Of a stretch of 64,000 nucleotides of DNA, positions 1 through 64,000 are shown one piece after another. This stretch comes from Candidatus Woesearchaeota archaeon. Its GTDB lineage: Archaea; Nanobdellota; Nanobdellia; Woesearchaeales; JAFGPW01. The notes beneath the pieces were generated by a model, which did not search any database, was not told where the DNA came from, and saw only the letters and a list, made by a program, of their open reading frames with translations. The DNA is taken from NCBI GenBank assembly GCA_016935985.1, contig JAFGPW010000001.1, positions 62,001 through 126,000 of the forward strand, read 5' to 3'. Position 1 is the first letter of the stretch, and each line of letters starts with the position of its first letter. A program made the position numbers and the translations under genes.

Positions 1-1
1 G

Positions 2-1327
2 GTGTTCAACCGGCTCGAGCAGTACGTCGTGATGGGCCACGTCCCGGAGAAGGCCGAGCTCATCGTGATGGGCGGCACATTCCCGTCGTTCCCGAAGCGG
101 TACCGCGAGCGGTTCGTCGCCGACGCGTTCGCCGCGATGAACGACTTCTCTCGCCTGTTCTTCAGGGAGGGGAATCTCGACCTGCCGCGATTCAAGCGGT
201 TCTTCCTGCTGCCCGGGAAGGTCGGCGACCCTGCGCGGGACCGGGAGGTGCGGCGACGGATGCTCGCCGGGAAGCGGAAGCGGGAGCGCGTGCTGGAGAA
301 GGAGCAGGCGAGGAACGAGACCGCGGCGGTGCGCTGCGTCGGCCTGACCATCGAGACGCGTCCCGACTACGGCATGCGGCGCCACGGCCTCGCGATGCTC
401 CGGCTCGGCGCGACGAGGGTCGAGGTCGGCGTGCAGTCGACGGATGACGACGCGCTCGCGAGAATCGGACGTGGCCACACGGTGGCCGACAGCATCCAGT
501 CGATGCGCGAGCTGCGCGACCTCGGCTTCAAGCTGAACGTCCATTATATGCTCGGGCTGCCGGGCATGACGCGGAAAAAGGATGTCGAGGGCATGCATCG
601 CCTGTTCGACGACCCGGACTTCCGGCCTGACATGCTCAAGATCTACCCGTGCATGGTGATGAGGGGGACGCCGCTCCATCGGGATTGGCGACAGGGAAGG
701 TTCAGGCCGATCGGGACGAAGGAGGCGGTCGAGCGCATCATCGCGGCGAAGCGCCGGGTGCCGCCGTACTGCAGGATCATGCGGGTGCAGCGCGACATCC
801 CGACCGCCGTCACCGAGGCGGGCGTCGGCATGACGAACCTGCGCCAGCTCGTGCATGCGGAGATGCGCAGGCGCGGCGAGAGGTGCCGGTGCATCAGGTG
901 CCGGGAGGTCGGCCGCGCCCCGGCGGGCGGCGGGAAGGGCGTGTCGTACGGCACCATCGAGTATCTGGCAGCGCAGGGGCATGAGCGTTTCATCTTCGCG
1001 GGCAGGCGTACGGCCGGCGAGTGGCGGCTGCTCGGCTTCGCGCGCCTCCGGTTCCCGTCCGACGACCCGGATGCCGCGTTCCTGCGCGAGCTGCACGTGT
1101 ACGGCAGCGCGACCCCGCTCGGCGAGAGGGGCGAGGTCCAGCATACCGGCATCGGACGGGAGCTCATGCGGCGCGCCGAGACGCAGGCGACGGCTGCCGG
1201 GAGATCCCGGCTGCTGGTGATCTCCGGCATCGGCGTCAGGGGCTACTACCGCCGGCTCGGCTACCGCAGGGGCGGTCCTGAGCGGCTCTATATGGAGAAG
1301 CGCCTTGGGACAGGGCATCGGGGCTGA
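2..1327 (+). CDS. elp3: Elp3-family radical SAM / GNAT acetyltransferase (tRNA wobble uridine modification), 5' truncated by window edge
   Basis: Translation contains ELP3-type blocks (TIETRPDYGMRRH, VEVGVQSTDDDALARIGRGHTVADS, LNVHYMLGLPGMT) and a C-terminal GNAT domain (HTGIGRELMRRAE...GIGVRGYYRRLGYR); N-terminal part is missing at the window start. Confidence 0.93.
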   Translation: MFNRLEQYVVMGHVPEKAELIVMGGTFPSFPKRYRERFVADAFAAMNDFSRLFFREGNLDLPRFKRFFLLPGKVGDPARDREVRRRMLAGKRKRERVLEKEQARNETAAVRCVGLTIETRPDYGMRRHGLAMLRLGATRVEVGVQSTDDDALARIGRGHTVADSIQSMRELRDLGFKLNVHYMLGLPGMTRKKDVEGMHRLFDDPDFRPDMLKIYPCMVMRGTPLHRDWRQGRFRPIGTKEAVERIIAAKRRVPPYCRIMRVQRDIPTAVTEAGVGMTNLRQLVHAEMRRRGERCRCIRCREVGRAPAGGGKGVSYGTIEYLAAQGHERFIFAGRRTAGEWRLLGFARLRFPSDDPDAAFLRELHVYGSATPLGERGEVQHTGIGRELMRRAETQATAAGRSRLLVISGIGVRGYYRRLGYRRGGPERLYMEKRLGTGHRG

Positions 1328-1361
1328 AAGTTTTTTATAGGGAGCCCGATTCCGGGATGCC

Positions 1362-2309
1362 ATGCCCTTCGTCCGCGAGCCCATCCCCGACCGCGAGTCC
1401 ATCGAGATCAAGCCCGGCTTCCGGGAGCGCTACAGCGCGCTCACCGACTGGGAGCCGTTCATCGACTTCTCGCTCTCATTCCTGCAGCGGAGCATCAGGG
1501 TGAACACGCTCAAGACGACGGTCGGGCGGGCGCGACGGCGCCTGTCTTCGGATTGGGAACTCGAGCCGATCCCCTGGTGCCCGGAGGGGTTCTGGGTGAA
1601 GAGCGAGCGCCGGGACATCGGCAACACCACCCTCCACGCCCTCGGCCACATCTACGTCCAGGAGGCGGTCTCGATGATCCCGCCGATCGTGCTCGATCCG
1701 AGGCCAGGCGAGCATGTGCTCGATCTGTGCGCGTCTCCCGGCTCCAAGACCACCCAGATCGCCGCGATGATGCGGAACGAGGGGGCGCTCGTCGCGAACG
1801 ACATGACCGGCGCGCGCATGAAGCCGCTCGGGCTCAACCTCCAGCGGTGCGGGGTCTCGAACGCGATCATCACGATGATGGAGGGCCAGTGGTTCACGGG
1901 CAAGAGCTTCGACCGCGTGCTCGTGGACGCGCCCTGCTCGGGCACCGGCACGATCCGGAAGTCGCTCAAGACGCTGCGCATGTGGAACCCCGGCATGACC
2001 AAGCGGCTCTCCGCGGTCCAGAAGCGCCTGCTCCTCACGGCCTACGACAACCTGCGTCCCGGTGGCGTGGCGGTCTACTCGACCTGCACGCTCGAGCCCG
2101 AAGAGGACGAGGCGGTCCTCGACCATCTCCTCAGGGAACGGGAAGGGGCGTCGCTCGAGCCGATCGGGCTGCCGCTGCGCCGCGGCGATCCGGTGCTCTC
2201 GTTCGCCGGCCGGGAGTACGACCCTCGCATCAAGGACGCGCTGCGGCTGTGGCCGCAGGACAACGACACTGAGGGGTTCTTCGTCGCCAGGATCCGGAAA
2301 CCGGAGTGA
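1362..2309 (+). CDS. NOL1/NOP2/Sun-family RNA (cytosine-5) methyltransferase
   Basis: VLDLCASPGSKTTQIAAMM, DRVLVDAPCSGTGTIRK and VYSTCTLEPEEDE motifs of the RsmB/Nop2 family. Confidence 0.92.
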   Translation: MPFVREPIPDRESIEIKPGFRERYSALTDWEPFIDFSLSFLQRSIRVNTLKTTVGRARRRLSSDWELEPIPWCPEGFWVKSERRDIGNTTLHALGHIYVQEAVSMIPPIVLDPRPGEHVLDLCASPGSKTTQIAAMMRNEGALVANDMTGARMKPLGLNLQRCGVSNAIITMMEGQWFTGKSFDRVLVDAPCSGTGTIRKSLKTLRMWNPGMTKRLSAVQKRLLLTAYDNLRPGGVAVYSTCTLEPEEDEAVLDHLLREREGASLEPIGLPLRRGDPVLSFAGREYDPRIKDALRLWPQDNDTEGFFVARIRKPE

Positions 2310-2390
2310 CGGATGGCGGGCGATTCACGTCGTGCCGTCTTAGGAAAAGTATATATATGACTGCACCATATAATCAGGCTGGGCAACCAG

Positions 2391-2876
2391 GTGGTGGCAA
2401 TGGAAAAGATGATCTCACGCTATGTCAAGGACTACATGACCAAGAAAGTCATCTCCGTCTCCAGGGACGCGTCAGTGTATGAGGTGGCGAAGAAGATGAG
2501 CGAGAAAGGAATCTCGTGCATCGTCGTCGTCGAGGGCACGAAGCCGGTGGGCATCATCACCGAGCGCGACATGATCAAGCGGGTGATCACCTCGCACAAG
2601 GACATCAAGAAGATCAGGGTGGATGAGGTCATGTCAAAGCCCATCTTCTCGCTGCCGCCGGATGCCGACATCATCTCCGCCGGCGAGTCGATGAAGCAGA
2701 AGAAGGTCAGGAAGTTCCCGATCGTGAAGGACAACAAGCTCGTCGGCGTCATCACCGAGACCGATGTCATCCAAGGCATCATCAAGCTGGTGCGGCACCT
2801 CAACTGGGAGCTCGTCACCATGAAGATCACCCTTGAGGACTATATCGAGAAGCTCAAGGAGATCCACGTCCTCTAG
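2391..2876 (+). CDS. CBS-domain pair protein
   Basis: Two CBS repeats (VKDYMTKKVISVSRDASVYEVAKKM..., VDEVMSKPIFSLPPDADIISAGESM...). Confidence 0.88.
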   Translation: MVAMEKMISRYVKDYMTKKVISVSRDASVYEVAKKMSEKGISCIVVVEGTKPVGIITERDMIKRVITSHKDIKKIRVDEVMSKPIFSLPPDADIISAGESMKQKKVRKFPIVKDNKLVGVITETDVIQGIIKLVRHLNWELVTMKITLEDYIEKLKEIHVL

Positions 2877-3419
2877 GCGTCCCGGACACACACTCTCAAT
2901 CATATATTTTCTCATATATATTATAAAGTATATATCATTATGTACCTATCATGACAGCTAGTTCCTGAAAGTCATGCCGTACAAGCGCAATGATTTTATA
3001 CTTCGGCGTCTCACCAGACGTGTTCTTGCGAGTAGGCCTCGTGCCGAAACCGAGAATGGGGGGTGTAGGCGCTGGCACCCTATCTGCAGTCGCGCATACC
3101 ACCCGACGCATACGCATCAGGCATACGGAAGCCACGTGTTTCAGCATGCCACGCCCGGTGCGATCCACTGCCGGCAAGGAAACCTCTGTCGTCGCGAAGG
3201 TCTTGGGGTGAACGGGAGATAATCCCATGACGAGACCGACGAGCCAGGTTTACTTCAAACAGCGATGGAACGCAGGGCAGCCCAAGTCTCCCGTACGAGG
3301 ACCCGTTCCGGAGATGCCGATGCGAAGGGGCCGGACGCGGCTAAAGAATGGCGTCTACCAACGTATTTGCCCTTCGGGGTATTTGCGTTCTTGGATGCCA
3401 GCATGATAGGCAATGACAG

Positions 3420-4184
3420 TCAGCCTACCCCTATCTTTCTCATGCCCTTCCGCGCAGGCCCTTTGGTCCCCAGGTCGCTGATCCTGGCCGCCAGCAGGCC
3501 GGCCTCGAAGAGGAGCAGGAACGGCACCGCGAGCACGAGCTGCGAGAAGATATCCGGCGGCGTCAGAACCGCGGCGAGCGCGAGCGCCGCCACCAGGACA
3601 TAGGGCCTGCCGCGCGCGAGGGTCCGGACATCGGCGATGCCGGTCCGCACCAGGACAGCCACCACGACCGGCGCGAGGAAGACGAGCCCCATGCCAAGGA
3701 CGAGCGATGCCTCGAACGAGAGGAGCGAGGAGAAGGTGAGGAGCGGCGTCACGGCACCTGTCTGCGACGTGAGGAACGCGAGCGTGACCGGCACGGCGAT
3801 GAGATAGGAGAAGAGCGCGCCGGCGATGAACAGCACCGAGGCGATTGGCAGGAGCGCCCACCCCGCGCGCCGCTCCCTCGCCGTGAGCGCCGCGTGCGAG
3901 AACGCGAGCGCATGGTAGAGCACGACCGGCGATCCCGCGACGAGACCTGCGACGAACGAGAGCATGAGCGTGCCGACGAACGCCTCCTGCGGCGCGGTGT
4001 AGTAGATCACGAGCCCCTGGAGCCGGGCCGGGAGCAGAGCCGCAGCGACGAGCGTCTCCCGCCAGGCATAGGCGGCGATGCCAAAGAGGATGATTACGGC
4101 AGCCGAGATGAGCAGGCGTCTGCGCAGCTCGGCGAGGTGGGAGAGCAGGGGCAGCGGAGGATCGGGTAGGGCCATGGGGCTCAT
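3420..4184 (-). CDS. tatC: Twin-arginine translocase subunit TatC
   Basis: LLSHLAELRRRLLISA N-terminus, six hydrophobic segments, LTPPDIFSQLVLAVPFLLLFEAG signature. Confidence 0.92.
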   Translation of the reverse strand: MSPMALPDPPLPLLSHLAELRRRLLISAAVIILFGIAAYAWRETLVAAALLPARLQGLVIYYTAPQEAFVGTLMLSFVAGLVAGSPVVLYHALAFSHAALTARERRAGWALLPIASVLFIAGALFSYLIAVPVTLAFLTSQTGAVTPLLTFSSLLSFEASLVLGMGLVFLAPVVVAVLVRTGIADVRTLARGRPYVLVAALALAAVLTPPDIFSQLVLAVPFLLLFEAGLLAARISDLGTKGPARKGMRKIGVG

Positions 4185-4242
4185 AAGGAGTCACTATCGG
4201 CCAGAAGTATATATAGTTTCTGAAGAGCGGGGGAAGGGATGA

Positions 4243-6366
4243 TCAGCGGTAGACGAACCTGCTGTGCCGCCGCTCGAGCGCCGCCTTCTCCTCGATGTGG
4301 AGCCGCACGCTCCGCTCGCGCAACTCGTGCTCCTTCCGGGCGAGATCCTCGCGCTTCTCTTGGAGCCGCTTCTCCTTGGACGCGACCTCCCGCTCCCTCG
4401 CCGCGAGGTCGCGCAGCGTCTCCTTGTTCAGGGAAGTGAAGTCGGCGATGCGCTTCTTGACCGCGGCGAACTGGTCGGCGACGAGCCGGTGCTCCCGGTC
4501 GAGCTTGGAGAGCTCCTGCTCGACGTGGCGCTTGCGCTCCTGCCAGACCTTCCTCTCGTCCGCGAGCGCGCGCTCGCGGGACTCGAGCTCCGTCTCCTTC
4601 TTGCCGAGCAGCGTCTCCTTCTCCTTCACGGCCTGCTCGCGCGCCTTCGCGGCGGTCTCGGCGATCGTGAGCGCCTTGTAGCGCTCGGCGATGTCGTGCT
4701 CCTTGTCCCTCGCGTCCGCCTCGCGGGCGGCGAGGTCCTTCTCCTTGCCCTTCGCCTCCTTCTCCCGCGCCTCGACCGACTCGAACTGGTCGATGAGGTT
4801 CCTGCTCGACGCCTCGAGGAACGACTTCTTCTCGGCGAGGGACGCCTCCTCCTTGATGAGGGACTCGTGCTTCTTGGCGAGGATCGCCTGCTCGTCGGCG
4901 AGCTGGCGCGCGAGCGCCTCCTCGCGCTTCAGCTTCTCGGAGAGCTCCGCATCCCGGGGGCCGATCCGCTTCTCGCGGTGCCCGAGGTCGACCTGCTGCC
5001 TCGTCAGCTTGTCGGTGAGGCCGGCGAGCGCCCTCTCCTTGGCGGCGAGCTCGTGGTCGAGGAGGTCGAGCCTTTTTTCGCGCGCGACCACCTCCTCCTC
5101 GATCTTCCGGACGTCCTTCTCGTGCTGCGTTATCTCCTTGTCCCGATCCTTCAGGTCCTTCTCCCACTCGGCGAGCGTGCTCTGGTGCTTCTCCCACTGC
5201 TTGATGTGCTGCTCGTGCCGGTCGAGATTGTGCCGGCGCGCGACGAGCGTCGTGTGCTGGGTCTTCTGCTCGCGCTCCTTCGCGAGGATCTTCTTCTCCT
5301 TCCCGTGGAGCGAGGCCTCCTTCCTCGCGAGGCCTGCCGCGTGAGCCTCGAGGTCCTTCCTGATCCTCCCGAGGTCCTTCTGCTGGAGCTCGAGGTTGAC
5401 CCTGCTCTCCTTCGCGAGCCATGATTCCTTCTTGGCGCGGTCGAGCTCGCGCGCGATCGTCCGCTTGTCCACGCGGAGCGCCGCCTCGTCCTTCGTGAGC
5501 CTGGCGCGCTCCTCCTTGAGCGCGTGCTGCTGCTCGTCGAGGGCCTTCTCCTGCCGCTCGAGCCTCTTCGCGAGCGCGATGAGGTCGTGGTTCTCTTTCG
5601 TCAGGAGCTCTTTCTCCCGCCTGCGCTCCGCGATGCCGGTCTCGACGGCCGCGAGGTCGGCCTTCGCCCGCTCGACCTCCGCCTTCGCGCGCTCCTCCGC
5701 CTTCGCGGCAGCGTTCATCTCGCGCACGAGGTCCTGTTTCTTGCGCGCGAACTCGTCATGGATGCGCTTCGCCTCGGCCTCCTCGTCGCTCACCGCCGCC
5801 TCCTTCCCGGCGAGCGCGCGCTCGCGCGCGCCGAGCTCCTTCTCGAAGGCGCCGAGCCTCTTCTCGAGGCGCGCGAGGTCGGCCCCCTTCGCCGCAAGCG
5901 CCCCCTCGCGCGTGCGCACGCGGACGATCGCCTCGTCGAGCTCGCGCTTGCTGCGCACATAGCCTGACTTCGCCTTCGCGAGCTCGTCCTGGTTCCTCGT
6001 GTAGGCCTCGATCTGGCGGTTCGCCTTGGACCGCAGTCCCGCTATCTCGCGCGCCTTGTTCCGCTGCGCGACCTCCTGGCGCCGGACCGCGGACTCCCTA
6101 TTCGCGATCTCCTTCTGGCGGAGGGTGCCCTTCGTGTCAACTGCCGGCACCGGCCGGCGCTCCGGCTGCGCCTGCCTGAGGAGGATGCGCTTGCGCTCGA
6201 GCATCTCGCCGATGAGGTGGTCGGGGATCTGGCCATAGCCCTTGAGGTCGAGGGCATGGAGCAGTTCGAGCCAGTCGTCATGGCTCCAAGAGAACTCGTG
6301 GGCAGCGATCCATCTATCGAGGAATCCGGACTTCTCTAGCTCATACAGCAGCTCCTTGTCGTCCAG
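4243..6366 (-). CDS. Long coiled-coil protein; annotated ATG is at 6204 but the open frame and a plausible domain extend to a CTG at 6366
   Basis: About 650 aa of charged K/E/R/A heptad-like sequence; upstream in-frame extension LDDKELLYELEKSGFLDRWIAAHEFSWSHDDWLELLHALDLKGYGQIPDHLIGEMLERK has no ATG/GTG/TTG and is bounded by a stop at 6373-6375. Confidence 0.75.
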   Translation of the reverse strand: MDDKELLYELEKSGFLDRWIAAHEFSWSHDDWLELLHALDLKGYGQIPDHLIGEMLERKRILLRQAQPERRPVPAVDTKGTLRQKEIANRESAVRRQEVAQRNKAREIAGLRSKANRQIEAYTRNQDELAKAKSGYVRSKRELDEAIVRVRTREGALAAKGADLARLEKRLGAFEKELGARERALAGKEAAVSDEEAEAKRIHDEFARKKQDLVREMNAAAKAEERAKAEVERAKADLAAVETGIAERRREKELLTKENHDLIALAKRLERQEKALDEQQHALKEERARLTKDEAALRVDKRTIARELDRAKKESWLAKESRVNLELQQKDLGRIRKDLEAHAAGLARKEASLHGKEKKILAKEREQKTQHTTLVARRHNLDRHEQHIKQWEKHQSTLAEWEKDLKDRDKEITQHEKDVRKIEEEVVAREKRLDLLDHELAAKERALAGLTDKLTRQQVDLGHREKRIGPRDAELSEKLKREEALARQLADEQAILAKKHESLIKEEASLAEKKSFLEASSRNLIDQFESVEAREKEAKGKEKDLAAREADARDKEHDIAERYKALTIAETAAKAREQAVKEKETLLGKKETELESRERALADERKVWQERKRHVEQELSKLDREHRLVADQFAAVKKRIADFTSLNKETLRDLAAREREVASKEKRLQEKREDLARKEHELRERSVRLHIEEKAALERRHSRFVYR

Positions 6367-6477
6367 TTGAGGTCACCCCAACAAACCTCAACCCATTCTG
6401 CCTGAGTGAGTTTAAAAACATTTACCGTCACTCTGAAATGGGTTCAGCATCGACGGGAGAAGGGCGATAAGACACGT

Positions 6478-7167
6478 TCAGAACATCCCGAGGATCTGGA
6501 TGAAGGAGGGCGCCATGACGGTCGCGCCGTAGTAGAGGAAAAGGTAGATCAGGATGCCGCCGAGCAGCCATACTGACGCGTGCATCCGGCGCTGCCGGTT
6601 CAGCTCGTAGAGGATGAAGCTGTTGAAGGCGGCATAGAAGAGCCCTGCGGCGACGAGCGGGCTCGTGCCTGCGGTCGGCTCATGCAGGATGATGGTGGTC
6701 GCGCCTGCCGCTCCTGCGAGGGTGACGGTGGTGACCTTCCGCATGCCGGCGACGATGAAGGTGCCGAAGACCGCGAGCAGCGGCAGGATCGGCGCGAAGG
6801 TGCCGGCATGGGCCTCGCGCCTGCCGTCGGAATCGACGTTCCGTATCACGAAGTAGGTGAAGTAGCTCTCGACGAGCGCGAGGAGTGTGAGCAGGAGGTA
6901 GATGAGGACGTCGCTCTGGACAGTGAGGTCGAGGAAGATGACGGTAGGAAGGGTGATGATGAGGAAGATCAGGTTGAGCCCGAAGATGAGGGTGGTATAT
7001 ACCCAGGCGTTGACCAGGCTCTCGCCCGGCTCCATCACCCGGCCGTAGATGTCCTCGATGGTCTTCTCCGAGATGCCGGCCTTGCCGAGCAGGCGCTGGA
7101 TGTCCTGAAGGGAATAGCCGCGTTCGACCGCACCCTTGATGTAGTCGAAGAGCCGTTTCTCTACCAT
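6478..7167 (-). CDS. Predicted multi-pass membrane protein with N-terminal soluble helical domain
   Basis: LFDYIKGAVERGYSLQDIQRLLGKAGISEKTIEDIYGRV head followed by several hydrophobic helices. Confidence 0.75.
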   Translation of the reverse strand: MVEKRLFDYIKGAVERGYSLQDIQRLLGKAGISEKTIEDIYGRVMEPGESLVNAWVYTTLIFGLNLIFLIITLPTVIFLDLTVQSDVLIYLLLTLLALVESYFTYFVIRNVDSDGRREAHAGTFAPILPLLAVFGTFIVAGMRKVTTVTLAGAAGATTIILHEPTAGTSPLVAAGLFYAAFNSFILYELNRQRRMHASVWLLGGILIYLFLYYGATVMAPSFIQILGMF

Positions 7168-7238
7168 AGGGCGCTTTCGGGCGGCTTCAGGTATTTAAAC
7201 ATTTGTCAATACTTAGAAAGGGTATCCGCGCCCGAATG

Positions 7239-7376
7239 TCAGGGCAGGACGCTCGTGTTCGTGAGCTCGATGTTCGTGTTGGGGAGGCTCGTCGTATAGG
7301 GCAGGAAGATGAAGAATATCGCGAGCAGCAGCAGGGTCAGCATGAGGATGATGATGAGCAGCACCGCCTTCTTCAT
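7239..7376 (-). CDS. Small (45 aa) single-pass membrane protein
   Basis: Hand translation MKKAVLLIIILMLTLLLLAIFFIFLPYTTSLPNTNIELTNTSVLP*; below the length cutoff of the ORF track. Confidence 0.5.
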   Translation of the reverse strand: MKKAVLLIIILMLTLLLLAIFFIFLPYTTSLPNTNIELTNTSVLP

Positions 7377-7427
7377 GAGCCGTCCCCCGCATCCATTCCC
7401 CGTTTCTCTTCCCTCTACCCTTCCCCC

Positions 7428-8630
7428 CTATCTCTTCTTCCTCCCTTGCCGTCGCTCCCTTAATAATCCTTCGGTCTCCTTCGCGATCTCGAGCTCCTCG
7501 TTCGTCGGGATGACGAGCGCCTTGATCCGCGATCCGGGCCTGGTGATGACCCTCTCGTTCCGCCGGTTCTTCGCCGGGTCGAGCGTGAGGCCGGCGAACG
7601 CCAGGTAGCCGCATACCTTGCGCCTGATGTCAGGCTCGTTCTCGCCGATGCCGGCGGTGAAGACGATCGCGTCAAGGCCGTGCATGATGGTCATGTAGCT
7701 GCCGACGTACTGCGCGATCCGGTAGGCGAGCATGTCGAGAGCGAGCCGCGCGTGGGCGTTGCCCTTCGCCGCCGCCTCTTTTAGGTCCCTGACGTCGCTC
7801 GAGAGGTTGGAGATGCCCTTGAGACCCGACTGCTTGTTGAGGTAGCCGGAGAGCTCGTCTGGGTCCATATGCTTCTTCTTGATCAGGTAGAGCACGACCT
7901 CGGGGTCGAGCTCGCCGGAGCGCGTGCCCATGATGAGCCCATCGAGCGGCGAGAAGCCCATCGAGGTGTCGACCGACCGACCGTCCTTCACCGCGCAGAT
8001 GGAGGAGCCGTTCCCTAGGTGGCAGGTGATGATCTCATGCGACTTCTCCTTCCCGAGCATCCGCGCTGCCTCCCGCGCGACGTACTTGTGGCTCGTGCCA
8101 TGGAAGCCGTACTTGCGGATCCGGTATTTCTTATAGAGGCCGTAGGGGATCCCGTAGAGGAACGCGTGGTCGGGGATGGTCTGGTGGAACGCGGTGTCGC
8201 ACACGATCACCTGCGGGACGCTCGGGAGCGCCCTCATGCACGCCTTGATGCCTGCGATCTCGGGAGGGTTGTGCAGCGGCGCGAACTCGGCGAGGCGCTT
8301 GATCGTCGCGAGAACCCTCTTCGTCACCCGCGTCGGGCCCGTGTAGTACTCGCCGCCGTGCACCACGCGGTGGCCGACAGCGTCGATGTCGGCAAGCCGA
8401 GCTATGACCGTGAAGTCGAGCAGCGATTGCAGGGCGAGCTTGACCGCCGCGAGATGGTCCTTCACCGCGCACGTCGTCGTCTGCTTGTTCGCGCCAGCGG
8501 TGAAGGTGACGTTGCAGCGCGGGAGCCCGATCGCGTCGACGTGCCCGCTGAGGAGCGCGACGCCCCTCTTCGTGTCGAAGAGCTTGTACTTCAGCGACGA
8601 GCTGCCCGAGTTGAGCACGAGGATCCTCAT
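7428..8630 (-). CDS. ackA: Acetate kinase
   Basis: MRILVLNSGSSSLKYKLF, HRVVHGGEYYTGP, CDTAFHQTIPDHAFLYGIP, ITCHLGNGSSICAVKDGRSVDTSMGFSPLDGLIMGTRSGELDP. Confidence 0.97.
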   Translation of the reverse strand: MRILVLNSGSSSLKYKLFDTKRGVALLSGHVDAIGLPRCNVTFTAGANKQTTTCAVKDHLAAVKLALQSLLDFTVIARLADIDAVGHRVVHGGEYYTGPTRVTKRVLATIKRLAEFAPLHNPPEIAGIKACMRALPSVPQVIVCDTAFHQTIPDHAFLYGIPYGLYKKYRIRKYGFHGTSHKYVAREAARMLGKEKSHEIITCHLGNGSSICAVKDGRSVDTSMGFSPLDGLIMGTRSGELDPEVVLYLIKKKHMDPDELSGYLNKQSGLKGISNLSSDVRDLKEAAAKGNAHARLALDMLAYRIAQYVGSYMTIMHGLDAIVFTAGIGENEPDIRRKVCGYLAFAGLTLDPAKNRRNERVITRPGSRIKALVIPTNEELEIAKETEGLLRERRQGRKKR

Positions 8631-8634
8631 GGTC

Positions 8635-9624
8635 TTACGCCCCGTTCGCCTGCTGCGCTTGGGTCGCGGTTATCGCGACGAGGTCCACGATGTCCTGCAC
8701 GCTGCAGCCGCGCGAGAGGTCGTTCACCGGCTTCTTCAGCCCGAGGAGTATAGGTCCGACCGCCTTCGCGCCCGCGAGGCGCTCGACGAGCTTGTAGGCG
8801 ATGTTGCCGGAATTGAGGTCGGGGAAGATGAAGACGTTCGCGTCGCCGGAGAGCCTGCACGCCGGGTACTTCGACTTCCGGATGGAGGCGATGAGGGCGG
8901 CATCTGCCTGGAGCTCGCCGTCGATCTCGAGCTCCGGCGCCTTTCCCTGCGCCTTCGCTGTCGCGTTCTTCACCTTGTCGACGAGCGGGTGCTGGGCCGA
9001 TCCTGCGGTGGAGAAGGAGAGCATCGCGACCCGAGGCCGTATGCCGAAGGCCGCCGCCGCCGCCGCCGAGTCGATCGCCATGTCCGCGAGGTCGTCCTCT
9101 GTCGGGTCGGGGATGACCGCGCAGTCGTTGAAGAGGAGCGTCCGCTCAGGGAGGACCATGAGGAAGAGCCCCGACACCTTCCGGCCTTGCTCCTTGGTCC
9201 TGATGATCTGGAGCGCCGGGCGCACGGTGTCGGCGGTCGAGTGGGTGCTCCCTGACACGAGGCCGTCGGCGTCGCCCAGGTGAACCATCATGGTGCCGAA
9301 GTGGCCCGGATCCTTCACCGCCTCCTTCGCCTGCTCCTCGGTCATGCCCTTCTCCTTGCGCAGTCCGAAGAGCTCGTGCGCGTAGCGGTCGAGCCGGTCG
9401 CTCGTCTGCGGATCGATAATCGCCGCGTCCTTGAGGTCGACGCCGAGGGTCCCTGCCTTGGCGCGAATCGCGCCGGGGCTGCCGAGGAGCGTTATCGCCG
9501 CGAGATTCTGCTCGCGGATCGCCTGCGTCGCGCGCAGCACCCGATCCTCCTCGCCTTCCGGAAGAACGATGCGCATCGCCTTCTCCTGCGCCTTGCGCTT
9601 GATGGCGGTGAGAGCATCTTCCAT
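8635..9624 (-). CDS. pta: Phosphate acetyltransferase (catalytic PTA_PTB domain only)
   Basis: From MEDALTAIKRKAQEKAMRIVLPEGEEDRVLRA...; motifs VSGSTHSTADTVRPALQII, PDLNSGNIAYKLVERLAGAKAVGPILLGLKKPVNDLSRG; TATA box at 9651-9658 fits a leaderless ATG at 9624. Confidence 0.95.
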   Translation of the reverse strand: MEDALTAIKRKAQEKAMRIVLPEGEEDRVLRATQAIREQNLAAITLLGSPGAIRAKAGTLGVDLKDAAIIDPQTSDRLDRYAHELFGLRKEKGMTEEQAKEAVKDPGHFGTMMVHLGDADGLVSGSTHSTADTVRPALQIIRTKEQGRKVSGLFLMVLPERTLLFNDCAVIPDPTEDDLADMAIDSAAAAAAFGIRPRVAMLSFSTAGSAQHPLVDKVKNATAKAQGKAPELEIDGELQADAALIASIRKSKYPACRLSGDANVFIFPDLNSGNIAYKLVERLAGAKAVGPILLGLKKPVNDLSRGCSVQDIVDLVAITATQAQQANGA

Positions 9625-9650
9625 GGTGGGTGCAGCACACGGTCCGCAGG

Positions 9651-9658
9651 TATATAAA
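9651..9658 (-). promoter_or_regulatory. TATA box for pta-ackA transcript (leaderless)
   Basis: CTTTATATACC on the minus strand about 27-34 nt upstream of the pta ATG. Confidence 0.55.
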
Positions 9659-10000
9659 GATTGTGCACCCGCCTGCGGTGTACCTGTTCCTGGAAGCATC
9701 GCTTGTCGGAGCGTAGGGGGGAGAGTGCTGGGAAGGGGAGCAGGGATGAGGGGAAGGAAAAAGAAGGAGGGAGGGCTTGTGGGGCAAGCCCGCTCCAAGA
9801 TGCGTTGGTGCTTATTGGTGCTGTGCTATGGTAGGGTTGGCTGGGTTGTGGGGAAAGAGGCGGAGGGAGAAGGAAGAAAGCCTTTTCCTTCGCCGCTCCT
9901 GTCCTATACAATGGCAGGGGATTTATTAATACGTTGCTAACCCCTCGTCTCGATAGGAAATACGCAAATTTTATAAAGGGCAAAAAGCAACTATCACCCC

Positions 10001-10663
10001 ATGATTACATTCCTGCACGCGCCGGACTGGTATGTGCCGTTCGCCGCGTTCTTCGAGCTGGTCCTTTTCCTGGTGACGCTCGGCATCGCCTACTACTCCT
10101 ACCGAATCTGGAAGCTGACATCGGAAGCGAACTACCTCTCGTTCTTCGCTTCCTTCTTCCTGATCGCCGTCTCGTTCCTGACGCGCGTGGTGACGAACAT
10201 CATCCTCTCGAAAGACCTCGTGACCTTCAACCAGACGGTTCGCGAGGTTGTCGTCGCCTCCTCCAACCTCGGCATCGGCTACATGTTCAGGAGCGTGTTC
10301 GTCTTCGCGGCGCTCATGATCCTGATCATCCTCGCGCTCAAGATAACGGACAGGCGGGTGATATCGCTCCTCGGCATCATGGTTCTTCTCGCGTCGTTCA
10401 TCTCGTTCAACGCGTACGTCGCGTTCCACATCATCTCCATCGTGCTGCTGATGTACATCGTGGCGTACTTCTACGGCAGGCACACGGCACGGCGGTCGAA
10501 GTCCGGGCTCGTGGTGTTCGTCTCGTTCCTGCTGATCACGCTCTCGCAGGCGTTCTACCTGCTCGTCTTCCTCTCAAAGGCCTTCTTCGTCGTGGGGCAT
10601 CTGACGGAGCTCGCCGGGTATCTGCTGCTGTTCGTCATGCTCATACTGGTGCTGAACAGATGA
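10001..10663 (+). CDS. Multi-pass membrane protein (about 7 hydrophobic segments)
   Basis: Hydrophobic segments throughout; stop overlaps next start (ATGA). Confidence 0.75.
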   Translation: MITFLHAPDWYVPFAAFFELVLFLVTLGIAYYSYRIWKLTSEANYLSFFASFFLIAVSFLTRVVTNIILSKDLVTFNQTVREVVVASSNLGIGYMFRSVFVFAALMILIILALKITDRRVISLLGIMVLLASFISFNAYVAFHIISIVLLMYIVAYFYGRHTARRSKSGLVVFVSFLLITLSQAFYLLVFLSKAFFVVGHLTELAGYLLLFVMLILVLNR

Positions 10664-10929
10664 TCAAGCGGGACAAGATAAGCATCATCTACGACATACT
10701 GCACGCCATCCAGGCGAAGGGGGGGAAGATAAAGCCCACTCACCTCCTCTACAAGTCCAACCTCTCCTACCAGACGATGCTGCGCTACCTCGACGAGCTG
10801 ATGGGCAAGGGCATGGTCTACACCGTCCAGGAGAAGAAGAGCAAGTTTTACTGCATCGGCGACAAGGGCTACCAGTTCCTCGCCGAGTATAAGCGCATCA
10901 AGGAGTTCACCGAGAGCTTCGGGCTATAA
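10660..10929 (+). CDS. Winged-helix DNA-binding protein
   Basis: MIKRDKISIIYDILHAIQAKGGKIKPTHLLYKSNLSYQTMLRYLDELMGKGMVY..., typical archaeal PF14947-like wHTH; ATGA overlap with upstream gene. Confidence 0.8.
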   Translation: MIKRDKISIIYDILHAIQAKGGKIKPTHLLYKSNLSYQTMLRYLDELMGKGMVYTVQEKKSKFYCIGDKGYQFLAEYKRIKEFTESFGL

Positions 10930-11065
10930 TATGTAAGAAGAGACATTGGTTAAGTCAATATTTCTTCTCTATTGCTGAAATTATAAGATAAATACGAAAC
11001 ATTTATATATTATAACGCCCTACCACCTTATAATCTTAGTTCCTTATGTTGGCGGGTGATATGTA

Positions 11066-11494
11066 ATGAAGGAATCAAATTTAAAAGATAGAATATTGAA
11101 AGAAATGACTGTAAATTATTCTAACACATTAGAAAAAAACTTCGAAACGGTTAAAGAATTTATACGGATTACATCAGATGGTAAGGTTGATGTGATTATC
11201 AAAGACCGATTAACCGGAAAGGAACAAGTCCTATTATATTTAATAGGGAAATTGTATGCCAAAGAAGCAGGTCTTGTACCATCAGCATACGTTTCTAAAG
11301 AAGAAATTATGGATGAGTTAGGTGTACCAGAAGGATCTGTTTTTCCATGGTTAAAAAACCTAAGTGATAAAAGGATGATTAAAAAGGAAAAGAAAGGAAA
11401 TAAAATTTTCTATTCAGTTGCTATAAATGTTATTGAGAAAGTAATTAAGAATATTGATAAGAAAATTCATGAGATGATAGAAAATGACGGCTGA
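11066..11494 (+). CDS. AT-rich island protein 1: helix-turn-helix-like protein
   Basis: 142 aa; C-terminal VSKEEIMDELGVPEGSVFPWLKNLSDKRMIKKEKKGNKIFYSVA looks like a winged helix; GGTGAT Shine-Dalgarno and TATA (ATTTATATAT, ~11001) upstream. Confidence 0.72.
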   Translation: MKESNLKDRILKEMTVNYSNTLEKNFETVKEFIRITSDGKVDVIIKDRLTGKEQVLLYLIGKLYAKEAGLVPSAYVSKEEIMDELGVPEGSVFPWLKNLSDKRMIKKEKKGNKIFYSVAINVIEKVIKNIDKKIHEMIENDG

Positions 11495-11888
11495 TCTTGA
11501 TGAAATAAAAAAAATTCTTACCGACCATGAGCAAAGAATATTAAAATTAGAGTCACCAAGGGAAACTAAAACAATACCAATTAATAAAAGTCTTTCTATC
11601 AATGAATTCATTCTACAATATAAATTAACAAGTGATGTTGATAAAACTTTAGCCATTGCATATTATTATGAGACATATCAAGGAAAAAATTATTATACCG
11701 CAAATGAGATCAAGGATGGTTTCATGAAAGCAAAAGAAAAAGTTCCAACGAATGTTAACGATAAAATATTGAAATGCGTGAAAAAAGGGTTTATTCAAGA
11801 ATCTGATCAATCTAAAAAGGAGAATAAGTATTGGACCTTAACTAATTCAGGAATTAAGTATGTGAAAAATGGTTTTAAAAATGCCTGA
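11484..11888 (+). CDS. AT-rich island protein 2: short coiled coil plus HTH-like domain
   Basis: 134 aa; DKTLAIAYYYETYQGKNYYTANEIKDGFMKAKEKVP...KCVKKGFIQESDQ...YWTLTNSGIKYVKN; overlaps the gene before and after. Confidence 0.7.
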   Translation: MTADLDEIKKILTDHEQRILKLESPRETKTIPINKSLSINEFILQYKLTSDVDKTLAIAYYYETYQGKNYYTANEIKDGFMKAKEKVPTNVNDKILKCVKKGFIQESDQSKKENKYWTLTNSGIKYVKNGFKNA

Positions 11889-12621
11889 GATAAGGATACC
11901 TGAACAAATATCAGAATTATTTCCTAGGTATCATGATCGCATTCTTGCTGATGATTCAATACCTGATATTGACGTGTTGTTATTTTCAATTTTTATTCAC
12001 GATTATCAGAAAAAAAGTGCAGGAATTGAATACGATGAATGTAAAAGGAATTTTATTTATTTCGGAAGGAAAGAAGATGCCTTTCGAAAAATGATGCATT
12101 TAGCAAAATCAAAAAAGTATATTAAAGTAACGGGAAGTAAGATAAATTTATCGATTAAGGGAATTAAACGTCTTGAAAGTCGGATTGGGGCCATCGGTAA
12201 ATCGCGAATCCACATTATTAAGGCAGGAGAATCATTTACAGCGGTAAAAATATTTGAAGAATTTCTATCGTCAGAAATTAATGGCGACGTTAAATTATGT
12301 GATCCATATATATCTCCAGAGACTTTATTTCCGTTTTTAAATTTAAAGGGAAAAATTAAATCAATACAAATTCTAACGGCCAATATTTTCAACAAGGAAA
12401 AATTTGATAGTTATATTAATAAATTTAAAAAGGAACTTGGAATTTCAGTTGAGATAAAAGAGAATAAAAAGATTCATGATCGATATATTATAACAGATAA
12501 TTCTTGCTGGTGGATGGGTACAAGTATTAAAGATTTAGGAAATAAAGACACCATAATCCAGGATATTTCAGTGGTAAAAAAATCTATGGATGAGTTATTT
12601 TCTGAAAGGTGGGAAGAATAA
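11881..12621 (+). CDS. AT-rich island protein 3: phospholipase D-like (HxR/Kx4D) C-terminal domain protein
   Basis: Frame opens at 11869, MPEIRIPEQ start at 11881; C-terminal KKIHDRYIITDNSCWWMGTSIKDLGNKDT matches HKD-type spacing H-x-R-x4-D followed by a GxS-like segment. Confidence 0.7.
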   Translation: MPEIRIPEQISELFPRYHDRILADDSIPDIDVLLFSIFIHDYQKKSAGIEYDECKRNFIYFGRKEDAFRKMMHLAKSKKYIKVTGSKINLSIKGIKRLESRIGAIGKSRIHIIKAGESFTAVKIFEEFLSSEINGDVKLCDPYISPETLFPFLNLKGKIKSIQILTANIFNKEKFDSYINKFKKELGISVEIKENKKIHDRYIITDNSCWWMGTSIKDLGNKDTIIQDISVVKKSMDELFSERWEE

Positions 12622-12636
12622 AAGAAAGCGTCAAGC

Positions 12637-12924
12637 TCACTTGAGCCTGACCCTGATGCCGCCGACAAGGCCGCTCGAGACGTTGTAGAGGAACGCCGCG
12701 ACGACACCCATGATGAAGCCGTCGACCGCGAACGCTATCGGCGTCAGGATGACCGACCAGAGCCCGAAGCCGTGGAACGGCCAGAAGAGCGGCCGGAGCA
12801 TCCCGAAGCTCGTGAAGTAGCTGACGAACAGGTTCGCGAACCCGTGGATGAAGCCAACGAAGAACCCGTACACTATCCCAAGGCGCCCCGCGGAGAGCGG
12901 ATCGAACTTGATGATCTTAGCCAT
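12637..12924 (-). CDS. Small membrane protein (95 aa), glycine-rich TM segments
   Basis: GRLGIVYGFFVGFIHGFANLFVSYFTSFGML...AVDGFIMGVVAAFLYNVSSGLVGG. Confidence 0.7.
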   Translation of the reverse strand: MAKIIKFDPLSAGRLGIVYGFFVGFIHGFANLFVSYFTSFGMLRPLFWPFHGFGLWSVILTPIAFAVDGFIMGVVAAFLYNVSSGLVGGIRVRLK

Positions 12925-13040
12925 CGGTTTCCCACCTCATACGTATTCGAATCACCAGACCCACCCCTTTTTTCACTATCTCTTACTGAGCGGTGATACT
13001 TATACTTTGCGGTTTTCCTCACACAGGAATGATGACTAAT

Positions 13041-13050
13041 GTTTATATAG
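13041..13050 (+). promoter_or_regulatory. TATA box upstream of ppsA leader
   Basis: GTTTATATAG, predicted start about 13070, leader about 65 nt. Confidence 0.45.
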
Positions 13051-13135
13051 TGATATGCCAGTATCCGTAGCGTGAACGAGATTGAGCAGGGGTGCCTTCC
13101 ATCGGATGGATGGCTTGCATAGAGGTGAACAGCGC

Positions 13136-15553
13136 ATGGACGAACACGAACCCTTCATCCTCTGGTTCGACCAGCTCTCGATCGAGGACGTCCCGAAAGT
13201 AGGCGGCAAGAACGCGAGCCTCGGCGAGATGTATCGGAACCTGACGGAGAAGGGGGTGAAGGTCCCAAACGGCTTCGCGGTCACCGCGCACGCCTATCGG
13301 TACCTGCTCGAGCGGTCGGGGATCAAGGGCCAGATAGAGGATATACTCACGGACCTGAACACCGCAGACATGAAGAACCTCCAGGAGAAGGGCGCGAAGA
13401 TCAGGCACCTCATCCTCAACGCCGAGTTCCCGGAGGACCTGAAGGATTCGATCAACAAGGCGTACTCCGACCTCTGCAACGCCTATGGCGAGGAGGTGGA
13501 CGTCGCGGTGCGCTCGAGCGCCACCGCCGAGGACCTGCCTGACGCGAGCTTCGCCGGCCAGCAGGAGACCTATCTCAACATCAAGGGATCCTACAACCTC
13601 ATCCACGCGTGCAAGAAGTGCTTTGCGAGCCTTTTTACCAACCGCGCGATATCCTACCGGGTCGACAAGAGGTTCGACCACTTCTCCATCGCGCTCTCGA
13701 TCGGCGTGCAGAAGATGGTCAGATCAGACCTCGCGGCATCGGGCGTCATGTTCTCCCTCGACACCGAGTCCGGCTTCCGGGACGTCGTCTTCATCACCGC
13801 CGGCTACGGGCTCGGCGAGAACGTCGTCCAGGGAGCGATCAACCCGGACGAGTACTATGTCCACAAGCCGACGCTCAAGATGGGCTTCCGTTCGATCGTG
13901 AACAAGAAGATCGGCTCCAAGAGCATGAAGATGATCTATGCGGATGAGGGCGTCGCCACAACCAAGAACGTGCCGGTCGACCTCGAGGACCGCAAGCGCT
14001 TCGCGATATCCGACGATGAGATCCTCACGCTCGCGCGCTGGGCCTGCATCATCGAGGACCACTACTCCGGCAAGGCCGGGACGTACAAGCCGATGGACAT
14101 GGAATGGGCGAAGGACGGCCGCACCGGCGAGCTCTCCATCGTGCAGGCACGGCCCGAGACCGTCAACTCCCAGAAGGACTACACCGTGCTGCGCCGCTGG
14201 GAGCTGCGCGAGAGCGGGCCCGTGATCGTCAAGGGGTATTCCGTCGGCGAGAAGATCGGCGTCGGCACCGCCCATATCATCAAGGACGTGCATGACATCG
14301 GCTCCTTCCGGGAGGGCGAGATCCTGGTCACCGAGATGACGGATCCGGACTGGGAGCCGATCATGAAGATGGCGTCCGCGATCGTCACCAACCGCGGCGG
14401 GCGGACGTGCCACGCTGCGATCATATCGCGCGAGATAGGCATCCCCTGCGTCGTCGGCACGAACGACGGCACCGAGAGGATCAAGACAGGGAGCGACATA
14501 ACCGTCGACTGCTCGGAGGGCGAGGAGGGGACGGTCTACGCGGGGCGGCTCAGGTTCGAGATCGTCGAGCACGACCTCACGAGCATGCCGAAGACGAGGA
14601 CCCAGATCATGATGAATATCGGCAACCCCGAGACGGCGTTCGACCAGAGCTTCGTGCCCTGCGACGGCGTGGGCCTCGCGCGCGAGGAGTTCATCATCAA
14701 CTCGAGCATCAAGATCCACCCTCTCGCCCTGCTCCACTACGACAAGCTGCTCGACAAGAAGGTCAAGCATGAGATCATGCGGCTCACGTACGGCTACGAG
14801 GACAAGGCCGAGTTCTTCGTCGAGCGTCTCGCCTTCGGCATCGCGACGATCGCCGCGGCGTTCTACCCCAAGCCCGTCATCGTCCGGGCGTCCGACTTCA
14901 AGAGCAACGAGTACGCGAACCTGATCGGCGGCCAGCCTTTCGAGCCGAAGGAGGACAACCCCATGATCGGCTGGCGCGGCGCCTCCCGCTACTACGACGA
15001 GAAGTACCAGGCCGCGTTCGGCCTCGAGTGCCGCGCGTTCAGGCGCGTGCGGAACGACATGGGCCTCACGAACGTCCGCATCATGATCCCGTTCTGCAGG
15101 ACGGTGAAGGAAGGCAACGAGGTGCTGCGGGTGATGGGCGAGAACGGCCTGCGCCGCGGCGAGAACGGGCTCGAGGTGTACGCCATGTGCGAGATACCGT
15201 CGAACGTGATCCTCGCCGACCAGTTCCTGGAGGTCTTCGACGGGTTCTCGATCGGCAGCAACGACCTGACCCAGCTGACCCTCGGCCTCGACCGCGACAG
15301 CGAGATCGTCTCGCACATCTACGACGAGCGGAACGAGGCGGTACGGAGGCTCGTCCAGCAGGTGGTGAAGGCGGCGAACGACCGCGGCAAGTACATCGGG
15401 CTGTGCGGCCAGGCGCCGTCGGACTTCCCCGACTTCGCCGCGTTCCTCGTCGACTGCGGAATCCATTCCATATCGCTCAATCCCGACACGGTGATCAAGA
15501 CGACGCTGCGCATCGCCGAGGAGGAGCGGAAGAACGGCAGCGGCTCCGGGTGA
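13136..15553 (+). CDS. ppsA: Phosphoenolpyruvate synthase
   Basis: MDEHEPFILWFDQLS start with GAGGTG SD; VAVRSSATAEDLPDASFAGQQETYLN, GGRTCHAAIISREIGIPCVVG, EIPSNVILADQF..FSIGSNDLTQLTLGLDRDS, LCGQAPSD. Confidence 0.97.
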   Translation: MDEHEPFILWFDQLSIEDVPKVGGKNASLGEMYRNLTEKGVKVPNGFAVTAHAYRYLLERSGIKGQIEDILTDLNTADMKNLQEKGAKIRHLILNAEFPEDLKDSINKAYSDLCNAYGEEVDVAVRSSATAEDLPDASFAGQQETYLNIKGSYNLIHACKKCFASLFTNRAISYRVDKRFDHFSIALSIGVQKMVRSDLAASGVMFSLDTESGFRDVVFITAGYGLGENVVQGAINPDEYYVHKPTLKMGFRSIVNKKIGSKSMKMIYADEGVATTKNVPVDLEDRKRFAISDDEILTLARWACIIEDHYSGKAGTYKPMDMEWAKDGRTGELSIVQARPETVNSQKDYTVLRRWELRESGPVIVKGYSVGEKIGVGTAHIIKDVHDIGSFREGEILVTEMTDPDWEPIMKMASAIVTNRGGRTCHAAIISREIGIPCVVGTNDGTERIKTGSDITVDCSEGEEGTVYAGRLRFEIVEHDLTSMPKTRTQIMMNIGNPETAFDQSFVPCDGVGLAREEFIINSSIKIHPLALLHYDKLLDKKVKHEIMRLTYGYEDKAEFFVERLAFGIATIAAAFYPKPVIVRASDFKSNEYANLIGGQPFEPKEDNPMIGWRGASRYYDEKYQAAFGLECRAFRRVRNDMGLTNVRIMIPFCRTVKEGNEVLRVMGENGLRRGENGLEVYAMCEIPSNVILADQFLEVFDGFSIGSNDLTQLTLGLDRDSEIVSHIYDERNEAVRRLVQQVVKAANDRGKYIGLCGQAPSDFPDFAAFLVDCGIHSISLNPDTVIKTTLRIAEEERKNGSGSG

Positions 15554-15581
15554 GCTCATGCTCATCGTCTCGCACGCATGA

Positions 15582-16586
<1,005 letters not shown>

Positions 16587-16651
16587 ACGGCCGATTCCTT
16601 GTCCCCCCTTTCCATAACCAATTTATACTTGGTCCGATTGTGACGTGCGCA

Positions 16652-17797
16652 ATGGGGCCGAAGGTCGGGATCGTCAGGTGCGAGAGATATGATGATGTAC
16701 CTGACGCGCTGCCCGGGCTCCTCGAACTGATCGGGGCGAGGCTCCCTGAGGACAGGACCGTGCTCGTCAAGCCGAATGCCCTCACCGCCATCCGGCCGGA
16801 GAAGAACGTGACCACGCACCCGGCGCTCGTCGCCGCGGTGTGCCGGCTGCTCAAGGCGAAGGGCAACCGGGTGGTCGTCGGCGAGAGCTCGGGGATGATG
16901 GCCGGCGGCGGCACGAGGCGCGCGATGGAGGCTTCAGGCATCTGGCAGGCGGCTATCGGGGCGGGCGCGGAGCCCATCGCCTTCGAGGGCCAGCCGCTCG
17001 TCGTGAAGAGGACCAAGGGGACGATACTCGGCGAGATCGCGTTGCCAAGGATCCTCTTCGAGGCCGATCTCGTCGTCAACCTCCCCAAGCTCAAGACCCA
17101 TATGCTCACCAGGTATACCGGCGCGATAAAGAACCTGTACGGCTGCATCCCCGGCGGGAAGAAGGGCGATCTCCACGGCCTCGCGCCAGGGCCGCTCGAG
17201 TTCTCGACCGTCATCGTCGACCTCTTCCAGGCGATGCCGAAGCAGCTCGTCATCATGGACGCCGTCCAGGGCATGGAAGGGGCCGGGCCGGCAACGGGGC
17301 AGACGAAGCACGTGGGTCGGCTGCTCGTAAGCGCCGATGCGCCGGCGCTCGACCTCGTCGCCGCCCGGATGATCGGATTCCGGGACGACGAGGTGCCGAC
17401 GAACGCCCTGCTCAAGCAGCGGGGACTCATGCGCGAGCCCGAGGTCCTCGGCGACGCGACGCCGATCGTCTTCAAGCGGCCTTCCTGGCTGCCCAACCGC
17501 ATCCCCCGATGGGCGACGACGGTGACGCGGCCGTTCATGCGGTTCGCGGCGAAGAGGCCGTACATCCATGAAAACTGCACGCTGTGCGACGCGTGCCGGA
17601 AGATCTGCCCGGCGGGCGTCATATCCGAGGGGAAGCGGCGGATGCGCATCGACCATCAGGGGTGCATCCTCTGCTACTGCTGCGTCGAGGTCTGCCCCTA
17701 CGGCGCGATCAACCTCGCGCGGACGCGCTTTACCGCCGACCTGACGCACCGCGCGCTCAAGAAGAGAGGTGCCAAGAATGCACAAGACACTCCATGA
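16652..17797 (+). CDS. DUF362 protein with C-terminal 2x[4Fe-4S] ferredoxin domain
   Basis: VLVKPNALTAIRPEKNVTTHPALVAAV, LPKLKTHMLTRYTGAIKNLYGCIPG; CTLCDACRKICP and CILCYCCVEVCP clusters; TATA (AATTTATACTTGG) about 25-30 nt upstream. Confidence 0.9.
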   Translation: MGPKVGIVRCERYDDVPDALPGLLELIGARLPEDRTVLVKPNALTAIRPEKNVTTHPALVAAVCRLLKAKGNRVVVGESSGMMAGGGTRRAMEASGIWQAAIGAGAEPIAFEGQPLVVKRTKGTILGEIALPRILFEADLVVNLPKLKTHMLTRYTGAIKNLYGCIPGGKKGDLHGLAPGPLEFSTVIVDLFQAMPKQLVIMDAVQGMEGAGPATGQTKHVGRLLVSADAPALDLVAARMIGFRDDEVPTNALLKQRGLMREPEVLGDATPIVFKRPSWLPNRIPRWATTVTRPFMRFAAKRPYIHENCTLCDACRKICPAGVISEGKRRMRIDHQGCILCYCCVEVCPYGAINLARTRFTADLTHRALKKRGAKNAQDTP

Positions 17798-18959
17798 CGC
17801 CGATGTCGAGGGAAAGCGCGTCCTCGTGCGCGGGGACCTCGACGTGCCGGCAGACGAGACTGGCAGGATCACCGATGACACCAGGCTCCGGACCCTCATC
17901 CCGACCATCATGTTCCTCGTCGAGCGGCACGCGAAGGTCGTCCTCATGGGCCACCGCGGGCGGCCGGGCGGGAAGACCGACCTCTCGCTCTCGATGGCGC
18001 ACGTCGCCGGCAGGCTCTCTGAGATCCTGGGAACGGAAGTCCGGGCGCTCGACGACTGCACCGGCCCGATCGTCCGCGACCGCATCGGGAGAATGCGGCC
18101 GGGCGACGTCGTGGTGCTCGAGAACCTGCGCTTCAATCCTGGGGAGGAGACAAACGACGCGCGCTTCGCCCAGGAGATCGCCAAGGACGGCGACCTCTAC
18201 GTGAACGACGCGTACGCGAACTGCCATCGCGACCACGCCTCGATGACCGGCATCACCCGGTTCCTGCCCGCCTGCGCAGGGCTGGCGCTCGAGAAGGAGC
18301 TGGCGGTGATGCGGCGGGTGACCGAGCGCCCGGAAAAGCCTTACATCGCGATCATCGGCGGCGTGAAGGGCGACAAGATCGGCGTGATCGACACCCTGAT
18401 CACCAAGGTGGACTATCTGATCGTCTCAGGCGTGCTCGCGAACACCTTCCTGAAGGCAGCAGGGAAGGGCATCGGCGGCTCCAAGTTCGACAAGGAGACG
18501 GTCGGCGAGGCGAAGCGTCTGCTCGCCGTCCACGGGGACCGCATCGTGCTGCCGATCGACGTCAGGGCGGCGGCCTCGTACGACAAGGACGCGAGGTACC
18601 TCGACTGCGACCTGGGCTCCATCCCTGAAGGATATCTCATCCTCGATATCGGTCCGAAGACGATCATGTACTACGAGAGCCTGCTCGCCGAGGCGAAGAC
18701 CGTCGTCTGGGGAGGGCCGCTCGGTGTGTTCGAGTGGGAGAGCTTCGCCAGGGGCACGCGCGAGGTGATGGCCTTCATCACCACGACCGGCGCGTTCACG
18801 CTGGTCGGCGGCGGCGATTCCGGGGCCGCCGTACGGAAGTTCGGGCTCGAAGGCAAGATGAGCCACGTCTCCACCGGCGGCGGGGTGACGCTCCAGATGC
18901 TCGAGGGCAAGCCGTTGCCTGCGGTTGCGGCGCTCGAGACTGCGGCGAAGACCGGATGA
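17778..18959 (+). CDS. pgk: Phosphoglycerate kinase
   Basis: RVLVRGDLDVPADETGRITDDTRLRTLIPTI, MGHRGRPGG, YVNDAYANCHRDHASMTG, VWGGPLGVFEWESFARGT, TGGGVTLQMLEGKPLPAVAAL; starts inside the 3' end of the DUF362 gene. Confidence 0.96.
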   Translation: MHKTLHDADVEGKRVLVRGDLDVPADETGRITDDTRLRTLIPTIMFLVERHAKVVLMGHRGRPGGKTDLSLSMAHVAGRLSEILGTEVRALDDCTGPIVRDRIGRMRPGDVVVLENLRFNPGEETNDARFAQEIAKDGDLYVNDAYANCHRDHASMTGITRFLPACAGLALEKELAVMRRVTERPEKPYIAIIGGVKGDKIGVIDTLITKVDYLIVSGVLANTFLKAAGKGIGGSKFDKETVGEAKRLLAVHGDRIVLPIDVRAAASYDKDARYLDCDLGSIPEGYLILDIGPKTIMYYESLLAEAKTVVWGGPLGVFEWESFARGTREVMAFITTTGAFTLVGGGDSGAAVRKFGLEGKMSHVSTGGGVTLQMLEGKPLPAVAALETAAKTG

Positions 18960-19062
18960 AGGGCGCAGCGAGCGCTCTCTCTTCTCCGACCACAAAGCTT
19001 ATATAGAAGCGTATCCATTTTCTAGTGAATACACATTGGTTGTACAGGTGGTCGGGGGCAGC

Positions 19063-20409
19063 ATGGCATCTCTCCAGCAGGTAGAACGCGACATCAAGCG
19101 GTCATTCTCCCATGTCAGGGCTGACATCGACGACCTGAAGCGGGCGCAGGATGTCCAGCGGGACGTCATCAAGAAGGAGGTCGGCCAGCTCCGCGAGGTC
19201 GGAAAGGCTATGCGCGAGGAGATACGCTTCAAGCTCAACGAGACGGAGTCCGAGTTCAGGAAGCGGCTCGAGGCGCTCGACAGCAGGCGCGACATGGCCG
19301 AGGACCTGCGCAAAGAGGTCCTGTTCTTAAAGTCGAGCATGCTCGCGAAGGCGGAGATCGACGGCATCATCGCAGAGGTCAACGACCTCAAGGACGGCCT
19401 CTTCTCGCTCGAGAACGACAGCGTGCGCCGCAGCCAGTTCGAACGCCGAATCGGAGGCTTCGAGGGCAGGCTCACGAAGATCGCGAGGAAGGCCATGCTC
19501 CGCGAGTCGTTCTCCCGGGAGGCGCGCATCCTCAAGGACCTCAAGCGCCGGGTGCATGAGATCGAGCAGCGGATGGTCACGAGCCTCGACATGAACAAGG
19601 AGTTCTCGGTCCGCGAGAACCAGATGAAGAAGGCGGTGGCAAAGGAGCTCTTCGAGATCGAGACGATGGTGCGGACGCTCACGAGCGTGTCCGAGGATCT
19701 CAAGAAGTCGTTCGTCGAGAAGCGCGAGTTCGACCGCGCGGGCAAGGAGACCGGGAAGCGCCTCGGGAGGATCGCCGTACTCGACCGGAGGATCGGGCAG
19801 CTCTCTGAGAGGGTCGCCGGCATGAAGAGCATGTTCGTCCGTGAGGACCAGCATGAGCGGCGCCTCGGCCATATCGAGAAGGAGATCAACCTCGTGGTTG
19901 AGGACATCGAATCACTCGAGAAGGTGCATCAGGGACTCGACGAGTCCGACCGCCTGCGTGAGGAGCTGCGCACGCTCGCCGAGCGGGTGGGGCGGCTTGA
20001 GGGCAAGAGCGCCACCAAGGGAGAACTCGCCCGCGACGTCCACCGGATGCGCGACTCGCTCGATCTCCTCAAGGAGCGGATGGAGAGCGAGTCGGGGATC
20101 GCGCCCGAGGAGCCCAAGCCCGACGTCAAGAACATCCGCAAGCTCGACGAGTTCATGCCGAAGAGGAGCGCGCGCAGGAAGAAAGGGCTCATCAGCCGTA
20201 TGATCGGGTTCTTCGAGGAGCCTGACGAGCCGGCGGTCAAGACGACGGCGCCGGCGAAGAAGGCACCGAAGCGGCCCGCGAAACGAACGGCGAAAAAGGG
20301 GACGGCGAAACGGAAAGGCAAGAGCGCCCCGAGACGGGGGAAGGTGACGATCCCGGCGCCATCGTTCTCGAAGAGGCGGCCGAAGAACAGCCATATCTTC
20401 AGCAAGTGA
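19063..20409 (+). CDS. Coiled-coil protein with Lys/Arg/Pro/Ala-rich basic tail
   Basis: MASLQQVERDIKRSFSHVRADIDDLKRAQD...; C-terminus KKAPKRPAKRTAKKGTAKRKGKSAPRRGKV; TATA (CTTATATAG) upstream near 19000. Confidence 0.78.
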   Translation: MASLQQVERDIKRSFSHVRADIDDLKRAQDVQRDVIKKEVGQLREVGKAMREEIRFKLNETESEFRKRLEALDSRRDMAEDLRKEVLFLKSSMLAKAEIDGIIAEVNDLKDGLFSLENDSVRRSQFERRIGGFEGRLTKIARKAMLRESFSREARILKDLKRRVHEIEQRMVTSLDMNKEFSVRENQMKKAVAKELFEIETMVRTLTSVSEDLKKSFVEKREFDRAGKETGKRLGRIAVLDRRIGQLSERVAGMKSMFVREDQHERRLGHIEKEINLVVEDIESLEKVHQGLDESDRLREELRTLAERVGRLEGKSATKGELARDVHRMRDSLDLLKERMESESGIAPEEPKPDVKNIRKLDEFMPKRSARRKKGLISRMIGFFEEPDEPAVKTTAPAKKAPKRPAKRTAKKGTAKRKGKSAPRRGKVTIPAPSFSKRRPKNSHIFSK

Positions 20410-20412
20410 GGT

Positions 20413-21696
20413 TCATGCCGCAATCGGGTTCCTGATCGTTATCTCCTGGCCGAGCTGTCCGGAGGCGACACGCTTGATCTCGGTGATGAGCGCGCCGATC
20501 TCCTCGGTCTCCTTCTCTGCCTGTCGGGCGAGGTAGGCGATCTTCTTGTCCAGCGTCGAGAGCTCGTCCTCGTGCTTCGTGTTCTCCTCCTCGAGCTCGG
20601 TGATCCGGAGATAGGTGTGGTTCTTCCGGAGGATGTCGCTCTTGCGCTCGATGTTCGAGGTGAACGTCCCAATCTTCGCGCGCAGGCCGGCGAGATAGTC
20701 CTGGTCGATCCTCCTGAGGTGCCCGAGCGTCTTGGCGCGTTTCGTGCTCTTCAGCGTCAGCTGCTCGCTCTCGAGCGTCTTCATCAGCTTGCCGAGGACC
20801 TCGAGGACCGTCAGGCCGCCGTCCGCCATGAGCGCCTTCACCGGGTCGGCGAGGTACTCCTGGATCGTCGTCTGGTCGAGGGAGATCTTGCCGTACTTCT
20901 TGAGCGCGTGCTCGATCGAGGAGAAGCGGTTGCGCAGGTCGTCGTGCAGCAGCTTCAGCGAACGCCGCTCGTCGTCGATCTCTGCCTCGGTCGCCTTGAA
21001 GGCGGCGAAATCCTCGGAGAGCGAGAGGTCCTTGACCGTCTGCTCGTTCCTGATGATCGTCTCCTTGAGCTGGGAGATGCTCTCCGTGTGGACATCGATC
21101 TGCCTCCTGATGCCGCCGGTGTCGGCGACGCGCTGTACGATCGCCGCGAGCATCGCCTGGATCCGCATGATGCCTTCCGGTGACGTCGCGGCGATCCGCT
21201 TCAGGTCCTTTCCCAGGCTCTCGATGCCCTTGACCGCGAGCCCGACGGCGCGCGTCTCGTGGGCGAAGAACTCGTTCAGGATGTGGAACGAGCGCTTGGT
21301 CCCCTTGTTGTAGAGCACGAGGTTCCTGTCGAACTGCTCGATGAATGCCGAAGTCGCCTGCGCGTCCGTCCTCTCCGGTCGCCTGATGCGGTCGAGGAAG
21401 AGCCTTGTCATCTGGATGAAGCTCGTGCGGTTGCCGCGCATGAGCGCGAGCTCCCGCGGGGATATCTTGGTGTTCTTGAGCTCAGCCGCCTCGAGCGCGG
21501 CGAGCCGCTGCCGCGCCTCGTCGGATTTCGCGCGCATGCCTTCGAAGACCGAGAGCGCTGAGGACACGAAGGTCTCCTGCCGCCTCTTCAGCTCCTCCTC
21601 GAGACGCTTCCCTAACTCCTCGAAGGTGATCTCTGCCGGCTCTTGCGGCGCCCCGCCGACCCTCAAGAACGACGTGATGAAATCATGGAACCCCAT
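20413..21696 (-). CDS. Predicted coiled-coil protein, 427 aa
   Basis: Long charged helical sequence, convergent with the preceding coiled-coil gene. Confidence 0.75.
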   Translation of the reverse strand: MGFHDFITSFLRVGGAPQEPAEITFEELGKRLEEELKRRQETFVSSALSVFEGMRAKSDEARQRLAALEAAELKNTKISPRELALMRGNRTSFIQMTRLFLDRIRRPERTDAQATSAFIEQFDRNLVLYNKGTKRSFHILNEFFAHETRAVGLAVKGIESLGKDLKRIAATSPEGIMRIQAMLAAIVQRVADTGGIRRQIDVHTESISQLKETIIRNEQTVKDLSLSEDFAAFKATEAEIDDERRSLKLLHDDLRNRFSSIEHALKKYGKISLDQTTIQEYLADPVKALMADGGLTVLEVLGKLMKTLESEQLTLKSTKRAKTLGHLRRIDQDYLAGLRAKIGTFTSNIERKSDILRKNHTYLRITELEEENTKHEDELSTLDKKIAYLARQAEKETEEIGALITEIKRVASGQLGQEITIRNPIAA

Positions 21697-21771
21697 GGTG
21701 CGTCCCGAAGCTGCGCCGGTATAATAAATTAATGGAAATCATTTTATACCGAAGAGGAATATTCCCTCCTC

Positions 21772-22095
21772 ATGAGACGCTCGAACCAGGGGAAACCGGC
21801 GCGGATCAAGAGGAAGGCGCTCGAGCAGATGCGCGAGCTCTTCTCGCTCGCAGCAGCGGCATACCGCGACGATCCCTCGCTCTCCCATCGGTATGTCTTC
21901 CTCGCGCGGAAGCTCGCGATGAAGCACAAGGTGAGCATACCGTCCGAGCTGAAACGGCGGTTCTGCAAGCGGTGCGGAAGATATCTCGTGCCCTCGGTCA
22001 ATGCACGGGTCAGGCTGAAGGACGGAAGGGTCGTCTCGTTCTGCACCGGATGCAGGGCCATCTCGCGCGTGCCGTACCGGAAGAGGAAGCGATGA
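21772..22095 (+). CDS. rnp4: Ribonuclease P protein component 4 (Rpp21 / Rpr2 family)
   Basis: RYVFLARKLAMKHKVSIPSELKRRFCKRCGRYLVPSVNARVRL...FCTGC zinc ribbon. Confidence 0.92.
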   Translation: MRRSNQGKPARIKRKALEQMRELFSLAAAAYRDDPSLSHRYVFLARKLAMKHKVSIPSELKRRFCKRCGRYLVPSVNARVRLKDGRVVSFCTGCRAISRVPYRKRKR

Positions 22096-22242
22096 GCGAG
22101 CGGTATCGGAGCGTCCATTTTTATTTCTATATTGAAAAAAATTATTTTGAATTTTTTCTCTAGATATTTCACGAGAATAAACGAAAGAATTAAATAGTTA
22201 AAGTGTCATTACTTAGTAATAATTACATCTTGGGTGATACGC

Positions 22243-22392
22243 ATGAGAGAAGCGCTCAACACGAAGGTCATGATCCCGGAGAAGCAGACCTCGGACCTCG
22301 AGGCAGGCCTTGCTGCAGGAGGCAGGACCGGCGAACTTTACGAGAAGGCGAAGCGCGCCCCGGATGACCTGTACGCCAAGTACAAGCTCTGA
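22243..22392 (+). CDS. Putative small protein, 49 aa
   Basis: Hand translation MREALNTKVMIPEKQTSDLEAGLAAGGRTGELYEKAKRAPDDLYAKYKL*; GGTGAT SD-like motif upstream. Confidence 0.45.
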   Translation: MREALNTKVMIPEKQTSDLEAGLAAGGRTGELYEKAKRAPDDLYAKYKL

Positions 22393-22404
22393 TGAGAGGT
22401 GAGG

Positions 22405-22509
22405 ATGATGGATGCGACCACTATCGAGACCGCTGTCGACGACACGCCGGCTGCGCGCAATACCGTTGCGAAGGACATCAGGCTCGTCGGCGCGTATTAT
22501 CTTCTCTGA
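22405..22509 (+). CDS. Putative small protein, 34 aa
   Basis: MMDATTIETAVDDTPAARNTVAKDIRLVGAYYLL*; preceded by GAGGTGAGG SD-like motif, 12 nt after the previous small ORF. Confidence 0.38.
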   Translation: MMDATTIETAVDDTPAARNTVAKDIRLVGAYYLL

Positions 22510-22572
22510 TCATTCGTCTTTCGCCGCGATCAGCCACAATCATTTTATACTCTTCTCCGTTCTCCAGACCGC

Positions 22573-24072
22573 ATGCCAAGCACTCGGTACACCATCCTCG
22601 ACTGCTACACCGACGAGCCGTCAGGCCTCGGCGTGCCGCCGTTCCTGGGAACGTATCCGCGCTACCTCTTCGGCGCGCTCGCGGACCATGGGCCTGCGTA
22701 CCTCACCATCGACGACGTGCGCCTGTGGCGGTTCCGCAAGGGCGTCGTCCCGAAGGAAGGGCACAAGACCGACATCCGCATCCATAACCTTAGCCGCAAC
22801 CATGCGAGGGTGAAGGAAATACTCGATGCCACCGACGAGCTCATCGTCGTCGCCGGCGTCCAGACGCCGGGCAAGTATCTCGCGGCTGTGCCGGGCACGC
22901 TCTTCGAGATCAGGAGGCTCATCGACGGCCTGCGGTGCAGGAAGACGCTCACCGGCCCTGCGTCGACCGCTCACGGCACGCGCGCCGAGGGCGGCAGGCT
23001 GCCTGAGAGGACCGACCTCTCGTTCTTCGACAGCGTCGACGCTGACCTGCTTGGCATCGGCCAGTACCAGAAGGTCAGGAGGTACGCGGTCGACGGCGCG
23101 AGACTGGTGGAACAGGTGCCCTGGCCTGCCGTCGCTGAGCTCGAGACCGGGAGAGGCTGTCCGCGGCGCGACGCGTGCTCGTTCTGCACCGAGCCGCGGC
23201 ACACCCTCGAGTGGCGCGCGACAGACGACATCATCGCCGAAGCGGAGGCGCTCGCAGCAGCCGGCGTCAGGCATTTCAGGCTCGGCAAGCAGAGCGACTT
23301 CTATGCCTATAGGGGCGGAGCGGCAGGCGAGGTTCGGAAGCTCCTTGAAGGCATCCGTGCGCTCGGGCCGGCGACGCTGCACATCGACAACGTGAATCCT
23401 GCGAGCGTCGTCGCCGCGAACGGCGAGCGGATCACCCGGCTCATCGTCGAGCACTGCACACCGGGGAACATCGCGGCCTTCGGAGTCGAGTCATTCGACC
23501 CTGAGGTGGTCGGGAGGAACTGCCTCAACACCACTCCTGAGCAGGCGCTCGAGGCGATCAGGATCATAAACCTTCATGGCGCGGAGCGCGGGGAGAACGG
23601 CATGCCGAAGTTCCTCCCCGGCATCAACATCCTGCTCGGGCTCATCGGCGAGACGAAGGGGACGCTCGACCTGGACCTCGCGTGGCTGAAGCGGATCCTC
23701 GACGAGGGGCTCATGCTCCGCCGCATCAACATCAGGCAGGTGGTGCCCTACCGCGGCACGAGGCTCTACGCCGAGGCGAAGACGAAGTACATCAAGAAGA
23801 ACAAGGCGAAGTACTTCTCGTTCAGGCGAAAGGTCAGGGAAGAAGTGGACCTGCCCATGCTCAGGCGCACCGTGCCTGAAGGGACCGTGCTTTCCGGCGT
23901 CAGGCTCGAGACGCACGACGGCAGCACGACCTTCGGCAGGCAGATGGGCACCTACCCTCTCATCGTCGGGATCAGGCGGCGGCTGCCGTTGGGGAGGACG
24001 GTCTCGGTGAAGGTCTCTAGCCATATGCTGCGGAGCCTCGTCGCTGAGGTTATCGAGGAGAACTCCCGCTGA
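22573..24072 (+). CDS. Archaeal radical SAM enzyme of the COG1031 type (C-terminal HhH)
   Basis: ELETGRGCPRRDACSFCTEPRH cluster motif, GVESFDPEVVGRNCLNTTPEQALEAI, INIRQVVPYRGT. Confidence 0.85.
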   Translation: MPSTRYTILDCYTDEPSGLGVPPFLGTYPRYLFGALADHGPAYLTIDDVRLWRFRKGVVPKEGHKTDIRIHNLSRNHARVKEILDATDELIVVAGVQTPGKYLAAVPGTLFEIRRLIDGLRCRKTLTGPASTAHGTRAEGGRLPERTDLSFFDSVDADLLGIGQYQKVRRYAVDGARLVEQVPWPAVAELETGRGCPRRDACSFCTEPRHTLEWRATDDIIAEAEALAAAGVRHFRLGKQSDFYAYRGGAAGEVRKLLEGIRALGPATLHIDNVNPASVVAANGERITRLIVEHCTPGNIAAFGVESFDPEVVGRNCLNTTPEQALEAIRIINLHGAERGENGMPKFLPGINILLGLIGETKGTLDLDLAWLKRILDEGLMLRRINIRQVVPYRGTRLYAEAKTKYIKKNKAKYFSFRRKVREEVDLPMLRRTVPEGTVLSGVRLETHDGSTTFGRQMGTYPLIVGIRRRLPLGRTVSVKVSSHMLRSLVAEVIEENSR

Positions 24073-24117
24073 CCCATAGAAACTTTTATAAAGCAACGTC
24101 GAATCCAGAGCACGCAT

Positions 24118-24210
24118 GCCTCCGTAGCTTAGTGGTAGAGCGTGCGGCTGTTATCCGGCACTGTCCGGAGAGAAACCGCAAGGTCACCGGTTCGATCCCG
24201 GTCGGAGGCG
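24118..24210 (+). tRNA. tRNA-Asn(GUU) with ~21-nt intron after position 37
   Basis: Acceptor GCCTCCG/CGGAGGC, T-arm ACCGG-TTCGATC-CCGGT, anticodon stem TGCGG/CCGCA, loop CTGTTA|TCCGGCACTGTCCGGAGAGAA|A; TATA TTTTATAAAG at ~24085. Confidence 0.9.
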
Positions 24211-24218
24211 GTCATCAG

Positions 24219-24334
24219 GGGCCCGTAGCTTAGCCTGGTGGAGTGCCCGACTGATATATTGGACGTTACGTCCGATGGCCGGAACGCCAGTGACAGACAT
24301 CGGGTGGTCCGGGGTTCAAATCCCCGCGGGCCCA
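24219..24334 (+). tRNA. tRNA-Ile(GAU) with ~42-nt intron
   Basis: Acceptor GGGCCCG/CGGGCCC, T-arm CGGGG-TTCAAAT-CCCCG, anticodon stem CCCGA/TCGGG with CTGATA at the 5' loop side; intron contains GGACG-TTA-CGTCC hairpin. Confidence 0.87.
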
Positions 24335-24352
24335 CTCCTTTCTTATTATTAT

Positions 24353-24868
24353 TCAGAGCACGAAGTAGTGCAGGACGTTCCCGAGAAGAAGGAAGAGGCC
24401 GTAGCGCGCTGCAGCATAGAGGATGATCCTCCCTTTCGACGTCTTCGGCTTGAGCGTCTTCAGGTTGTAGTGCCGCGCGGCGTAGATGCTCCCTTCGGGG
24501 AAGCCGTAGAAGAAGACGAGCACCGCGCACACCGAGAAGATGAAGATGTCCTGGAAGGCGATCGCGAGCGCCACCGCATCGAGAGCGTAGAGGATCGCGG
24601 AGAGCCAGTGCTGCACGGCGTCGTCGAACGAATGGAAGAGCCAGAAGAGCACGCAAAAGACGATGACCGCGACGAAGGGCGCGGCCGCAGCCGAACCCAC
24701 GAGCAGGTGGAAGAGGAAGGTGAAAACGAGCGTCTGGGCGACGGTGCGCATCAGGCCGAAGTATTTCCTTCCCGGCGCGAGCTCCTCGGGAGCGATGAAC
24801 GCGAGCGCGATCCCCGCGTAGATTCCGAGGAACACGACGAGCGAGACGAGCAGGAACGAGAGCAGCAT
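24353..24868 (-). CDS. Multi-pass membrane protein
   Basis: Start MLLSFLLVSLVVFLGIYAGIALAF; TGATG overlap with the stop of the upstream Dph2-like fragment. Confidence 0.75.
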   Translation of the reverse strand: MLLSFLLVSLVVFLGIYAGIALAFIAPEELAPGRKYFGLMRTVAQTLVFTFLFHLLVGSAAAAPFVAVIVFCVLFWLFHSFDDAVQHWLSAILYALDAVALAIAFQDIFIFSVCAVLVFFYGFPEGSIYAARHYNLKTLKPKTSKGRIILYAAARYGLFLLLGNVLHYFVL

Positions 24869-25128
24869 CACGACCACCTGGCATGCCCCCATTGGATGAC
24901 CAGGTCACAGCCCATATTCTTCGCGGCCACCGGCCGGTCGCAGGCGCCGAAGCAGGAGCCAGCCCAGATGAGAACCTCGGTGTCGGTCTCCTTTCGGATC
25001 GCGCGCTGGATCTCCGCCGCCTTCGGCTTGAGGCCATCGGGCAGCTGGAGGAGGACGCGCTTCGCCTTCTCCTGCCGTATCGTCGAGATGGCCTCATCGA
25101 TCCGCAGGTCGTAGTCAGCAGGCCCCAT
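24868..25128 (-). CDS. Truncated Dph2-like protein (N-terminal domain only, 86 aa)
   Basis: YDLRIDEAISTIRQEKAKRVLLQLPDGLKPKAAEIQRAIRKETDTEVLIWAGSCFGACDRPVAAKNMGCDLVIQWGHA matches Dph1/Dph2 domain 1; stop follows directly. Confidence 0.8.
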   Translation of the reverse strand: MGPADYDLRIDEAISTIRQEKAKRVLLQLPDGLKPKAAEIQRAIRKETDTEVLIWAGSCFGACDRPVAAKNMGCDLVIQWGHARWS

Positions 25129-25212
25129 CACAACTGGTGATGGCATCGCGGTATATTAATCTTTCCCGACGGACCGAAAGTATTATTAAACCCGTAAGCG
25201 AGCGATGCTGTC

Positions 25213-25656
25213 ATGGCGGTCGTCTGCGAGAATCTCGTTCGTATCATCACCCATCCGATTGTTCTTGCCGCCTTCTTCGCTTGGTTCGGCGCCCAGCTGA
25301 TCAAGGTGATCATCTTCGCCGCCGAGAAGCGGAGGTTCGACGCGCGGCTCCTCTACGCCACCGGCGGGATGCCGTCGGGCCACGCGGCATCGGTCTCTGC
25401 GCTGACGGTCGCGATCTATCTCTATGAAGGGGTCTCCACAGCGTTCGTGCTGTCCGGGGTCTTCGCATTGGTGGTGATACGCGACGCGCTCTACTTCCGC
25501 TCGCTCTCGCAGGCCGATTACCTGCTCGCCGATGAGACGACCCCGAAGAAGGCGCTCGCCGCGATGCGGGTGAAGCCGCGGCACACCCTCGCCCAGGTCT
25601 TGGTGGGAATCCTTTTCGGGACCATCATCGCGCTCGTCGTCTTCCTGGTCCGCTAG
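25213..25656 (+). CDS. Divergent PAP2 family membrane protein (DUF212/COG1963)
   Basis: AWFGAQLIKVIIF...GGMPSGHAASVSALTVAI...RDALYFRS. Confidence 0.88.
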   Translation: MAVVCENLVRIITHPIVLAAFFAWFGAQLIKVIIFAAEKRRFDARLLYATGGMPSGHAASVSALTVAIYLYEGVSTAFVLSGVFALVVIRDALYFRSLSQADYLLADETTPKKALAAMRVKPRHTLAQVLVGILFGTIIALVVFLVR

Positions 25657-25711
25657 CCCAGTGGACAAGCCTGCACAAGGTATAAATAGCATCAGCGGTT
25701 CTCAGAAGGCC

Positions 25712-27277
25712 ATGGCAGCCCGGGCCATCGATGTGGCGCAGACGTACGCGAACGAGACCCTCAATCTCGCGCTCGACACGGTCAGGAAGGAGAAGCAGGC
25801 GCTCTTCTTCGTCAACGCCAAGCGCTCTGCCGAGAAGACGGCTGAGGACATCGCGAAGAGGCTGAAAGAGACAGCCGATCTCGAGCGCCTGGCGGGAAAA
25901 GCGCTCCACGACCTGCCGCACCCGACCAAGCAGTGCGAGCGGCTCGCCGGCTGCCTGAAGAAGGGGATCGCGTTCCATCACGCCGGGCTCACCGCCGGCC
26001 AGCGCCAGCTCGTCGAGGAATCTTTTCGGAAAGGCATGATCAGGATCATCGCCTGCACGCCGACTCTCGCGGCAGGGCTCGATCTCCCGGCGTTCCGGGC
26101 GATTATCAAGGACCTCAAGCGCTACGGCGGCCGATGGGGCATGCAGCCCATCCCGGTTCTCGAGTACCTCCAGATGGCAGGCCGCGCCGGCCGCCCCACG
26201 TTCGACGACTACGGCGAGGCGATCTGTATCGCCGCGAGCGATGCCGAGAAGGAGGAAATCATCGAGAGCTACATCAACGGCAGGCCTGAGGCGATCTATT
26301 CCAAGCTCGCGGTCGAGCCGGTTCTGCGCACCTATGTCCTCTCGCTCGTCGCGACGCGGGTCGTGCGCAGCAGGGAAGGCCTCGTCGGGTTCTTCGCCGA
26401 GAGCTTCTGGGCGCACCAGTACAAGGACCTCGACCGCATCGCCGAGATCATCGGGCGTATGCTCGCGCTCCTCGAGGAATGGGAATTCGTGACCCTTGAG
26501 GGAGGGCCAGGGTCGGGGTTCGTATCCGCGGACGAGCTCGGGACCGGCAAGGTGACCGCGACGCGGCTCGGCGAGCGCGTGGCGCAGCTCTACCTCGACC
26601 CGCTCACCGCCCACTACCTGATCGGCTGCCTGCAGAGGGCGACGGAATCGGAGGTATCGCCGTTCGCGCTCCTGCAGATGATGTCTTCCACCAATGAGAT
26701 GGTGCCGCCGCTCCGGGTCAAGGTCCGCGAGCTCGACGAGATAAACCAGCGGCTCGCCGAGAACGAGCACCTGTTGCTCGCCGACGAGCCGACGCTCTAC
26801 GACCCCGAGTACGACGACTTCCTGGCATCGGTCAAGACCGCGCTCTTCTTCATGGACTGGATAGACGAGAAGGACGAGGACTACCTGCTCGAGCAATACG
26901 GCATCAGGGCAGGCGAGATCCACGCGAAGCGCGAGATCGCCGACTGGCTCTGCTACTCCTGCGAGGAGCTGTGCAAGCTGCTTTCCTTCCCTGAGGCGAG
27001 GAGCGAGGTGACGAAGCTCAGGTTCAGGCTCAAGTACGGCGCGAAGGAGGAGCTCTTCCCCCTACTGAGGCTTCGGAACATCGGGCGGGTCAGGGCGCGT
27101 AGGCTCTTCGCCAACAGGATCCGGGATGTCGGCGACATCAAGAGGGCCCCGCTCATGACCCTCTCCCAGCTGGTCGGCAGGAAGACGGCGGAGGATGTCA
27201 AGAAGCAGGTAGGACAGGAGGTGGGGGAAGTGCCGGCAGGGAAGCGGAAAGGCCAGACAGGGCTCGGTAAGTACTGA
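25712..27277 (+). CDS. Hel308/Ski2-like helicase lacking the first RecA domain
   Basis: Starts at RecA2 (ALFFVNAKRSAEKTAEDIAKRL, AFHHAGLTAGQRQLVEESFRKG, LEYLQMAGRAGRPTFDDYGEAI) followed by WH/ratchet/HhH regions; no Walker A or DExH motif anywhere in the frame; TATA (GGTATAAATAG) about 25-35 nt upstream. Confidence 0.85.
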   Translation: MAARAIDVAQTYANETLNLALDTVRKEKQALFFVNAKRSAEKTAEDIAKRLKETADLERLAGKALHDLPHPTKQCERLAGCLKKGIAFHHAGLTAGQRQLVEESFRKGMIRIIACTPTLAAGLDLPAFRAIIKDLKRYGGRWGMQPIPVLEYLQMAGRAGRPTFDDYGEAICIAASDAEKEEIIESYINGRPEAIYSKLAVEPVLRTYVLSLVATRVVRSREGLVGFFAESFWAHQYKDLDRIAEIIGRMLALLEEWEFVTLEGGPGSGFVSADELGTGKVTATRLGERVAQLYLDPLTAHYLIGCLQRATESEVSPFALLQMMSSTNEMVPPLRVKVRELDEINQRLAENEHLLLADEPTLYDPEYDDFLASVKTALFFMDWIDEKDEDYLLEQYGIRAGEIHAKREIADWLCYSCEELCKLLSFPEARSEVTKLRFRLKYGAKEELFPLLRLRNIGRVRARRLFANRIRDVGDIKRAPLMTLSQLVGRKTAEDVKKQVGQEVGEVPAGKRKGQTGLGKY

Positions 27278-28537
27278 TCAAGCGGTGTAGCGCGGATGCT
27301 CTGTGCGGCGCTTCGGCGGCTCGGCGAATTTCGCGACCTTCTGGGGGTCATAGACACCGTCAGTGCAGTAGATTTCCGTGAGGGGTATCCCCTCCTCGAT
27401 CGCGCGGATGACCTCACCGAAGTACCGGGCGGTCCTGATGACGCTCGTGACCTTCCGGAGCTCGTAGATCATGTTCTTCTCGATCGACGGGTGGGTGTTC
27501 ATGTAGAGGACCTCGAGCGGGAACGCGGCCGCCATCCGCTGCTGGGCGTCCTCATAGGCGAGACCGGCATGGACGGCATGGGTGGCATAGCTCACGACCG
27601 CGTCCGGGTTCTGAGGGCTCTTCCCTTCGATTACGACGCCATCGACCTTCAGCGTCTTGTGGAGCCGCTCCCTCGTCCCGACGGTGTCGTCCATGTCATC
27701 GAGGGTGATCGCGATCTTTCCGGCGAGCCCCTGGTAGTTATCCGTCGCGCGTGGGTTGCTGAGCTCGAGCATGTTCGGATCGTTCGGCTTCAGCCGGAGC
27801 TTGTCGAACATGAGCAGGCTCACATTGACTAATCCGACATCATGCATCAGGGAATAGAGGTCCCTCGCGAACGGCTCTGCGCCCTTGTCAGGGCTCACCA
27901 GGACGACGTTCCTCCCTTGGTCGCTATAATCGATGAGCGAGAAATGCTGGAAGTAATGGATGATGAGGGGGAGCGGGTTCATGGTGATGAGCGCATCGTC
28001 CCGGCCATAGACGTCCTGATAGGATTTCGCCACCCACGGGCTGTGCAGGTGCATGGTGATGACGCGGTCGATGTGGTTCGCCTTGAAGGCGTTCGCCTGG
28101 GCCTTCGCGAGATTGCCCTTGCCCTTGAAGAGCCGCCTCTTCTCTTCAGGGCTGCTCTCGGGCATGTCGCTCGGCCCCTTGTCAGCCCGGCTGAAGTAGA
28201 GGTCAGGCGCGACGAAAGTTATATGTTTCGCCCCGTGCTCCCAGGCGGTGTAGGCGGAGAACTCTGCACGGGATTTCATCTCGCCCGGGCTGACGCTGTG
28301 GAGTATGTTCGCGGGGTCGGTCGGGACGCCGAAGAGGTAGACGTTCTTGCCGGTGAGATCGGTGAAGACCTCAGGATTGAATTCTCCCCCGGAGAATTTG
28401 CCGGGATAGATGGATTTCTCCACCTCAGGTATGCTGATCTTATAGACCGAATGGAGGTATTCGACAGTCTTCCTCGGGAAGTTCATCGAATCAGGGTCCC
28501 TCGACAGCGAGGCAATCACGATGTCACGCAAACCCAT
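27278..28537 (-). CDS. Ribose-phosphate pyrophosphokinase-like (PRPP synthetase family, divergent)
   Basis: VVLVSPDKGAEPFARDL and KIAITLDDMDDTVGTRERL resemble PRPP synthetase flexible-loop/PRPP-binding motifs; unusually long. Confidence 0.7.
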   Translation of the reverse strand: MGLRDIVIASLSRDPDSMNFPRKTVEYLHSVYKISIPEVEKSIYPGKFSGGEFNPEVFTDLTGKNVYLFGVPTDPANILHSVSPGEMKSRAEFSAYTAWEHGAKHITFVAPDLYFSRADKGPSDMPESSPEEKRRLFKGKGNLAKAQANAFKANHIDRVITMHLHSPWVAKSYQDVYGRDDALITMNPLPLIIHYFQHFSLIDYSDQGRNVVLVSPDKGAEPFARDLYSLMHDVGLVNVSLLMFDKLRLKPNDPNMLELSNPRATDNYQGLAGKIAITLDDMDDTVGTRERLHKTLKVDGVVIEGKSPQNPDAVVSYATHAVHAGLAYEDAQQRMAAAFPLEVLYMNTHPSIEKNMIYELRKVTSVIRTARYFGEVIRAIEEGIPLTEIYCTDGVYDPQKVAKFAEPPKRRTEHPRYTA

Positions 28538-28625
28538 GGGGAATCACCAACTACTAATTAGTAATTACTTATTGTATAAATAGTTACCGATGGCTTAATA
28601 ACAGAAGGGTTTTTCCAGTCCTCGT

Positions 28626-29255
28626 ATGAGGAATATCCTTACAAAAGACGGCTCGTTCACCCTCTATTCAGAGGAGCACAGCGAGTACTACCACTCGCTC
28701 ACCGGCGCGGAAGAGGAGGCGCGCGAGAAGTACGCGCAGCCGGGCGTCGCAGCGATCAGGGGGAAGGATCGGGTGCGGGTTCTTGACGTCTGCTTCGGGC
28801 TCGGCTACAACACCGCCGCGTTCCTCGATATGGCTGAGGATGAGATGTCAAGAATCAGGGTCGAGGCAGTAGGGCTCGAGAACGACCCTGCTGTCCTCAG
28901 GGAGATACTCACGACACCGGCCAGGTTCAGGAGCTATCCGCGAATCCGGGCAGCGGTCAGGGGAGAGGAGCCCTCAATCAGGATCATCCTCGGCGACGCG
29001 CGTCAGACGATACTGCAGGCAGGCGGCCCTTTCGACCTGGTGTTCTTCGACCCGTTCTCGCCCAAGAGGCAGCCCGAGCTCTGGAGCGAAGCCTTCTTCA
29101 GGGAGATCGCGGTGAGGATGGCGCCCGGAGCGCTCCTTGCCACTTACAGCTGCGCGAAGGCGGCACGGGAGCATATGGGGGCAGCCGGCCTTTCGGTAGC
29201 GGATGGTCCGGTGGTAAAGCGCTGGGCGCCAGGGACGATTGCACGGAAGGTTTAA
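28626..29255 (+). CDS. MnmC-like (DUF752) SAM-dependent methyltransferase
   Basis: TLYSEEHSEYYHSLTGAEEEAREKY, VLDVCFGLGYNTAAFL, DLVFFDPFSPKRQPELWSEAFFREI. Confidence 0.88.
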   Translation: MRNILTKDGSFTLYSEEHSEYYHSLTGAEEEAREKYAQPGVAAIRGKDRVRVLDVCFGLGYNTAAFLDMAEDEMSRIRVEAVGLENDPAVLREILTTPARFRSYPRIRAAVRGEEPSIRIILGDARQTILQAGGPFDLVFFDPFSPKRQPELWSEAFFREIAVRMAPGALLATYSCAKAAREHMGAAGLSVADGPVVKRWAPGTIARKV

Positions 29256-29284
29256 ATACACTCGAAGGGTTTCTGTGGATCCAT

Positions 29285-30220
29285 ATGCCTAGCCAACGCA
29301 TCGTGTATGCGGTACCTGATTTCCAGGTCCTTAAGAAGCGGAGCTACGCCTGCGTGGATATGCATGTCCATACCAAGTACTCGGACGGGCTCAACAGCGT
29401 GCCTGTCATGGTCAAGAAGGCGAAGCGCCTCGGCATCGGCCTGTCAATCACCGACCACAACAACTTCGCCGGCAGCGTCGAGGCAGCGAGGAACCGGTCC
29501 GGCGTGCTCGTCGTGCCGGGGATAGAGGTGACATCGAAGGAAGGACCGGACCTCCTCTACTACTTCTATTCAGCCGCAGACGGCAGGGATTTCTACCTCA
29601 AGCATATCAAGCCGAACCTGGGACCAAACCGCTGGGGCGCGATACGGCTCAGCATCCAAGAGCTCCTGGACCTCAGCGATTCCTACAACTGCCTCGTCGG
29701 CGCTCCGCATCCCTTCACGATCATGTACAAGAATTTCTTCGCCTTCGCGCTCAGGAAGCAGCTTGACCTCTCCAAACTCGATTTCATCGAGGTACTGAAC
29801 GCCGAGCAGCCGAAGATCATCAACCTCAAGGCGATGGAGTGGCTCGATTTCCTCGGGAAGGGATTCTCCGGGGGGTCTGACGCCCACTTCGTCGGCGAGC
29901 TCGGGCGCGCGGTCACGTGCGCGAAGCAGCAGGACCTCGACGGGTTCCTGACCAGCATGCGCAAGCGGCAGAACATCGTGGTAGGCAAGGAAGGATCGAT
30001 ACCGCACAAGCTGCTCGCGATCTCAGGGCTCTCGACCAAGAACGTGAAGTACCTCACCCCCCGGATGAAGGCGCGGCTGAAGGCGCGGTTCGGCAACGGC
30101 AAGCTCAAGAACGACACCAAGAGGCTTGGCAGGTCAATCGTTTCGGGCATAAAAACCATAAAGAATATAAAAAAGGCCACGTTCGCCCGCAACAGGATAA
30201 AGGTACGGGCAGAGCCGTGA
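29285..30220 (+). CDS. PHP-domain metal-dependent phosphoesterase
   Basis: DMHVHTKYSDGLNSVPVMVKKAKRLGIGLSITDHNN, GIEVTS, SGGSDAHFVGELG. Confidence 0.9.
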   Translation: MPSQRIVYAVPDFQVLKKRSYACVDMHVHTKYSDGLNSVPVMVKKAKRLGIGLSITDHNNFAGSVEAARNRSGVLVVPGIEVTSKEGPDLLYYFYSAADGRDFYLKHIKPNLGPNRWGAIRLSIQELLDLSDSYNCLVGAPHPFTIMYKNFFAFALRKQLDLSKLDFIEVLNAEQPKIINLKAMEWLDFLGKGFSGGSDAHFVGELGRAVTCAKQQDLDGFLTSMRKRQNIVVGKEGSIPHKLLAISGLSTKNVKYLTPRMKARLKARFGNGKLKNDTKRLGRSIVSGIKTIKNIKKATFARNRIKVRAEP

Positions 30221-30230
30221 AGGCCCATAC

Positions 30231-30304
30231 GCCCCTGTAGTCTAGCCTGGATAGGATAGGAGCTTGCGGAGCTTCAGACCTGGGTTCGAATCCCGGCAGG
30301 GGCA
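30231..30304 (+). tRNA. tRNA-Arg(GCG)
   Basis: GCCCCTG/CAGGGGC acceptor, CTGGG-TTCGAAT-CCCGG T-arm, loop TTGCGGA between GGAGC/GCTTC. Confidence 0.92.
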
Positions 30305-30320
30305 TTTTCGGAGAGAATGA

Positions 30321-30363
30321 CCCTGCTGACCCAGCAGCCAAAGGCTGCTGATTGCCAGCAGGG
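30321..30363 (+). other. Nested hairpin immediately 3' of tRNA-Arg(GCG); candidate structured RNA
   Basis: Outer arms CCCTGCTG/CAGCAGGG and inner arms CAGCAGCC-AAA-GGCTGCTG. Confidence 0.45.
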
Positions 30364-30380
30364 GCAAAAGTCCCCATCCT

Positions 30381-30454
30381 GCCTCTGTAGTCTAGCCTGG
30401 ATAGGACACGACCCTCCGGAGGTCGTAACCCGGGTTCGAATCCCGGCGGAGGCA
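30381..30454 (+). tRNA. tRNA-Arg(CCG)
   Basis: GCCTCTG/CGGAGGC acceptor, CCGGG-TTCGAAT-CCCGG T-arm, loop CTCCGGA between CGACC/GGTCG. Confidence 0.92.
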
Positions 30455-30524
30455 TCTCTGGAGGAGATGATCCAGAGGACCCACCAGCCACGGCCTGTTG
30501 ACTGCCGGCCGATGCATTCCTTCT

Positions 30525-31058
30525 TCAGCCCCGCTTGTAGATGACCTTCTTCTGCCCAGGGTAGAGGCCCATCGAACTCATCTGCCCGAACTGTTCCCTG
30601 GTGAGCGAGAGCGTGGATATCGAGAAGTCGTACTCCTCCTTGATCAGGCCTGACTGGCGCTTGAGCTCGTCCGAATTGATATCCTCCCCGATGATGAGCA
30701 GGTTCGCCCGGTCCTTCTGCTCCTTGCCGTGGAGAATGATGGCCGAGATGCCAGCGATCCCTTTGACCCGCTCCACGAAGAGGCCGATCAGGTGGCGGTC
30801 CTCCTTCAGAATCTCCTGGAGGAAGCGCGTGCTGTCGTTGTCGATGAGCCGATAGAGCTTGAACCTCTTCACCTTGACTTGGCTGATCAGGCCGAGGGCG
30901 AGCAGCCGCTTGAGGATCCGGTGAGTAGAGGCAGGCGGCACCCGCGCCTTCTTGGCTATCTCACGCAGGTAGAGGTCTTCAGCAGAGGAGAGGAAGAGCT
31001 TGAGCACTGCCAGCATCTTGCGGTCGAAAATCTGCTCGAGAAGCCTCGGATCCCCCAT
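30525..31058 (-). CDS. Winged-helix transcriptional regulator with C-terminal domain
   Basis: LKLFLSSAEDLYLREIAKKARVPPASTHRILKRLLALGLISQ HTH. Confidence 0.82.
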   Translation of the reverse strand: MGDPRLLEQIFDRKMLAVLKLFLSSAEDLYLREIAKKARVPPASTHRILKRLLALGLISQVKVKRFKLYRLIDNDSTRFLQEILKEDRHLIGLFVERVKGIAGISAIILHGKEQKDRANLLIIGEDINSDELKRQSGLIKEEYDFSISTLSLTREQFGQMSSMGLYPGQKKVIYKRG

Positions 31059-31124
31059 GATACCCGTTCGGCAACGCCCCTATATATTTATTTCCATTCT
31101 TGGAACACTGTTTCAGAATTGATA

Positions 31125-32864
31125 TTATCTTCCCTGGCCTTTGTAGAGGTGCTCAAGGTAGGATATCCGCGACGGCTCGTTCCGGTCCTCGCGGAGCCGC
31201 ACCACCCGAGGGAACCGCAGGGCGAACCCTGAGCTGTAGGTAGGGCTCTTCTGGATCTCCTCATAATTGACCTCGATGATGACCTCAGGCCTGACCATGA
31301 CGTCACGACCGCTCTCAGCGGTGATGAGCGGCCTGAGCAGCTTGGTCATCTCGTCGAACGAGAGCCCCTCCTCACGCTTCTCCTTCAGGCCGGTGCCCAC
31401 CTTGCCGACGGTCGCATAGGAGCCTTCATCATCCCGTACGGCGATCGTGAAGCTGGTGAGCCAGCCTCCGCGTTTCCCCTCTCCCCACTCGGCTCCCACG
31501 ATCGCGGCATCCAGGGGCTCCATCATCGGCTTGATCTTGACCCAGGTGCCGATCCGGGCGCCGGGCCGGTAGCCGCCTTCAAGGCTCTTCATCATGATTC
31601 CCTCAAAGCCCTTGCTGATCGCATCCCCATAGAACGCCTGCGCCTCAGCCTGGTCGGCGGTGGTGAGCGCATGGGCGATCACGATGCGCCGCTCCTCAGG
31701 CCTGATGATTCCAGAGAGGAGCCTCCTGCGCTCCTTCAGCGAGCTCTCGAGCAGGTCTTTCCCCTCGAGCTGGATGAGGTCGAAGCAATCCAGCTCGACC
31801 GGCAGCCTTTTTGCGAGCTCGTGGATGCCATATTTCCGGCGTATCCGCTGCGAGATATTCTGGAACGGCAGGTATGCCCCAGTCTTGGCGTCGAATCCCA
31901 CCGCCTCGGCGTCGATGATGCACCGCTTCGCCGACACACGCGTCTTGACCGCTTCCACAACCTCAGGGAACTGCCTGGTGACGTCCTCGAGCCGCCGCGT
32001 GAATATTATGACCCTGTTGCCGGACTTGTGGACCTGCATCCTGAACCCGTCGTATTTGTACTCGAGCTGGGCCGGCATCCCGGTGCGGCCGAAGCCCTTC
32101 TCGATCGACCCTTCCTTCAGGGCGAGCATCACCTTGAGCGGCGTCCCAAGAGAGATGTCGATCTCCTCGAGCGCCTTCTCCCCTTTCTTCGCCGCTTTCG
32201 CGACCTCAGCGAAATCGTTCGTCCGGTCATAGGCCGCCTGGGCGAGCGCGACGAGCGTGTTGTAGCGCTCGCGATCCTGGACATCGATCGCCTTCTTCTC
32301 CTCATCATAGGAGAGTGGGGCAGGCAGATAAGCCCAGACGATCGCGTCCCTGAGCGTCCCTTCGCCGATGCCGACGCGAAGCTCCTCGAGGACCGAGCGG
32401 ACGATGTAGCGCGCCTCGAGGGGGCTCGCTGAGGCGAGGAGCTCTGCCACGAGCGATATCTTCGTTCCCGCGGAACCGTGGCCGCCGACTGACGCGAGCC
32501 TCTGGAGGTTGGAGAACACCTTGCGGACCGAGAGCTCCTGAGAGAAGAGGGTCCCCTGCTTCTTCTTCTCGATCAGGTTCTGGGCGACGAGGCCCAGGTC
32601 GCCGGTCCTCTTCCATTCGGTCGCTGCTGCCGAGGCGCGGAGGCCTGAGGCCTGGCAGATCGCCTTCAGGACCATCTTGGAGGCGACGCCGATCTTGCGG
32701 TCGTCCCAAGCGGGGAAGACCCGTCCCTGCAGCAGCAGGATGAGCTCAGGGAGATCCGCCTCCTTCGCTTTCCTGAGCAGGCCGGCGAGGAGATGGGTCT
32801 TCTCGAGCCTTTTCGAGGTCGCCTCGAGGGCCTCATAGGCGGCGCAGAGGTCGCGGTAGTGCAT
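31125..32864 (-). CDS. lig: ATP-dependent DNA ligase
   Basis: MHYRDLCAAYEALEATSKRLEKT start; motif I LEYKYDGFRMQVHK; CIIDAEAVGFD; FEGIMMKSLEGGYRPG; WVKIKP. Confidence 0.95.
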   Translation of the reverse strand: MHYRDLCAAYEALEATSKRLEKTHLLAGLLRKAKEADLPELILLLQGRVFPAWDDRKIGVASKMVLKAICQASGLRASAAATEWKRTGDLGLVAQNLIEKKKQGTLFSQELSVRKVFSNLQRLASVGGHGSAGTKISLVAELLASASPLEARYIVRSVLEELRVGIGEGTLRDAIVWAYLPAPLSYDEEKKAIDVQDRERYNTLVALAQAAYDRTNDFAEVAKAAKKGEKALEEIDISLGTPLKVMLALKEGSIEKGFGRTGMPAQLEYKYDGFRMQVHKSGNRVIIFTRRLEDVTRQFPEVVEAVKTRVSAKRCIIDAEAVGFDAKTGAYLPFQNISQRIRRKYGIHELAKRLPVELDCFDLIQLEGKDLLESSLKERRRLLSGIIRPEERRIVIAHALTTADQAEAQAFYGDAISKGFEGIMMKSLEGGYRPGARIGTWVKIKPMMEPLDAAIVGAEWGEGKRGGWLTSFTIAVRDDEGSYATVGKVGTGLKEKREEGLSFDEMTKLLRPLITAESGRDVMVRPEVIIEVNYEEIQKSPTYSSGFALRFPRVVRLREDRNEPSRISYLEHLYKGQGR

Positions 32865-32907
32865 CGACACATATAAATAGGAGCGACTATATATTTTTTC
32901 TCTTACT
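32865..32907. promoter_or_regulatory. Compact divergent promoter with two interleaved TATA boxes
   Basis: ATATAAATAG (32871-32880) for the plus-strand gene at 32908 and AAATATATAG on the minus strand (~32886-32896) for the ligase at 32864. Confidence 0.55.
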
Positions 32908-33645
32908 ATGGACGTTCTCGAGGCCATCAGGACGCGTCGGAGCATCAGGAAATACCTCGCGATCCCGGTGGAGTGGGAGAAGATCGGACGCGTGCTCGAG
33001 GCAGGAAAGCAGGCTCCCTGCTCAGGCAATATCCAGAACTGGAAGTTCGTGGTGGTCCTCAATAGCCAGAACCGCCACAAAATCGCTGAGGCATCTCTCC
33101 AGCAGTACTGGATGGAGACTGCGCCTGTCCATGTTGTGGTGGTCGGCGAGAGCTCGAAGGCGAAGCAGTATTATGGCATCCGGGGCGAGCGGCTCTATAC
33201 CATCCAGAACTGCTCTGCGGCGATCGAGAACATGCTGCTCGCCGCCCATGCGATGGGCCTCGGCGCCTGCTGGGTCTCCGCATTCGACGAGAATATGGTC
33301 TCACGGGCGCTCAACTGCCTCGATGATGTCAGGCCTCAGGCGATCATCACGCTCGGCTACCCTGACGAAAAGCCGGCCGAGCCTGCCGAATACGTGCTCG
33401 AGGATGTCGTCTATCTCGAGAAGTGGAAGACTGGCTGCACGGTGGTGGCTGACATGGATTCTGCTCTGAATTACCAAAGCGCGAAGGTCATGAAGGCGCT
33501 GGATACCGGCAAGGGCGTGCTCGAGCGGATCGGCGAGGGCACGACCCGGCTCGGCGGGAAGATCGCTGACCGGTTCGGCCGCAAGATGCGCGAATTAGAG
33601 GAGAAGAAGGGCTCTGATAAGGAGCCGCCTGCCTGGTATAACTGA
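32908..33645 (+). CDS. Nitroreductase family protein
   Basis: MDVLEAIRTRRSIRKYLAIPVEWEKIGRVLEAGKQAPCSGNIQNWKFVVV. Confidence 0.92.
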   Translation: MDVLEAIRTRRSIRKYLAIPVEWEKIGRVLEAGKQAPCSGNIQNWKFVVVLNSQNRHKIAEASLQQYWMETAPVHVVVVGESSKAKQYYGIRGERLYTIQNCSAAIENMLLAAHAMGLGACWVSAFDENMVSRALNCLDDVRPQAIITLGYPDEKPAEPAEYVLEDVVYLEKWKTGCTVVADMDSALNYQSAKVMKALDTGKGVLERIGEGTTRLGGKIADRFGRKMRELEEKKGSDKEPPAWYN

Positions 33646-33649
33646 TTCT

Positions 33650-33679
33650 TTAACCTATATTTCAGGATAAATAGGTTAA
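33650..33679 (+). terminator. Hairpin after nitroreductase gene
   Basis: Perfect 9-bp inverted repeat TTAACCTAT...ATAGGTTAA. Confidence 0.4.
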
Positions 33680-33738
33680 TCTATGAAAATCTTTAAATAT
33701 GAGATTGAGCATTATAGGTAATATTAAGAAATGGTGAT

Positions 33739-33863
33739 AACACGGGTTTTTTTGGCGAAAAACGCGTGTTTCGGGGCGGTTTCGGTTTAAAGCGAAGATT
33801 TTGGCGGATTTTCGCTTGAAATGACCCAAAACCAAGCGTATCAGATTGTTTGGCGGTAATCTG
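33739..33863 (+). ncRNA. Candidate structured RNA / leader: three stem-loops each presenting TTGGCG in the loop
   Basis: Hairpin 1 33739-33770, hairpin 2 33790-33817, hairpin 3 33842-33863; see findings. Confidence 0.5.
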
Positions 33864-33978
33864 TACGGCGTATTCTAGGGAGTAATAAGTCCAGACTAGG
33901 ATTTAAAGTTTTCGGTAGTGCGGGCTCTAGTTTGTGACTTATGCATTCGACCACACAAAACGGAGAGAGGGGAAAAAT

Positions 33979-35049
33979 ATGGATTTCATCGTGGAAAACG
34001 CTATGCAGGGCAACGCTAACACGTTTGAGGGGGTGGAAGTGCGCCAGGCCAATATCAAGGTCATCGGTATCGGCGGCGCAGGCAACAATATGGTCAACTG
34101 GCTGTACCGCAAGGGCATCCAGGGGGCTGAGATCTTCGCATGCAACACTGACCAGCAGCACCTCGAGTTCATAGAGGCTGACCACAAGTTCCTGATAGGC
34201 CATGAGGTCACCCGCGGGCTCGGCTGCGGCGGCTTCCCGGAGAAGGGAGCAGAGGCCGCGCGCGAGAGCATGACCGATGTCAAGGAGGCCCTCAGGGGGG
34301 CTGACATGACCTTCGTCTGCGCAGGCATGGGCGGCGGCACCGGCACCGGCGCGGCGCCCGTCGTCGCGAACGTCGCGAAGGAGGCGGGATCGATCGTCAT
34401 CGGCACGGTCACCATGCCCTTCAAGATCGAGCGGGCGCGGGTCGACAAGGCAGAGTTCGGCCTCCAGCAGCTGCGGGGGGTATCAGACACGGTCATCGTC
34501 ATCGACAACAACCGACTGGTGCAGATTGCGGGCAACCTCCCGATCCAGCAGGCGTTCGCGGTCGCGAACGAGCTCATCGCCACCATGATCAAGGGGATCG
34601 TCGAGACGATCGCGGTCCCGAGCCTTGTCAACCTCGACTATGCCGACGTCAAGACCATCATGACGAACGGCGGGGTCGCGGTGATAGGCGTGGGAGCGTC
34701 CGACACCAACAACCGGGTCGAGGAGTCGGTCAAGGGGGCGCTATCAAATCCCCTGCTCGACATCAATTATGAAGGAGCCACGGGCGCGCTCATCCACGTC
34801 CATGGCGGGCCTGACCTCACCTTGGAAGAGATTAACCAGGTGGGCGAGCTCGTCACCGAATCCCTCGATGAGGATGCGAACGTCATCTGGGGCGCGCGCG
34901 TGACCGACAACATGAAGGGCAAGCTCACCGTGATGACCATCATCACCGGCGTCAAGTCGCCGTGGATCCTGGGAAAAGAGGTCGCTGCCGAGAGGCAGCA
35001 GGAGGTCGAGGAGCTCAACGACGAGCTGGGGATCGAGATCATCCACTGA
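33979..35049 (+). CDS. ftsZ: Cell division protein FtsZ
   Basis: IKVIGIGGAGNNMVNWL, FVCAGMGGGTGTGAAPVVA, VIDNNRL, NLDYADVKTIMTNGGVAVIG. Confidence 0.97.
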   Translation: MDFIVENAMQGNANTFEGVEVRQANIKVIGIGGAGNNMVNWLYRKGIQGAEIFACNTDQQHLEFIEADHKFLIGHEVTRGLGCGGFPEKGAEAARESMTDVKEALRGADMTFVCAGMGGGTGTGAAPVVANVAKEAGSIVIGTVTMPFKIERARVDKAEFGLQQLRGVSDTVIVIDNNRLVQIAGNLPIQQAFAVANELIATMIKGIVETIAVPSLVNLDYADVKTIMTNGGVAVIGVGASDTNNRVEESVKGALSNPLLDINYEGATGALIHVHGGPDLTLEEINQVGELVTESLDEDANVIWGARVTDNMKGKLTVMTIITGVKSPWILGKEVAAERQQEVEELNDELGIEIIH

Positions 35050-35090
35050 TCCCCACATCCTACTCACCCCCTCTAGTCTTTGTGTGGTGC

Positions 35091-35152
35091 GGTTTCTTGC
35101 CGCCATTTTTTTTGTATCACCCCCAACGAACAACCGAAATGGCGGCAAAACC
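35091..35152. repeat. Inverted repeat downstream of ftsZ
   Basis: GGTTTCTTGCCGCCATTT ... AAATGGCGGCAAAACC; 12-bp perfect core arms. Confidence 0.6.
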
Positions 35153-35157
35153 TTTTT

Positions 35158-35200
35158 ATCTTCGCCCGAACGGGTGAAGATATTCTTTCTTTTTTTCCTG
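35158..35200 (+). terminator. Intrinsic-terminator-like hairpin plus T-rich tract
   Basis: ATCTTCGCCCGAACGGGTGAAGAT followed by ATTCTTTCTTTTTTTCC. Confidence 0.5.
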
Positions 35201-35249
35201 ACCCGCGCCAGACAGCAGTTTTTTATATCCCGGCAGCTTCTCACAGCCC

Positions 35250-36029
35250 ATGACCCTCTACCTCATCGGCACCGGGCTGCATGACCGCGACGACCTCTCG
35301 CTCAAGGGGCTCGCCGCTGCGAAGCGCTGCAAGCGCGTCTATATCGAGAATTACACGAGCAGGTCCTTCTCCTCGAAAGAGGAGTTTGAGGGGCTGATAG
35401 GGAAAGAGGTCATCCTCGCCGACCGCGATCTCGTCGAGCAGAAGGCAGAGGAGACGATCCTCGCGGAAGCGAAGGAGCACAACGTCGCCTTCCTCGTCTT
35501 CGGCGACCCGTCATCGGCCACGACCCACTCCGACCTGATGCTGCGCGCCCGAAAAAGCGGCATCCAGACCCGGGTCATCCACAACGCCTCGGTGATGTCG
35601 GCGATCGCTGACACCGGGCTCTCGCTCTACAAGTTCGGCAAGACGGCGTCGGTCCCGTTCCCGCAGGGGAGCTTCAGGCCGGAATCGTTCTACGACACGA
35701 TACAGCAGAACCAGTCGATCAGGGCCCATACGCTGTTGCTGCTCGACCTCGAGCCCAAGAAGGGCAAGTATATGACCGTCGCCCAGGCGATCGGCATCCT
35801 GCTCGGGATCGAGGCGAAGCGGAAAGAGGGGGTCATCACTCCCGCGACCCTGCTCGTCGGCTGCGCCCGGCTCGGCTCCGACGGCCAGACCATCCAGTCA
35901 GGCACCCCGAGCGAGCTCAAGGAGGCGGACCTCGGCGAGGCGCCGCACTGCCTGATCGTCTGCTCGGATCTCCACTTCATGGAGGAAGAGGGACTTAAAA
36001 CCGCTTCTGGGGAAGAAAGAAAAAAATGA
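35250..36029 (+). CDS. dph5: Diphthine synthase
   Basis: MTLYLIGTGLHDRDDLSLKGLAAAKRCKRVYIENYTS, VFGDPSSATTHSDLMLRARK, VIHNASVMSAIADTGLSLYKFGKTASVPFP. Confidence 0.96.
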   Translation: MTLYLIGTGLHDRDDLSLKGLAAAKRCKRVYIENYTSRSFSSKEEFEGLIGKEVILADRDLVEQKAEETILAEAKEHNVAFLVFGDPSSATTHSDLMLRARKSGIQTRVIHNASVMSAIADTGLSLYKFGKTASVPFPQGSFRPESFYDTIQQNQSIRAHTLLLLDLEPKKGKYMTVAQAIGILLGIEAKRKEGVITPATLLVGCARLGSDGQTIQSGTPSELKEADLGEAPHCLIVCSDLHFMEEEGLKTASGEERKK

Positions 36030-36049
36030 GTGATGGGATGCCCATCACT

Positions 36050-36877
36050 CTAACGCATAATAGGCTCCGGTTCGTGGCTGACACCATACAGGGCTTTGCT
36101 TCCCGTGTAAACTGATGGATGCTTCACCCTAATCCGCTGATCAGCATTGACACGGGCGGTCTCAGCGGCGAGCTGGCTCTCAGTGAGGAAGCCCTCGAGC
36201 GTGTCGACGTCCTGATACCTGAGCACGATCTTCGCGGCCTGGGCGAGGTCGCCCTCGATCGGCACGCCTGCTTTCGCTATCTGGGTAATCACCGTATAGC
36301 CTGCCTTGAGCGCACCGAGGATATCGATCCGGTGGTTCCATACCGTGAGATCGATGCCGTCAGTGCGCTGGATCTCATCGAGCCGCTTCTCGAGCTCGCC
36401 GGCATCGGAGCCGTGCTCGAACAGGCGCTCCGTCTCAGCGCGGTAGGCATTCTTCTGCTCGACGATGTCGAGGTACCTCCTGACAGCGGCCTCGTAGGCA
36501 TGGTCCTGCGCCTCGCTCGCCGTGGATGCGCCCTGCATGCCGAAATGGCGCGCGTTGACCGCGATCACCCGCGCCTTCTCGACGATGTCGGCGATCCCCT
36601 TGAGCCGGGAGGTCACCTTGTAGCAATAGTTGTCGCTCTCGCTCTCGGCGATGATGGTCTTCGCCTTGAGGTTGCCCATGATCTCCGCGAGCCGCATCAG
36701 GTCACTGTAGGCCTGGGCTGTGCTCGTCTCTTGGGGCACCGGGCCGATCTTCGTCTCGAGCGGCCGCTCGTACTTGGCGAGAGGGGTGTAGCCGAGCGCG
36801 GTCTCGACGAACGCCTCGAGTTTCTGTCCTTTGGGCGCGTGCTTCGCCGCGCTGAATCCTTCCATGAGTTTCATCAT
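36050..36877 (-). CDS. Uncharacterised helical protein
   Basis: 275-aa open frame with coding-type composition; no recognised family. Confidence 0.6.
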   Translation of the reverse strand: MMKLMEGFSAAKHAPKGQKLEAFVETALGYTPLAKYERPLETKIGPVPQETSTAQAYSDLMRLAEIMGNLKAKTIIAESESDNYCYKVTSRLKGIADIVEKARVIAVNARHFGMQGASTASEAQDHAYEAAVRRYLDIVEQKNAYRAETERLFEHGSDAGELEKRLDEIQRTDGIDLTVWNHRIDILGALKAGYTVITQIAKAGVPIEGDLAQAAKIVLRYQDVDTLEGFLTESQLAAETARVNADQRIRVKHPSVYTGSKALYGVSHEPEPIMR

Positions 36878-37014
36878 CTCACCTCGGGTGGTGTCATTAT
36901 CAAGTGGGGGCGAAGAGGATACTATTTATTCGTCACCTTTGTTATTATCATCACCAGCACGGGCTTCCCAAGAATACTTTTATAAACAGCCGTGTTCTCC
37001 TAGCCTCTCTTGAT

Positions 37015-37132
37015 AGCCCCGTGGTGTAGTGGTCAAGCATCTGGGATTTTGGAGAGGGCAGCCGGAAGCTGATCGTGTTTCCGACTGCGTCGAAAACGTC
37101 CTAGGACCTCGGTTCGAATCCGGGCGGGGCTA
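37015..37132 (+). tRNA. tRNA-Gln(UUG) with ~45-nt intron
   Basis: Acceptor AGCCCCG/CGGGGCT, D-arm GTGTAGTGGTCAAGCAT, anticodon stem TGGGA/TCCTA with TTTTGG at the 5' loop side, T-arm CTCGG-TTCGAAT-CCGGG; TATA TTTTATAAAC at ~36978. Confidence 0.85.
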
Positions 37133-37272
37133 TGTTATTACCTTCTCCGATATCGGTTAAATGACATTTATAATACGGCTACAGGAGGTGGTGGTGACTA
37201 TAATCTACCAATCATTCCTTTTTCATAGTCACCTGCTTGAGCGTTTTTTTGTATTGTTTGACGAGAAAATGA

Positions 37273-37482
37273 AGCGTCGGTTCGAGCGATGCCACGACAA
37301 GAGACGCAAAGACGGTCCCTGAGGGGGTGGTCGACGAGTTCGGCGCGAGGACCGAGCAGGTCGGCGCAGGGCAGACGGCCTCGGTCGAGTTCGTCGCCGA
37401 CACACCAGGCGAGTCCGAGCACTACTGCAGCGTCGGCCAGCACCAGGCAAGGGGGATGAGGGACCGCTTCATCGTGGAGTGA
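37273..37482 (+). pseudogene. Cupredoxin C-terminal remnant
   Basis: Frame without ATG: ...VPEGVVDEFGARTEQVGAGQTASVEFVADTPGESEHYCSVGQHQARGMRDRFIVE*; type-1 copper Cys-His-Met loop retained, N-terminal half and first His ligand absent. Confidence 0.6.
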
Positions 37483-37589
37483 CCGGCCCTTCGCAGATGT
37501 GGAACGGAATCGGCACAGTACGCGTTTTCCGTCTACGACCGCGAAGCCGACGCATAACATTTTTATAATCAGGTCAGATCGCACCCCGC

Positions 37590-38498
37590 ATGCTAACGAG
37601 GAAGGTGTCGGTCATACTCGCTGTACAAGACAGTGTGAGATCGCTCGGGAGGTGCCTCAGCATTATCCTGGACCAATCGCTTCCGGCGCATGAGGTGATC
37701 GTCGTCGCCAACCGGCCGGCGAGCAGGACTGCGGAGACCAGGGGGGAGTTCTCCAAGCCAGACCCGAAGGTCAGGTTCCTCTACGAGCCGTTCAGGTCCC
37801 GAGCGGCCGCAAGGAATAAGGGAGCGATGAGCGCACGAGGGGATATCCTGCTGATGACCGACCCGGACTGCCTGGTCCCGCACGACTGGATCGAATGCAT
37901 GACTGCGCCCCTACGGACAGGGAAGGCGGAGGCGGCCCAGGGAAGCGTGGTGAACCCGTCACAGAAGTACCTCGCCAGGATGCAGGAGGCATCCGATAAA
38001 AATTACCTCAGAAGGCGCCGGCACGGCAGGAACATCGACCACGTCGACGCCAAGAACTTCGCGATCCTGGCGGAGACCCTGTTCGGCGTCGGGATGTTCA
38101 ACCGTGACCTAGGCGATTGCGAGGACTATGAGCTCAGCATCAGGCTCAAGAAGGCAGGAATCCCAATCATCTTCCTCGAGCGCACGAGGGTCACGCATCA
38201 CCATCACGAAGGGTGGTGGGGTCTCCTGAAGAGCTGTGCGGACAGGGGATACTGGTCTACGATGGCGTACTGGCTCCATCGCAGGCATTTTCTGAAGCAC
38301 ACTGATGAGACGGTCCGCGCCATGGACCCGTTCCATTTCATCGCCTTCTTCCCGCGGTCGGTATCGCTGCTGCTCACGAGCGGGCCTTCGGCCTGGGTGT
38401 TCGGGCTCGCCGCAGGGACGGCCTGGAGGGTTGGCATCCTGAAGGCGTTGATTCAGAGGGGGAGATACCTTTCAAAGATCTCGCATCCGTACTATTAA
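37590..38498 (+). CDS. Glycosyltransferase family 2
   Basis: KVSVILAVQDSVRSLGRCLSIILDQSLPAHEVIVV, SRAAARNKGAMSARGDILLMTDPDCLVP. Confidence 0.9.
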   Translation: MLTRKVSVILAVQDSVRSLGRCLSIILDQSLPAHEVIVVANRPASRTAETRGEFSKPDPKVRFLYEPFRSRAAARNKGAMSARGDILLMTDPDCLVPHDWIECMTAPLRTGKAEAAQGSVVNPSQKYLARMQEASDKNYLRRRRHGRNIDHVDAKNFAILAETLFGVGMFNRDLGDCEDYELSIRLKKAGIPIIFLERTRVTHHHHEGWWGLLKSCADRGYWSTMAYWLHRRHFLKHTDETVRAMDPFHFIAFFPRSVSLLLTSGPSAWVFGLAAGTAWRVGILKALIQRGRYLSKISHPYY

Positions 38499-38499
38499 G

Positions 38500-39600
38500 A
38501 TGGAAGAAGCGTCGCTTGCAGCACCAGGGGGGATGGGGAGAAGGAGCAGCTTCACGGACCCGATGATGACGAACCTCGCGCTCAACAGGAACGAGCGGGA
38601 ACAGAGGAAGACCGTCCTCAAGTCGTACCCGATCAAGATATTCGTGGAGCCCACCAGCAGGTGCAACCTATCCTGCCCCATGTGCGGCAACAGGAACCAG
38701 AAGCGGACCGCCGACATGGACCTGCCCCTGTTCCGCAAGATCGAAAGGGAACTCTTCCCCCATGTCGCCGGGGTGGATTTCTATCTCAACGGGGAGCCGA
38801 CGATCGCGGAGAATTTCCCCCTGATGATCCAGACAGCGGAGAAGTACCTGTTCATGCCGAGGATCTTCACGAATGGGAACTGTCTCAGTGAACAGACCAT
38901 GGAGGACCTGGTACGGGTCGGATTCTCAGTGACCTTCTCCATCGACACCGTCGATCCGGCGACGTATCGTGAGATGCGGCCGGGCGGCGACATGTCACGG
39001 GTCACGGCGAACATCAGGAGGCTTGCCGCCATCCAAAGGAGGATCAGGAATCCCCGGTTCCATATGAGGATCGCCGCCACCCTCGGGATGCAGAATGTCG
39101 CAGAGGGCCCGAAGATGGTGCGTTTCGCGAAGGGGCTCGGGATACGGGAGGTAGCGATTCTCGCGATGTCCGGAGGATCCAGGTCTCCGGTCCACCTGTC
39201 CTGTGATCCCGAGAAGTCGGTGTTCTACCTGAAGAGAGCGAAACGCCTGGCTGACCGGCTCTCTGTCAGGATATCGTTGCCCCGGCTGATCGGCGGCATC
39301 TATCTCGACGAGTACAACAATTGGGACAGCTTCAGGCTTCCTGTCGACGGCCATTTCCATCCGGATCTCGAGGAGGCAACCCCGTTCAACGGCATGTGCC
39401 CCTTCCCCTGGACACAGGCCGCGTTCCGGGCGGACGGGTCGGTCGTCCCCTGCAGCCATACGCTCAAGAGCATGGGAGACATGCGCACAGCGTCATTCAG
39501 GGAAATATGGAATTCGAGGGGGTATCGGCTTCTCCGTTCCAAGAGCACCTATTATCGGTGCCTGGGCAGCCGGTGCAATCTCGCGTTCCATTCGTATTGA
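38500..39600 (+). CDS. Radical SAM/SPASM-domain protein
   Basis: VEPTSRCNLSCPMCGNRN (CX3CX2C) and C-terminal CPFPWTQAAFRADGSVVPCSH...C...C. Confidence 0.9.
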   Translation: MEEASLAAPGGMGRRSSFTDPMMTNLALNRNEREQRKTVLKSYPIKIFVEPTSRCNLSCPMCGNRNQKRTADMDLPLFRKIERELFPHVAGVDFYLNGEPTIAENFPLMIQTAEKYLFMPRIFTNGNCLSEQTMEDLVRVGFSVTFSIDTVDPATYREMRPGGDMSRVTANIRRLAAIQRRIRNPRFHMRIAATLGMQNVAEGPKMVRFAKGLGIREVAILAMSGGSRSPVHLSCDPEKSVFYLKRAKRLADRLSVRISLPRLIGGIYLDEYNNWDSFRLPVDGHFHPDLEEATPFNGMCPFPWTQAAFRADGSVVPCSHTLKSMGDMRTASFREIWNSRGYRLLRSKSTYYRCLGSRCNLAFHSY

Positions 39601-39643
39601 CCATCCCGAGGACGCAGAGGGAGGGGAGGCCATCACCCGCACG

Positions 39644-41363
39644 TCAGGACCTTCTCGCATCCCGCGTGTCCAGCCAGTTTGATTTGAACCAGTAGTGCTC
39701 ATTCATCTCCGCGGCATAGTGCTGCTTGAGCGAACCTGGACCCGCCTGCGAGAACAGGTCGAGCCCTGTGAATCTCCGGTCGTAGAGGCGCACCCCACGT
39801 CCGGCCTTCTCCGCCCTCGCTTTCAGCGCGCGCATATGCCCCTTCGACATGACCTCGTGCGCCGAGTCTCCTGGCACGGAATCGAGAGGGAGGCATATCC
39901 CGCACTGGTAGCAGAACAGGTCTGACTGCGCCTTGCACTCGCTGGGGTCCCGTTTCCACCACCCCTCCTCGACGGGGAATCCCTTGCCCGTGCCGTAGAG
40001 CAGGTCCAGGGTGGCCGCCACCTCGCAATAGAAGGCGCCCTGCCTGGTGATGATCGGCGACCAGATCTGGCCGAGCCAGCACCGGCTCACCAGCACATCG
40101 AGCAGCCGCTTGTCCTTGACGAGCTCGGATCCCGAGACGAGAACCGGCTGATGGTAGCACCGCCCCTTGTGGTCGTTATAGTTGATCACGCCGAAGGTGT
40201 CCTCGATGAGCCGCTCATGCGTGCGGTACAGCTTCCCTCCCGATGTCCAGAGCCCCCGCTGCTCCTTCGGGAAATACTTCTTCATGAGGCCGCAGATCTC
40301 CGCGAATTGGGGATGGAGCGTGGGCTCCCCGCCGAAGACGCCGACGACCCTGCGCCATCCCTTCAGCGACTTGAGCGCCTGCTCAATCTCCTTGAGGGGC
40401 ATGAACGAGGGTTCCTCGATGAGGCCGGTCCCGCGGGTGCAGCAGGAGCAGGTGATGGCGCAGGCGTTGGTGATCTCTATCATCATCGCCATCGCGTCGC
40501 ACATGGGCCGCGGGTTCTGGCCCAGGTACCGGTAATAGCGTGAGAGATACCGGTCCAGATACGCCTCGCGTTTCCTCTCGAGGTACTTCCTTCTGGAGAT
40601 GCAGTGCCTTTTCGCCCTCAGAGCGGTGATGATGGTCTTGACCGAGAAGGGCCGTTGTCCTTTCTTCTGACAGATCAGGGAGACCGACTGGAACGCGTCC
40701 ATCTCCTCGTAGAGGGCGCAGTACAGCGCATGGTCGTTGTCGTAGCCGGACGCGTCGAGGAAATACCGATCCTTCTTCGGCGGATGGAACCTGCAGTCAG
40801 TCCCTCTCACCCAGAAGGAGGAGAGGCCGTGGCCCTGGGCCCTCGTGAAGAAATCGAAATCGGAAAAATAGGACCTCAGGGACATGTCATACCACTCGCT
40901 CCCGAAGCAATAGAGGCATTCCCTCTTGATCATGAAGCAGTAGGAGAATTTGATGTACGCCTCATGCGCTTCCCTGAACCTCCGGTATACCGGGTCCGGA
41001 TTCCCGGAAATCGGAGGGTAGACGATATCATAATACCGGTTCTCCTCGAGGAGCCTTTGCAGAGCGGCTATAGGCAGCTCGATGTTGGAGTCGAGGAACA
41101 GGAGATGGTCGCCGGTGGCCCGCATGATGCCCTCGTTACGACAGGTGTGGGGCCCGCGTTCCTTCGCGAGCGTGATGATCCGCAGGTTCGGATTGCCGCC
41201 AAAGAGGTACTGGATCTTCGTTGGGGTGTCATCAGAGCTCGCGTCGTCGACGAGAATCACTTCATGAACGCCGAGCCGGGACGAGAAGATCCGTTTCAGG
41301 CTTCGCGAGACGTTCTCGAAGTCGTCATGCGAATTGATGATTATTGACAGCGTGTTCTTCACC
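39644..41363 (-). CDS. Fusion protein: glycosyltransferase family 2 (N-term) + radical SAM (C-term)
   Basis: NTLSIIINSHDDFENVSRSLKRIFSS..VILVDDASSDDTPTKI (GT2) then ITNACAITCSCCTRGTG (CX3CX2C) and a Cys-rich C-terminus; GTG start at 41363 with TATA (CTTTATATTT) upstream; frame opens at 41458. Confidence 0.85.
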
Positions 41364-41542
41364 GGATGGCCGAACGAAGAGCCAAATATAAAGGTTCTGT
41401 TTTCCCATACAGGCCTTCTGCCGGAAGCGGTGCCGGCACAACAGGAATGCCCACGCAATGCGAATCCGGTCGTGTTCCTCGATGAGGCGAGCCCACCCCA
41501 CTCGTCGATATTTCTGGTATCCCTGCGGCCTGACGGCGTCGC

Positions 41543-42574
41543 TTACGCCAGGCTGAATCTCTTATGCGATCTCCCTTTCTTCGGACGGGTAGCAGGGATC
41601 TTCGTCATGACCGCTTCGGCCATCTTGAAGAACAGGCCCAACCGTCGTATTTTCGTACAGTCCCGCACTGCGATGTGGAAGATCGAACGATCGATCCGGT
41701 GCAGCGGGCAGGGACAGGAAGATGATGGGCAGGAGAGAAGACTGTTCCTGAAGCTGAATCCTTTGTAGATATTGCCCAGCCTCATGCTATGTATCTGGTA
41801 GCAGGGGCGGACATCACCATGGGGGTCGACGACTGCGGCATTGTACCCGGCGTTGCATACGCGGCCCTTCTGGTGATTTGTGATGATGAGATCCTCCTTG
41901 CCAAAGCCGAATCTGTCGAGCTCCTCCGGGGTGTAGGCCCACGGGTACTTTTTCCCCCGATATGTCCCTTGGAATTCGACGAAGGAGAACTCGAGCCCTC
42001 TCTCCTTGAACTGTCTCCGGATCCTTTTCACTTCCGTGCTGAGAGGAGGGTACGCGACCGAATGGACAAGCACCGGAAATCCGCCTTTCTTCAGCAGCTG
42101 CACATTGCTGAGGAACTGCTCCATGAGGTCTCGCCGTTCCAGTTCCTTTATATGCAGTGAGGCAAGGACGTACACGACCCTATTGGGAGGCACGCGAGAT
42201 GCGAATTCCCTGATATGGGGGCTCGTCATGTTGGTGACGACCGAGATATAGTGCTCCTTGGTTATCTCGCGGCAGGCTTCGACCAGGTTGGGCACGAGGA
42301 ACGGCTCGCCACCGCCGGTGAGCACGATATGGAAGGTCTTCCCCGTGCGCCGGAGCGTACGCATGAGGTTTGCGCTGTCTATGGGACGCACCGGGCACTG
42401 CCTCCTGCTGGTGGCATCAGGGGAGAAGCAATAGGTGCAGTCGAGATTGCAGGCATCGGTGGCGCTCCAGAGGAGCCACGAGCCGTATGCTTTTGATTCG
42501 GCCATCCTCTCCGTTAAACCCCCCTCAAGCCATTCACGCTGGTATATTGTCCAGGGATGGTACCCCTTGGTCAT
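41543..42574 (-). CDS. Radical SAM/SPASM-domain protein
   Basis: WSATDACNLDCTYCFSPDATS (CX3CX2C), HIVLTGGGEPFLVPNLVEACREI, C-terminal CNAGYNAAVVDPHGDVRPCYQ. Confidence 0.9.
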   Translation of the reverse strand: MTKGYHPWTIYQREWLEGGLTERMAESKAYGSWLLWSATDACNLDCTYCFSPDATSRRQCPVRPIDSANLMRTLRRTGKTFHIVLTGGGEPFLVPNLVEACREITKEHYISVVTNMTSPHIREFASRVPPNRVVYVLASLHIKELERRDLMEQFLSNVQLLKKGGFPVLVHSVAYPPLSTEVKRIRRQFKERGLEFSFVEFQGTYRGKKYPWAYTPEELDRFGFGKEDLIITNHQKGRVCNAGYNAAVVDPHGDVRPCYQIHSMRLGNIYKGFSFRNSLLSCPSSSCPCPLHRIDRSIFHIAVRDCTKIRRLGLFFKMAEAVMTKIPATRPKKGRSHKRFSLA

Positions 42575-43431
42575 ATGAGCTTATCCTTGAACAGGTAGGC
42601 GTAGAAGAGCCCGAGCCGCCAGCCGATCCCCTCGACGAGATGGTAGGGGAAGCCGGCGTCGAGCCGCACGAGGTCTCCAGCGAGCCCCATGCAGAACGCC
42701 AGATGATTCTTCCAGTCAGGCACGTCGAAAAGAGCGGGATCGAACGTGTATGACTTCATGAGCATCATGTTCAGTTCCCCTCGCAGCACAATCTTCCTGA
42801 AGAAGGCCAGGGCGCTCTCCGGATGATGGTGGGCGACGTACACCTCGATAAGGAGAGGCAGGTGCCCCTTCAGCCTGAGCCGGACATCGAGCTCGGTGTC
42901 GTTGACGTAATAGGCATCCGGGCTCGTGAACCCGACCTCCTCGAGAACCGACCGCCTGATGGCGAAATTTGCAGTGTCGAGAAGACCCACCTTGCCGTCG
43001 ATTGACCGCCTTCTGGAGCGCCCGTGTTCCTCATTCTCTATCCTCGCGGTCCAGTAATTGCGGCACGCCGCCTTCTTGAGGCCCTGGACCGCGACGGCCT
43101 TGCCCTCCCGTATCGGCGCGGCCATCCGTGCGATCCAGTCGCCTGGCACGATGCAGTCCGAGTCGGTCATGAGGAGAATCTCCCCCCGCGAGGCTAGCTC
43201 GCCCGTGCGCCGGGCGGCCCCGGGACCGCGTCTCGGTTCGGAGAGGCAGATGAGGTTCCCGTGCCGCTTCTGGAAGCGTCGCACGATGCGGAGCGTGCCG
43301 TCGGATGAGCCGTTGTCGACGAGGACGACCTCGTAGTCCCGGAAGGTCTGGTTGAGGACCGAATCGAGGCAGGGCCCGAGCGTCCGCTCCCGGTTGAAGA
43401 CAGGGATGATCACCGACACCTCAGGCGTCAT
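42571..43431 (-). CDS. Glycosyltransferase family 2
   Basis: MTPEVSVIIPVFNRERTLGPCLDSVLNQTFRDYEVVLVDNGSSDGT; 4-nt overlap with the following radical SAM gene; frame opens at 43527. Confidence 0.9.
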   Translation of the reverse strand: MTPEVSVIIPVFNRERTLGPCLDSVLNQTFRDYEVVLVDNGSSDGTLRIVRRFQKRHGNLICLSEPRRGPGAARRTGELASRGEILLMTDSDCIVPGDWIARMAAPIREGKAVAVQGLKKAACRNYWTARIENEEHGRSRRRSIDGKVGLLDTANFAIRRSVLEEVGFTSPDAYYVNDTELDVRLRLKGHLPLLIEVYVAHHHPESALAFFRKIVLRGELNMMLMKSYTFDPALFDVPDWKNHLAFCMGLAGDLVRLDAGFPYHLVEGIGWRLGLFYAYLFKDKLI

Positions 43432-43592
43432 CGTGCGGTCTCCTTGACCTGCGTCTCTGTCATGCATCGGCATGTGCCAAGCAGCATCATTTATAAATCT
43501 TGCTGGGTTTTTTATAGAGCGGATCATGGCGTCGCTCGCCGACGAGTGAGGGACCAGAGGTTTTTTATATTCCTATTTTCCCTGGATTTCTG

Positions 43593-44369
43593 ATGGTGAT
43601 CGCGAAGCGTACGATCATGAACCGCGACGGCAGGCGCATCGCCGTCGTCATCGAGCGGAGCACTCCCCAGAACGGCCTCGCGTTCGTGATGCATGGCCTC
43701 GGCGGCTTCAAGGAGCAGCCGCACGTCCGCGCCTTCTGCGAATCGTTCCTTGAGAGCGGATTTACGGTCGTCTCGTTCGACGCCTGCTGCACGCTCGGCG
43801 AGAGCGGCGGCAGGTATGAGGACGCGACCATCACCAATTACCATGCCGATCTCGAGGACGTCATCGCCTGGGCGAAGGGCCAGAGGTGGTACCAGGAGCC
43901 GTTCTGGCTCTGCGGCCACAGCCTCGGCGGCATAAGCGTCATCCTCTATGCCGAGGAGCATCCGGAGAAGGTCGCGGCGCTCGCGCCGATATCGACCGTC
44001 GTCTCGGGGAAGCTCAGCCTCGAGCACCATACGAAGGAGGGGCTCGAGGAATGGGAGCGGACCGGATGGCTCGAGAAGCCGAGCACCTCGAAGCCGGGCA
44101 TCATGAAACGGCTTCCGTGGTCCCACCTGCAGGACCGGCTGCTGTATGATATCCTCCCTGAGGCCGGCCGGCTCACCATGCCGGTGCTCCTCATCGTCGG
44201 CGAGAAGGACGAGTCGACGCCGCCGCGGCACCAGCGGCTGCTCTACGACGCGCTCCCGGGGAAGAGGGAGCTCCACATCATCAAGGGAGCGCCGCACACC
44301 TTCAGGGAGCCTCGCCACATCGCGGAAGTGAAAAAGATATTTAAGGATTGGATCGCACGTACCGCCTAG
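43593..44369 (+). CDS. Alpha/beta hydrolase
   Basis: GLAFVMHGLGGFKEQPHVR, WLCGHSLGGISVILYAEEHPEKVAAL, VLLIVGEKDESTPP, KGAPHTF. Confidence 0.9.
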   Translation: MVIAKRTIMNRDGRRIAVVIERSTPQNGLAFVMHGLGGFKEQPHVRAFCESFLESGFTVVSFDACCTLGESGGRYEDATITNYHADLEDVIAWAKGQRWYQEPFWLCGHSLGGISVILYAEEHPEKVAALAPISTVVSGKLSLEHHTKEGLEEWERTGWLEKPSTSKPGIMKRLPWSHLQDRLLYDILPEAGRLTMPVLLIVGEKDESTPPRHQRLLYDALPGKRELHIIKGAPHTFREPRHIAEVKKIFKDWIARTA

Positions 44370-44378
44370 GCTGCACCG

Positions 44379-45425
44379 ATGGGATATATCGATTCTATCC
44401 GGAGCGTCATCCGACTTGCTGAGAGCTATGAGCATATCCTCAAGGTGAAGGATGAGCTCGCGAAGCAGGGCGATGCCAAGAGGCTCTATTCCTTCATCCG
44501 TGACAAGGAGTTCTATGCATTGAAGGATTTCCTCACAGAAGCGAAACGCATCCATGAAAGCCGCTCGAGGATCGAACAGTTCATCCGACTGCTCACCCGG
44601 AAGCTCCCGTTCCTGGAACGTCAGCAGGACAAGGGCTCATTCCACCATATCCTTCGGAGCTTCGACACCACGTATCCCCGTTTCTTCGCTGTCTACAACA
44701 GGCTCCGCCAGCAGCTCGGGATGCTCCGCAACAACGACCTCGTGGGTTTCCTGAAGCTCTACGACGACCAGAGGAGGGAGCTTGACGCGATAGCCAAGGA
44801 GAACCGGAACCTCGATCCGCAAAGGCTGTATCAACGGATCCGCCGCTTCGCCGGCAGCTTCTCGCGCGATGCGAAGTCCCTGCCCGAACGGGTGCACGGC
44901 GGCTTCTCACCCGTGTTCGCACGAGGCTACCTCATGATGATGATAATCCTCATCCTCCTGTCGGTCGGTCTCGGTTTTTCCCAGGAGCGTCCGAAGAACG
45001 CAGCCTATCTCATGGACGCCATCAAGGCCACCATGACCCATGAGAACCTCACCCCAGGATCGAGCTCGTATGACACCTACTACAGGGTATACGGCGGCGC
45101 GGGGATCGAGATCACCGACCTCAGGAAGGACCGGGTGCCTGACCAGGTCGACATATACCTCAATGAGGACTCGCTCGCCTCGTTCAGGACGACTGAGAAC
45201 AGCTACTTCGATATGAGCGTCGACGGCGACTCGGTCATCATCGCTGAGGTGACCGCGCAGCCCATGAAGGGCGGCGGCTGGAAGGAGATACGGTACGGCG
45301 AGCGGACACCGACCGGACGGACGATGGTCAACAGGGAGCGGACGAACCGGTGGGTCCGCGTCCTCTCAGACGCAGAAACACGAAAGGTCTGCGAAAGAAT
45401 CAACGAATGGATATTCTCGAGGTGA
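44379..45425 (+). CDS. Uncharacterised helical protein with one transmembrane segment
   Basis: 348 aa, TM GYLMMMIILILLSVGLGFS flanked by helical N-terminal and beta-rich C-terminal parts. Confidence 0.7.
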   Translation: MGYIDSIRSVIRLAESYEHILKVKDELAKQGDAKRLYSFIRDKEFYALKDFLTEAKRIHESRSRIEQFIRLLTRKLPFLERQQDKGSFHHILRSFDTTYPRFFAVYNRLRQQLGMLRNNDLVGFLKLYDDQRRELDAIAKENRNLDPQRLYQRIRRFAGSFSRDAKSLPERVHGGFSPVFARGYLMMMIILILLSVGLGFSQERPKNAAYLMDAIKATMTHENLTPGSSSYDTYYRVYGGAGIEITDLRKDRVPDQVDIYLNEDSLASFRTTENSYFDMSVDGDSVIIAEVTAQPMKGGGWKEIRYGERTPTGRTMVNRERTNRWVRVLSDAETRKVCERINEWIFSR

Positions 45426-45431
45426 ACCGTC

Positions 45432-46382
45432 ATGGAACCGCTGACCGTCAAGGATTGGATGAGCAAGAACGTCATCGGCGTGGTGCAGGACGCGCCGGTC
45501 TCAGACGCCGCGAAGCTGATGACGAGCCATAGGATCGGCGCGCTCGTCGTCTTCAACCGGAAGGACGAGTCGTTCTTCTTCAAGCGCAGGACCTGCGGCA
45601 TCATCACCGACACGGACATCGTGCGCAAGGTGGTCGGCAAGGGCCAGAGCCCGGATAATCTCACGGTCAAGGATGTCATGACGACAGGTCTCATCACCGG
45701 CTCGCCGGATGACACCATCCAGTCGATCGGCCAGCGCATGATCGACGCGAACATCAAGCGCATCCTCATCGTCTCGGGCGACAAGACGCTCGCCATCGTC
45801 TCGCTCACTGACCTCATCGATTGGCTCGGCCAGGAGCGGAGCAGGATGCGCGAGATGATCTCGGAAGAGGTCGCGACGATCCTGAAGAACCGCTACGCGA
45901 GCGGCGAGCAGCTCACGGCGCCGAACGACTACCAGAACGCGGCGAACTGGATGACGACGAGCGTGGTGTCGATACGGGCGACGGCTTCGGCGTATGACGC
46001 CGCGCAGCTCATCGCCGAGCGCTACATCGGCGCGGTCCCGGTGGTGTCGGAGACCGGCGTCGACGGCATCGTGACGATCACCGACATCGTGCGCCGGCTC
46101 GTCGCGCAGGGGCTCGACCCGCAGAACACGAGCGTCGCGCAGGTCATGTCGACCCCGGCGATCTGCGTCGGCGCGGAGGCGAGCCTGCCCGATGTGCTGG
46201 AGACGCTCGGCAGGAACCGCATCAAGCATGTCCCGGTTCTCGACCAGGCAGGGCATATGGTCGGCATCATCTCGCACAAGAACGCGATCCAGGTTATCCT
46301 GCGGACCGGGATGGTGCATTATCTCGGCAAGCTCTCGAAGATGGCGCCCGACCTCGCCGTCTCGCAGGACGACATCCGGTAG
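45432..46382 (+). CDS. Protein with four CBS domains
   Basis: Repeated VKDWMSKNVIGV / VKDVMTTGLITG / WMTTSVVSIRATASAYDAAQLI / VAQVMSTPAICVG. Confidence 0.88.
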   Translation: MEPLTVKDWMSKNVIGVVQDAPVSDAAKLMTSHRIGALVVFNRKDESFFFKRRTCGIITDTDIVRKVVGKGQSPDNLTVKDVMTTGLITGSPDDTIQSIGQRMIDANIKRILIVSGDKTLAIVSLTDLIDWLGQERSRMREMISEEVATILKNRYASGEQLTAPNDYQNAANWMTTSVVSIRATASAYDAAQLIAERYIGAVPVVSETGVDGIVTITDIVRRLVAQGLDPQNTSVAQVMSTPAICVGAEASLPDVLETLGRNRIKHVPVLDQAGHMVGIISHKNAIQVILRTGMVHYLGKLSKMAPDLAVSQDDIR

Positions 46383-46511
46383 AAAGCCTTATAAACCCTC
46401 CCTCATTCCCTGGCGCCATATCGATGGATAGGACGGTCCCGGCTGTCCTAGACCGGAGAGAAGCACGCTCTTTTCTCCGCATCGGAAGCATACCAGACGG
46501 AGGTAAGCACC

Positions 46512-46922
46512 ATGCCAACGAAAGCGAAAGTCCAATCCTGGGTCCGCTACAAGCCGAAGGAGGTCGAACTCCTCATCACCAAGCTCGCGCGTGAGGGGAA
46601 GAACGCGGCGGCGATCGGCCTTATCCTGCGGGACACCTATGGCATCCCGAGCACCAGGAAGCTGTGCGGGAAGCAGATCACTGGTATCCTCGCCGAGAAG
46701 AGGCTCGCGAAGCAGATCCCCGACGACCTCAACTCGCTCATCAGGAAGTCCATCCAGCTGCGCAAGCATCTGGAGGGAAACCACAAGGACGTCGACGCCA
46801 CACGAAGCCTCGACGAGACCGAGGCGCGGATCCGCACGCTCGAGCGCTATTTCAAGCGGATCGGCAAGCTCCCGAAGGGCTGGAAGTTCGATCCCAAGCG
46901 CGCCGGCCTCTACATCGAGTAG
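46512..46922 (+). CDS. rps15: Ribosomal protein uS15 (archaeal S15)
   Basis: PSTRKLCGKQITGILAEKRLAKQIPDDLNSLIRKSIQLRKHLEGNHKDVDATRSL...RYFKRIGKLPKGWKFDP. Confidence 0.96.
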   Translation: MPTKAKVQSWVRYKPKEVELLITKLAREGKNAAAIGLILRDTYGIPSTRKLCGKQITGILAEKRLAKQIPDDLNSLIRKSIQLRKHLEGNHKDVDATRSLDETEARIRTLERYFKRIGKLPKGWKFDPKRAGLYIE

Positions 46923-46937
46923 GCAGGGGTGCAGCGC

Positions 46938-48350
46938 ATGGCCGAGGGGTTCCCTGTCCTGGTAGCGGAGGCGGCAGCGGCGTTCCGGAGAGTCGAGCCT
47001 GAACTTGTGGTGCGGATAATTTCCCACCATGACGCGGACGGCATCACGGCAGCCGCGGTCCTCGCCTCGGCGCTCCGGCGCATGGGCCGGCGGTTCGCGG
47101 CGCGCATCGTCCCCCAGCTGACCGAGGAGATTGTAGCGCAGGTCGCGCGGGAACCCTACAACATCATCGTCTTCACCGACCTCGGCACCGGCCAGCTCAG
47201 GATGATCGCTGACAGGCTCGACGGCAAGCGCGTGTTCATCCTCGACCACCATCAGCCTGATGGGAGCGGCTGCCCAGACTGGGTCGTCCACTGCAACCCG
47301 CGGCTCGCCGGCCTCGACGGCGCGAAGGATATCTCGGGCGCAGGGGTCGTCTACCTCTTTGCGAAAGAGCTCGATCCGACCAATACAGGCCTCGCCCACC
47401 TTGCGGTCATCGGCGCGATCGGCGACGTGCAGGACAAGGGCGGTTTCTCGCCGCTCAACAGGACGATGCTCGAGGACGCTATCCGTGCGGGCACGCTCTC
47501 GGTCGAGCGGGGCCCGCGGTTCTTCGGCACCGGCACCCGGCCCCTGCACAAGCTGCTCGAGTTCTCGACCGAACCGTTCATCCCGGGCGTGACCGGCTCC
47601 GAGCGCTCCGCGCTCGCGTTCCTCCGCGAAGCGGGGATCGAGGCGCGGAGCGGCGACCGGTGGCGCTATCTCCACGACCTCTCCGCAGAGGAGACCGGGA
47701 AGCTCGTCCGCGCTATCGTCGGGCTGCTCGGCGAGAGGGGGGGCCAGGAGCAGGTGATGGCAGACCGTTATCTCATCGCCGGCGAAGGGAAAGGGAGCGC
47801 ATTTTCCGACGCGCGCGAGTTCTCGACCGTCCTCAACGCCTGCGGCCGGCTCGGACGGGCCGGCACGGGGATTGGCGCCTGCCTCGGCGATCCGTCGTCG
47901 AAGCGGCGCGCGGCAGAGACGCTCTCCGCGTACAGGCAGGAGCTCATCATGGCGCTCCGGTGGTACGACGCCGCGAAGGGCAGCGGCCGTGTCGTGGCAG
48001 GCGACGGCTACCGCATCATCGACCTGCAGGATGACGCCCGGCACGCGATCGCAGGCACGATCGCCTCCATCGTCTCGCGGGAGCCAGGGCTCCCGAAGGG
48101 GACGTTCGTCGTCGCGATGGCGCGCATAGGCGACGGCACCACCAAGGTATCGATACGCATCGCGGGCAGGACCCGCGACACCGATCTCAAGGAGGTTCTT
48201 GGCGAGATCACGGAGAAGACGGGCGGCGAGGCCGGCGGCCACCGCAACGCCGCGGGCGCCCGCATCAGGACCGCGGACGAGGCTGCGTTCATCGCCGCGG
48301 CGAGGAGCGTGCTCGAACGCGAGGCGATGGAGGAGTCGATAGCTGCCTAG
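46938..48350 (+). CDS. DHH-family RecJ-like phosphoesterase
   Basis: VRIISHHDADGITAAAVLASAL, FILDHHQPDG, GEAGGHRNAAGARI DHHA1 motif. Confidence 0.92.
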   Translation: MAEGFPVLVAEAAAAFRRVEPELVVRIISHHDADGITAAAVLASALRRMGRRFAARIVPQLTEEIVAQVAREPYNIIVFTDLGTGQLRMIADRLDGKRVFILDHHQPDGSGCPDWVVHCNPRLAGLDGAKDISGAGVVYLFAKELDPTNTGLAHLAVIGAIGDVQDKGGFSPLNRTMLEDAIRAGTLSVERGPRFFGTGTRPLHKLLEFSTEPFIPGVTGSERSALAFLREAGIEARSGDRWRYLHDLSAEETGKLVRAIVGLLGERGGQEQVMADRYLIAGEGKGSAFSDAREFSTVLNACGRLGRAGTGIGACLGDPSSKRRAAETLSAYRQELIMALRWYDAAKGSGRVVAGDGYRIIDLQDDARHAIAGTIASIVSREPGLPKGTFVVAMARIGDGTTKVSIRIAGRTRDTDLKEVLGEITEKTGGEAGGHRNAAGARIRTADEAAFIAAARSVLEREAMEESIAA

Positions 48351-48366
48351 AACCCTTGGGGCACGC

Positions 48367-48645
48367 TCACTTGGAGAGCACGTTCCGGATCTTCTCTATA
48401 TAGTCGGCGACGTCGGTCCCCTTCTTCGTGAGGGTCAGGAGGTTGAGCCGCCCCTGCTTTTGGAAGTTGATCAGCCCTGCCTTCTCCATCTCCTGGAGGA
48501 TCTTGACGACGTGGGAATAGGTGCAGTCGATCTGCTTGGCGAGCGATGACGCATAGATCTCGGATTTGGAGTTCTTGAGGTTGACGAGCATCATGGCAGG
48601 CTTTGCCCTGAAGAAGACATTGAAGATTTTATCCTTCTCCACCAT
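48367..48645 (-). CDS. Winged-helix transcriptional regulator
   Basis: EIYASSLAKQIDCTYSHVVKILQEMEKAGLINFQKQGRLNLLTLTKKG. Confidence 0.85.
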   Translation of the reverse strand: MVEKDKIFNVFFRAKPAMMLVNLKNSKSEIYASSLAKQIDCTYSHVVKILQEMEKAGLINFQKQGRLNLLTLTKKGTDVADYIEKIRNVLSK

Positions 48646-48872
48646 GGAACCCCCAACAACTACGGACCGAAATCAGCCGAAGCTTGATTAAATATATTTA
48701 TATTTTAAGACATATATATCAGAATTGACCTTTTTTGATATATAGGTCCTGAAATGTCGGATACATAGCTTGTATTTAAATGTTTCTGATTTTCCGCGCG
48801 TGACGACACTGCCGGAACATCGCTGAGGGGAGAACAGCACATTTAATATAGGTGAGGGAGGCCGCTTGGCGC

Positions 48873-50753
48873 ATGAGCGCGAGCACGGATGATGTCCTCT
48901 TCCCCTACCCGTCGGTGCGGCAGGCGCAGGACACGCTCCTCCATGCGGTCCGGGACACGCTCGCCTCAGGCGGTGAGCTGATCGCCCATGCGCCCACCGG
49001 ACTCGGCAAGACCGCGGCGGCGATCGGGCCGGCGGTCGCCCGGGCGATCGCTGACGACCTCACGGTCTTCTTCCTGACCTCGCGGCACACCCAGCACGAG
49101 ATCGCGGTCGAGACCCTGCGGGAGATCAGCAGGCGCTATCGCCTCCCGATCGTCGTCTCTGACATCATCGGCAAGCGGTGGATGTGCAGCCAGGAAGGTA
49201 TCGAGCGGCTCTACGCGAACGAGTTCGCCGAGTACTGCAAGGCGGTGCGCGAGGACTACACCTGCGAGTTCTACCAGCGGACGAGGAAGCGCGACGGGAA
49301 ATCGACGCCTGAGGCGCAGGCGCTCGTCGCCGAGCTCGCGAAGGAGATCGTCGGCGTCGAGGATCTCACCCGCCGCTGCCGTGCGCAGGGGTTCTGCCCG
49401 TACGAGGTCGCGATGCTCGTCGCCGCGAAGGCGCGGGTCGTCATCGCCGACTACTATTCGGTGTTCCATCCGCGCATCAGGGAGTCGTTCTTCTCGCGGT
49501 GCGATAAAGAGCTGCCGAGATCGGTCGTCATCGTCGACGAGGCGCACAACCTGCCCGGCAGGATCAGGGACCTCGCGACCGCGCGCCTCTCGAGCGTCAT
49601 GCTCAGGCGCGCGGTCCAGGAGGCGAAGCGATACGGCCATGCCGAAGCGGTGGCAGGCCTCGCGCTCGTCCAGGACGCCCTGCTCGAGCTCTCTGAAGGG
49701 CTCGCGATGGGGAAAGAGCGACTGGTGTCGCGCGAGGGATTCCTGGAGCCGCTCGGCGGGACTGACGGGGCTGCCGCGCTCGCCGACTCGTTCGCCGAGA
49801 TCGGCGATGAGGTACGGAAGGGGAGACGGTCGAGCAGCATCGGCTCGGTTGGCGAGTTCCTTTCCTGCTGGCCAGGGCCTGATGAGGGGTTCGCGCGAAT
49901 CCTCTCGCTCCAGGAGTCCAAGCGCGAGCAGCTGCTCGCGCTCTCCTACCGCTGCCTCGATCCGAGCGTGGTCGCGCAGGCGGTGATCGCCGAGGCGCGC
50001 GCGACGGTCATTATGTCAGGTACCCTCACCCCGCCGGAGATGTACCGCGACCTGCTCGGCTTCCCGGAATCGACCGCCCTGCTCCAGCTCGAGAGCCCGT
50101 TCCCGCACGCCAACCGGCTCAACCTGATCGTGCCGAAGACGACCACCAAGTTCTCGCTGCGCAGCGAGATGCAGTACAAGCGGATGGCAGGGGTGGTGCA
50201 GGAGCTGATAGAAGCCGTGCCGGGCAACATCGCGCTCTTCTTCCCGAGCTACAACCTGCGGGACACGGTGGTCTCGTTCCTGCCGGCGACGATCCGCGAC
50301 CAGCTCGTGGTCGAGCGGCGTGACATGACATCGCAGGAGAAGGCCGGACTTCTGCGCACCTTCAAGGCGGGAAGCACACGCGGGGTTGCGCTCGCCGCCT
50401 GCATCTCAGGCTCGTTCGCCGAGGGGATCGACCTCCCCGGCGATCTCCTCAAGGCGGTGGTGGTGGTCGGCCTGCCGCTCCAGCAGCCGGACCTCGAGAC
50501 CGAGTCACTTATCAGGTACTTCGACCGCAAGTTCGGGAAGGGTTGGGATTATGGGTATATGTTCCCTGCCTTCAACAAGGCATTGCAGGGGGCAGGCAGG
50601 TGCATCAGGAGCGAGACCGATAGGGGGGTCATCGTGTTCCTGGACGAGCGCTATGTCTGGCCGAACTACTTCCGGTGCTTCCCCTTCGACTGGCAGCTCG
50701 AGATCTCCACAGAGTATGTGCTTCGGATCGCCCGCTTCTTCGCCAGCCAGTGA
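48873..50753 (+). CDS. xpd: XPD/Rad3-family helicase with Fe-S domain
   Basis: AHAPTGLGKTAAAIGP Walker A, VIVDEAHNLPGR DEAH box, Fe-S cysteines (WMC...EYC...YTC...GFC), GAGRCIRSETDRG motif VI. Confidence 0.94.
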   Translation: MSASTDDVLFPYPSVRQAQDTLLHAVRDTLASGGELIAHAPTGLGKTAAAIGPAVARAIADDLTVFFLTSRHTQHEIAVETLREISRRYRLPIVVSDIIGKRWMCSQEGIERLYANEFAEYCKAVREDYTCEFYQRTRKRDGKSTPEAQALVAELAKEIVGVEDLTRRCRAQGFCPYEVAMLVAAKARVVIADYYSVFHPRIRESFFSRCDKELPRSVVIVDEAHNLPGRIRDLATARLSSVMLRRAVQEAKRYGHAEAVAGLALVQDALLELSEGLAMGKERLVSREGFLEPLGGTDGAAALADSFAEIGDEVRKGRRSSSIGSVGEFLSCWPGPDEGFARILSLQESKREQLLALSYRCLDPSVVAQAVIAEARATVIMSGTLTPPEMYRDLLGFPESTALLQLESPFPHANRLNLIVPKTTTKFSLRSEMQYKRMAGVVQELIEAVPGNIALFFPSYNLRDTVVSFLPATIRDQLVVERRDMTSQEKAGLLRTFKAGSTRGVALAACISGSFAEGIDLPGDLLKAVVVVGLPLQQPDLETESLIRYFDRKFGKGWDYGYMFPAFNKALQGAGRCIRSETDRGVIVFLDERYVWPNYFRCFPFDWQLEISTEYVLRIARFFASQ

Positions 50754-50918
50754 AGTATGGCTGATGTGCTGATATTAGCCTATTCTTAAGCATTCTCGAT
50801 TCTCAGCTGTTCTAGACTCGTTTTTCGTCCATTTTGATTATATATATTTGAATAGTATAGGTTATTCTAGTATACGGATTAGTAACATTTATATACTAGT
50901 ATGCATACTTGAAATAAT

Positions 50919-51332
50919 ATGGTTGTCCTATTCGATCAGTTCAACCTTCCAGAAGACATCTTCGAGGTGGTGTTCGCGACCGCCCAGCAGGTGATGGTCG
51001 GCAAGCTCCTCATCAAGGAGATGAAATCGAAGGGAGGCGAGATGGGCAAGACCGAGATGAGCCTCTTCGCCACCAAGCTCCATGAGGGCAAGCTGATCGA
51101 GGAGGTCGACATCGGGCCTGTCAAGAAGAAGGAGAAGGTGCCGGTGTCCTACAACAAGCGGCAGTTCTATGACCGTATCCTCACCCCCATGAAGAGCATG
51201 GGGCTCATCGACTACGACCTGTACAAGAAGACCTACCGGCTTAGCGACAAGTTCAACAAGGAGATGATCAGAATCGGACTGATGTGGGTTCAGGAGCTCC
51301 GGAAGGCACCGCTAGAGGTGCCGAAGGCATGA
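50919..51332 (+). CDS. Predicted helix-turn-helix protein
   Basis: 137 aa; YNKRQFYDRILTPMKSMGLIDYDLYKKTYRLSDKF winged-helix-like C-terminus; TATA at ~50888. Confidence 0.7.
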   Translation: MVVLFDQFNLPEDIFEVVFATAQQVMVGKLLIKEMKSKGGEMGKTEMSLFATKLHEGKLIEEVDIGPVKKKEKVPVSYNKRQFYDRILTPMKSMGLIDYDLYKKTYRLSDKFNKEMIRIGLMWVQELRKAPLEVPKA

Positions 51333-51346
51333 TCAACTGAGGGAAA

Positions 51347-51414
51347 GGCTCCCCGCGGTCCGCATTCTTTCAACAACCACCCCCCAAAACCAAACCCGCA
51401 CTCTGCGGGGAGCC
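51347..51414. repeat. Tandem hairpin-enclosed element, copy 1
   Basis: GGCTCCCCGC...TTCTTTCAACAACCACCCCCCAAAACCAAACCCGCACTC...GCGGGGAGCC. Confidence 0.7.
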
Positions 51415-51469
51415 CCACCCCTCATTCACCAAGACACGCACGGAAAAAAGCATCACGACTCACGTTCAT

Positions 51470-51536
51470 TGGCTCCCTTGGCACACTTCTTTCAACAACC
51501 ACCCCCCCAAAACCAAACCCACACTCAAGGGAGCCA
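51470..51536. repeat. Tandem hairpin-enclosed element, copy 2
   Basis: TGGCTCCCTTG...TTCTTTCAACAACCACCCCCCCAAAACCAAACCCACACTC...CAAGGGAGCCA. Confidence 0.7.
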
Positions 51537-51550
51537 TTGATTCTTTTCTC

Positions 51551-52108
51551 ATGGCAGCAGGGATCATCACCGAGGAACGCGCACTCGCCCTCCTCAGGAA
51601 GCATGCGCGCCGGCAATCGGATCCGGGCGCGTACCGCATCATACTCAAGCATGCGCGCGCCGTCCAGACGGTCGCGATGCGCATCGCGCGACGGATCGCG
51701 AAGCGGAGGAAGGTGGACCTCGAGTTCGTCAGGACCGCGGCGCTGCTGCACGACATCGGCAGGTTCAGGTGCCCGCCTCGCACCGGCGGGAGCATCAGGC
51801 ACGGCGTCGTGGGCGCCGAGATTATGCGCGAGGAAGGGCTCGAGCGCTACGCCCGGGTATGCGAGCGGCATCTCGGCGCAGGCATCACGGTCGCCGACAT
51901 CGAGCGCCAGGGGCTGCCGCTGCCCAAGCGGCCGTATGTCCCACGCACCGTCGAGGAGAAGATAGTGACCATGGCAGACAACCTGATCATCGACAGTCGG
52001 GAGGCGCCGCTCCGGAACGTGCTCGACAGGTATGAGCGCGAGCTCGGATACGCGTACGCGAAACGTATCAAGCGGCTCGACGCCTCGCTCAGGAAGCTGA
52101 TGAGGTGA
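51551..52108 (+). CDS. HD-domain hydrolase
   Basis: LKHARAVQTVAMRIARRIA...AALLHDIGRFRC...RHGVVGAEIMREEGL. Confidence 0.9.
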   Translation: MAAGIITEERALALLRKHARRQSDPGAYRIILKHARAVQTVAMRIARRIAKRRKVDLEFVRTAALLHDIGRFRCPPRTGGSIRHGVVGAEIMREEGLERYARVCERHLGAGITVADIERQGLPLPKRPYVPRTVEEKIVTMADNLIIDSREAPLRNVLDRYERELGYAYAKRIKRLDASLRKLMR

Positions 52109-52113
52109 TAGCG

Positions 52114-52458
52114 ATGAAGAATCTCCATGTGCGGTTCACAAGGTATGTGAAGACGGCCAAGCGCGAACTGGGCAACCACACGCTCAATGTCCCGGTCCTC
52201 TACCAGACGCTTTCCGGATACCAGAAGGTGGCGCGGGGGTTCATGCGGGAGCACGGCATGGTCGAGGGGAAGGGCTTCACCGACCTCGGCGTCCAGCTCG
52301 ACAAGTTCCTGAGGGCGACGGCCGACATCCAGCAATATATCACCAAAGGCCTGTTCTGGGACAACATCAACAAGATAGCGGACTGGCTCGAACGGGCGGA
52401 GAGCGCGCTCAAGGCGGCGGCAGAGATCGCCGAGCTCGAGAAGAAGGAGCTCGACTGA
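52114..52458 (+). CDS. Uncharacterised helical protein
   Basis: MKNLHVRFTRYVKTAKRELGNHTLNVPVLYQTLSGYQKVA...; frame also has GTG at 52105. Confidence 0.65.
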   Translation: MKNLHVRFTRYVKTAKRELGNHTLNVPVLYQTLSGYQKVARGFMREHGMVEGKGFTDLGVQLDKFLRATADIQQYITKGLFWDNINKIADWLERAESALKAAAEIAELEKKELD

Positions 52459-52472
52459 TACGCACTGGAACC

Positions 52473-52501
52473 GGAGCAGCACAAGCTTTTTATGCTGCTC
52501 C
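52473..52501. promoter_or_regulatory. 9-bp inverted repeat enclosing the nreA TATA element
   Basis: GGAGCAGCA-CAAGCTTTTTA-TGCTGCTCC, 17 nt before the ATG at 52518. Confidence 0.5.
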
Positions 52502-52517
52502 AGGCTCCGACTGACGC

Positions 52518-53774
52518 ATGAGGACCAACTGCATCCGCTGCAAAGGCTCCGAGCCGCAGAAGTACTGCGGCAGGGCCTTCTGCCCGATCATCGCGAAGTC
52601 CGAGGCGGCCTTCAAGGTCCAGGATGTCATCGCAGGCCGCGATTTCCTGCACGCGACCGACGGTGTCGCGCCGACGCCGTTCGTCGGCAGGTACGGCTAT
52701 CCGCACGTGAAGGTGGGAATCCTCAACGTCTCGGAACCTGAGCGCGACGCGATGCTCTACGACGCGCCGCGGACCTGGGCGGCTGACGGCTACTCGATTC
52801 CGGAGATCGTCGGGCTCCGCTCAGCGCTCGTCAACTCGCGGTTCGAGGCATCGATCACCAGCGTGCGCGATCCCGACAAGTTCCTCGAGGCGAGCCAGGA
52901 GGTGGGACTCTCGGCACGGCCGGTCGACATCGAGTTCACGCTCAAGGACACTCCCCGGTTCAGGATGAATTTCCAGCCGTACATGGCGCCGACCGGCCCG
53001 AACGCCGAGCTCGAGGACCTCGACCTGACCTCGAACCCGCGGATACCGAAGCAGGTCGACGCCGCGGTGGGTGACACCGGGCTCAAGGCGGCCGATGCGG
53101 TGGGCGAGCTCTTCCTCCGCGGGCATGACGAGAACTACCTCTCGCGGATCCTCTCGGTGGGGACGCTCGGGCTTGCGGAGAACCGCAAGCTCGTCCCGAC
53201 CAGGTGGTCGATCACCGCTGTCGACGATATGGTCTCCAAGCGCCTGCTCGAGCAGGTCAAGGAGTACCGGGAGGCCGACTGCCAGGCCTTCTTCGGCTCG
53301 TACCTGGGAAACCACTTCCTGGTCCTGCTGTTCCCGCGGGAATGGGGCTACGAGCTCTTCGAGACCTACATGCCGGAAGCGTCCTGGAACATCGGCAACA
53401 AGATGGACTACACGACAGACTGGGAGCCGTATAAGGGGAGGACATCCTATGCCGAGAACTGCACCGGCGGCTACTACGCGGTCAGGCTCGCGCTCGCCGA
53501 GAAGCTCAAGAGCATGCGGCGGCAGGCCTCGTGCCTCGTCATCAGGACGATCACCGGCGAGTATGCCGTGCCGCTCGGGGTCTGGGTGGTGAGGGAGGCG
53601 ATGCGTAAAGCGCTCGGCTCGAAGCCGCTCAGGTTCGGCTCCGCCGAAGAGCTGCTCGAGCACGCCCGCACCCTCATCAAGGGGCGGTTCAAGTACGATG
53701 TCGGGATGTTCCTCCAGGAGAGCATGCTGCTCGCCTCGATGCGCCAGAGGCGGCTCCAGGATTTCTTCGGCTGA
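52518..53774 (+). CDS. nreA: Nre-family DNA repair protein (NreA) with C-terminal PIP-box-like motif
   Basis: CIRCKGSEPQKYCGRAFCPI zinc motif, PFVGRYGYPHVKVGILNV, C-terminus RQRRLQDFFG. Confidence 0.93.
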   Translation: MRTNCIRCKGSEPQKYCGRAFCPIIAKSEAAFKVQDVIAGRDFLHATDGVAPTPFVGRYGYPHVKVGILNVSEPERDAMLYDAPRTWAADGYSIPEIVGLRSALVNSRFEASITSVRDPDKFLEASQEVGLSARPVDIEFTLKDTPRFRMNFQPYMAPTGPNAELEDLDLTSNPRIPKQVDAAVGDTGLKAADAVGELFLRGHDENYLSRILSVGTLGLAENRKLVPTRWSITAVDDMVSKRLLEQVKEYREADCQAFFGSYLGNHFLVLLFPREWGYELFETYMPEASWNIGNKMDYTTDWEPYKGRTSYAENCTGGYYAVRLALAEKLKSMRRQASCLVIRTITGEYAVPLGVWVVREAMRKALGSKPLRFGSAEELLEHARTLIKGRFKYDVGMFLQESMLLASMRQRRLQDFFG

Positions 53775-53816
53775 GCGATACTTTTATAAAGGGCCCCCGA
53801 TTCCTTTGAAGCCACC

Positions 53817-54074
53817 ATGAAAGCGGTCATCGTCAATTTCAGGAGCGCCCGGCACCACCAGTCGACGAACCAGATGGTTATCTGTGTCGAGGGCGTCGAC
53901 TCCAAGGAGAAGGCGGCGGCGCTCGTGGGCAGGAAGGTCGTCTGGACGAGCCCGGCGAAGAAGGCGATTGCAGGGAAGGTCTCTGCGACGCACGGCAACT
54001 CAGGCGCGGTGCGGGCGATCTTCGAGACCGGCATGCCCGGCCAGAGCGTCGGCAGCCAGGTCACGATAGAATAG
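53817..54074 (+). CDS. rpl35ae: Ribosomal protein eL35 (L35Ae family)
   Basis: AVIVNFRSARHHQSTNQMVICVEGVDSKEKAAALVGRKVVWTSPAKKAIAGKVSATHGNSGAVRAIFETGMPGQ. Confidence 0.93.
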   Translation: MKAVIVNFRSARHHQSTNQMVICVEGVDSKEKAAALVGRKVVWTSPAKKAIAGKVSATHGNSGAVRAIFETGMPGQSVGSQVTIE

Positions 54075-54101
54075 GCTCTTTCTTAGAATAGGCTCTTTCT
54101 T
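54068..54101 (+). repeat. Exact 17-bp tandem duplication across the rpl35ae stop codon
   Basis: 2 x AGAATAGGCTCTTTCTT. Confidence 0.85.
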
Positions 54102-54138
54102 GAGAACAGGCGAAGAAAGGAAAAAGAGCGTGACCGCT

Positions 54139-54531
54139 CTACGTTATCACGAACGCCGCGATCACGAGGAAGATCCCCTCGATCACGAAGAGCACGTTGA
54201 ACACCGTCGAGGTCAGGAATGGGATCGTGAACTGGACCACCCCGAAGCTGAAGAGCAGCGGGATCAGGCCGATCGCGAGCACCACGAGCCCGACGATGAA
54301 GGTCACCTTGCCGATACCCTCCTGCATCCCTTCCATGAAGGCCTCGATGATGAGGTAGAGGCCGCCGGCGGCGATGATGTACAGGATGACCTGTCCGACG
54401 AGCCCCAGCAGGAATTCAGGCACGTTGAATCCCACGACGCCGAACTGGTTGAGCAGCGGGATGCCGCCGAGCGCAAGGAGGATGAGGCCGAGCACCAGGC
54501 TGATTAGGTTTTTCGGTTCGTTGATAGCCAT
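54139..54531 (-). CDS. Multi-pass membrane protein
   Basis: Four hydrophobic segments; 130 aa. Confidence 0.75.
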   Translation of the reverse strand: MAINEPKNLISLVLGLILLALGGIPLLNQFGVVGFNVPEFLLGLVGQVILYIIAAGGLYLIIEAFMEGMQEGIGKVTFIVGLVVLAIGLIPLLFSFGVVQFTIPFLTSTVFNVLFVIEGIFLVIAAFVIT

Positions 54532-54709
54532 GCACCAATCACCTCGATACGGGTAACAGGACTCTTCCTATCTTCGCTGGTATATAAAACTTTTGCTGCT
54601 CCCCGAGCAATCGGGGCAGGCTGGTGTCGCCTCTGGCCGATGGAAAGTTTTAAATACTAGCAAGCCGAGAATTACCGTTTGAAGTAGCTCTAGGTTTAGG
54701 CGAGCACAG

Positions 54710-56503
54710 GTGCCCTGCATGACGTTCACGAAGAGGCTCACGGTTCTTTCTTCGGTCGTCCTCTCCGCAACGCTCGAGGCGCAGCTCGTCTTCGCGCAGC
54801 GGCGGGGCGGCTGGTGGGACTCGATCCTCAACTCGATCGAAGGGGTCCTCGGTGGCATCATCTCGCGCGAGAACCTCATCGCCTATTTCGCCGGCTTCCT
54901 CGTCCCGTTCGCGATGGTCTACGCGCTGCTCGGCACGATCAAGGTCTTCGGCGAGCAGAAGGGGCCGCGTGTCGGCCTCGCTGTCGCGTTCGCGATGATT
55001 GCGCTCGCGTCTCCTGACTACCGCGAGATGCTCATGGGCCTCGGCGGCGACATCCTGATGATCATCACGATCATCCTCATCGTCTTCCTGCTGCTCATCG
55101 GCCTTGCGCGGCTGAACGCCGCGCGGAAGGAGGCGAGCGCGGCGTCCTCCGCGGCTGGCGCGGAGTACGAGCAGGCGAAATCGCAGTATTACCAGGGCCG
55201 CGCCGAGAAGAACAAGGAGAAGAACGAATGGCGCGAGGCGAGGCAGGAGCTGAAGAAGGGCGGCAAGAAACGCGAGCGCGAGCGCCAGGCGATGAGGAAG
55301 ATCGACTGGGGCAAGTGGTGGAATGTGACGAAGAAGCGCGGCGAGGTTCTGAACAAGCTGCGCAACTACCTCCGCGCGCTCCAGCATGTCTCCGACTCTG
55401 ACGAGGGAGCCAAGCTCAAGGAGAACGCCATGAAGGAGGTAGCGGTCGCGATCGACCTCTCCAAGAAGGACGAAGAGAGGCTCATGAAGGACTTCGAGAT
55501 GGAGATGAGCAAGGCGAAGACCGTCGAGTTCAAGTTCACCGACGACGAGCTCAACGACGTCGCGAAGCTCGACAAGATCTTCTCCGAGATGGTCGACAAC
55601 ATCAAGAAGCGGCTGAACGTCAAGCCCTGGGTGAAGGTCAGAGGGGCCGACGGGAAGGAGATCAACTATATCGACCGCCTCAGGGAGCATGCCAAGCGGG
55701 CGGCAGAGACGGTACACAACCTCCACAAGCAGAAGGAGGGGCTCTTCGCGCGGGTGGAGAGCGATTACCAGAACTTCAGGCAGCGCCATGAGCGCTTCGG
55801 GGAGATCGAGAAGGAGATGCAGGGGCAGGTCTACAACAACGACTTCCCGGCCGCCGCCCAGAGCATCAACGAGCTGCTCAACCTCGACCGGGAGATGGCC
55901 ATCTATCAGAATGACATGCAGAAGAGCATGGAAGCCATCAAGCAGTGGAATGAGCAAGCCGAGAAGTACAGGGGGTTCATCACCAAGGACGAGACCGCTC
56001 TGCAAGCCCAGGTCGACCACCTGTATGAGGACATGAAGAAGGTGATGGACGATTATACGAAGACCATGGCAGCGCTCGGCAAGGTGCAGGACGCGTACAA
56101 GCGGCATGTCCTCCACTCAACAAATATCAAGAGCGCGACGCAGCCGGTGACGCTCTCTCTCACGCCGGGAAGGTCAGAGACGATACAGGTCAACAAGGAC
56201 TACGCCGACAAGGTCATCCGGCAGATCAAGAAGGTAAAGTATCATGGTGTCGCGACAATACCCGATGACCTGACTCATTTCAATATGCATTTCAGTTCGG
56301 CAGCGCCCGCCGGCCCGCAGGTCGATTTCGTCAACAGGGTCTATAAGTATCTCAAGCGGCTCGAGCCGGACAACATGAACAAGCGGGTCTTCGCTGATAT
56401 CAAAAGGCTCTATGAGGATGGCAGAGGGGGAGCGGCGAAGGCGTTGCTCGGCAACGCCAGCCACTGGATCGGCATCTCACATGATGCTATCAATAATATA
56501 TAG
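54710..56503 (+). CDS. Large protein: N-terminal membrane segments followed by long coiled coil
   Basis: Hydrophobic ENLIAYFAGFLVPFAMVYALLGTI and DILMIITIILIVFLLLIGLARL then ~450 aa charged helical region; true start may be 54719 (MTFTKRL). Confidence 0.75.
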   Translation: MPCMTFTKRLTVLSSVVLSATLEAQLVFAQRRGGWWDSILNSIEGVLGGIISRENLIAYFAGFLVPFAMVYALLGTIKVFGEQKGPRVGLAVAFAMIALASPDYREMLMGLGGDILMIITIILIVFLLLIGLARLNAARKEASAASSAAGAEYEQAKSQYYQGRAEKNKEKNEWREARQELKKGGKKRERERQAMRKIDWGKWWNVTKKRGEVLNKLRNYLRALQHVSDSDEGAKLKENAMKEVAVAIDLSKKDEERLMKDFEMEMSKAKTVEFKFTDDELNDVAKLDKIFSEMVDNIKKRLNVKPWVKVRGADGKEINYIDRLREHAKRAAETVHNLHKQKEGLFARVESDYQNFRQRHERFGEIEKEMQGQVYNNDFPAAAQSINELLNLDREMAIYQNDMQKSMEAIKQWNEQAEKYRGFITKDETALQAQVDHLYEDMKKVMDDYTKTMAALGKVQDAYKRHVLHSTNIKSATQPVTLSLTPGRSETIQVNKDYADKVIRQIKKVKYHGVATIPDDLTHFNMHFSSAAPAGPQVDFVNRVYKYLKRLEPDNMNKRVFADIKRLYEDGRGGAAKALLGNASHWIGISHDAINNI

Positions 56504-56513
56504 GTGAATCGGT

Positions 56514-56930
56514 ATGGCACTCTTTTCCATGAAGGGCGATCGGGGCGTCGACCGCACGGTCGTGCGCCTGGTGAGGAAGGTCTGGCATGAGGAGGCGGGC
56601 GAGCTCTCGGACGAGCAGAAGGCCAAGCGCTTGGACGAGAAGAATAAGGTGTTCGAGGAGGCGAAGCACCTCGAGTCGGCGATGGACCACATCGCGAGGG
56701 AGTGGGATATGGGCCGCGACGCAGAGCATCTCATCCATATCATCGAGTTCCGGCTCGCGAACCGCAAGGCCGGAGTCAGGGATCAGGTCAAGCACCTGCT
56801 TGGGAGGGGGAAGCTGCCACGGCCGCTCGCCCAGGCGCTCATCGACAAGGCGAACGCGCTCGAGAACCATATCAGGAGCAACGTGAACCAGTCGCGTCGC
56901 GAGGACCGGCGGATCAGGGGCGCCGCATAA
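56514..56930 (+). CDS. Uncharacterised helical protein, 138 aa
   Basis: Follows the membrane/coiled-coil gene by 10 nt. Confidence 0.65.
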   Translation: MALFSMKGDRGVDRTVVRLVRKVWHEEAGELSDEQKAKRLDEKNKVFEEAKHLESAMDHIAREWDMGRDAEHLIHIIEFRLANRKAGVRDQVKHLLGRGKLPRPLAQALIDKANALENHIRSNVNQSRREDRRIRGAA

Positions 56931-56953
56931 CTTTCCTTCGTCGCTCTTTTCTC

Positions 56954-57367
56954 TCACTGGCTCAGCAGCATGTCGAAGGCAGAGCCGGTCATGATCGCCA
57001 CGAATTCTGCCGAGAGTATCGAGACCGCGAAGGTTGCTGCCGGGTCGCCGAGCGAGACCTTCCCAAAGAAGATTATGATGAACCCTACCACCACCGCCAT
57101 CGCGACCCAGACGATGACGATGCGCTTCAGGCCCTTGAACGCGGCGGTCGCAGGCGAATACTTCCTCGATGCGAGGAGGTAGTAATAGCCGAACATCGCA
57201 AGGAGCGTCACCGCGTTGAGCGAGACCGCAGTCACGATCCCAAGCGAGACGAGCGCGTTCCAGAAGGACGGCAGCAGCAGCCACGGCGCGCCGAGCACGA
57301 CGACGCCGATGATCATGTTGAAGAGGTTCTCGACGGTGAAACGGTCCACCCACCTATGATCGAGCAT
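56954..57367 (-). CDS. DUF2391-like membrane protein, paralogue A
   Basis: FTVENLFNMIIGVVVLGAPWLLLPSFW...; aligns with the neighbouring gene. Confidence 0.72.
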   Translation of the reverse strand: MLDHRWVDRFTVENLFNMIIGVVVLGAPWLLLPSFWNALVSLGIVTAVSLNAVTLLAMFGYYYLLASRKYSPATAAFKGLKRIVIVWVAMAVVVGFIIIFFGKVSLGDPAATFAVSILSAEFVAIMTGSAFDMLLSQ

Positions 57368-57383
57368 TTGGCATCACCTGGTC

Positions 57384-57929
57384 TTAGTCAACAAGGAAGT
57401 CGAACGTTACAGCCCCCACGAGCGCGACGGTCTGGACGGCGAGAACGTCGGTCATCACGTCGGCGGTCGTCATCGCGGCCGAGAGCTTGCCGAAGAGCGC
57501 GAGGAGGGTCACCACCACCGCGAAGACGGTGAGGTAGACGTAGAAGACCCGTTTCACCAGAGCCTTGGTGAAGTGCGCGTCATATGAGAGGGTCTTCCGG
57601 TACGCGTGGTAGAGGGTCACCACCACCGCGAGGACGACGATGAGGTGCAGGAACAGCACGCTCTCGGCGGCGACCCCTGAGAGGAATATCCAGAAGTCCC
57701 GCGAGAAGAACGCGGGGCCGCCGAAGACGACAGCACCAACCACCGCCTGGCCGAGGTCGGCGAGCGAGAAGTGGCTGACGTCGTTCGTGTGCTCGAGGTC
57801 GCGGATGATCCGGCGCTCGTAGCCTTCGAGACGCTGCTCACCCTTGGACTGCCGGTCGAGCCGCAGCAGGATCTCCTTCTGGAGCTCCTTTATCTCACGC
57901 ACTTCTTTTTCCAGCCCCCCTGGTTCCAT
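57384..57929 (-). CDS. DUF2391-like membrane protein, paralogue B
   Basis: MEPGGLEKEVREIKELQKEILLRL...DLGQAVVGAVVFGGPAFFSRDFW; TATA (GTATATAAAC) near 57952-57960 suits leaderless start at 57929. Confidence 0.75.
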   Translation of the reverse strand: MEPGGLEKEVREIKELQKEILLRLDRQSKGEQRLEGYERRIIRDLEHTNDVSHFSLADLGQAVVGAVVFGGPAFFSRDFWIFLSGVAAESVLFLHLIVVLAVVVTLYHAYRKTLSYDAHFTKALVKRVFYVYLTVFAVVVTLLALFGKLSAAMTTADVMTDVLAVQTVALVGAVTFDFLVD

Positions 57930-58033
57930 ACCATATCCGAGGAAAACATGGTTTATATACTTTTCTGATTCCCGAGAGGTGCGAAATGTTTTTATAGGAA
58001 CTGCGGCTTTGATGACGCAGGAAAAGAGGTGCA

Positions 58034-58759
58034 ATGATGAACATCACGCTCAACGAGCAGCCGCAGCGGCCGCTCATCATAGTCGGATATCCCGGCTTCG
58101 GCCTGATTGGCACTATCACCACCGAGTTCCTGATCGAGCATCTGAAGATGCGCCAGATCGGGAAGGTCAGGCTCGACCACATGGCGCCAATGGTCGCAAT
58201 CCACCAGAAGCGGCTCGTCGACCCGATTGGCGTCTTCTACGACAACAAGCAGAACATCGTCGTGCTGCACGTCGTGACCCAGGCGAAGGGGATTGAAGGC
58301 GAAATCGCGAAGGGTTTCCTCGACATCGCCGACAGGCTCGACGCCTATCGCATCCTCTCGCTCGAGGGTGTGGGATCGATGCTGCCGCCTGAGGCTCAGC
58401 CCAAGGACACCAACGTGTATTACTACACCTCGAACGACGGCCTGAAGGAAGAGATCGCGAAGAAGACCGGCTACCAGCAGCTCGATGAGGGCATCGTGAT
58501 AGGTGTCACGAGCGTGCTCCTCATGGACACGCGGCGGGACCTCGTGTGCTTCTTCGCCGAGGCGCACTCACAATTGCCTGATTCGAAAGCTGCAGCGAAG
58601 ATCATCGAAGGATTGGACAGATACCTCGGGCTTGAGGTCGATTACCAGCCGCTGCTCGCGTCAGCAGCCAAGTTCGAGGCCAAGCTCAAGGGGCTCATGG
58701 AGCAGGCGCAGGTTACCCAAGAGCAGGCCGACAAGAAGACCATGAGCTATGTCGGGTAA
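58034..58759 (+). CDS. PAC2-family (proteasome assembly chaperone-like) protein
   Basis: PLIIVGYPGFGLIGTITTEFLIEHLKMRQIGKV...EGVGSM...GIVIGVTSVLL. Confidence 0.9.
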   Translation: MMNITLNEQPQRPLIIVGYPGFGLIGTITTEFLIEHLKMRQIGKVRLDHMAPMVAIHQKRLVDPIGVFYDNKQNIVVLHVVTQAKGIEGEIAKGFLDIADRLDAYRILSLEGVGSMLPPEAQPKDTNVYYYTSNDGLKEEIAKKTGYQQLDEGIVIGVTSVLLMDTRRDLVCFFAEAHSQLPDSKAAAKIIEGLDRYLGLEVDYQPLLASAAKFEAKLKGLMEQAQVTQEQADKKTMSYVG

Positions 58760-58856
58760 AATATAGTTTTATTCTTTCTAATTATTAATTAAAGTTTTTA
58801 ATCGTATTTCCCTGAACCCTCACTTTTAAGGGCATTACTGATAGGTTTTTAATTAT

Positions 58857-58870
58857 TTTCAATATTGAAA
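58857..58870. promoter_or_regulatory. 14-bp perfect palindrome TTTCAATATTGAAA, copy 1
   Basis: Direct reading. Confidence 0.45.
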
Positions 58871-59652
58871 TTATTTTATGGATCGTATTCAGGCTACCTA
58901 GACCCACCCGTGTTATACAAAATAACTATTTCAATAATTGTATTAATATATTTATTTTATCAAATATGTTTTATATACTACTTTTTATATAACAATTGTT
59001 ATAATATATTTATTGTATTGGTATTATTTGTTGACTAAAAGTTGTAGGAGATGATAATAGTATTGTAAATATTTCGCTGGTAATTTACTGCTTTCCGGGT
59101 TGACGATTCCGATTATCACGTCCATTCTGAGTTCGGGAAAAACAACGCAAACCCTTTGAAGGTAGCGAGAGGCCGAGCGAATCCAGAGAAAACAAAGCTG
59201 TGGAGTGAGGCCAAGAACCCGCATCACCTCACTCGACAGCGTCGATGTCGGCATAGTCCCATACAGTCCCCGCCAACCCTTGTGACACACCGTCAAAGAG
59301 CCTATTCCCGTTCGAGAAGGGGGCTTCTCAGGCGAAAGCCCCGCGAAGTCTTCTGTCGACATGATACCATAAATCGTAGCGTTTTTCCCGTCCTGTCAGG
59401 GATCTTCCCAGAATCAGCGATTTTTCCTGTGTCTGATTATTCGGGATCATGCCGAATCATCAGCGAACTATATGACTATGGTGTTGTATGTACTGAAAAC
59501 CTGTTTTTTTAGACGGTAGTTAAGTTGCTGTAGGATGAGATTGCACATCTTTTGGCCTCTATCGCAGCCGATTTATATAGAGTGGGTGCGAGAGTGATGG
59601 AATCCTGGGCCTCATGACCTTTCTGATTGAAATTTTTAAGAAGTGGTAAAAA

Positions 59653-59681
59653 GTTATTATTCATAATAACGACAACTGTCG
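59653..59681. promoter_or_regulatory. Two adjacent palindromes upstream of HTH gene TATA box
   Basis: GTTATTATTCATAATAAC (59653-59670) and CGACAACTGTCG (59670-59681), then AAATATAAATA. Confidence 0.5.
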
Positions 59682-59754
59682 GAATTATCCAAAAATATAA
59701 ATAGGAGCTCAGACTACCTGTTCCATAGGACAGGAAACAAAGGAGGTGGCAACC

Positions 59755-60264
59755 ATGGCAAAGATCATCCTCACTGACATAGAGCCAGGCATGGGTCCTG
59801 ACTCGACAGAGCTCGCGAACGTGATAATCGCGAGAATCGGCCTCTCGCCGCGGAAGAAAGGCTCCACAGAGGAGATGTGGCGGCCGCTCGTCGAGCTCTA
59901 TGAGCGTGCGAAGCGCGCGTACCGCGAGAAGAAGCCTTCGCTTGGGGTCATGACCGTCGAGGAGATGGGCATCGCTGCCGGGATCTCACGCCAGACGATG
60001 TATGAGTATCTCCGACGGTGGCTCGATCTCGGCCTGATCGTCAAGACGAGCTATATCGGTATCGACGAGAAGGTGGTCATCGGCTATCGGCTGAACGGCG
60101 CCACGCTCGAAGCGGCCTTCGAGAAGGCCGCTCAGGCGGTCAGGGACAACCTTGAGACCACGCAAAAGTATGTCAAGGAGATCCAGAAGACCCTCAAGAA
60201 CGAGAAGATCTCGCAGGCGCAGCGGGGGAGGGTAGCATCGATTGACGACAGAAAAGAGGATTAG
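59755..60264 (+). CDS. Helix-turn-helix transcriptional regulator
   Basis: VMTVEEMGIAAGISRQTMYEYLRRWLDLGLIVKTSYIG; GGAGGTGG SD. Confidence 0.82.
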   Translation: MAKIILTDIEPGMGPDSTELANVIIARIGLSPRKKGSTEEMWRPLVELYERAKRAYREKKPSLGVMTVEEMGIAAGISRQTMYEYLRRWLDLGLIVKTSYIGIDEKVVIGYRLNGATLEAAFEKAAQAVRDNLETTQKYVKEIQKTLKNEKISQAQRGRVASIDDRKED

Positions 60265-60491
60265 AATTGAAATTCTTTCAGATTTTCTTAGATATTTTAA
60301 GCTATTTGGATATCGTGCCACAGATTTTTCTGTATAATACCAACTCAATTCGATAAGATATACTGTCGGTATTGTGTCATAATTCGGAATAATCTAAACA
60401 TAAGTAGACATTTTATCGATATGGTAAAATTCCTTATATATGTCGATATGATATCATAATACTCAATAAAAGTGAGATTATGATTTATTTA

Positions 60492-60505
60492 TTTCAATAT
60501 TGAAA
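60492..60505. promoter_or_regulatory. 14-bp perfect palindrome TTTCAATATTGAAA, copy 2
   Basis: Direct reading; lies upstream of the NUDIX gene. Confidence 0.45.
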
Positions 60506-60565
60506 CTAATTAATTCGTATCCGTTCACCGAAACCAATAAGAAGGAAAGGAAAAAGTGAGCAATC

Positions 60566-61012
60566 ATGGAGAAGGACAAGAGGCAAGGGGTCGCTGTCGG
60601 CGGCATGTGTATCGAGGAGGACAGGATATTGCTGGTCAGGCGTTCACAGAATGACACTGGACCAGGACTTTGGGAGATCCCGAAAGGTGCGCTAGAATGG
60701 GGGGAGGATCCGATTGAGGGACTGAAGCGCGAATTCCTTGAGGAGACAGGGCTGAAAGTGAGCGTTCACGAGCCTCTCGGCGTGTACCATTTTCTCACTG
60801 AGAAGAAGGACTCGGTCTATCAGGTGATAATTATCGCGTTCAGGGTCGGAAGGGATGACCGTTCCCAGGCCATCATCCTCTCAGACGAGCACGATGCGCA
60901 TGGGTGGGTGCCGCTCGCGAAGGCGCTACAGCTCCCGATGCGCAACGAGCAGAAGGCGATGCTCGCGGAGACATTCCCCAGTGCCGGGAAGCGAGGCTCA
61001 GAAGGAAGATAA
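60566..61012 (+). CDS. NUDIX hydrolase
   Basis: GALEWGEDPIEGLKREFLEETGL Nudix box. Confidence 0.94.
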   Translation: MEKDKRQGVAVGGMCIEEDRILLVRRSQNDTGPGLWEIPKGALEWGEDPIEGLKREFLEETGLKVSVHEPLGVYHFLTEKKDSVYQVIIIAFRVGRDDRSQAIILSDEHDAHGWVPLAKALQLPMRNEQKAMLAETFPSAGKRGSEGR

Positions 61013-61061
61013 GAAAGATTTTTATATCCCCTGATAATGATAAGGCCTGGTGAGGGGAACG

Positions 61062-61247
61062 ATGCTGAATCTCCAATGCACGAAATGCAACTACCGCTTC
61101 TCGAAAGAGCAGATGCCTAAGCGCTGCCCCTACTGCGGCGCTGACGGGACGCTGAAGAAGACGCAGTCAGCGCAGGACCTCCTCGACTCGACGATTGCCG
61201 AACAGGCGATGATCGACCATGAGCGCGAGGCGCGCCACCAGAAGTGA
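61062..61247 (+). CDS. Small zinc-ribbon protein
   Basis: MLNLQCTKCNYRFSKEQMPKRCPYCGADGTL; TATA TTTTTATATC upstream near 61020. Confidence 0.8.
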   Translation: MLNLQCTKCNYRFSKEQMPKRCPYCGADGTLKKTQSAQDLLDSTIAEQAMIDHEREARHQK

Positions 61248-61253
61248 GTTCTC

Positions 61254-61880
61254 CTAGACAGACAACTGCTTCTTGATGCTGTCGTTGATCTTCACCAGGT
61301 TGTGCTTCGCCTGCAGGCCCTTGAAAGACTCCTCGAGCGAGAGGTTGGCGGTACCGTCGCGGTAGCGCTTGACCACCGGCACGCCCTTGATGATCAGGTT
61401 CTGCACATAGCGCTGGACGATCTCGTCGGTGAGCCCGGTGCGCTTGGCGACGAGCGAATAGGTCGCGCCGTCGCTGCCGTCGATCGTGTAGAGCGCGAGG
61501 AAGACCTCCTGCTCCCTGAAGGTGAGTGCCCCCACCTTATACTCCTCGGGCGCAGGCTCGTCCACCAGCGGGTCGGTGATGAAGTTCCTCGCGAGCGTGT
61601 TCTGGATGTCGTCGATGCGTTCGGCGAGCTTCGCGATCTTCGCCTCGACGTCGGTCAGCTGCTCATAATGCGAGCAGATCTCGTTCGTGTTCTCGTTGAT
61701 CGCGTCGAGATGGTCGTCGAGCTCGTCGCGCATCTGGCCGACGATGCCGCGCATCTCGGAGATGGCGTCCTTGCCCTTCCGCTGCTGCTCGAGATAGTCT
61801 CTCACTCTTCGGAGGTTGATGCCGATCACCCCAATGAACAGTACGACCGACTGTTCCGATTGGTTTAAATATTTTATCAT
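61254..61880 (-). CDS. Coiled-coil plus winged-helix protein (start uncertain)
   Basis: ALTFREQEVFLALYTIDGSDGATYSLVAKRTGLTDEIVQRYVQNLIIKGVPVVKRY HTH; possible start at 61880 or a downstream GTG because a TATA-like AAAATATTTAAACC lies at ~61867-61879. Confidence 0.75.
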   Translation of the reverse strand: MIKYLNQSEQSVVLFIGVIGINLRRVRDYLEQQRKGKDAISEMRGIVGQMRDELDDHLDAINENTNEICSHYEQLTDVEAKIAKLAERIDDIQNTLARNFITDPLVDEPAPEEYKVGALTFREQEVFLALYTIDGSDGATYSLVAKRTGLTDEIVQRYVQNLIIKGVPVVKRYRDGTANLSLEESFKGLQAKHNLVKINDSIKKQLSV

Positions 61881-61939
61881 GCCTATCACGCGCGGCGGTG
61901 CGAAAACGCCGTCAAAGATATGGGAGAGTACCGGCAAGT

Positions 61940-62566
61940 ATGGTGTCCATTATCTCCAAATCAGGGATCGCGATAACGCTCTCGAAGCTAGAGGGGTTCC
62001 CCCGGCCTGATGCCAGGCTCGAACAGTACCAGACGCCGTCTGAGATGGCGGCAGAGGTACTCTGGCAGGCGCACATGGCAGGACGCATCGCAGGCAAGCG
62101 GTGCGCTGACCCCGCCTGCGGACCGGGGATTATCGGCATCGGCATGCTCCTCTTGGGAGCGGCGCACGTCCATTTCATCGATAAGGACAGGAGGATACTC
62201 GCCGTGCTGAGAAGGAACCTCGCGTCGCTCGGCATCGGCAGCGGGTACACGGTCCATGCAACCGGCATAGGGGAGTTCTGCGAGCAGGTCGACTGCGTGG
62301 TCCAGAACCCGCCATTCGGGACCAGGGCTAAGCATATCGATACTTTCTTCCTCGAGCGCGCGTTCGCCGCAGCCCCGGTTGTCTACTCATTCCACAAGAC
62401 CTCGACCGAAAGCCATATCCTCACCCTCGCCGAGAAGACGGGCTTTTCCTGCGAGAGCAGGACCTTCTACAGCTTCCCGCTTCCGGCATCCATGCCCCAT
62501 CATAGGAAGCGGACCGAGCGCATCGCCGTCACCTGCTTCTGCTTCGTCAAAGCAAAAGGTTTTTAA
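61940..62566 (+). CDS. METTL5-like (COG2263) RNA methyltransferase
   Basis: LEQYQTPSEMAAEVLW, ADPACGPGIIGIGMLLLGA, VDCVVQNPPFGTR. Confidence 0.9.
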   Translation: MVSIISKSGIAITLSKLEGFPRPDARLEQYQTPSEMAAEVLWQAHMAGRIAGKRCADPACGPGIIGIGMLLLGAAHVHFIDKDRRILAVLRRNLASLGIGSGYTVHATGIGEFCEQVDCVVQNPPFGTRAKHIDTFFLERAFAAAPVVYSFHKTSTESHILTLAEKTGFSCESRTFYSFPLPASMPHHRKRTERIAVTCFCFVKAKGF

Positions 62567-62613
62567 ACGAGCATACATTCCGCCACACTATTACCAACCA
62601 GGTGCCTGCCACA

Positions 62614-62892
62614 ATGGAGATCACTGTTCTCGAGGACACGAAGAAACGGCTCAAGCTCGAGCTTGGTGGCGTCGACAAGGGGTTCCTGCATGCGTTCAAG
62701 AAGCGGCTCTGGAACCATAAGGATGTCGAGGTCGCGACCTACAACGTCCCGCACCCGCTCATCGACAAGATCGAGTTCATCGTCGACACCAGCGGCAAGA
62801 CAAGCCCCCGCGAGGCGATCGAGGCAGTGGTCAAGGATATGGCCAAGGCCAATAAGACCCTGGCTGCCGAGTTCAAGAAGATCATAAAATGA
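62614..62892 (+). CDS. rpoL: DNA-directed RNA polymerase subunit L (Rpo11)
   Basis: RLKLELGGVDKGFLHAFKKRLWNHKDVEVATYNVPHPLIDKIEFIVDTSGKTSPREAI. Confidence 0.93.
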   Translation: MEITVLEDTKKRLKLELGGVDKGFLHAFKKRLWNHKDVEVATYNVPHPLIDKIEFIVDTSGKTSPREAIEAVVKDMAKANKTLAAEFKKIIK

Positions 62893-63476
62893 TACCGCTC
62901 GCCGACGGGGAGAAGCTCGTCCTTCTCGCGCGGCGCAGCATAGCATCCCGATTCTCAGATTCGCCGTTTCGGCATGACAGAGCGCTCAGGGCGAAATACG
63001 GCGCCAAGCAGGGCGTGTTCGTCACCCTGACCATCGACGGCGAGCTCCGCGGATGCATCGGCTTCCCCGAGCCGGTCTATCCGCTCTATGACGCGGTGAT
63101 CGATGCTGCCCAGGCGGCGGCGTTCGAGGATCCGCGATTCCCGCCGCATTCAGAAGAGGAGTTCAAGGAGGCGGCCGTTGAGGTCTCGGTTCTGACCGTG
63201 CCTGAGGAGATCAGGGTCAAGGACCCGTCGCAGTATCCTATGAAGGTTAGGATCGGCACCGATGGGCTCATCGTCCGTTCAGCGGAGGGGTCGGGGCTGC
63301 TGCTGCCGCAGGTCTTCCCCGAATGGAAGGCAGACTCGGAGAAGGCGCTTTCCTTGACCTGCCGTAAAGCCGGCCTACCGTCCGAGGCTTGGCGGAGCGG
63401 GAAGGTCACGATCCTTCGATTCCAGGCCCAGATATTCTCGGAGGAGGATGGCAGGGTCGTCGAGCGGAAGCATTAA
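62889..63476 (+). CDS. AMMECR1-domain protein
   Basis: GVFVTLTIDGELRGCIGFPEPVYPLYDAVIDAAQAAAFEDPRFPP; 4-nt overlap with rpoL. Confidence 0.93.
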   Translation: MIPLADGEKLVLLARRSIASRFSDSPFRHDRALRAKYGAKQGVFVTLTIDGELRGCIGFPEPVYPLYDAVIDAAQAAAFEDPRFPPHSEEEFKEAAVEVSVLTVPEEIRVKDPSQYPMKVRIGTDGLIVRSAEGSGLLLPQVFPEWKADSEKALSLTCRKAGLPSEAWRSGKVTILRFQAQIFSEEDGRVVERKH

Positions 63477-63501
63477 ATACGCGGCCGGACCTCTCCTCGC
63501 C

Positions 63502-64000
63502 ATGCGCGCCGATGATCTGGATGACGACGGGGAGGAGGGAAAGCAGGGCCTGGTCCGCCGCATTCTCATCCTCATCATCGCCGCGTTCCTCATCCTGCTG
63601 CTTGTCTCTTGGATCATCCCTTGGGACGGCATCAGGCTGGATCCTGAGCCGAAGGGAATCCCTAGGCTCGCCGACCTCTACCTCGGCAACATCACCCTGA
63701 GCGACACCGAGACTCCCCTGGTATCGCGGAGCGCCATTCTGGACTTCGTCTCGACCGGACTGGTCATCAAGCGCGCCGCCGACCAGATCGTCGCGCGCAG
63801 CTGCGATTACCACGGCGAGTTCGCCGAGGCCTGCTACGCGAAGGCGCTCTTCTACTTCGTGCGGGACAGCATGCAGTACATCCCCGATCCGCCTGACGAG
63901 TATGTCAAGACCGCGGAGGAGTCGCTCCTTGTGGGCGGCGGCGACTGCGAGGACGCGTCCATCCTCCTCGCGAGCCTGCTCGAGTCAGTAGGGGTCTCCG
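63502..64000 (+). CDS. Membrane-anchored transglutaminase-like protein, 3' truncated by window edge
   Basis: Hand-read frame: MRADDLDDDGEEGKQGLVRRILILIIAAFLILLLVSWIIPWDG...RDSMQYIPDPPDEYVKTAEESLLVGGGDCEDASILLASLLESVGVS; TM plus GGGDCEDAS transglutaminase core. Confidence 0.82.
   Translation, partial: MRADDLDDDGEEGKQGLVRRILILIIAAFLILLLVSWIIPWDGIRLDPEPKGIPRLADLYLGNITLSDTETPLVSRSAILDFVSTGLVIKRAADQIVARSCDYHGEFAEACYAKALFYFVRDSMQYIPDPPDEYVKTAEESLLVGGGDCEDASILLASLLESVGVS

Follow-up and report, generated by a model that had tools for sequence, protein, structure and literature searches.

What might be the function of three hairpins that stand in front of an archaeal ftsZ gene with stems that have nothing in common and loops that are the same? 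The locus lies in a 64-kb stretch of DNA from a Candidatus Woesearchaeota archaeon, which is referred to as the window, its numbering being used throughout. The three stem-loops, with unrelated stems and a common TTGGCG loop, occupy positions 33739-33863, which places the array 115-240 nt 5' of the ftsZ ATG (33979), between a nitroreductase-family gene that ends at 33645 and ftsZ itself. A sequence-only reading of the window had described these hairpins, and they were confirmed where it had placed them.

33684-33700, + strand: P1, the putative array promoter (BRE/TATA, TGAAAAT-CTTTAAATAT), conserved across 62 loci
33739-33770, + strand: hairpin 1, arms 33739-33751/33758-33770, loop TTGGCG at 33752-33757
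33786-33821, + strand: hairpin 2, arms 33790-33799/33808-33817, TTGGCG at 33801-33806
33842-33863, + strand: hairpin 3, the last, arms 33842-33849/33856-33863, loop TTGGCG at 33850-33855
33873-33882, + strand: conserved TTCTA and purine-rich motif (TTCTAGGGAG), 71 loci aligned on TTCT
33901-33908, + strand: TATA2, the likely core promoter P2 of ftsZ, position conserved in relatives
33979-35049, + strand: ftsZ, Pfam Tubulin 160 bits, FtsZ_C 113 bits

The Array and Its Neighbourhood

The ftsZ product matches solved FtsZ structures, the top match being annotated FtsZ homolog 1, and its start is the conserved ATG (MDFIV) and not the GTG at 33934. Directly 3' of the nitroreductase gene there is an inverted repeat, TTAACCTATATTTC/GATAAATAGGTTAA, at 33650-33679, likely an end-of-transcript hairpin that separates this gene from the array. 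Elsewhere in the window, two tRNA genes (24118-24210 and 24219-24334) are longer than normal at 93 and 116 nt, which is probably explained by introns or long variable arms.

Within the array, a hairpin is retained in relatives at the position of hairpin 1, the first, and the pairing of hairpin 2 extends imperfectly to 33786/33821. The loops follow one another at exactly 49 nt; a general rule of 49-nt spacing was dropped, as relatives do not share it and the spacing between their loops is irregular. On either strand the array segment folds better than its dinucleotide shuffles do (z -2.8 on the + strand, z -3.8 on the - strand), so that the strand is not fixed by folding energy alone. TTGGCG occurs 32 times in the window, with a stem of at least 6 only at the three sites of the array and at one isolated site. 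No further array, whether of TTGGCG or of its complement, was detected in the organism's own 1.4-Mb genome, where close TTGGCG pairs are no commoner than a reversed control pattern, and a covariance model run over this genome matches this array only.

A Selected RNA Structure in Front of One FtsZ Gene

The named relatives are Woesearchaeota and related DPANN genomes, nearly all of them metagenome-assembled. When 60 relatives were searched with the DNA, essentially ftsZ alone aligned and hardly anything upstream, so that the array is missed by sequence search alone. Direct reading of the upstream regions of many relatives nevertheless revealed hairpins of their own, with the same loop on different stems. 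Among 73 named loci of the order, 58 have TTGGCG within 600 nt 5' of ftsZ, and there the motif is found 141 times in the sense and 5 times in the antisense orientation, at a density of 3.2/kb as against 0.18/kb elsewhere in the same loci. A contiguous stem of at least 5 bp surrounds 79 of the 141 upstream copies and 1 of 195 copies elsewhere. Counted over distinct TTGGCG sites in the 73 loci, stems of at least 5 bp are present at 98 of 167, as compared with a mean of 7.6 and a maximum of 19 when 3' flanks were swapped between sites (2000 trials). Some copies of the motif do lie outside hairpin loops.

A search that made no use of the motif led to the same loop: 120 upstream regions yielded 200 hairpins of at least 7 bp, where shuffled sequences gave 65-89, and the commonest loop 6-mer in the 200 was TTGGCG, in 85 of them. 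Compensatory pair types are seen at 8 of the 8 pairs of the hairpin set, a count that is not independent evidence, since the set was chosen for its stems. As TTGGCG lies nearly always on the sense strand, and in the loops of inverted repeats unrelated to one another, an RNA is indicated rather than double-stranded DNA. The structure, its selection and its linkage to ftsZ are thus strongly supported.

The placement of the hairpins was then followed across whole genomes, as the sequence-only reading had suggested, with a single-hairpin covariance model (R1, built from 31 hairpins, 8 pairs). Of 118 whole genomes of the order, 65 have a match; 85 of the 100 matches, distributed over 57 of these genomes, lie on the same strand as an ftsZ and 92-304 nt 5' of it. 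Two further matches, in one genome (G035), adjoin an ftsZ match from the DNA search that is absent from the distance list, and three of the remaining matches in the order (L174, L176, L177) belong to arrays truncated close to the end of a contig. When the phylum was sampled more widely, matches appeared in 13 genomes from other orders of the class, and these stand 5' of ftsZ in 13 of 13. Most genomes encode at least two FtsZ homologues, and where several are listed the array adjoins only one. Lone TTGGCG hairpins without an FtsZ match within 3 kb were also noted at about 1501 in L171, 1567 in L173 and 1607 in L175; they are probably due to chance.

The number of loops in the array ranges from 2 to 7 across lineages. 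Three Woesearchaeota loci (L065, L057 and L038) have no recognisable array 5' of ftsZ; the array is thus not essential to every ftsZ, and some lineages have lost or replaced it. The gene on its other side varies, being one for an HTH protein, a nitroreductase or a divergent Dph5-like methylase, and in other orders a divergent GatD gene. That this neighbour differs by lineage argues that the array moves together with ftsZ, and beside a divergent neighbour the array needs a promoter of its own.

By the sequence-only reading's own test, relatives keeping neither stems nor loops would have refuted a selected RNA structure, and the opposite was found, with loop-bearing hairpins retained in many different families of the order and also in the class beyond it, their stems changing freely. 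The preference for such a structure over a DNA repeat is supported, and the tentative link to ftsZ has gained from the retention of the hairpins directly 5' of this gene in the order and beyond it, any effect on FtsZ being only inferred.

Promoters and Flanking Motifs

Two TATA-like boxes, noted from the window near 33690 and 33899, prove to be conserved in position among relatives: TATA1 (TTTAAATA) at 33692-33699 and TATA2 (ATTTAAAG) at 33901-33908. In 62 loci aligned on TATA1, the TATA box and a BRE (AGAAA) reach or exceed roughly 1 bit per position, and because the BRE is conserved although it was not among the criteria for choosing the sites, P1 is argued to be a real promoter. The consensus, AGAAA-TATTTAAATA, precedes the first loop by 42-60 nt in most loci, including places where the upstream gene is divergent. 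Transcription from P1 is an inference from conserved sequence, without expression data, and the transcript would be expected to begin near 33716-33724.

Downstream of the hairpins, the TTCTA motif with its purines follows the last loop at 16-17 nt in many relatives and precedes TATA2 by 27-29 nt in 51 of 67 loci. It is a candidate for the 3' end of the RNA or for an ftsZ promoter element, and could also be the binding site of an ftsZ activator. Termination at this motif is only a weak inference, because a U-tract precedes it in only some loci, the locus in the window not being among them. TATA2 itself lies 60-154 nt ahead of ftsZ across the loci, and with P2 between the array and the gene, ftsZ transcripts may lack the array. 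The order of the parts is constant among loci: BRE/TATA, hairpins, TTCTA with purines, second TATA and ftsZ.

Loops That Change as a Set

Loci without TTGGCG often repeat another motif in its place, such as TTGGTA, TGGGTT, GGGGC, AGGCGG, CGGCTA or AACCCC, and for most of them the repetition exceeds that of dinucleotide shuffles (0-22 of 500 shuffles reach the observed level). In L051 and L140 motif repetition on its own was not above dinucleotide shuffles, and in L117, where TTGGTA occurs four times, the filter of the shuffle test did not apply. CCCCAA-type motifs take the place of GG motifs 5' of ftsZ in L096, L103 and L150; the last has AACCCC three times, and the CCCCAA type nearly matches, in reverse complement, the TGGGTT loops found in other lineages.

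The change can be followed within one family (f39), in which several genera have TTGGCG and three differ while retaining hairpins. Here TTGGCTT is found in L194, which keeps one TTGGCG and so has a mixed array, TTGGGCA in L202, and TGGACA in five species of one genus (L198-L201 and L203), in hairpins such as GTTTTG-CTGGACA-CAAAAC (L199) and GCTTTT-CTGGACA-AAAAGC (L201). Loops that alter as a set in some lineages while the stems drift are what would be expected if a factor acting in trans reads the loops, and would be hard to explain otherwise. The idea of a loop-recognising partner, raised by the sequence-only reading, is strengthened by these concerted changes; the identity of the loop and its concerted change in several lineages are shown, whereas the partner is still an inference.

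Known Families and Candidate Partners

Rfam 15 (4227 families) gave no match at E<=5 for 33640-33980 of the window and none at E<=0.5 among 13 related loci. No earlier description of such an RNA was found in open papers, subscription journals and preprints being outside the scope of the search, and ftsZ is not mentioned in Weinberg 2010. The CsrA family (PF02599) has no match in 41 genomes, the organism's own included, in a search whose control detects the family in E. coli, B. subtilis and T. maritima; MraZ (PF02381) has no match in the own genome and has one in 3 of the 41. Both were ruled out as the partner, as neither is in the own genome. Mimicry of the tRNA anticodon loop was dropped as well, since the variant loops do not keep U33/R37.

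How the Array May Act on FtsZ

The array is probably, if far from securely, a new structured RNA family that regulates ftsZ in cis, its repeated loops being displayed to a partner as yet unidentified. In this proposal P1 would serve the RNA as a promoter of its own and direct transcription toward ftsZ; the product, conserved, structured and some 130-190 nt long, would present 2-7 copies of one loop, UUGGCG in most lineages, on stems free to vary. A dedicated but unidentified partner, most likely an RNA-binding protein, would read several loops at once, and their occupancy would set how much P1 transcription passes TTCTA into ftsZ, or would feed back on P2. Local control of ftsZ is taken as the most likely task because the RNA stays before one ftsZ paralogue throughout the class, and an RNA-binding protein acting in cis is favoured because the linkage is so strict. 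The partner, its chemical nature, the cis mode and the regulation of ftsZ are only inferred, in the absence of expression data. A further step is plausible but leans to the doubtful side: in it the loops of this class-wide RNA would be a code specific to each lineage and would evolve together with a single dedicated partner, every loop of an array being replaced when the specificity of the partner shifts and the stems drifting freely, and the pair would be the regulator dedicated to ftsZ, and so to cell division, in these DPANN archaea.

The main rival is a separate small RNA acting in trans, a CsrB-like sponge that would free the mRNA targets of a regulator, with ftsZ merely a neighbour under shared control. 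Multivalent loops and an own conserved promoter are the anatomy of CsrB and RsmZ (PMC7652899), and this explanation, though unlikely, cannot be set aside; such an RNA should, however, leave ftsZ sometimes, whereas nearly all clear arrays are at ftsZ despite the changed upstream gene. Its expected targets, other TTGGCG hairpins, are not above the search threshold in the own genome, an absence by which the partner of a cis-acting RNA also seems dedicated, and CsrA is lacking throughout the genomes searched. Some bacterial sRNAs use repeated identical loops as antisense seeds, and concerted change of the loops could track an altered target site if they paired with the ftsZ mRNA or with other mRNAs. 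That the loops are such seeds is nonetheless improbable: the ftsZ leader and coding region show no enrichment of CGCCAA, nor of sequences complementary to the variant loops, and at 457 local translation starts CGCCAA has 1 site (0.03/kb against 0.08/kb for permuted motifs), so that pairing with ftsZ or at these starts is unlikely, no other part of the genome being covered by the test.

A DNA operator, in which a transcription factor binds direct repeats at the promoter of ftsZ in the manner of bacterial MraZ boxes, would account for a TGG-core motif repeated 5' of ftsZ in one orientation. A factor that binds double-stranded DNA needs no ever-changing inverted repeats around its sites, though, and these are irregularly spaced in organisms of which few have MraZ, which makes an operator very improbable. 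Chance hairpins or a functionless DNA repeat had nothing in their favour beyond the small size of a single locus, and are as good as eliminated by the conservation, the swap controls and the genome-wide placement.

To our knowledge, no RNA-level regulator of ftsZ is known in archaea, and none is described in the open papers searched; we likewise know of little on the control of division in small DPANN symbionts. The array RNA is conserved throughout the order and extends to other orders of its class of tiny uncultured archaea; its loops make it easy to spot, and of several FtsZ paralogues it marks one. Concerted change of the loops amounts to a natural experiment in which the partner can be identified by co-variation and the co-evolution of RNA and partner is directly testable.

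Comparison with Known Systems

MraZ boxes are repeats of a TGG-core motif 5' of bacterial ftsZ clusters, and the array shares with them a repeated TGG-core motif in front of ftsZ; unlike them, it has a hairpin context, irregular spacing and a genome without MraZ. In the trp leader bound by TRAP, a protein reads repeated sites in a leader RNA, and the array likewise consists of several copies of a short site 5' of a gene, followed by a possible transcription-control element; its sites, in contrast, lie in hairpin loops, and a second promoter stands between array and gene. A further likeness is to the bacterial sRNAs CsrB/CsrC and RsmY/Z, with multiple hairpins, unrelated stems and one common loop motif. 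In these sRNAs one RNA carries many copies of GGA in hairpin loops, and selection with CsrA preferred loops of six nucleotides (PMC7652899). The ftsZ array differs from them in being archaeal and fixed to ftsZ, in genomes where CsrA was not found, in having UUGGCG and not GGA (GGACA loops occur in one genus only), and in having 2-7 sites, where they have about 20, with a loop motif that switches between lineages. By analogy, then, the ftsZ array would be an RNA that works like the CsrB kind and is not a member of it.
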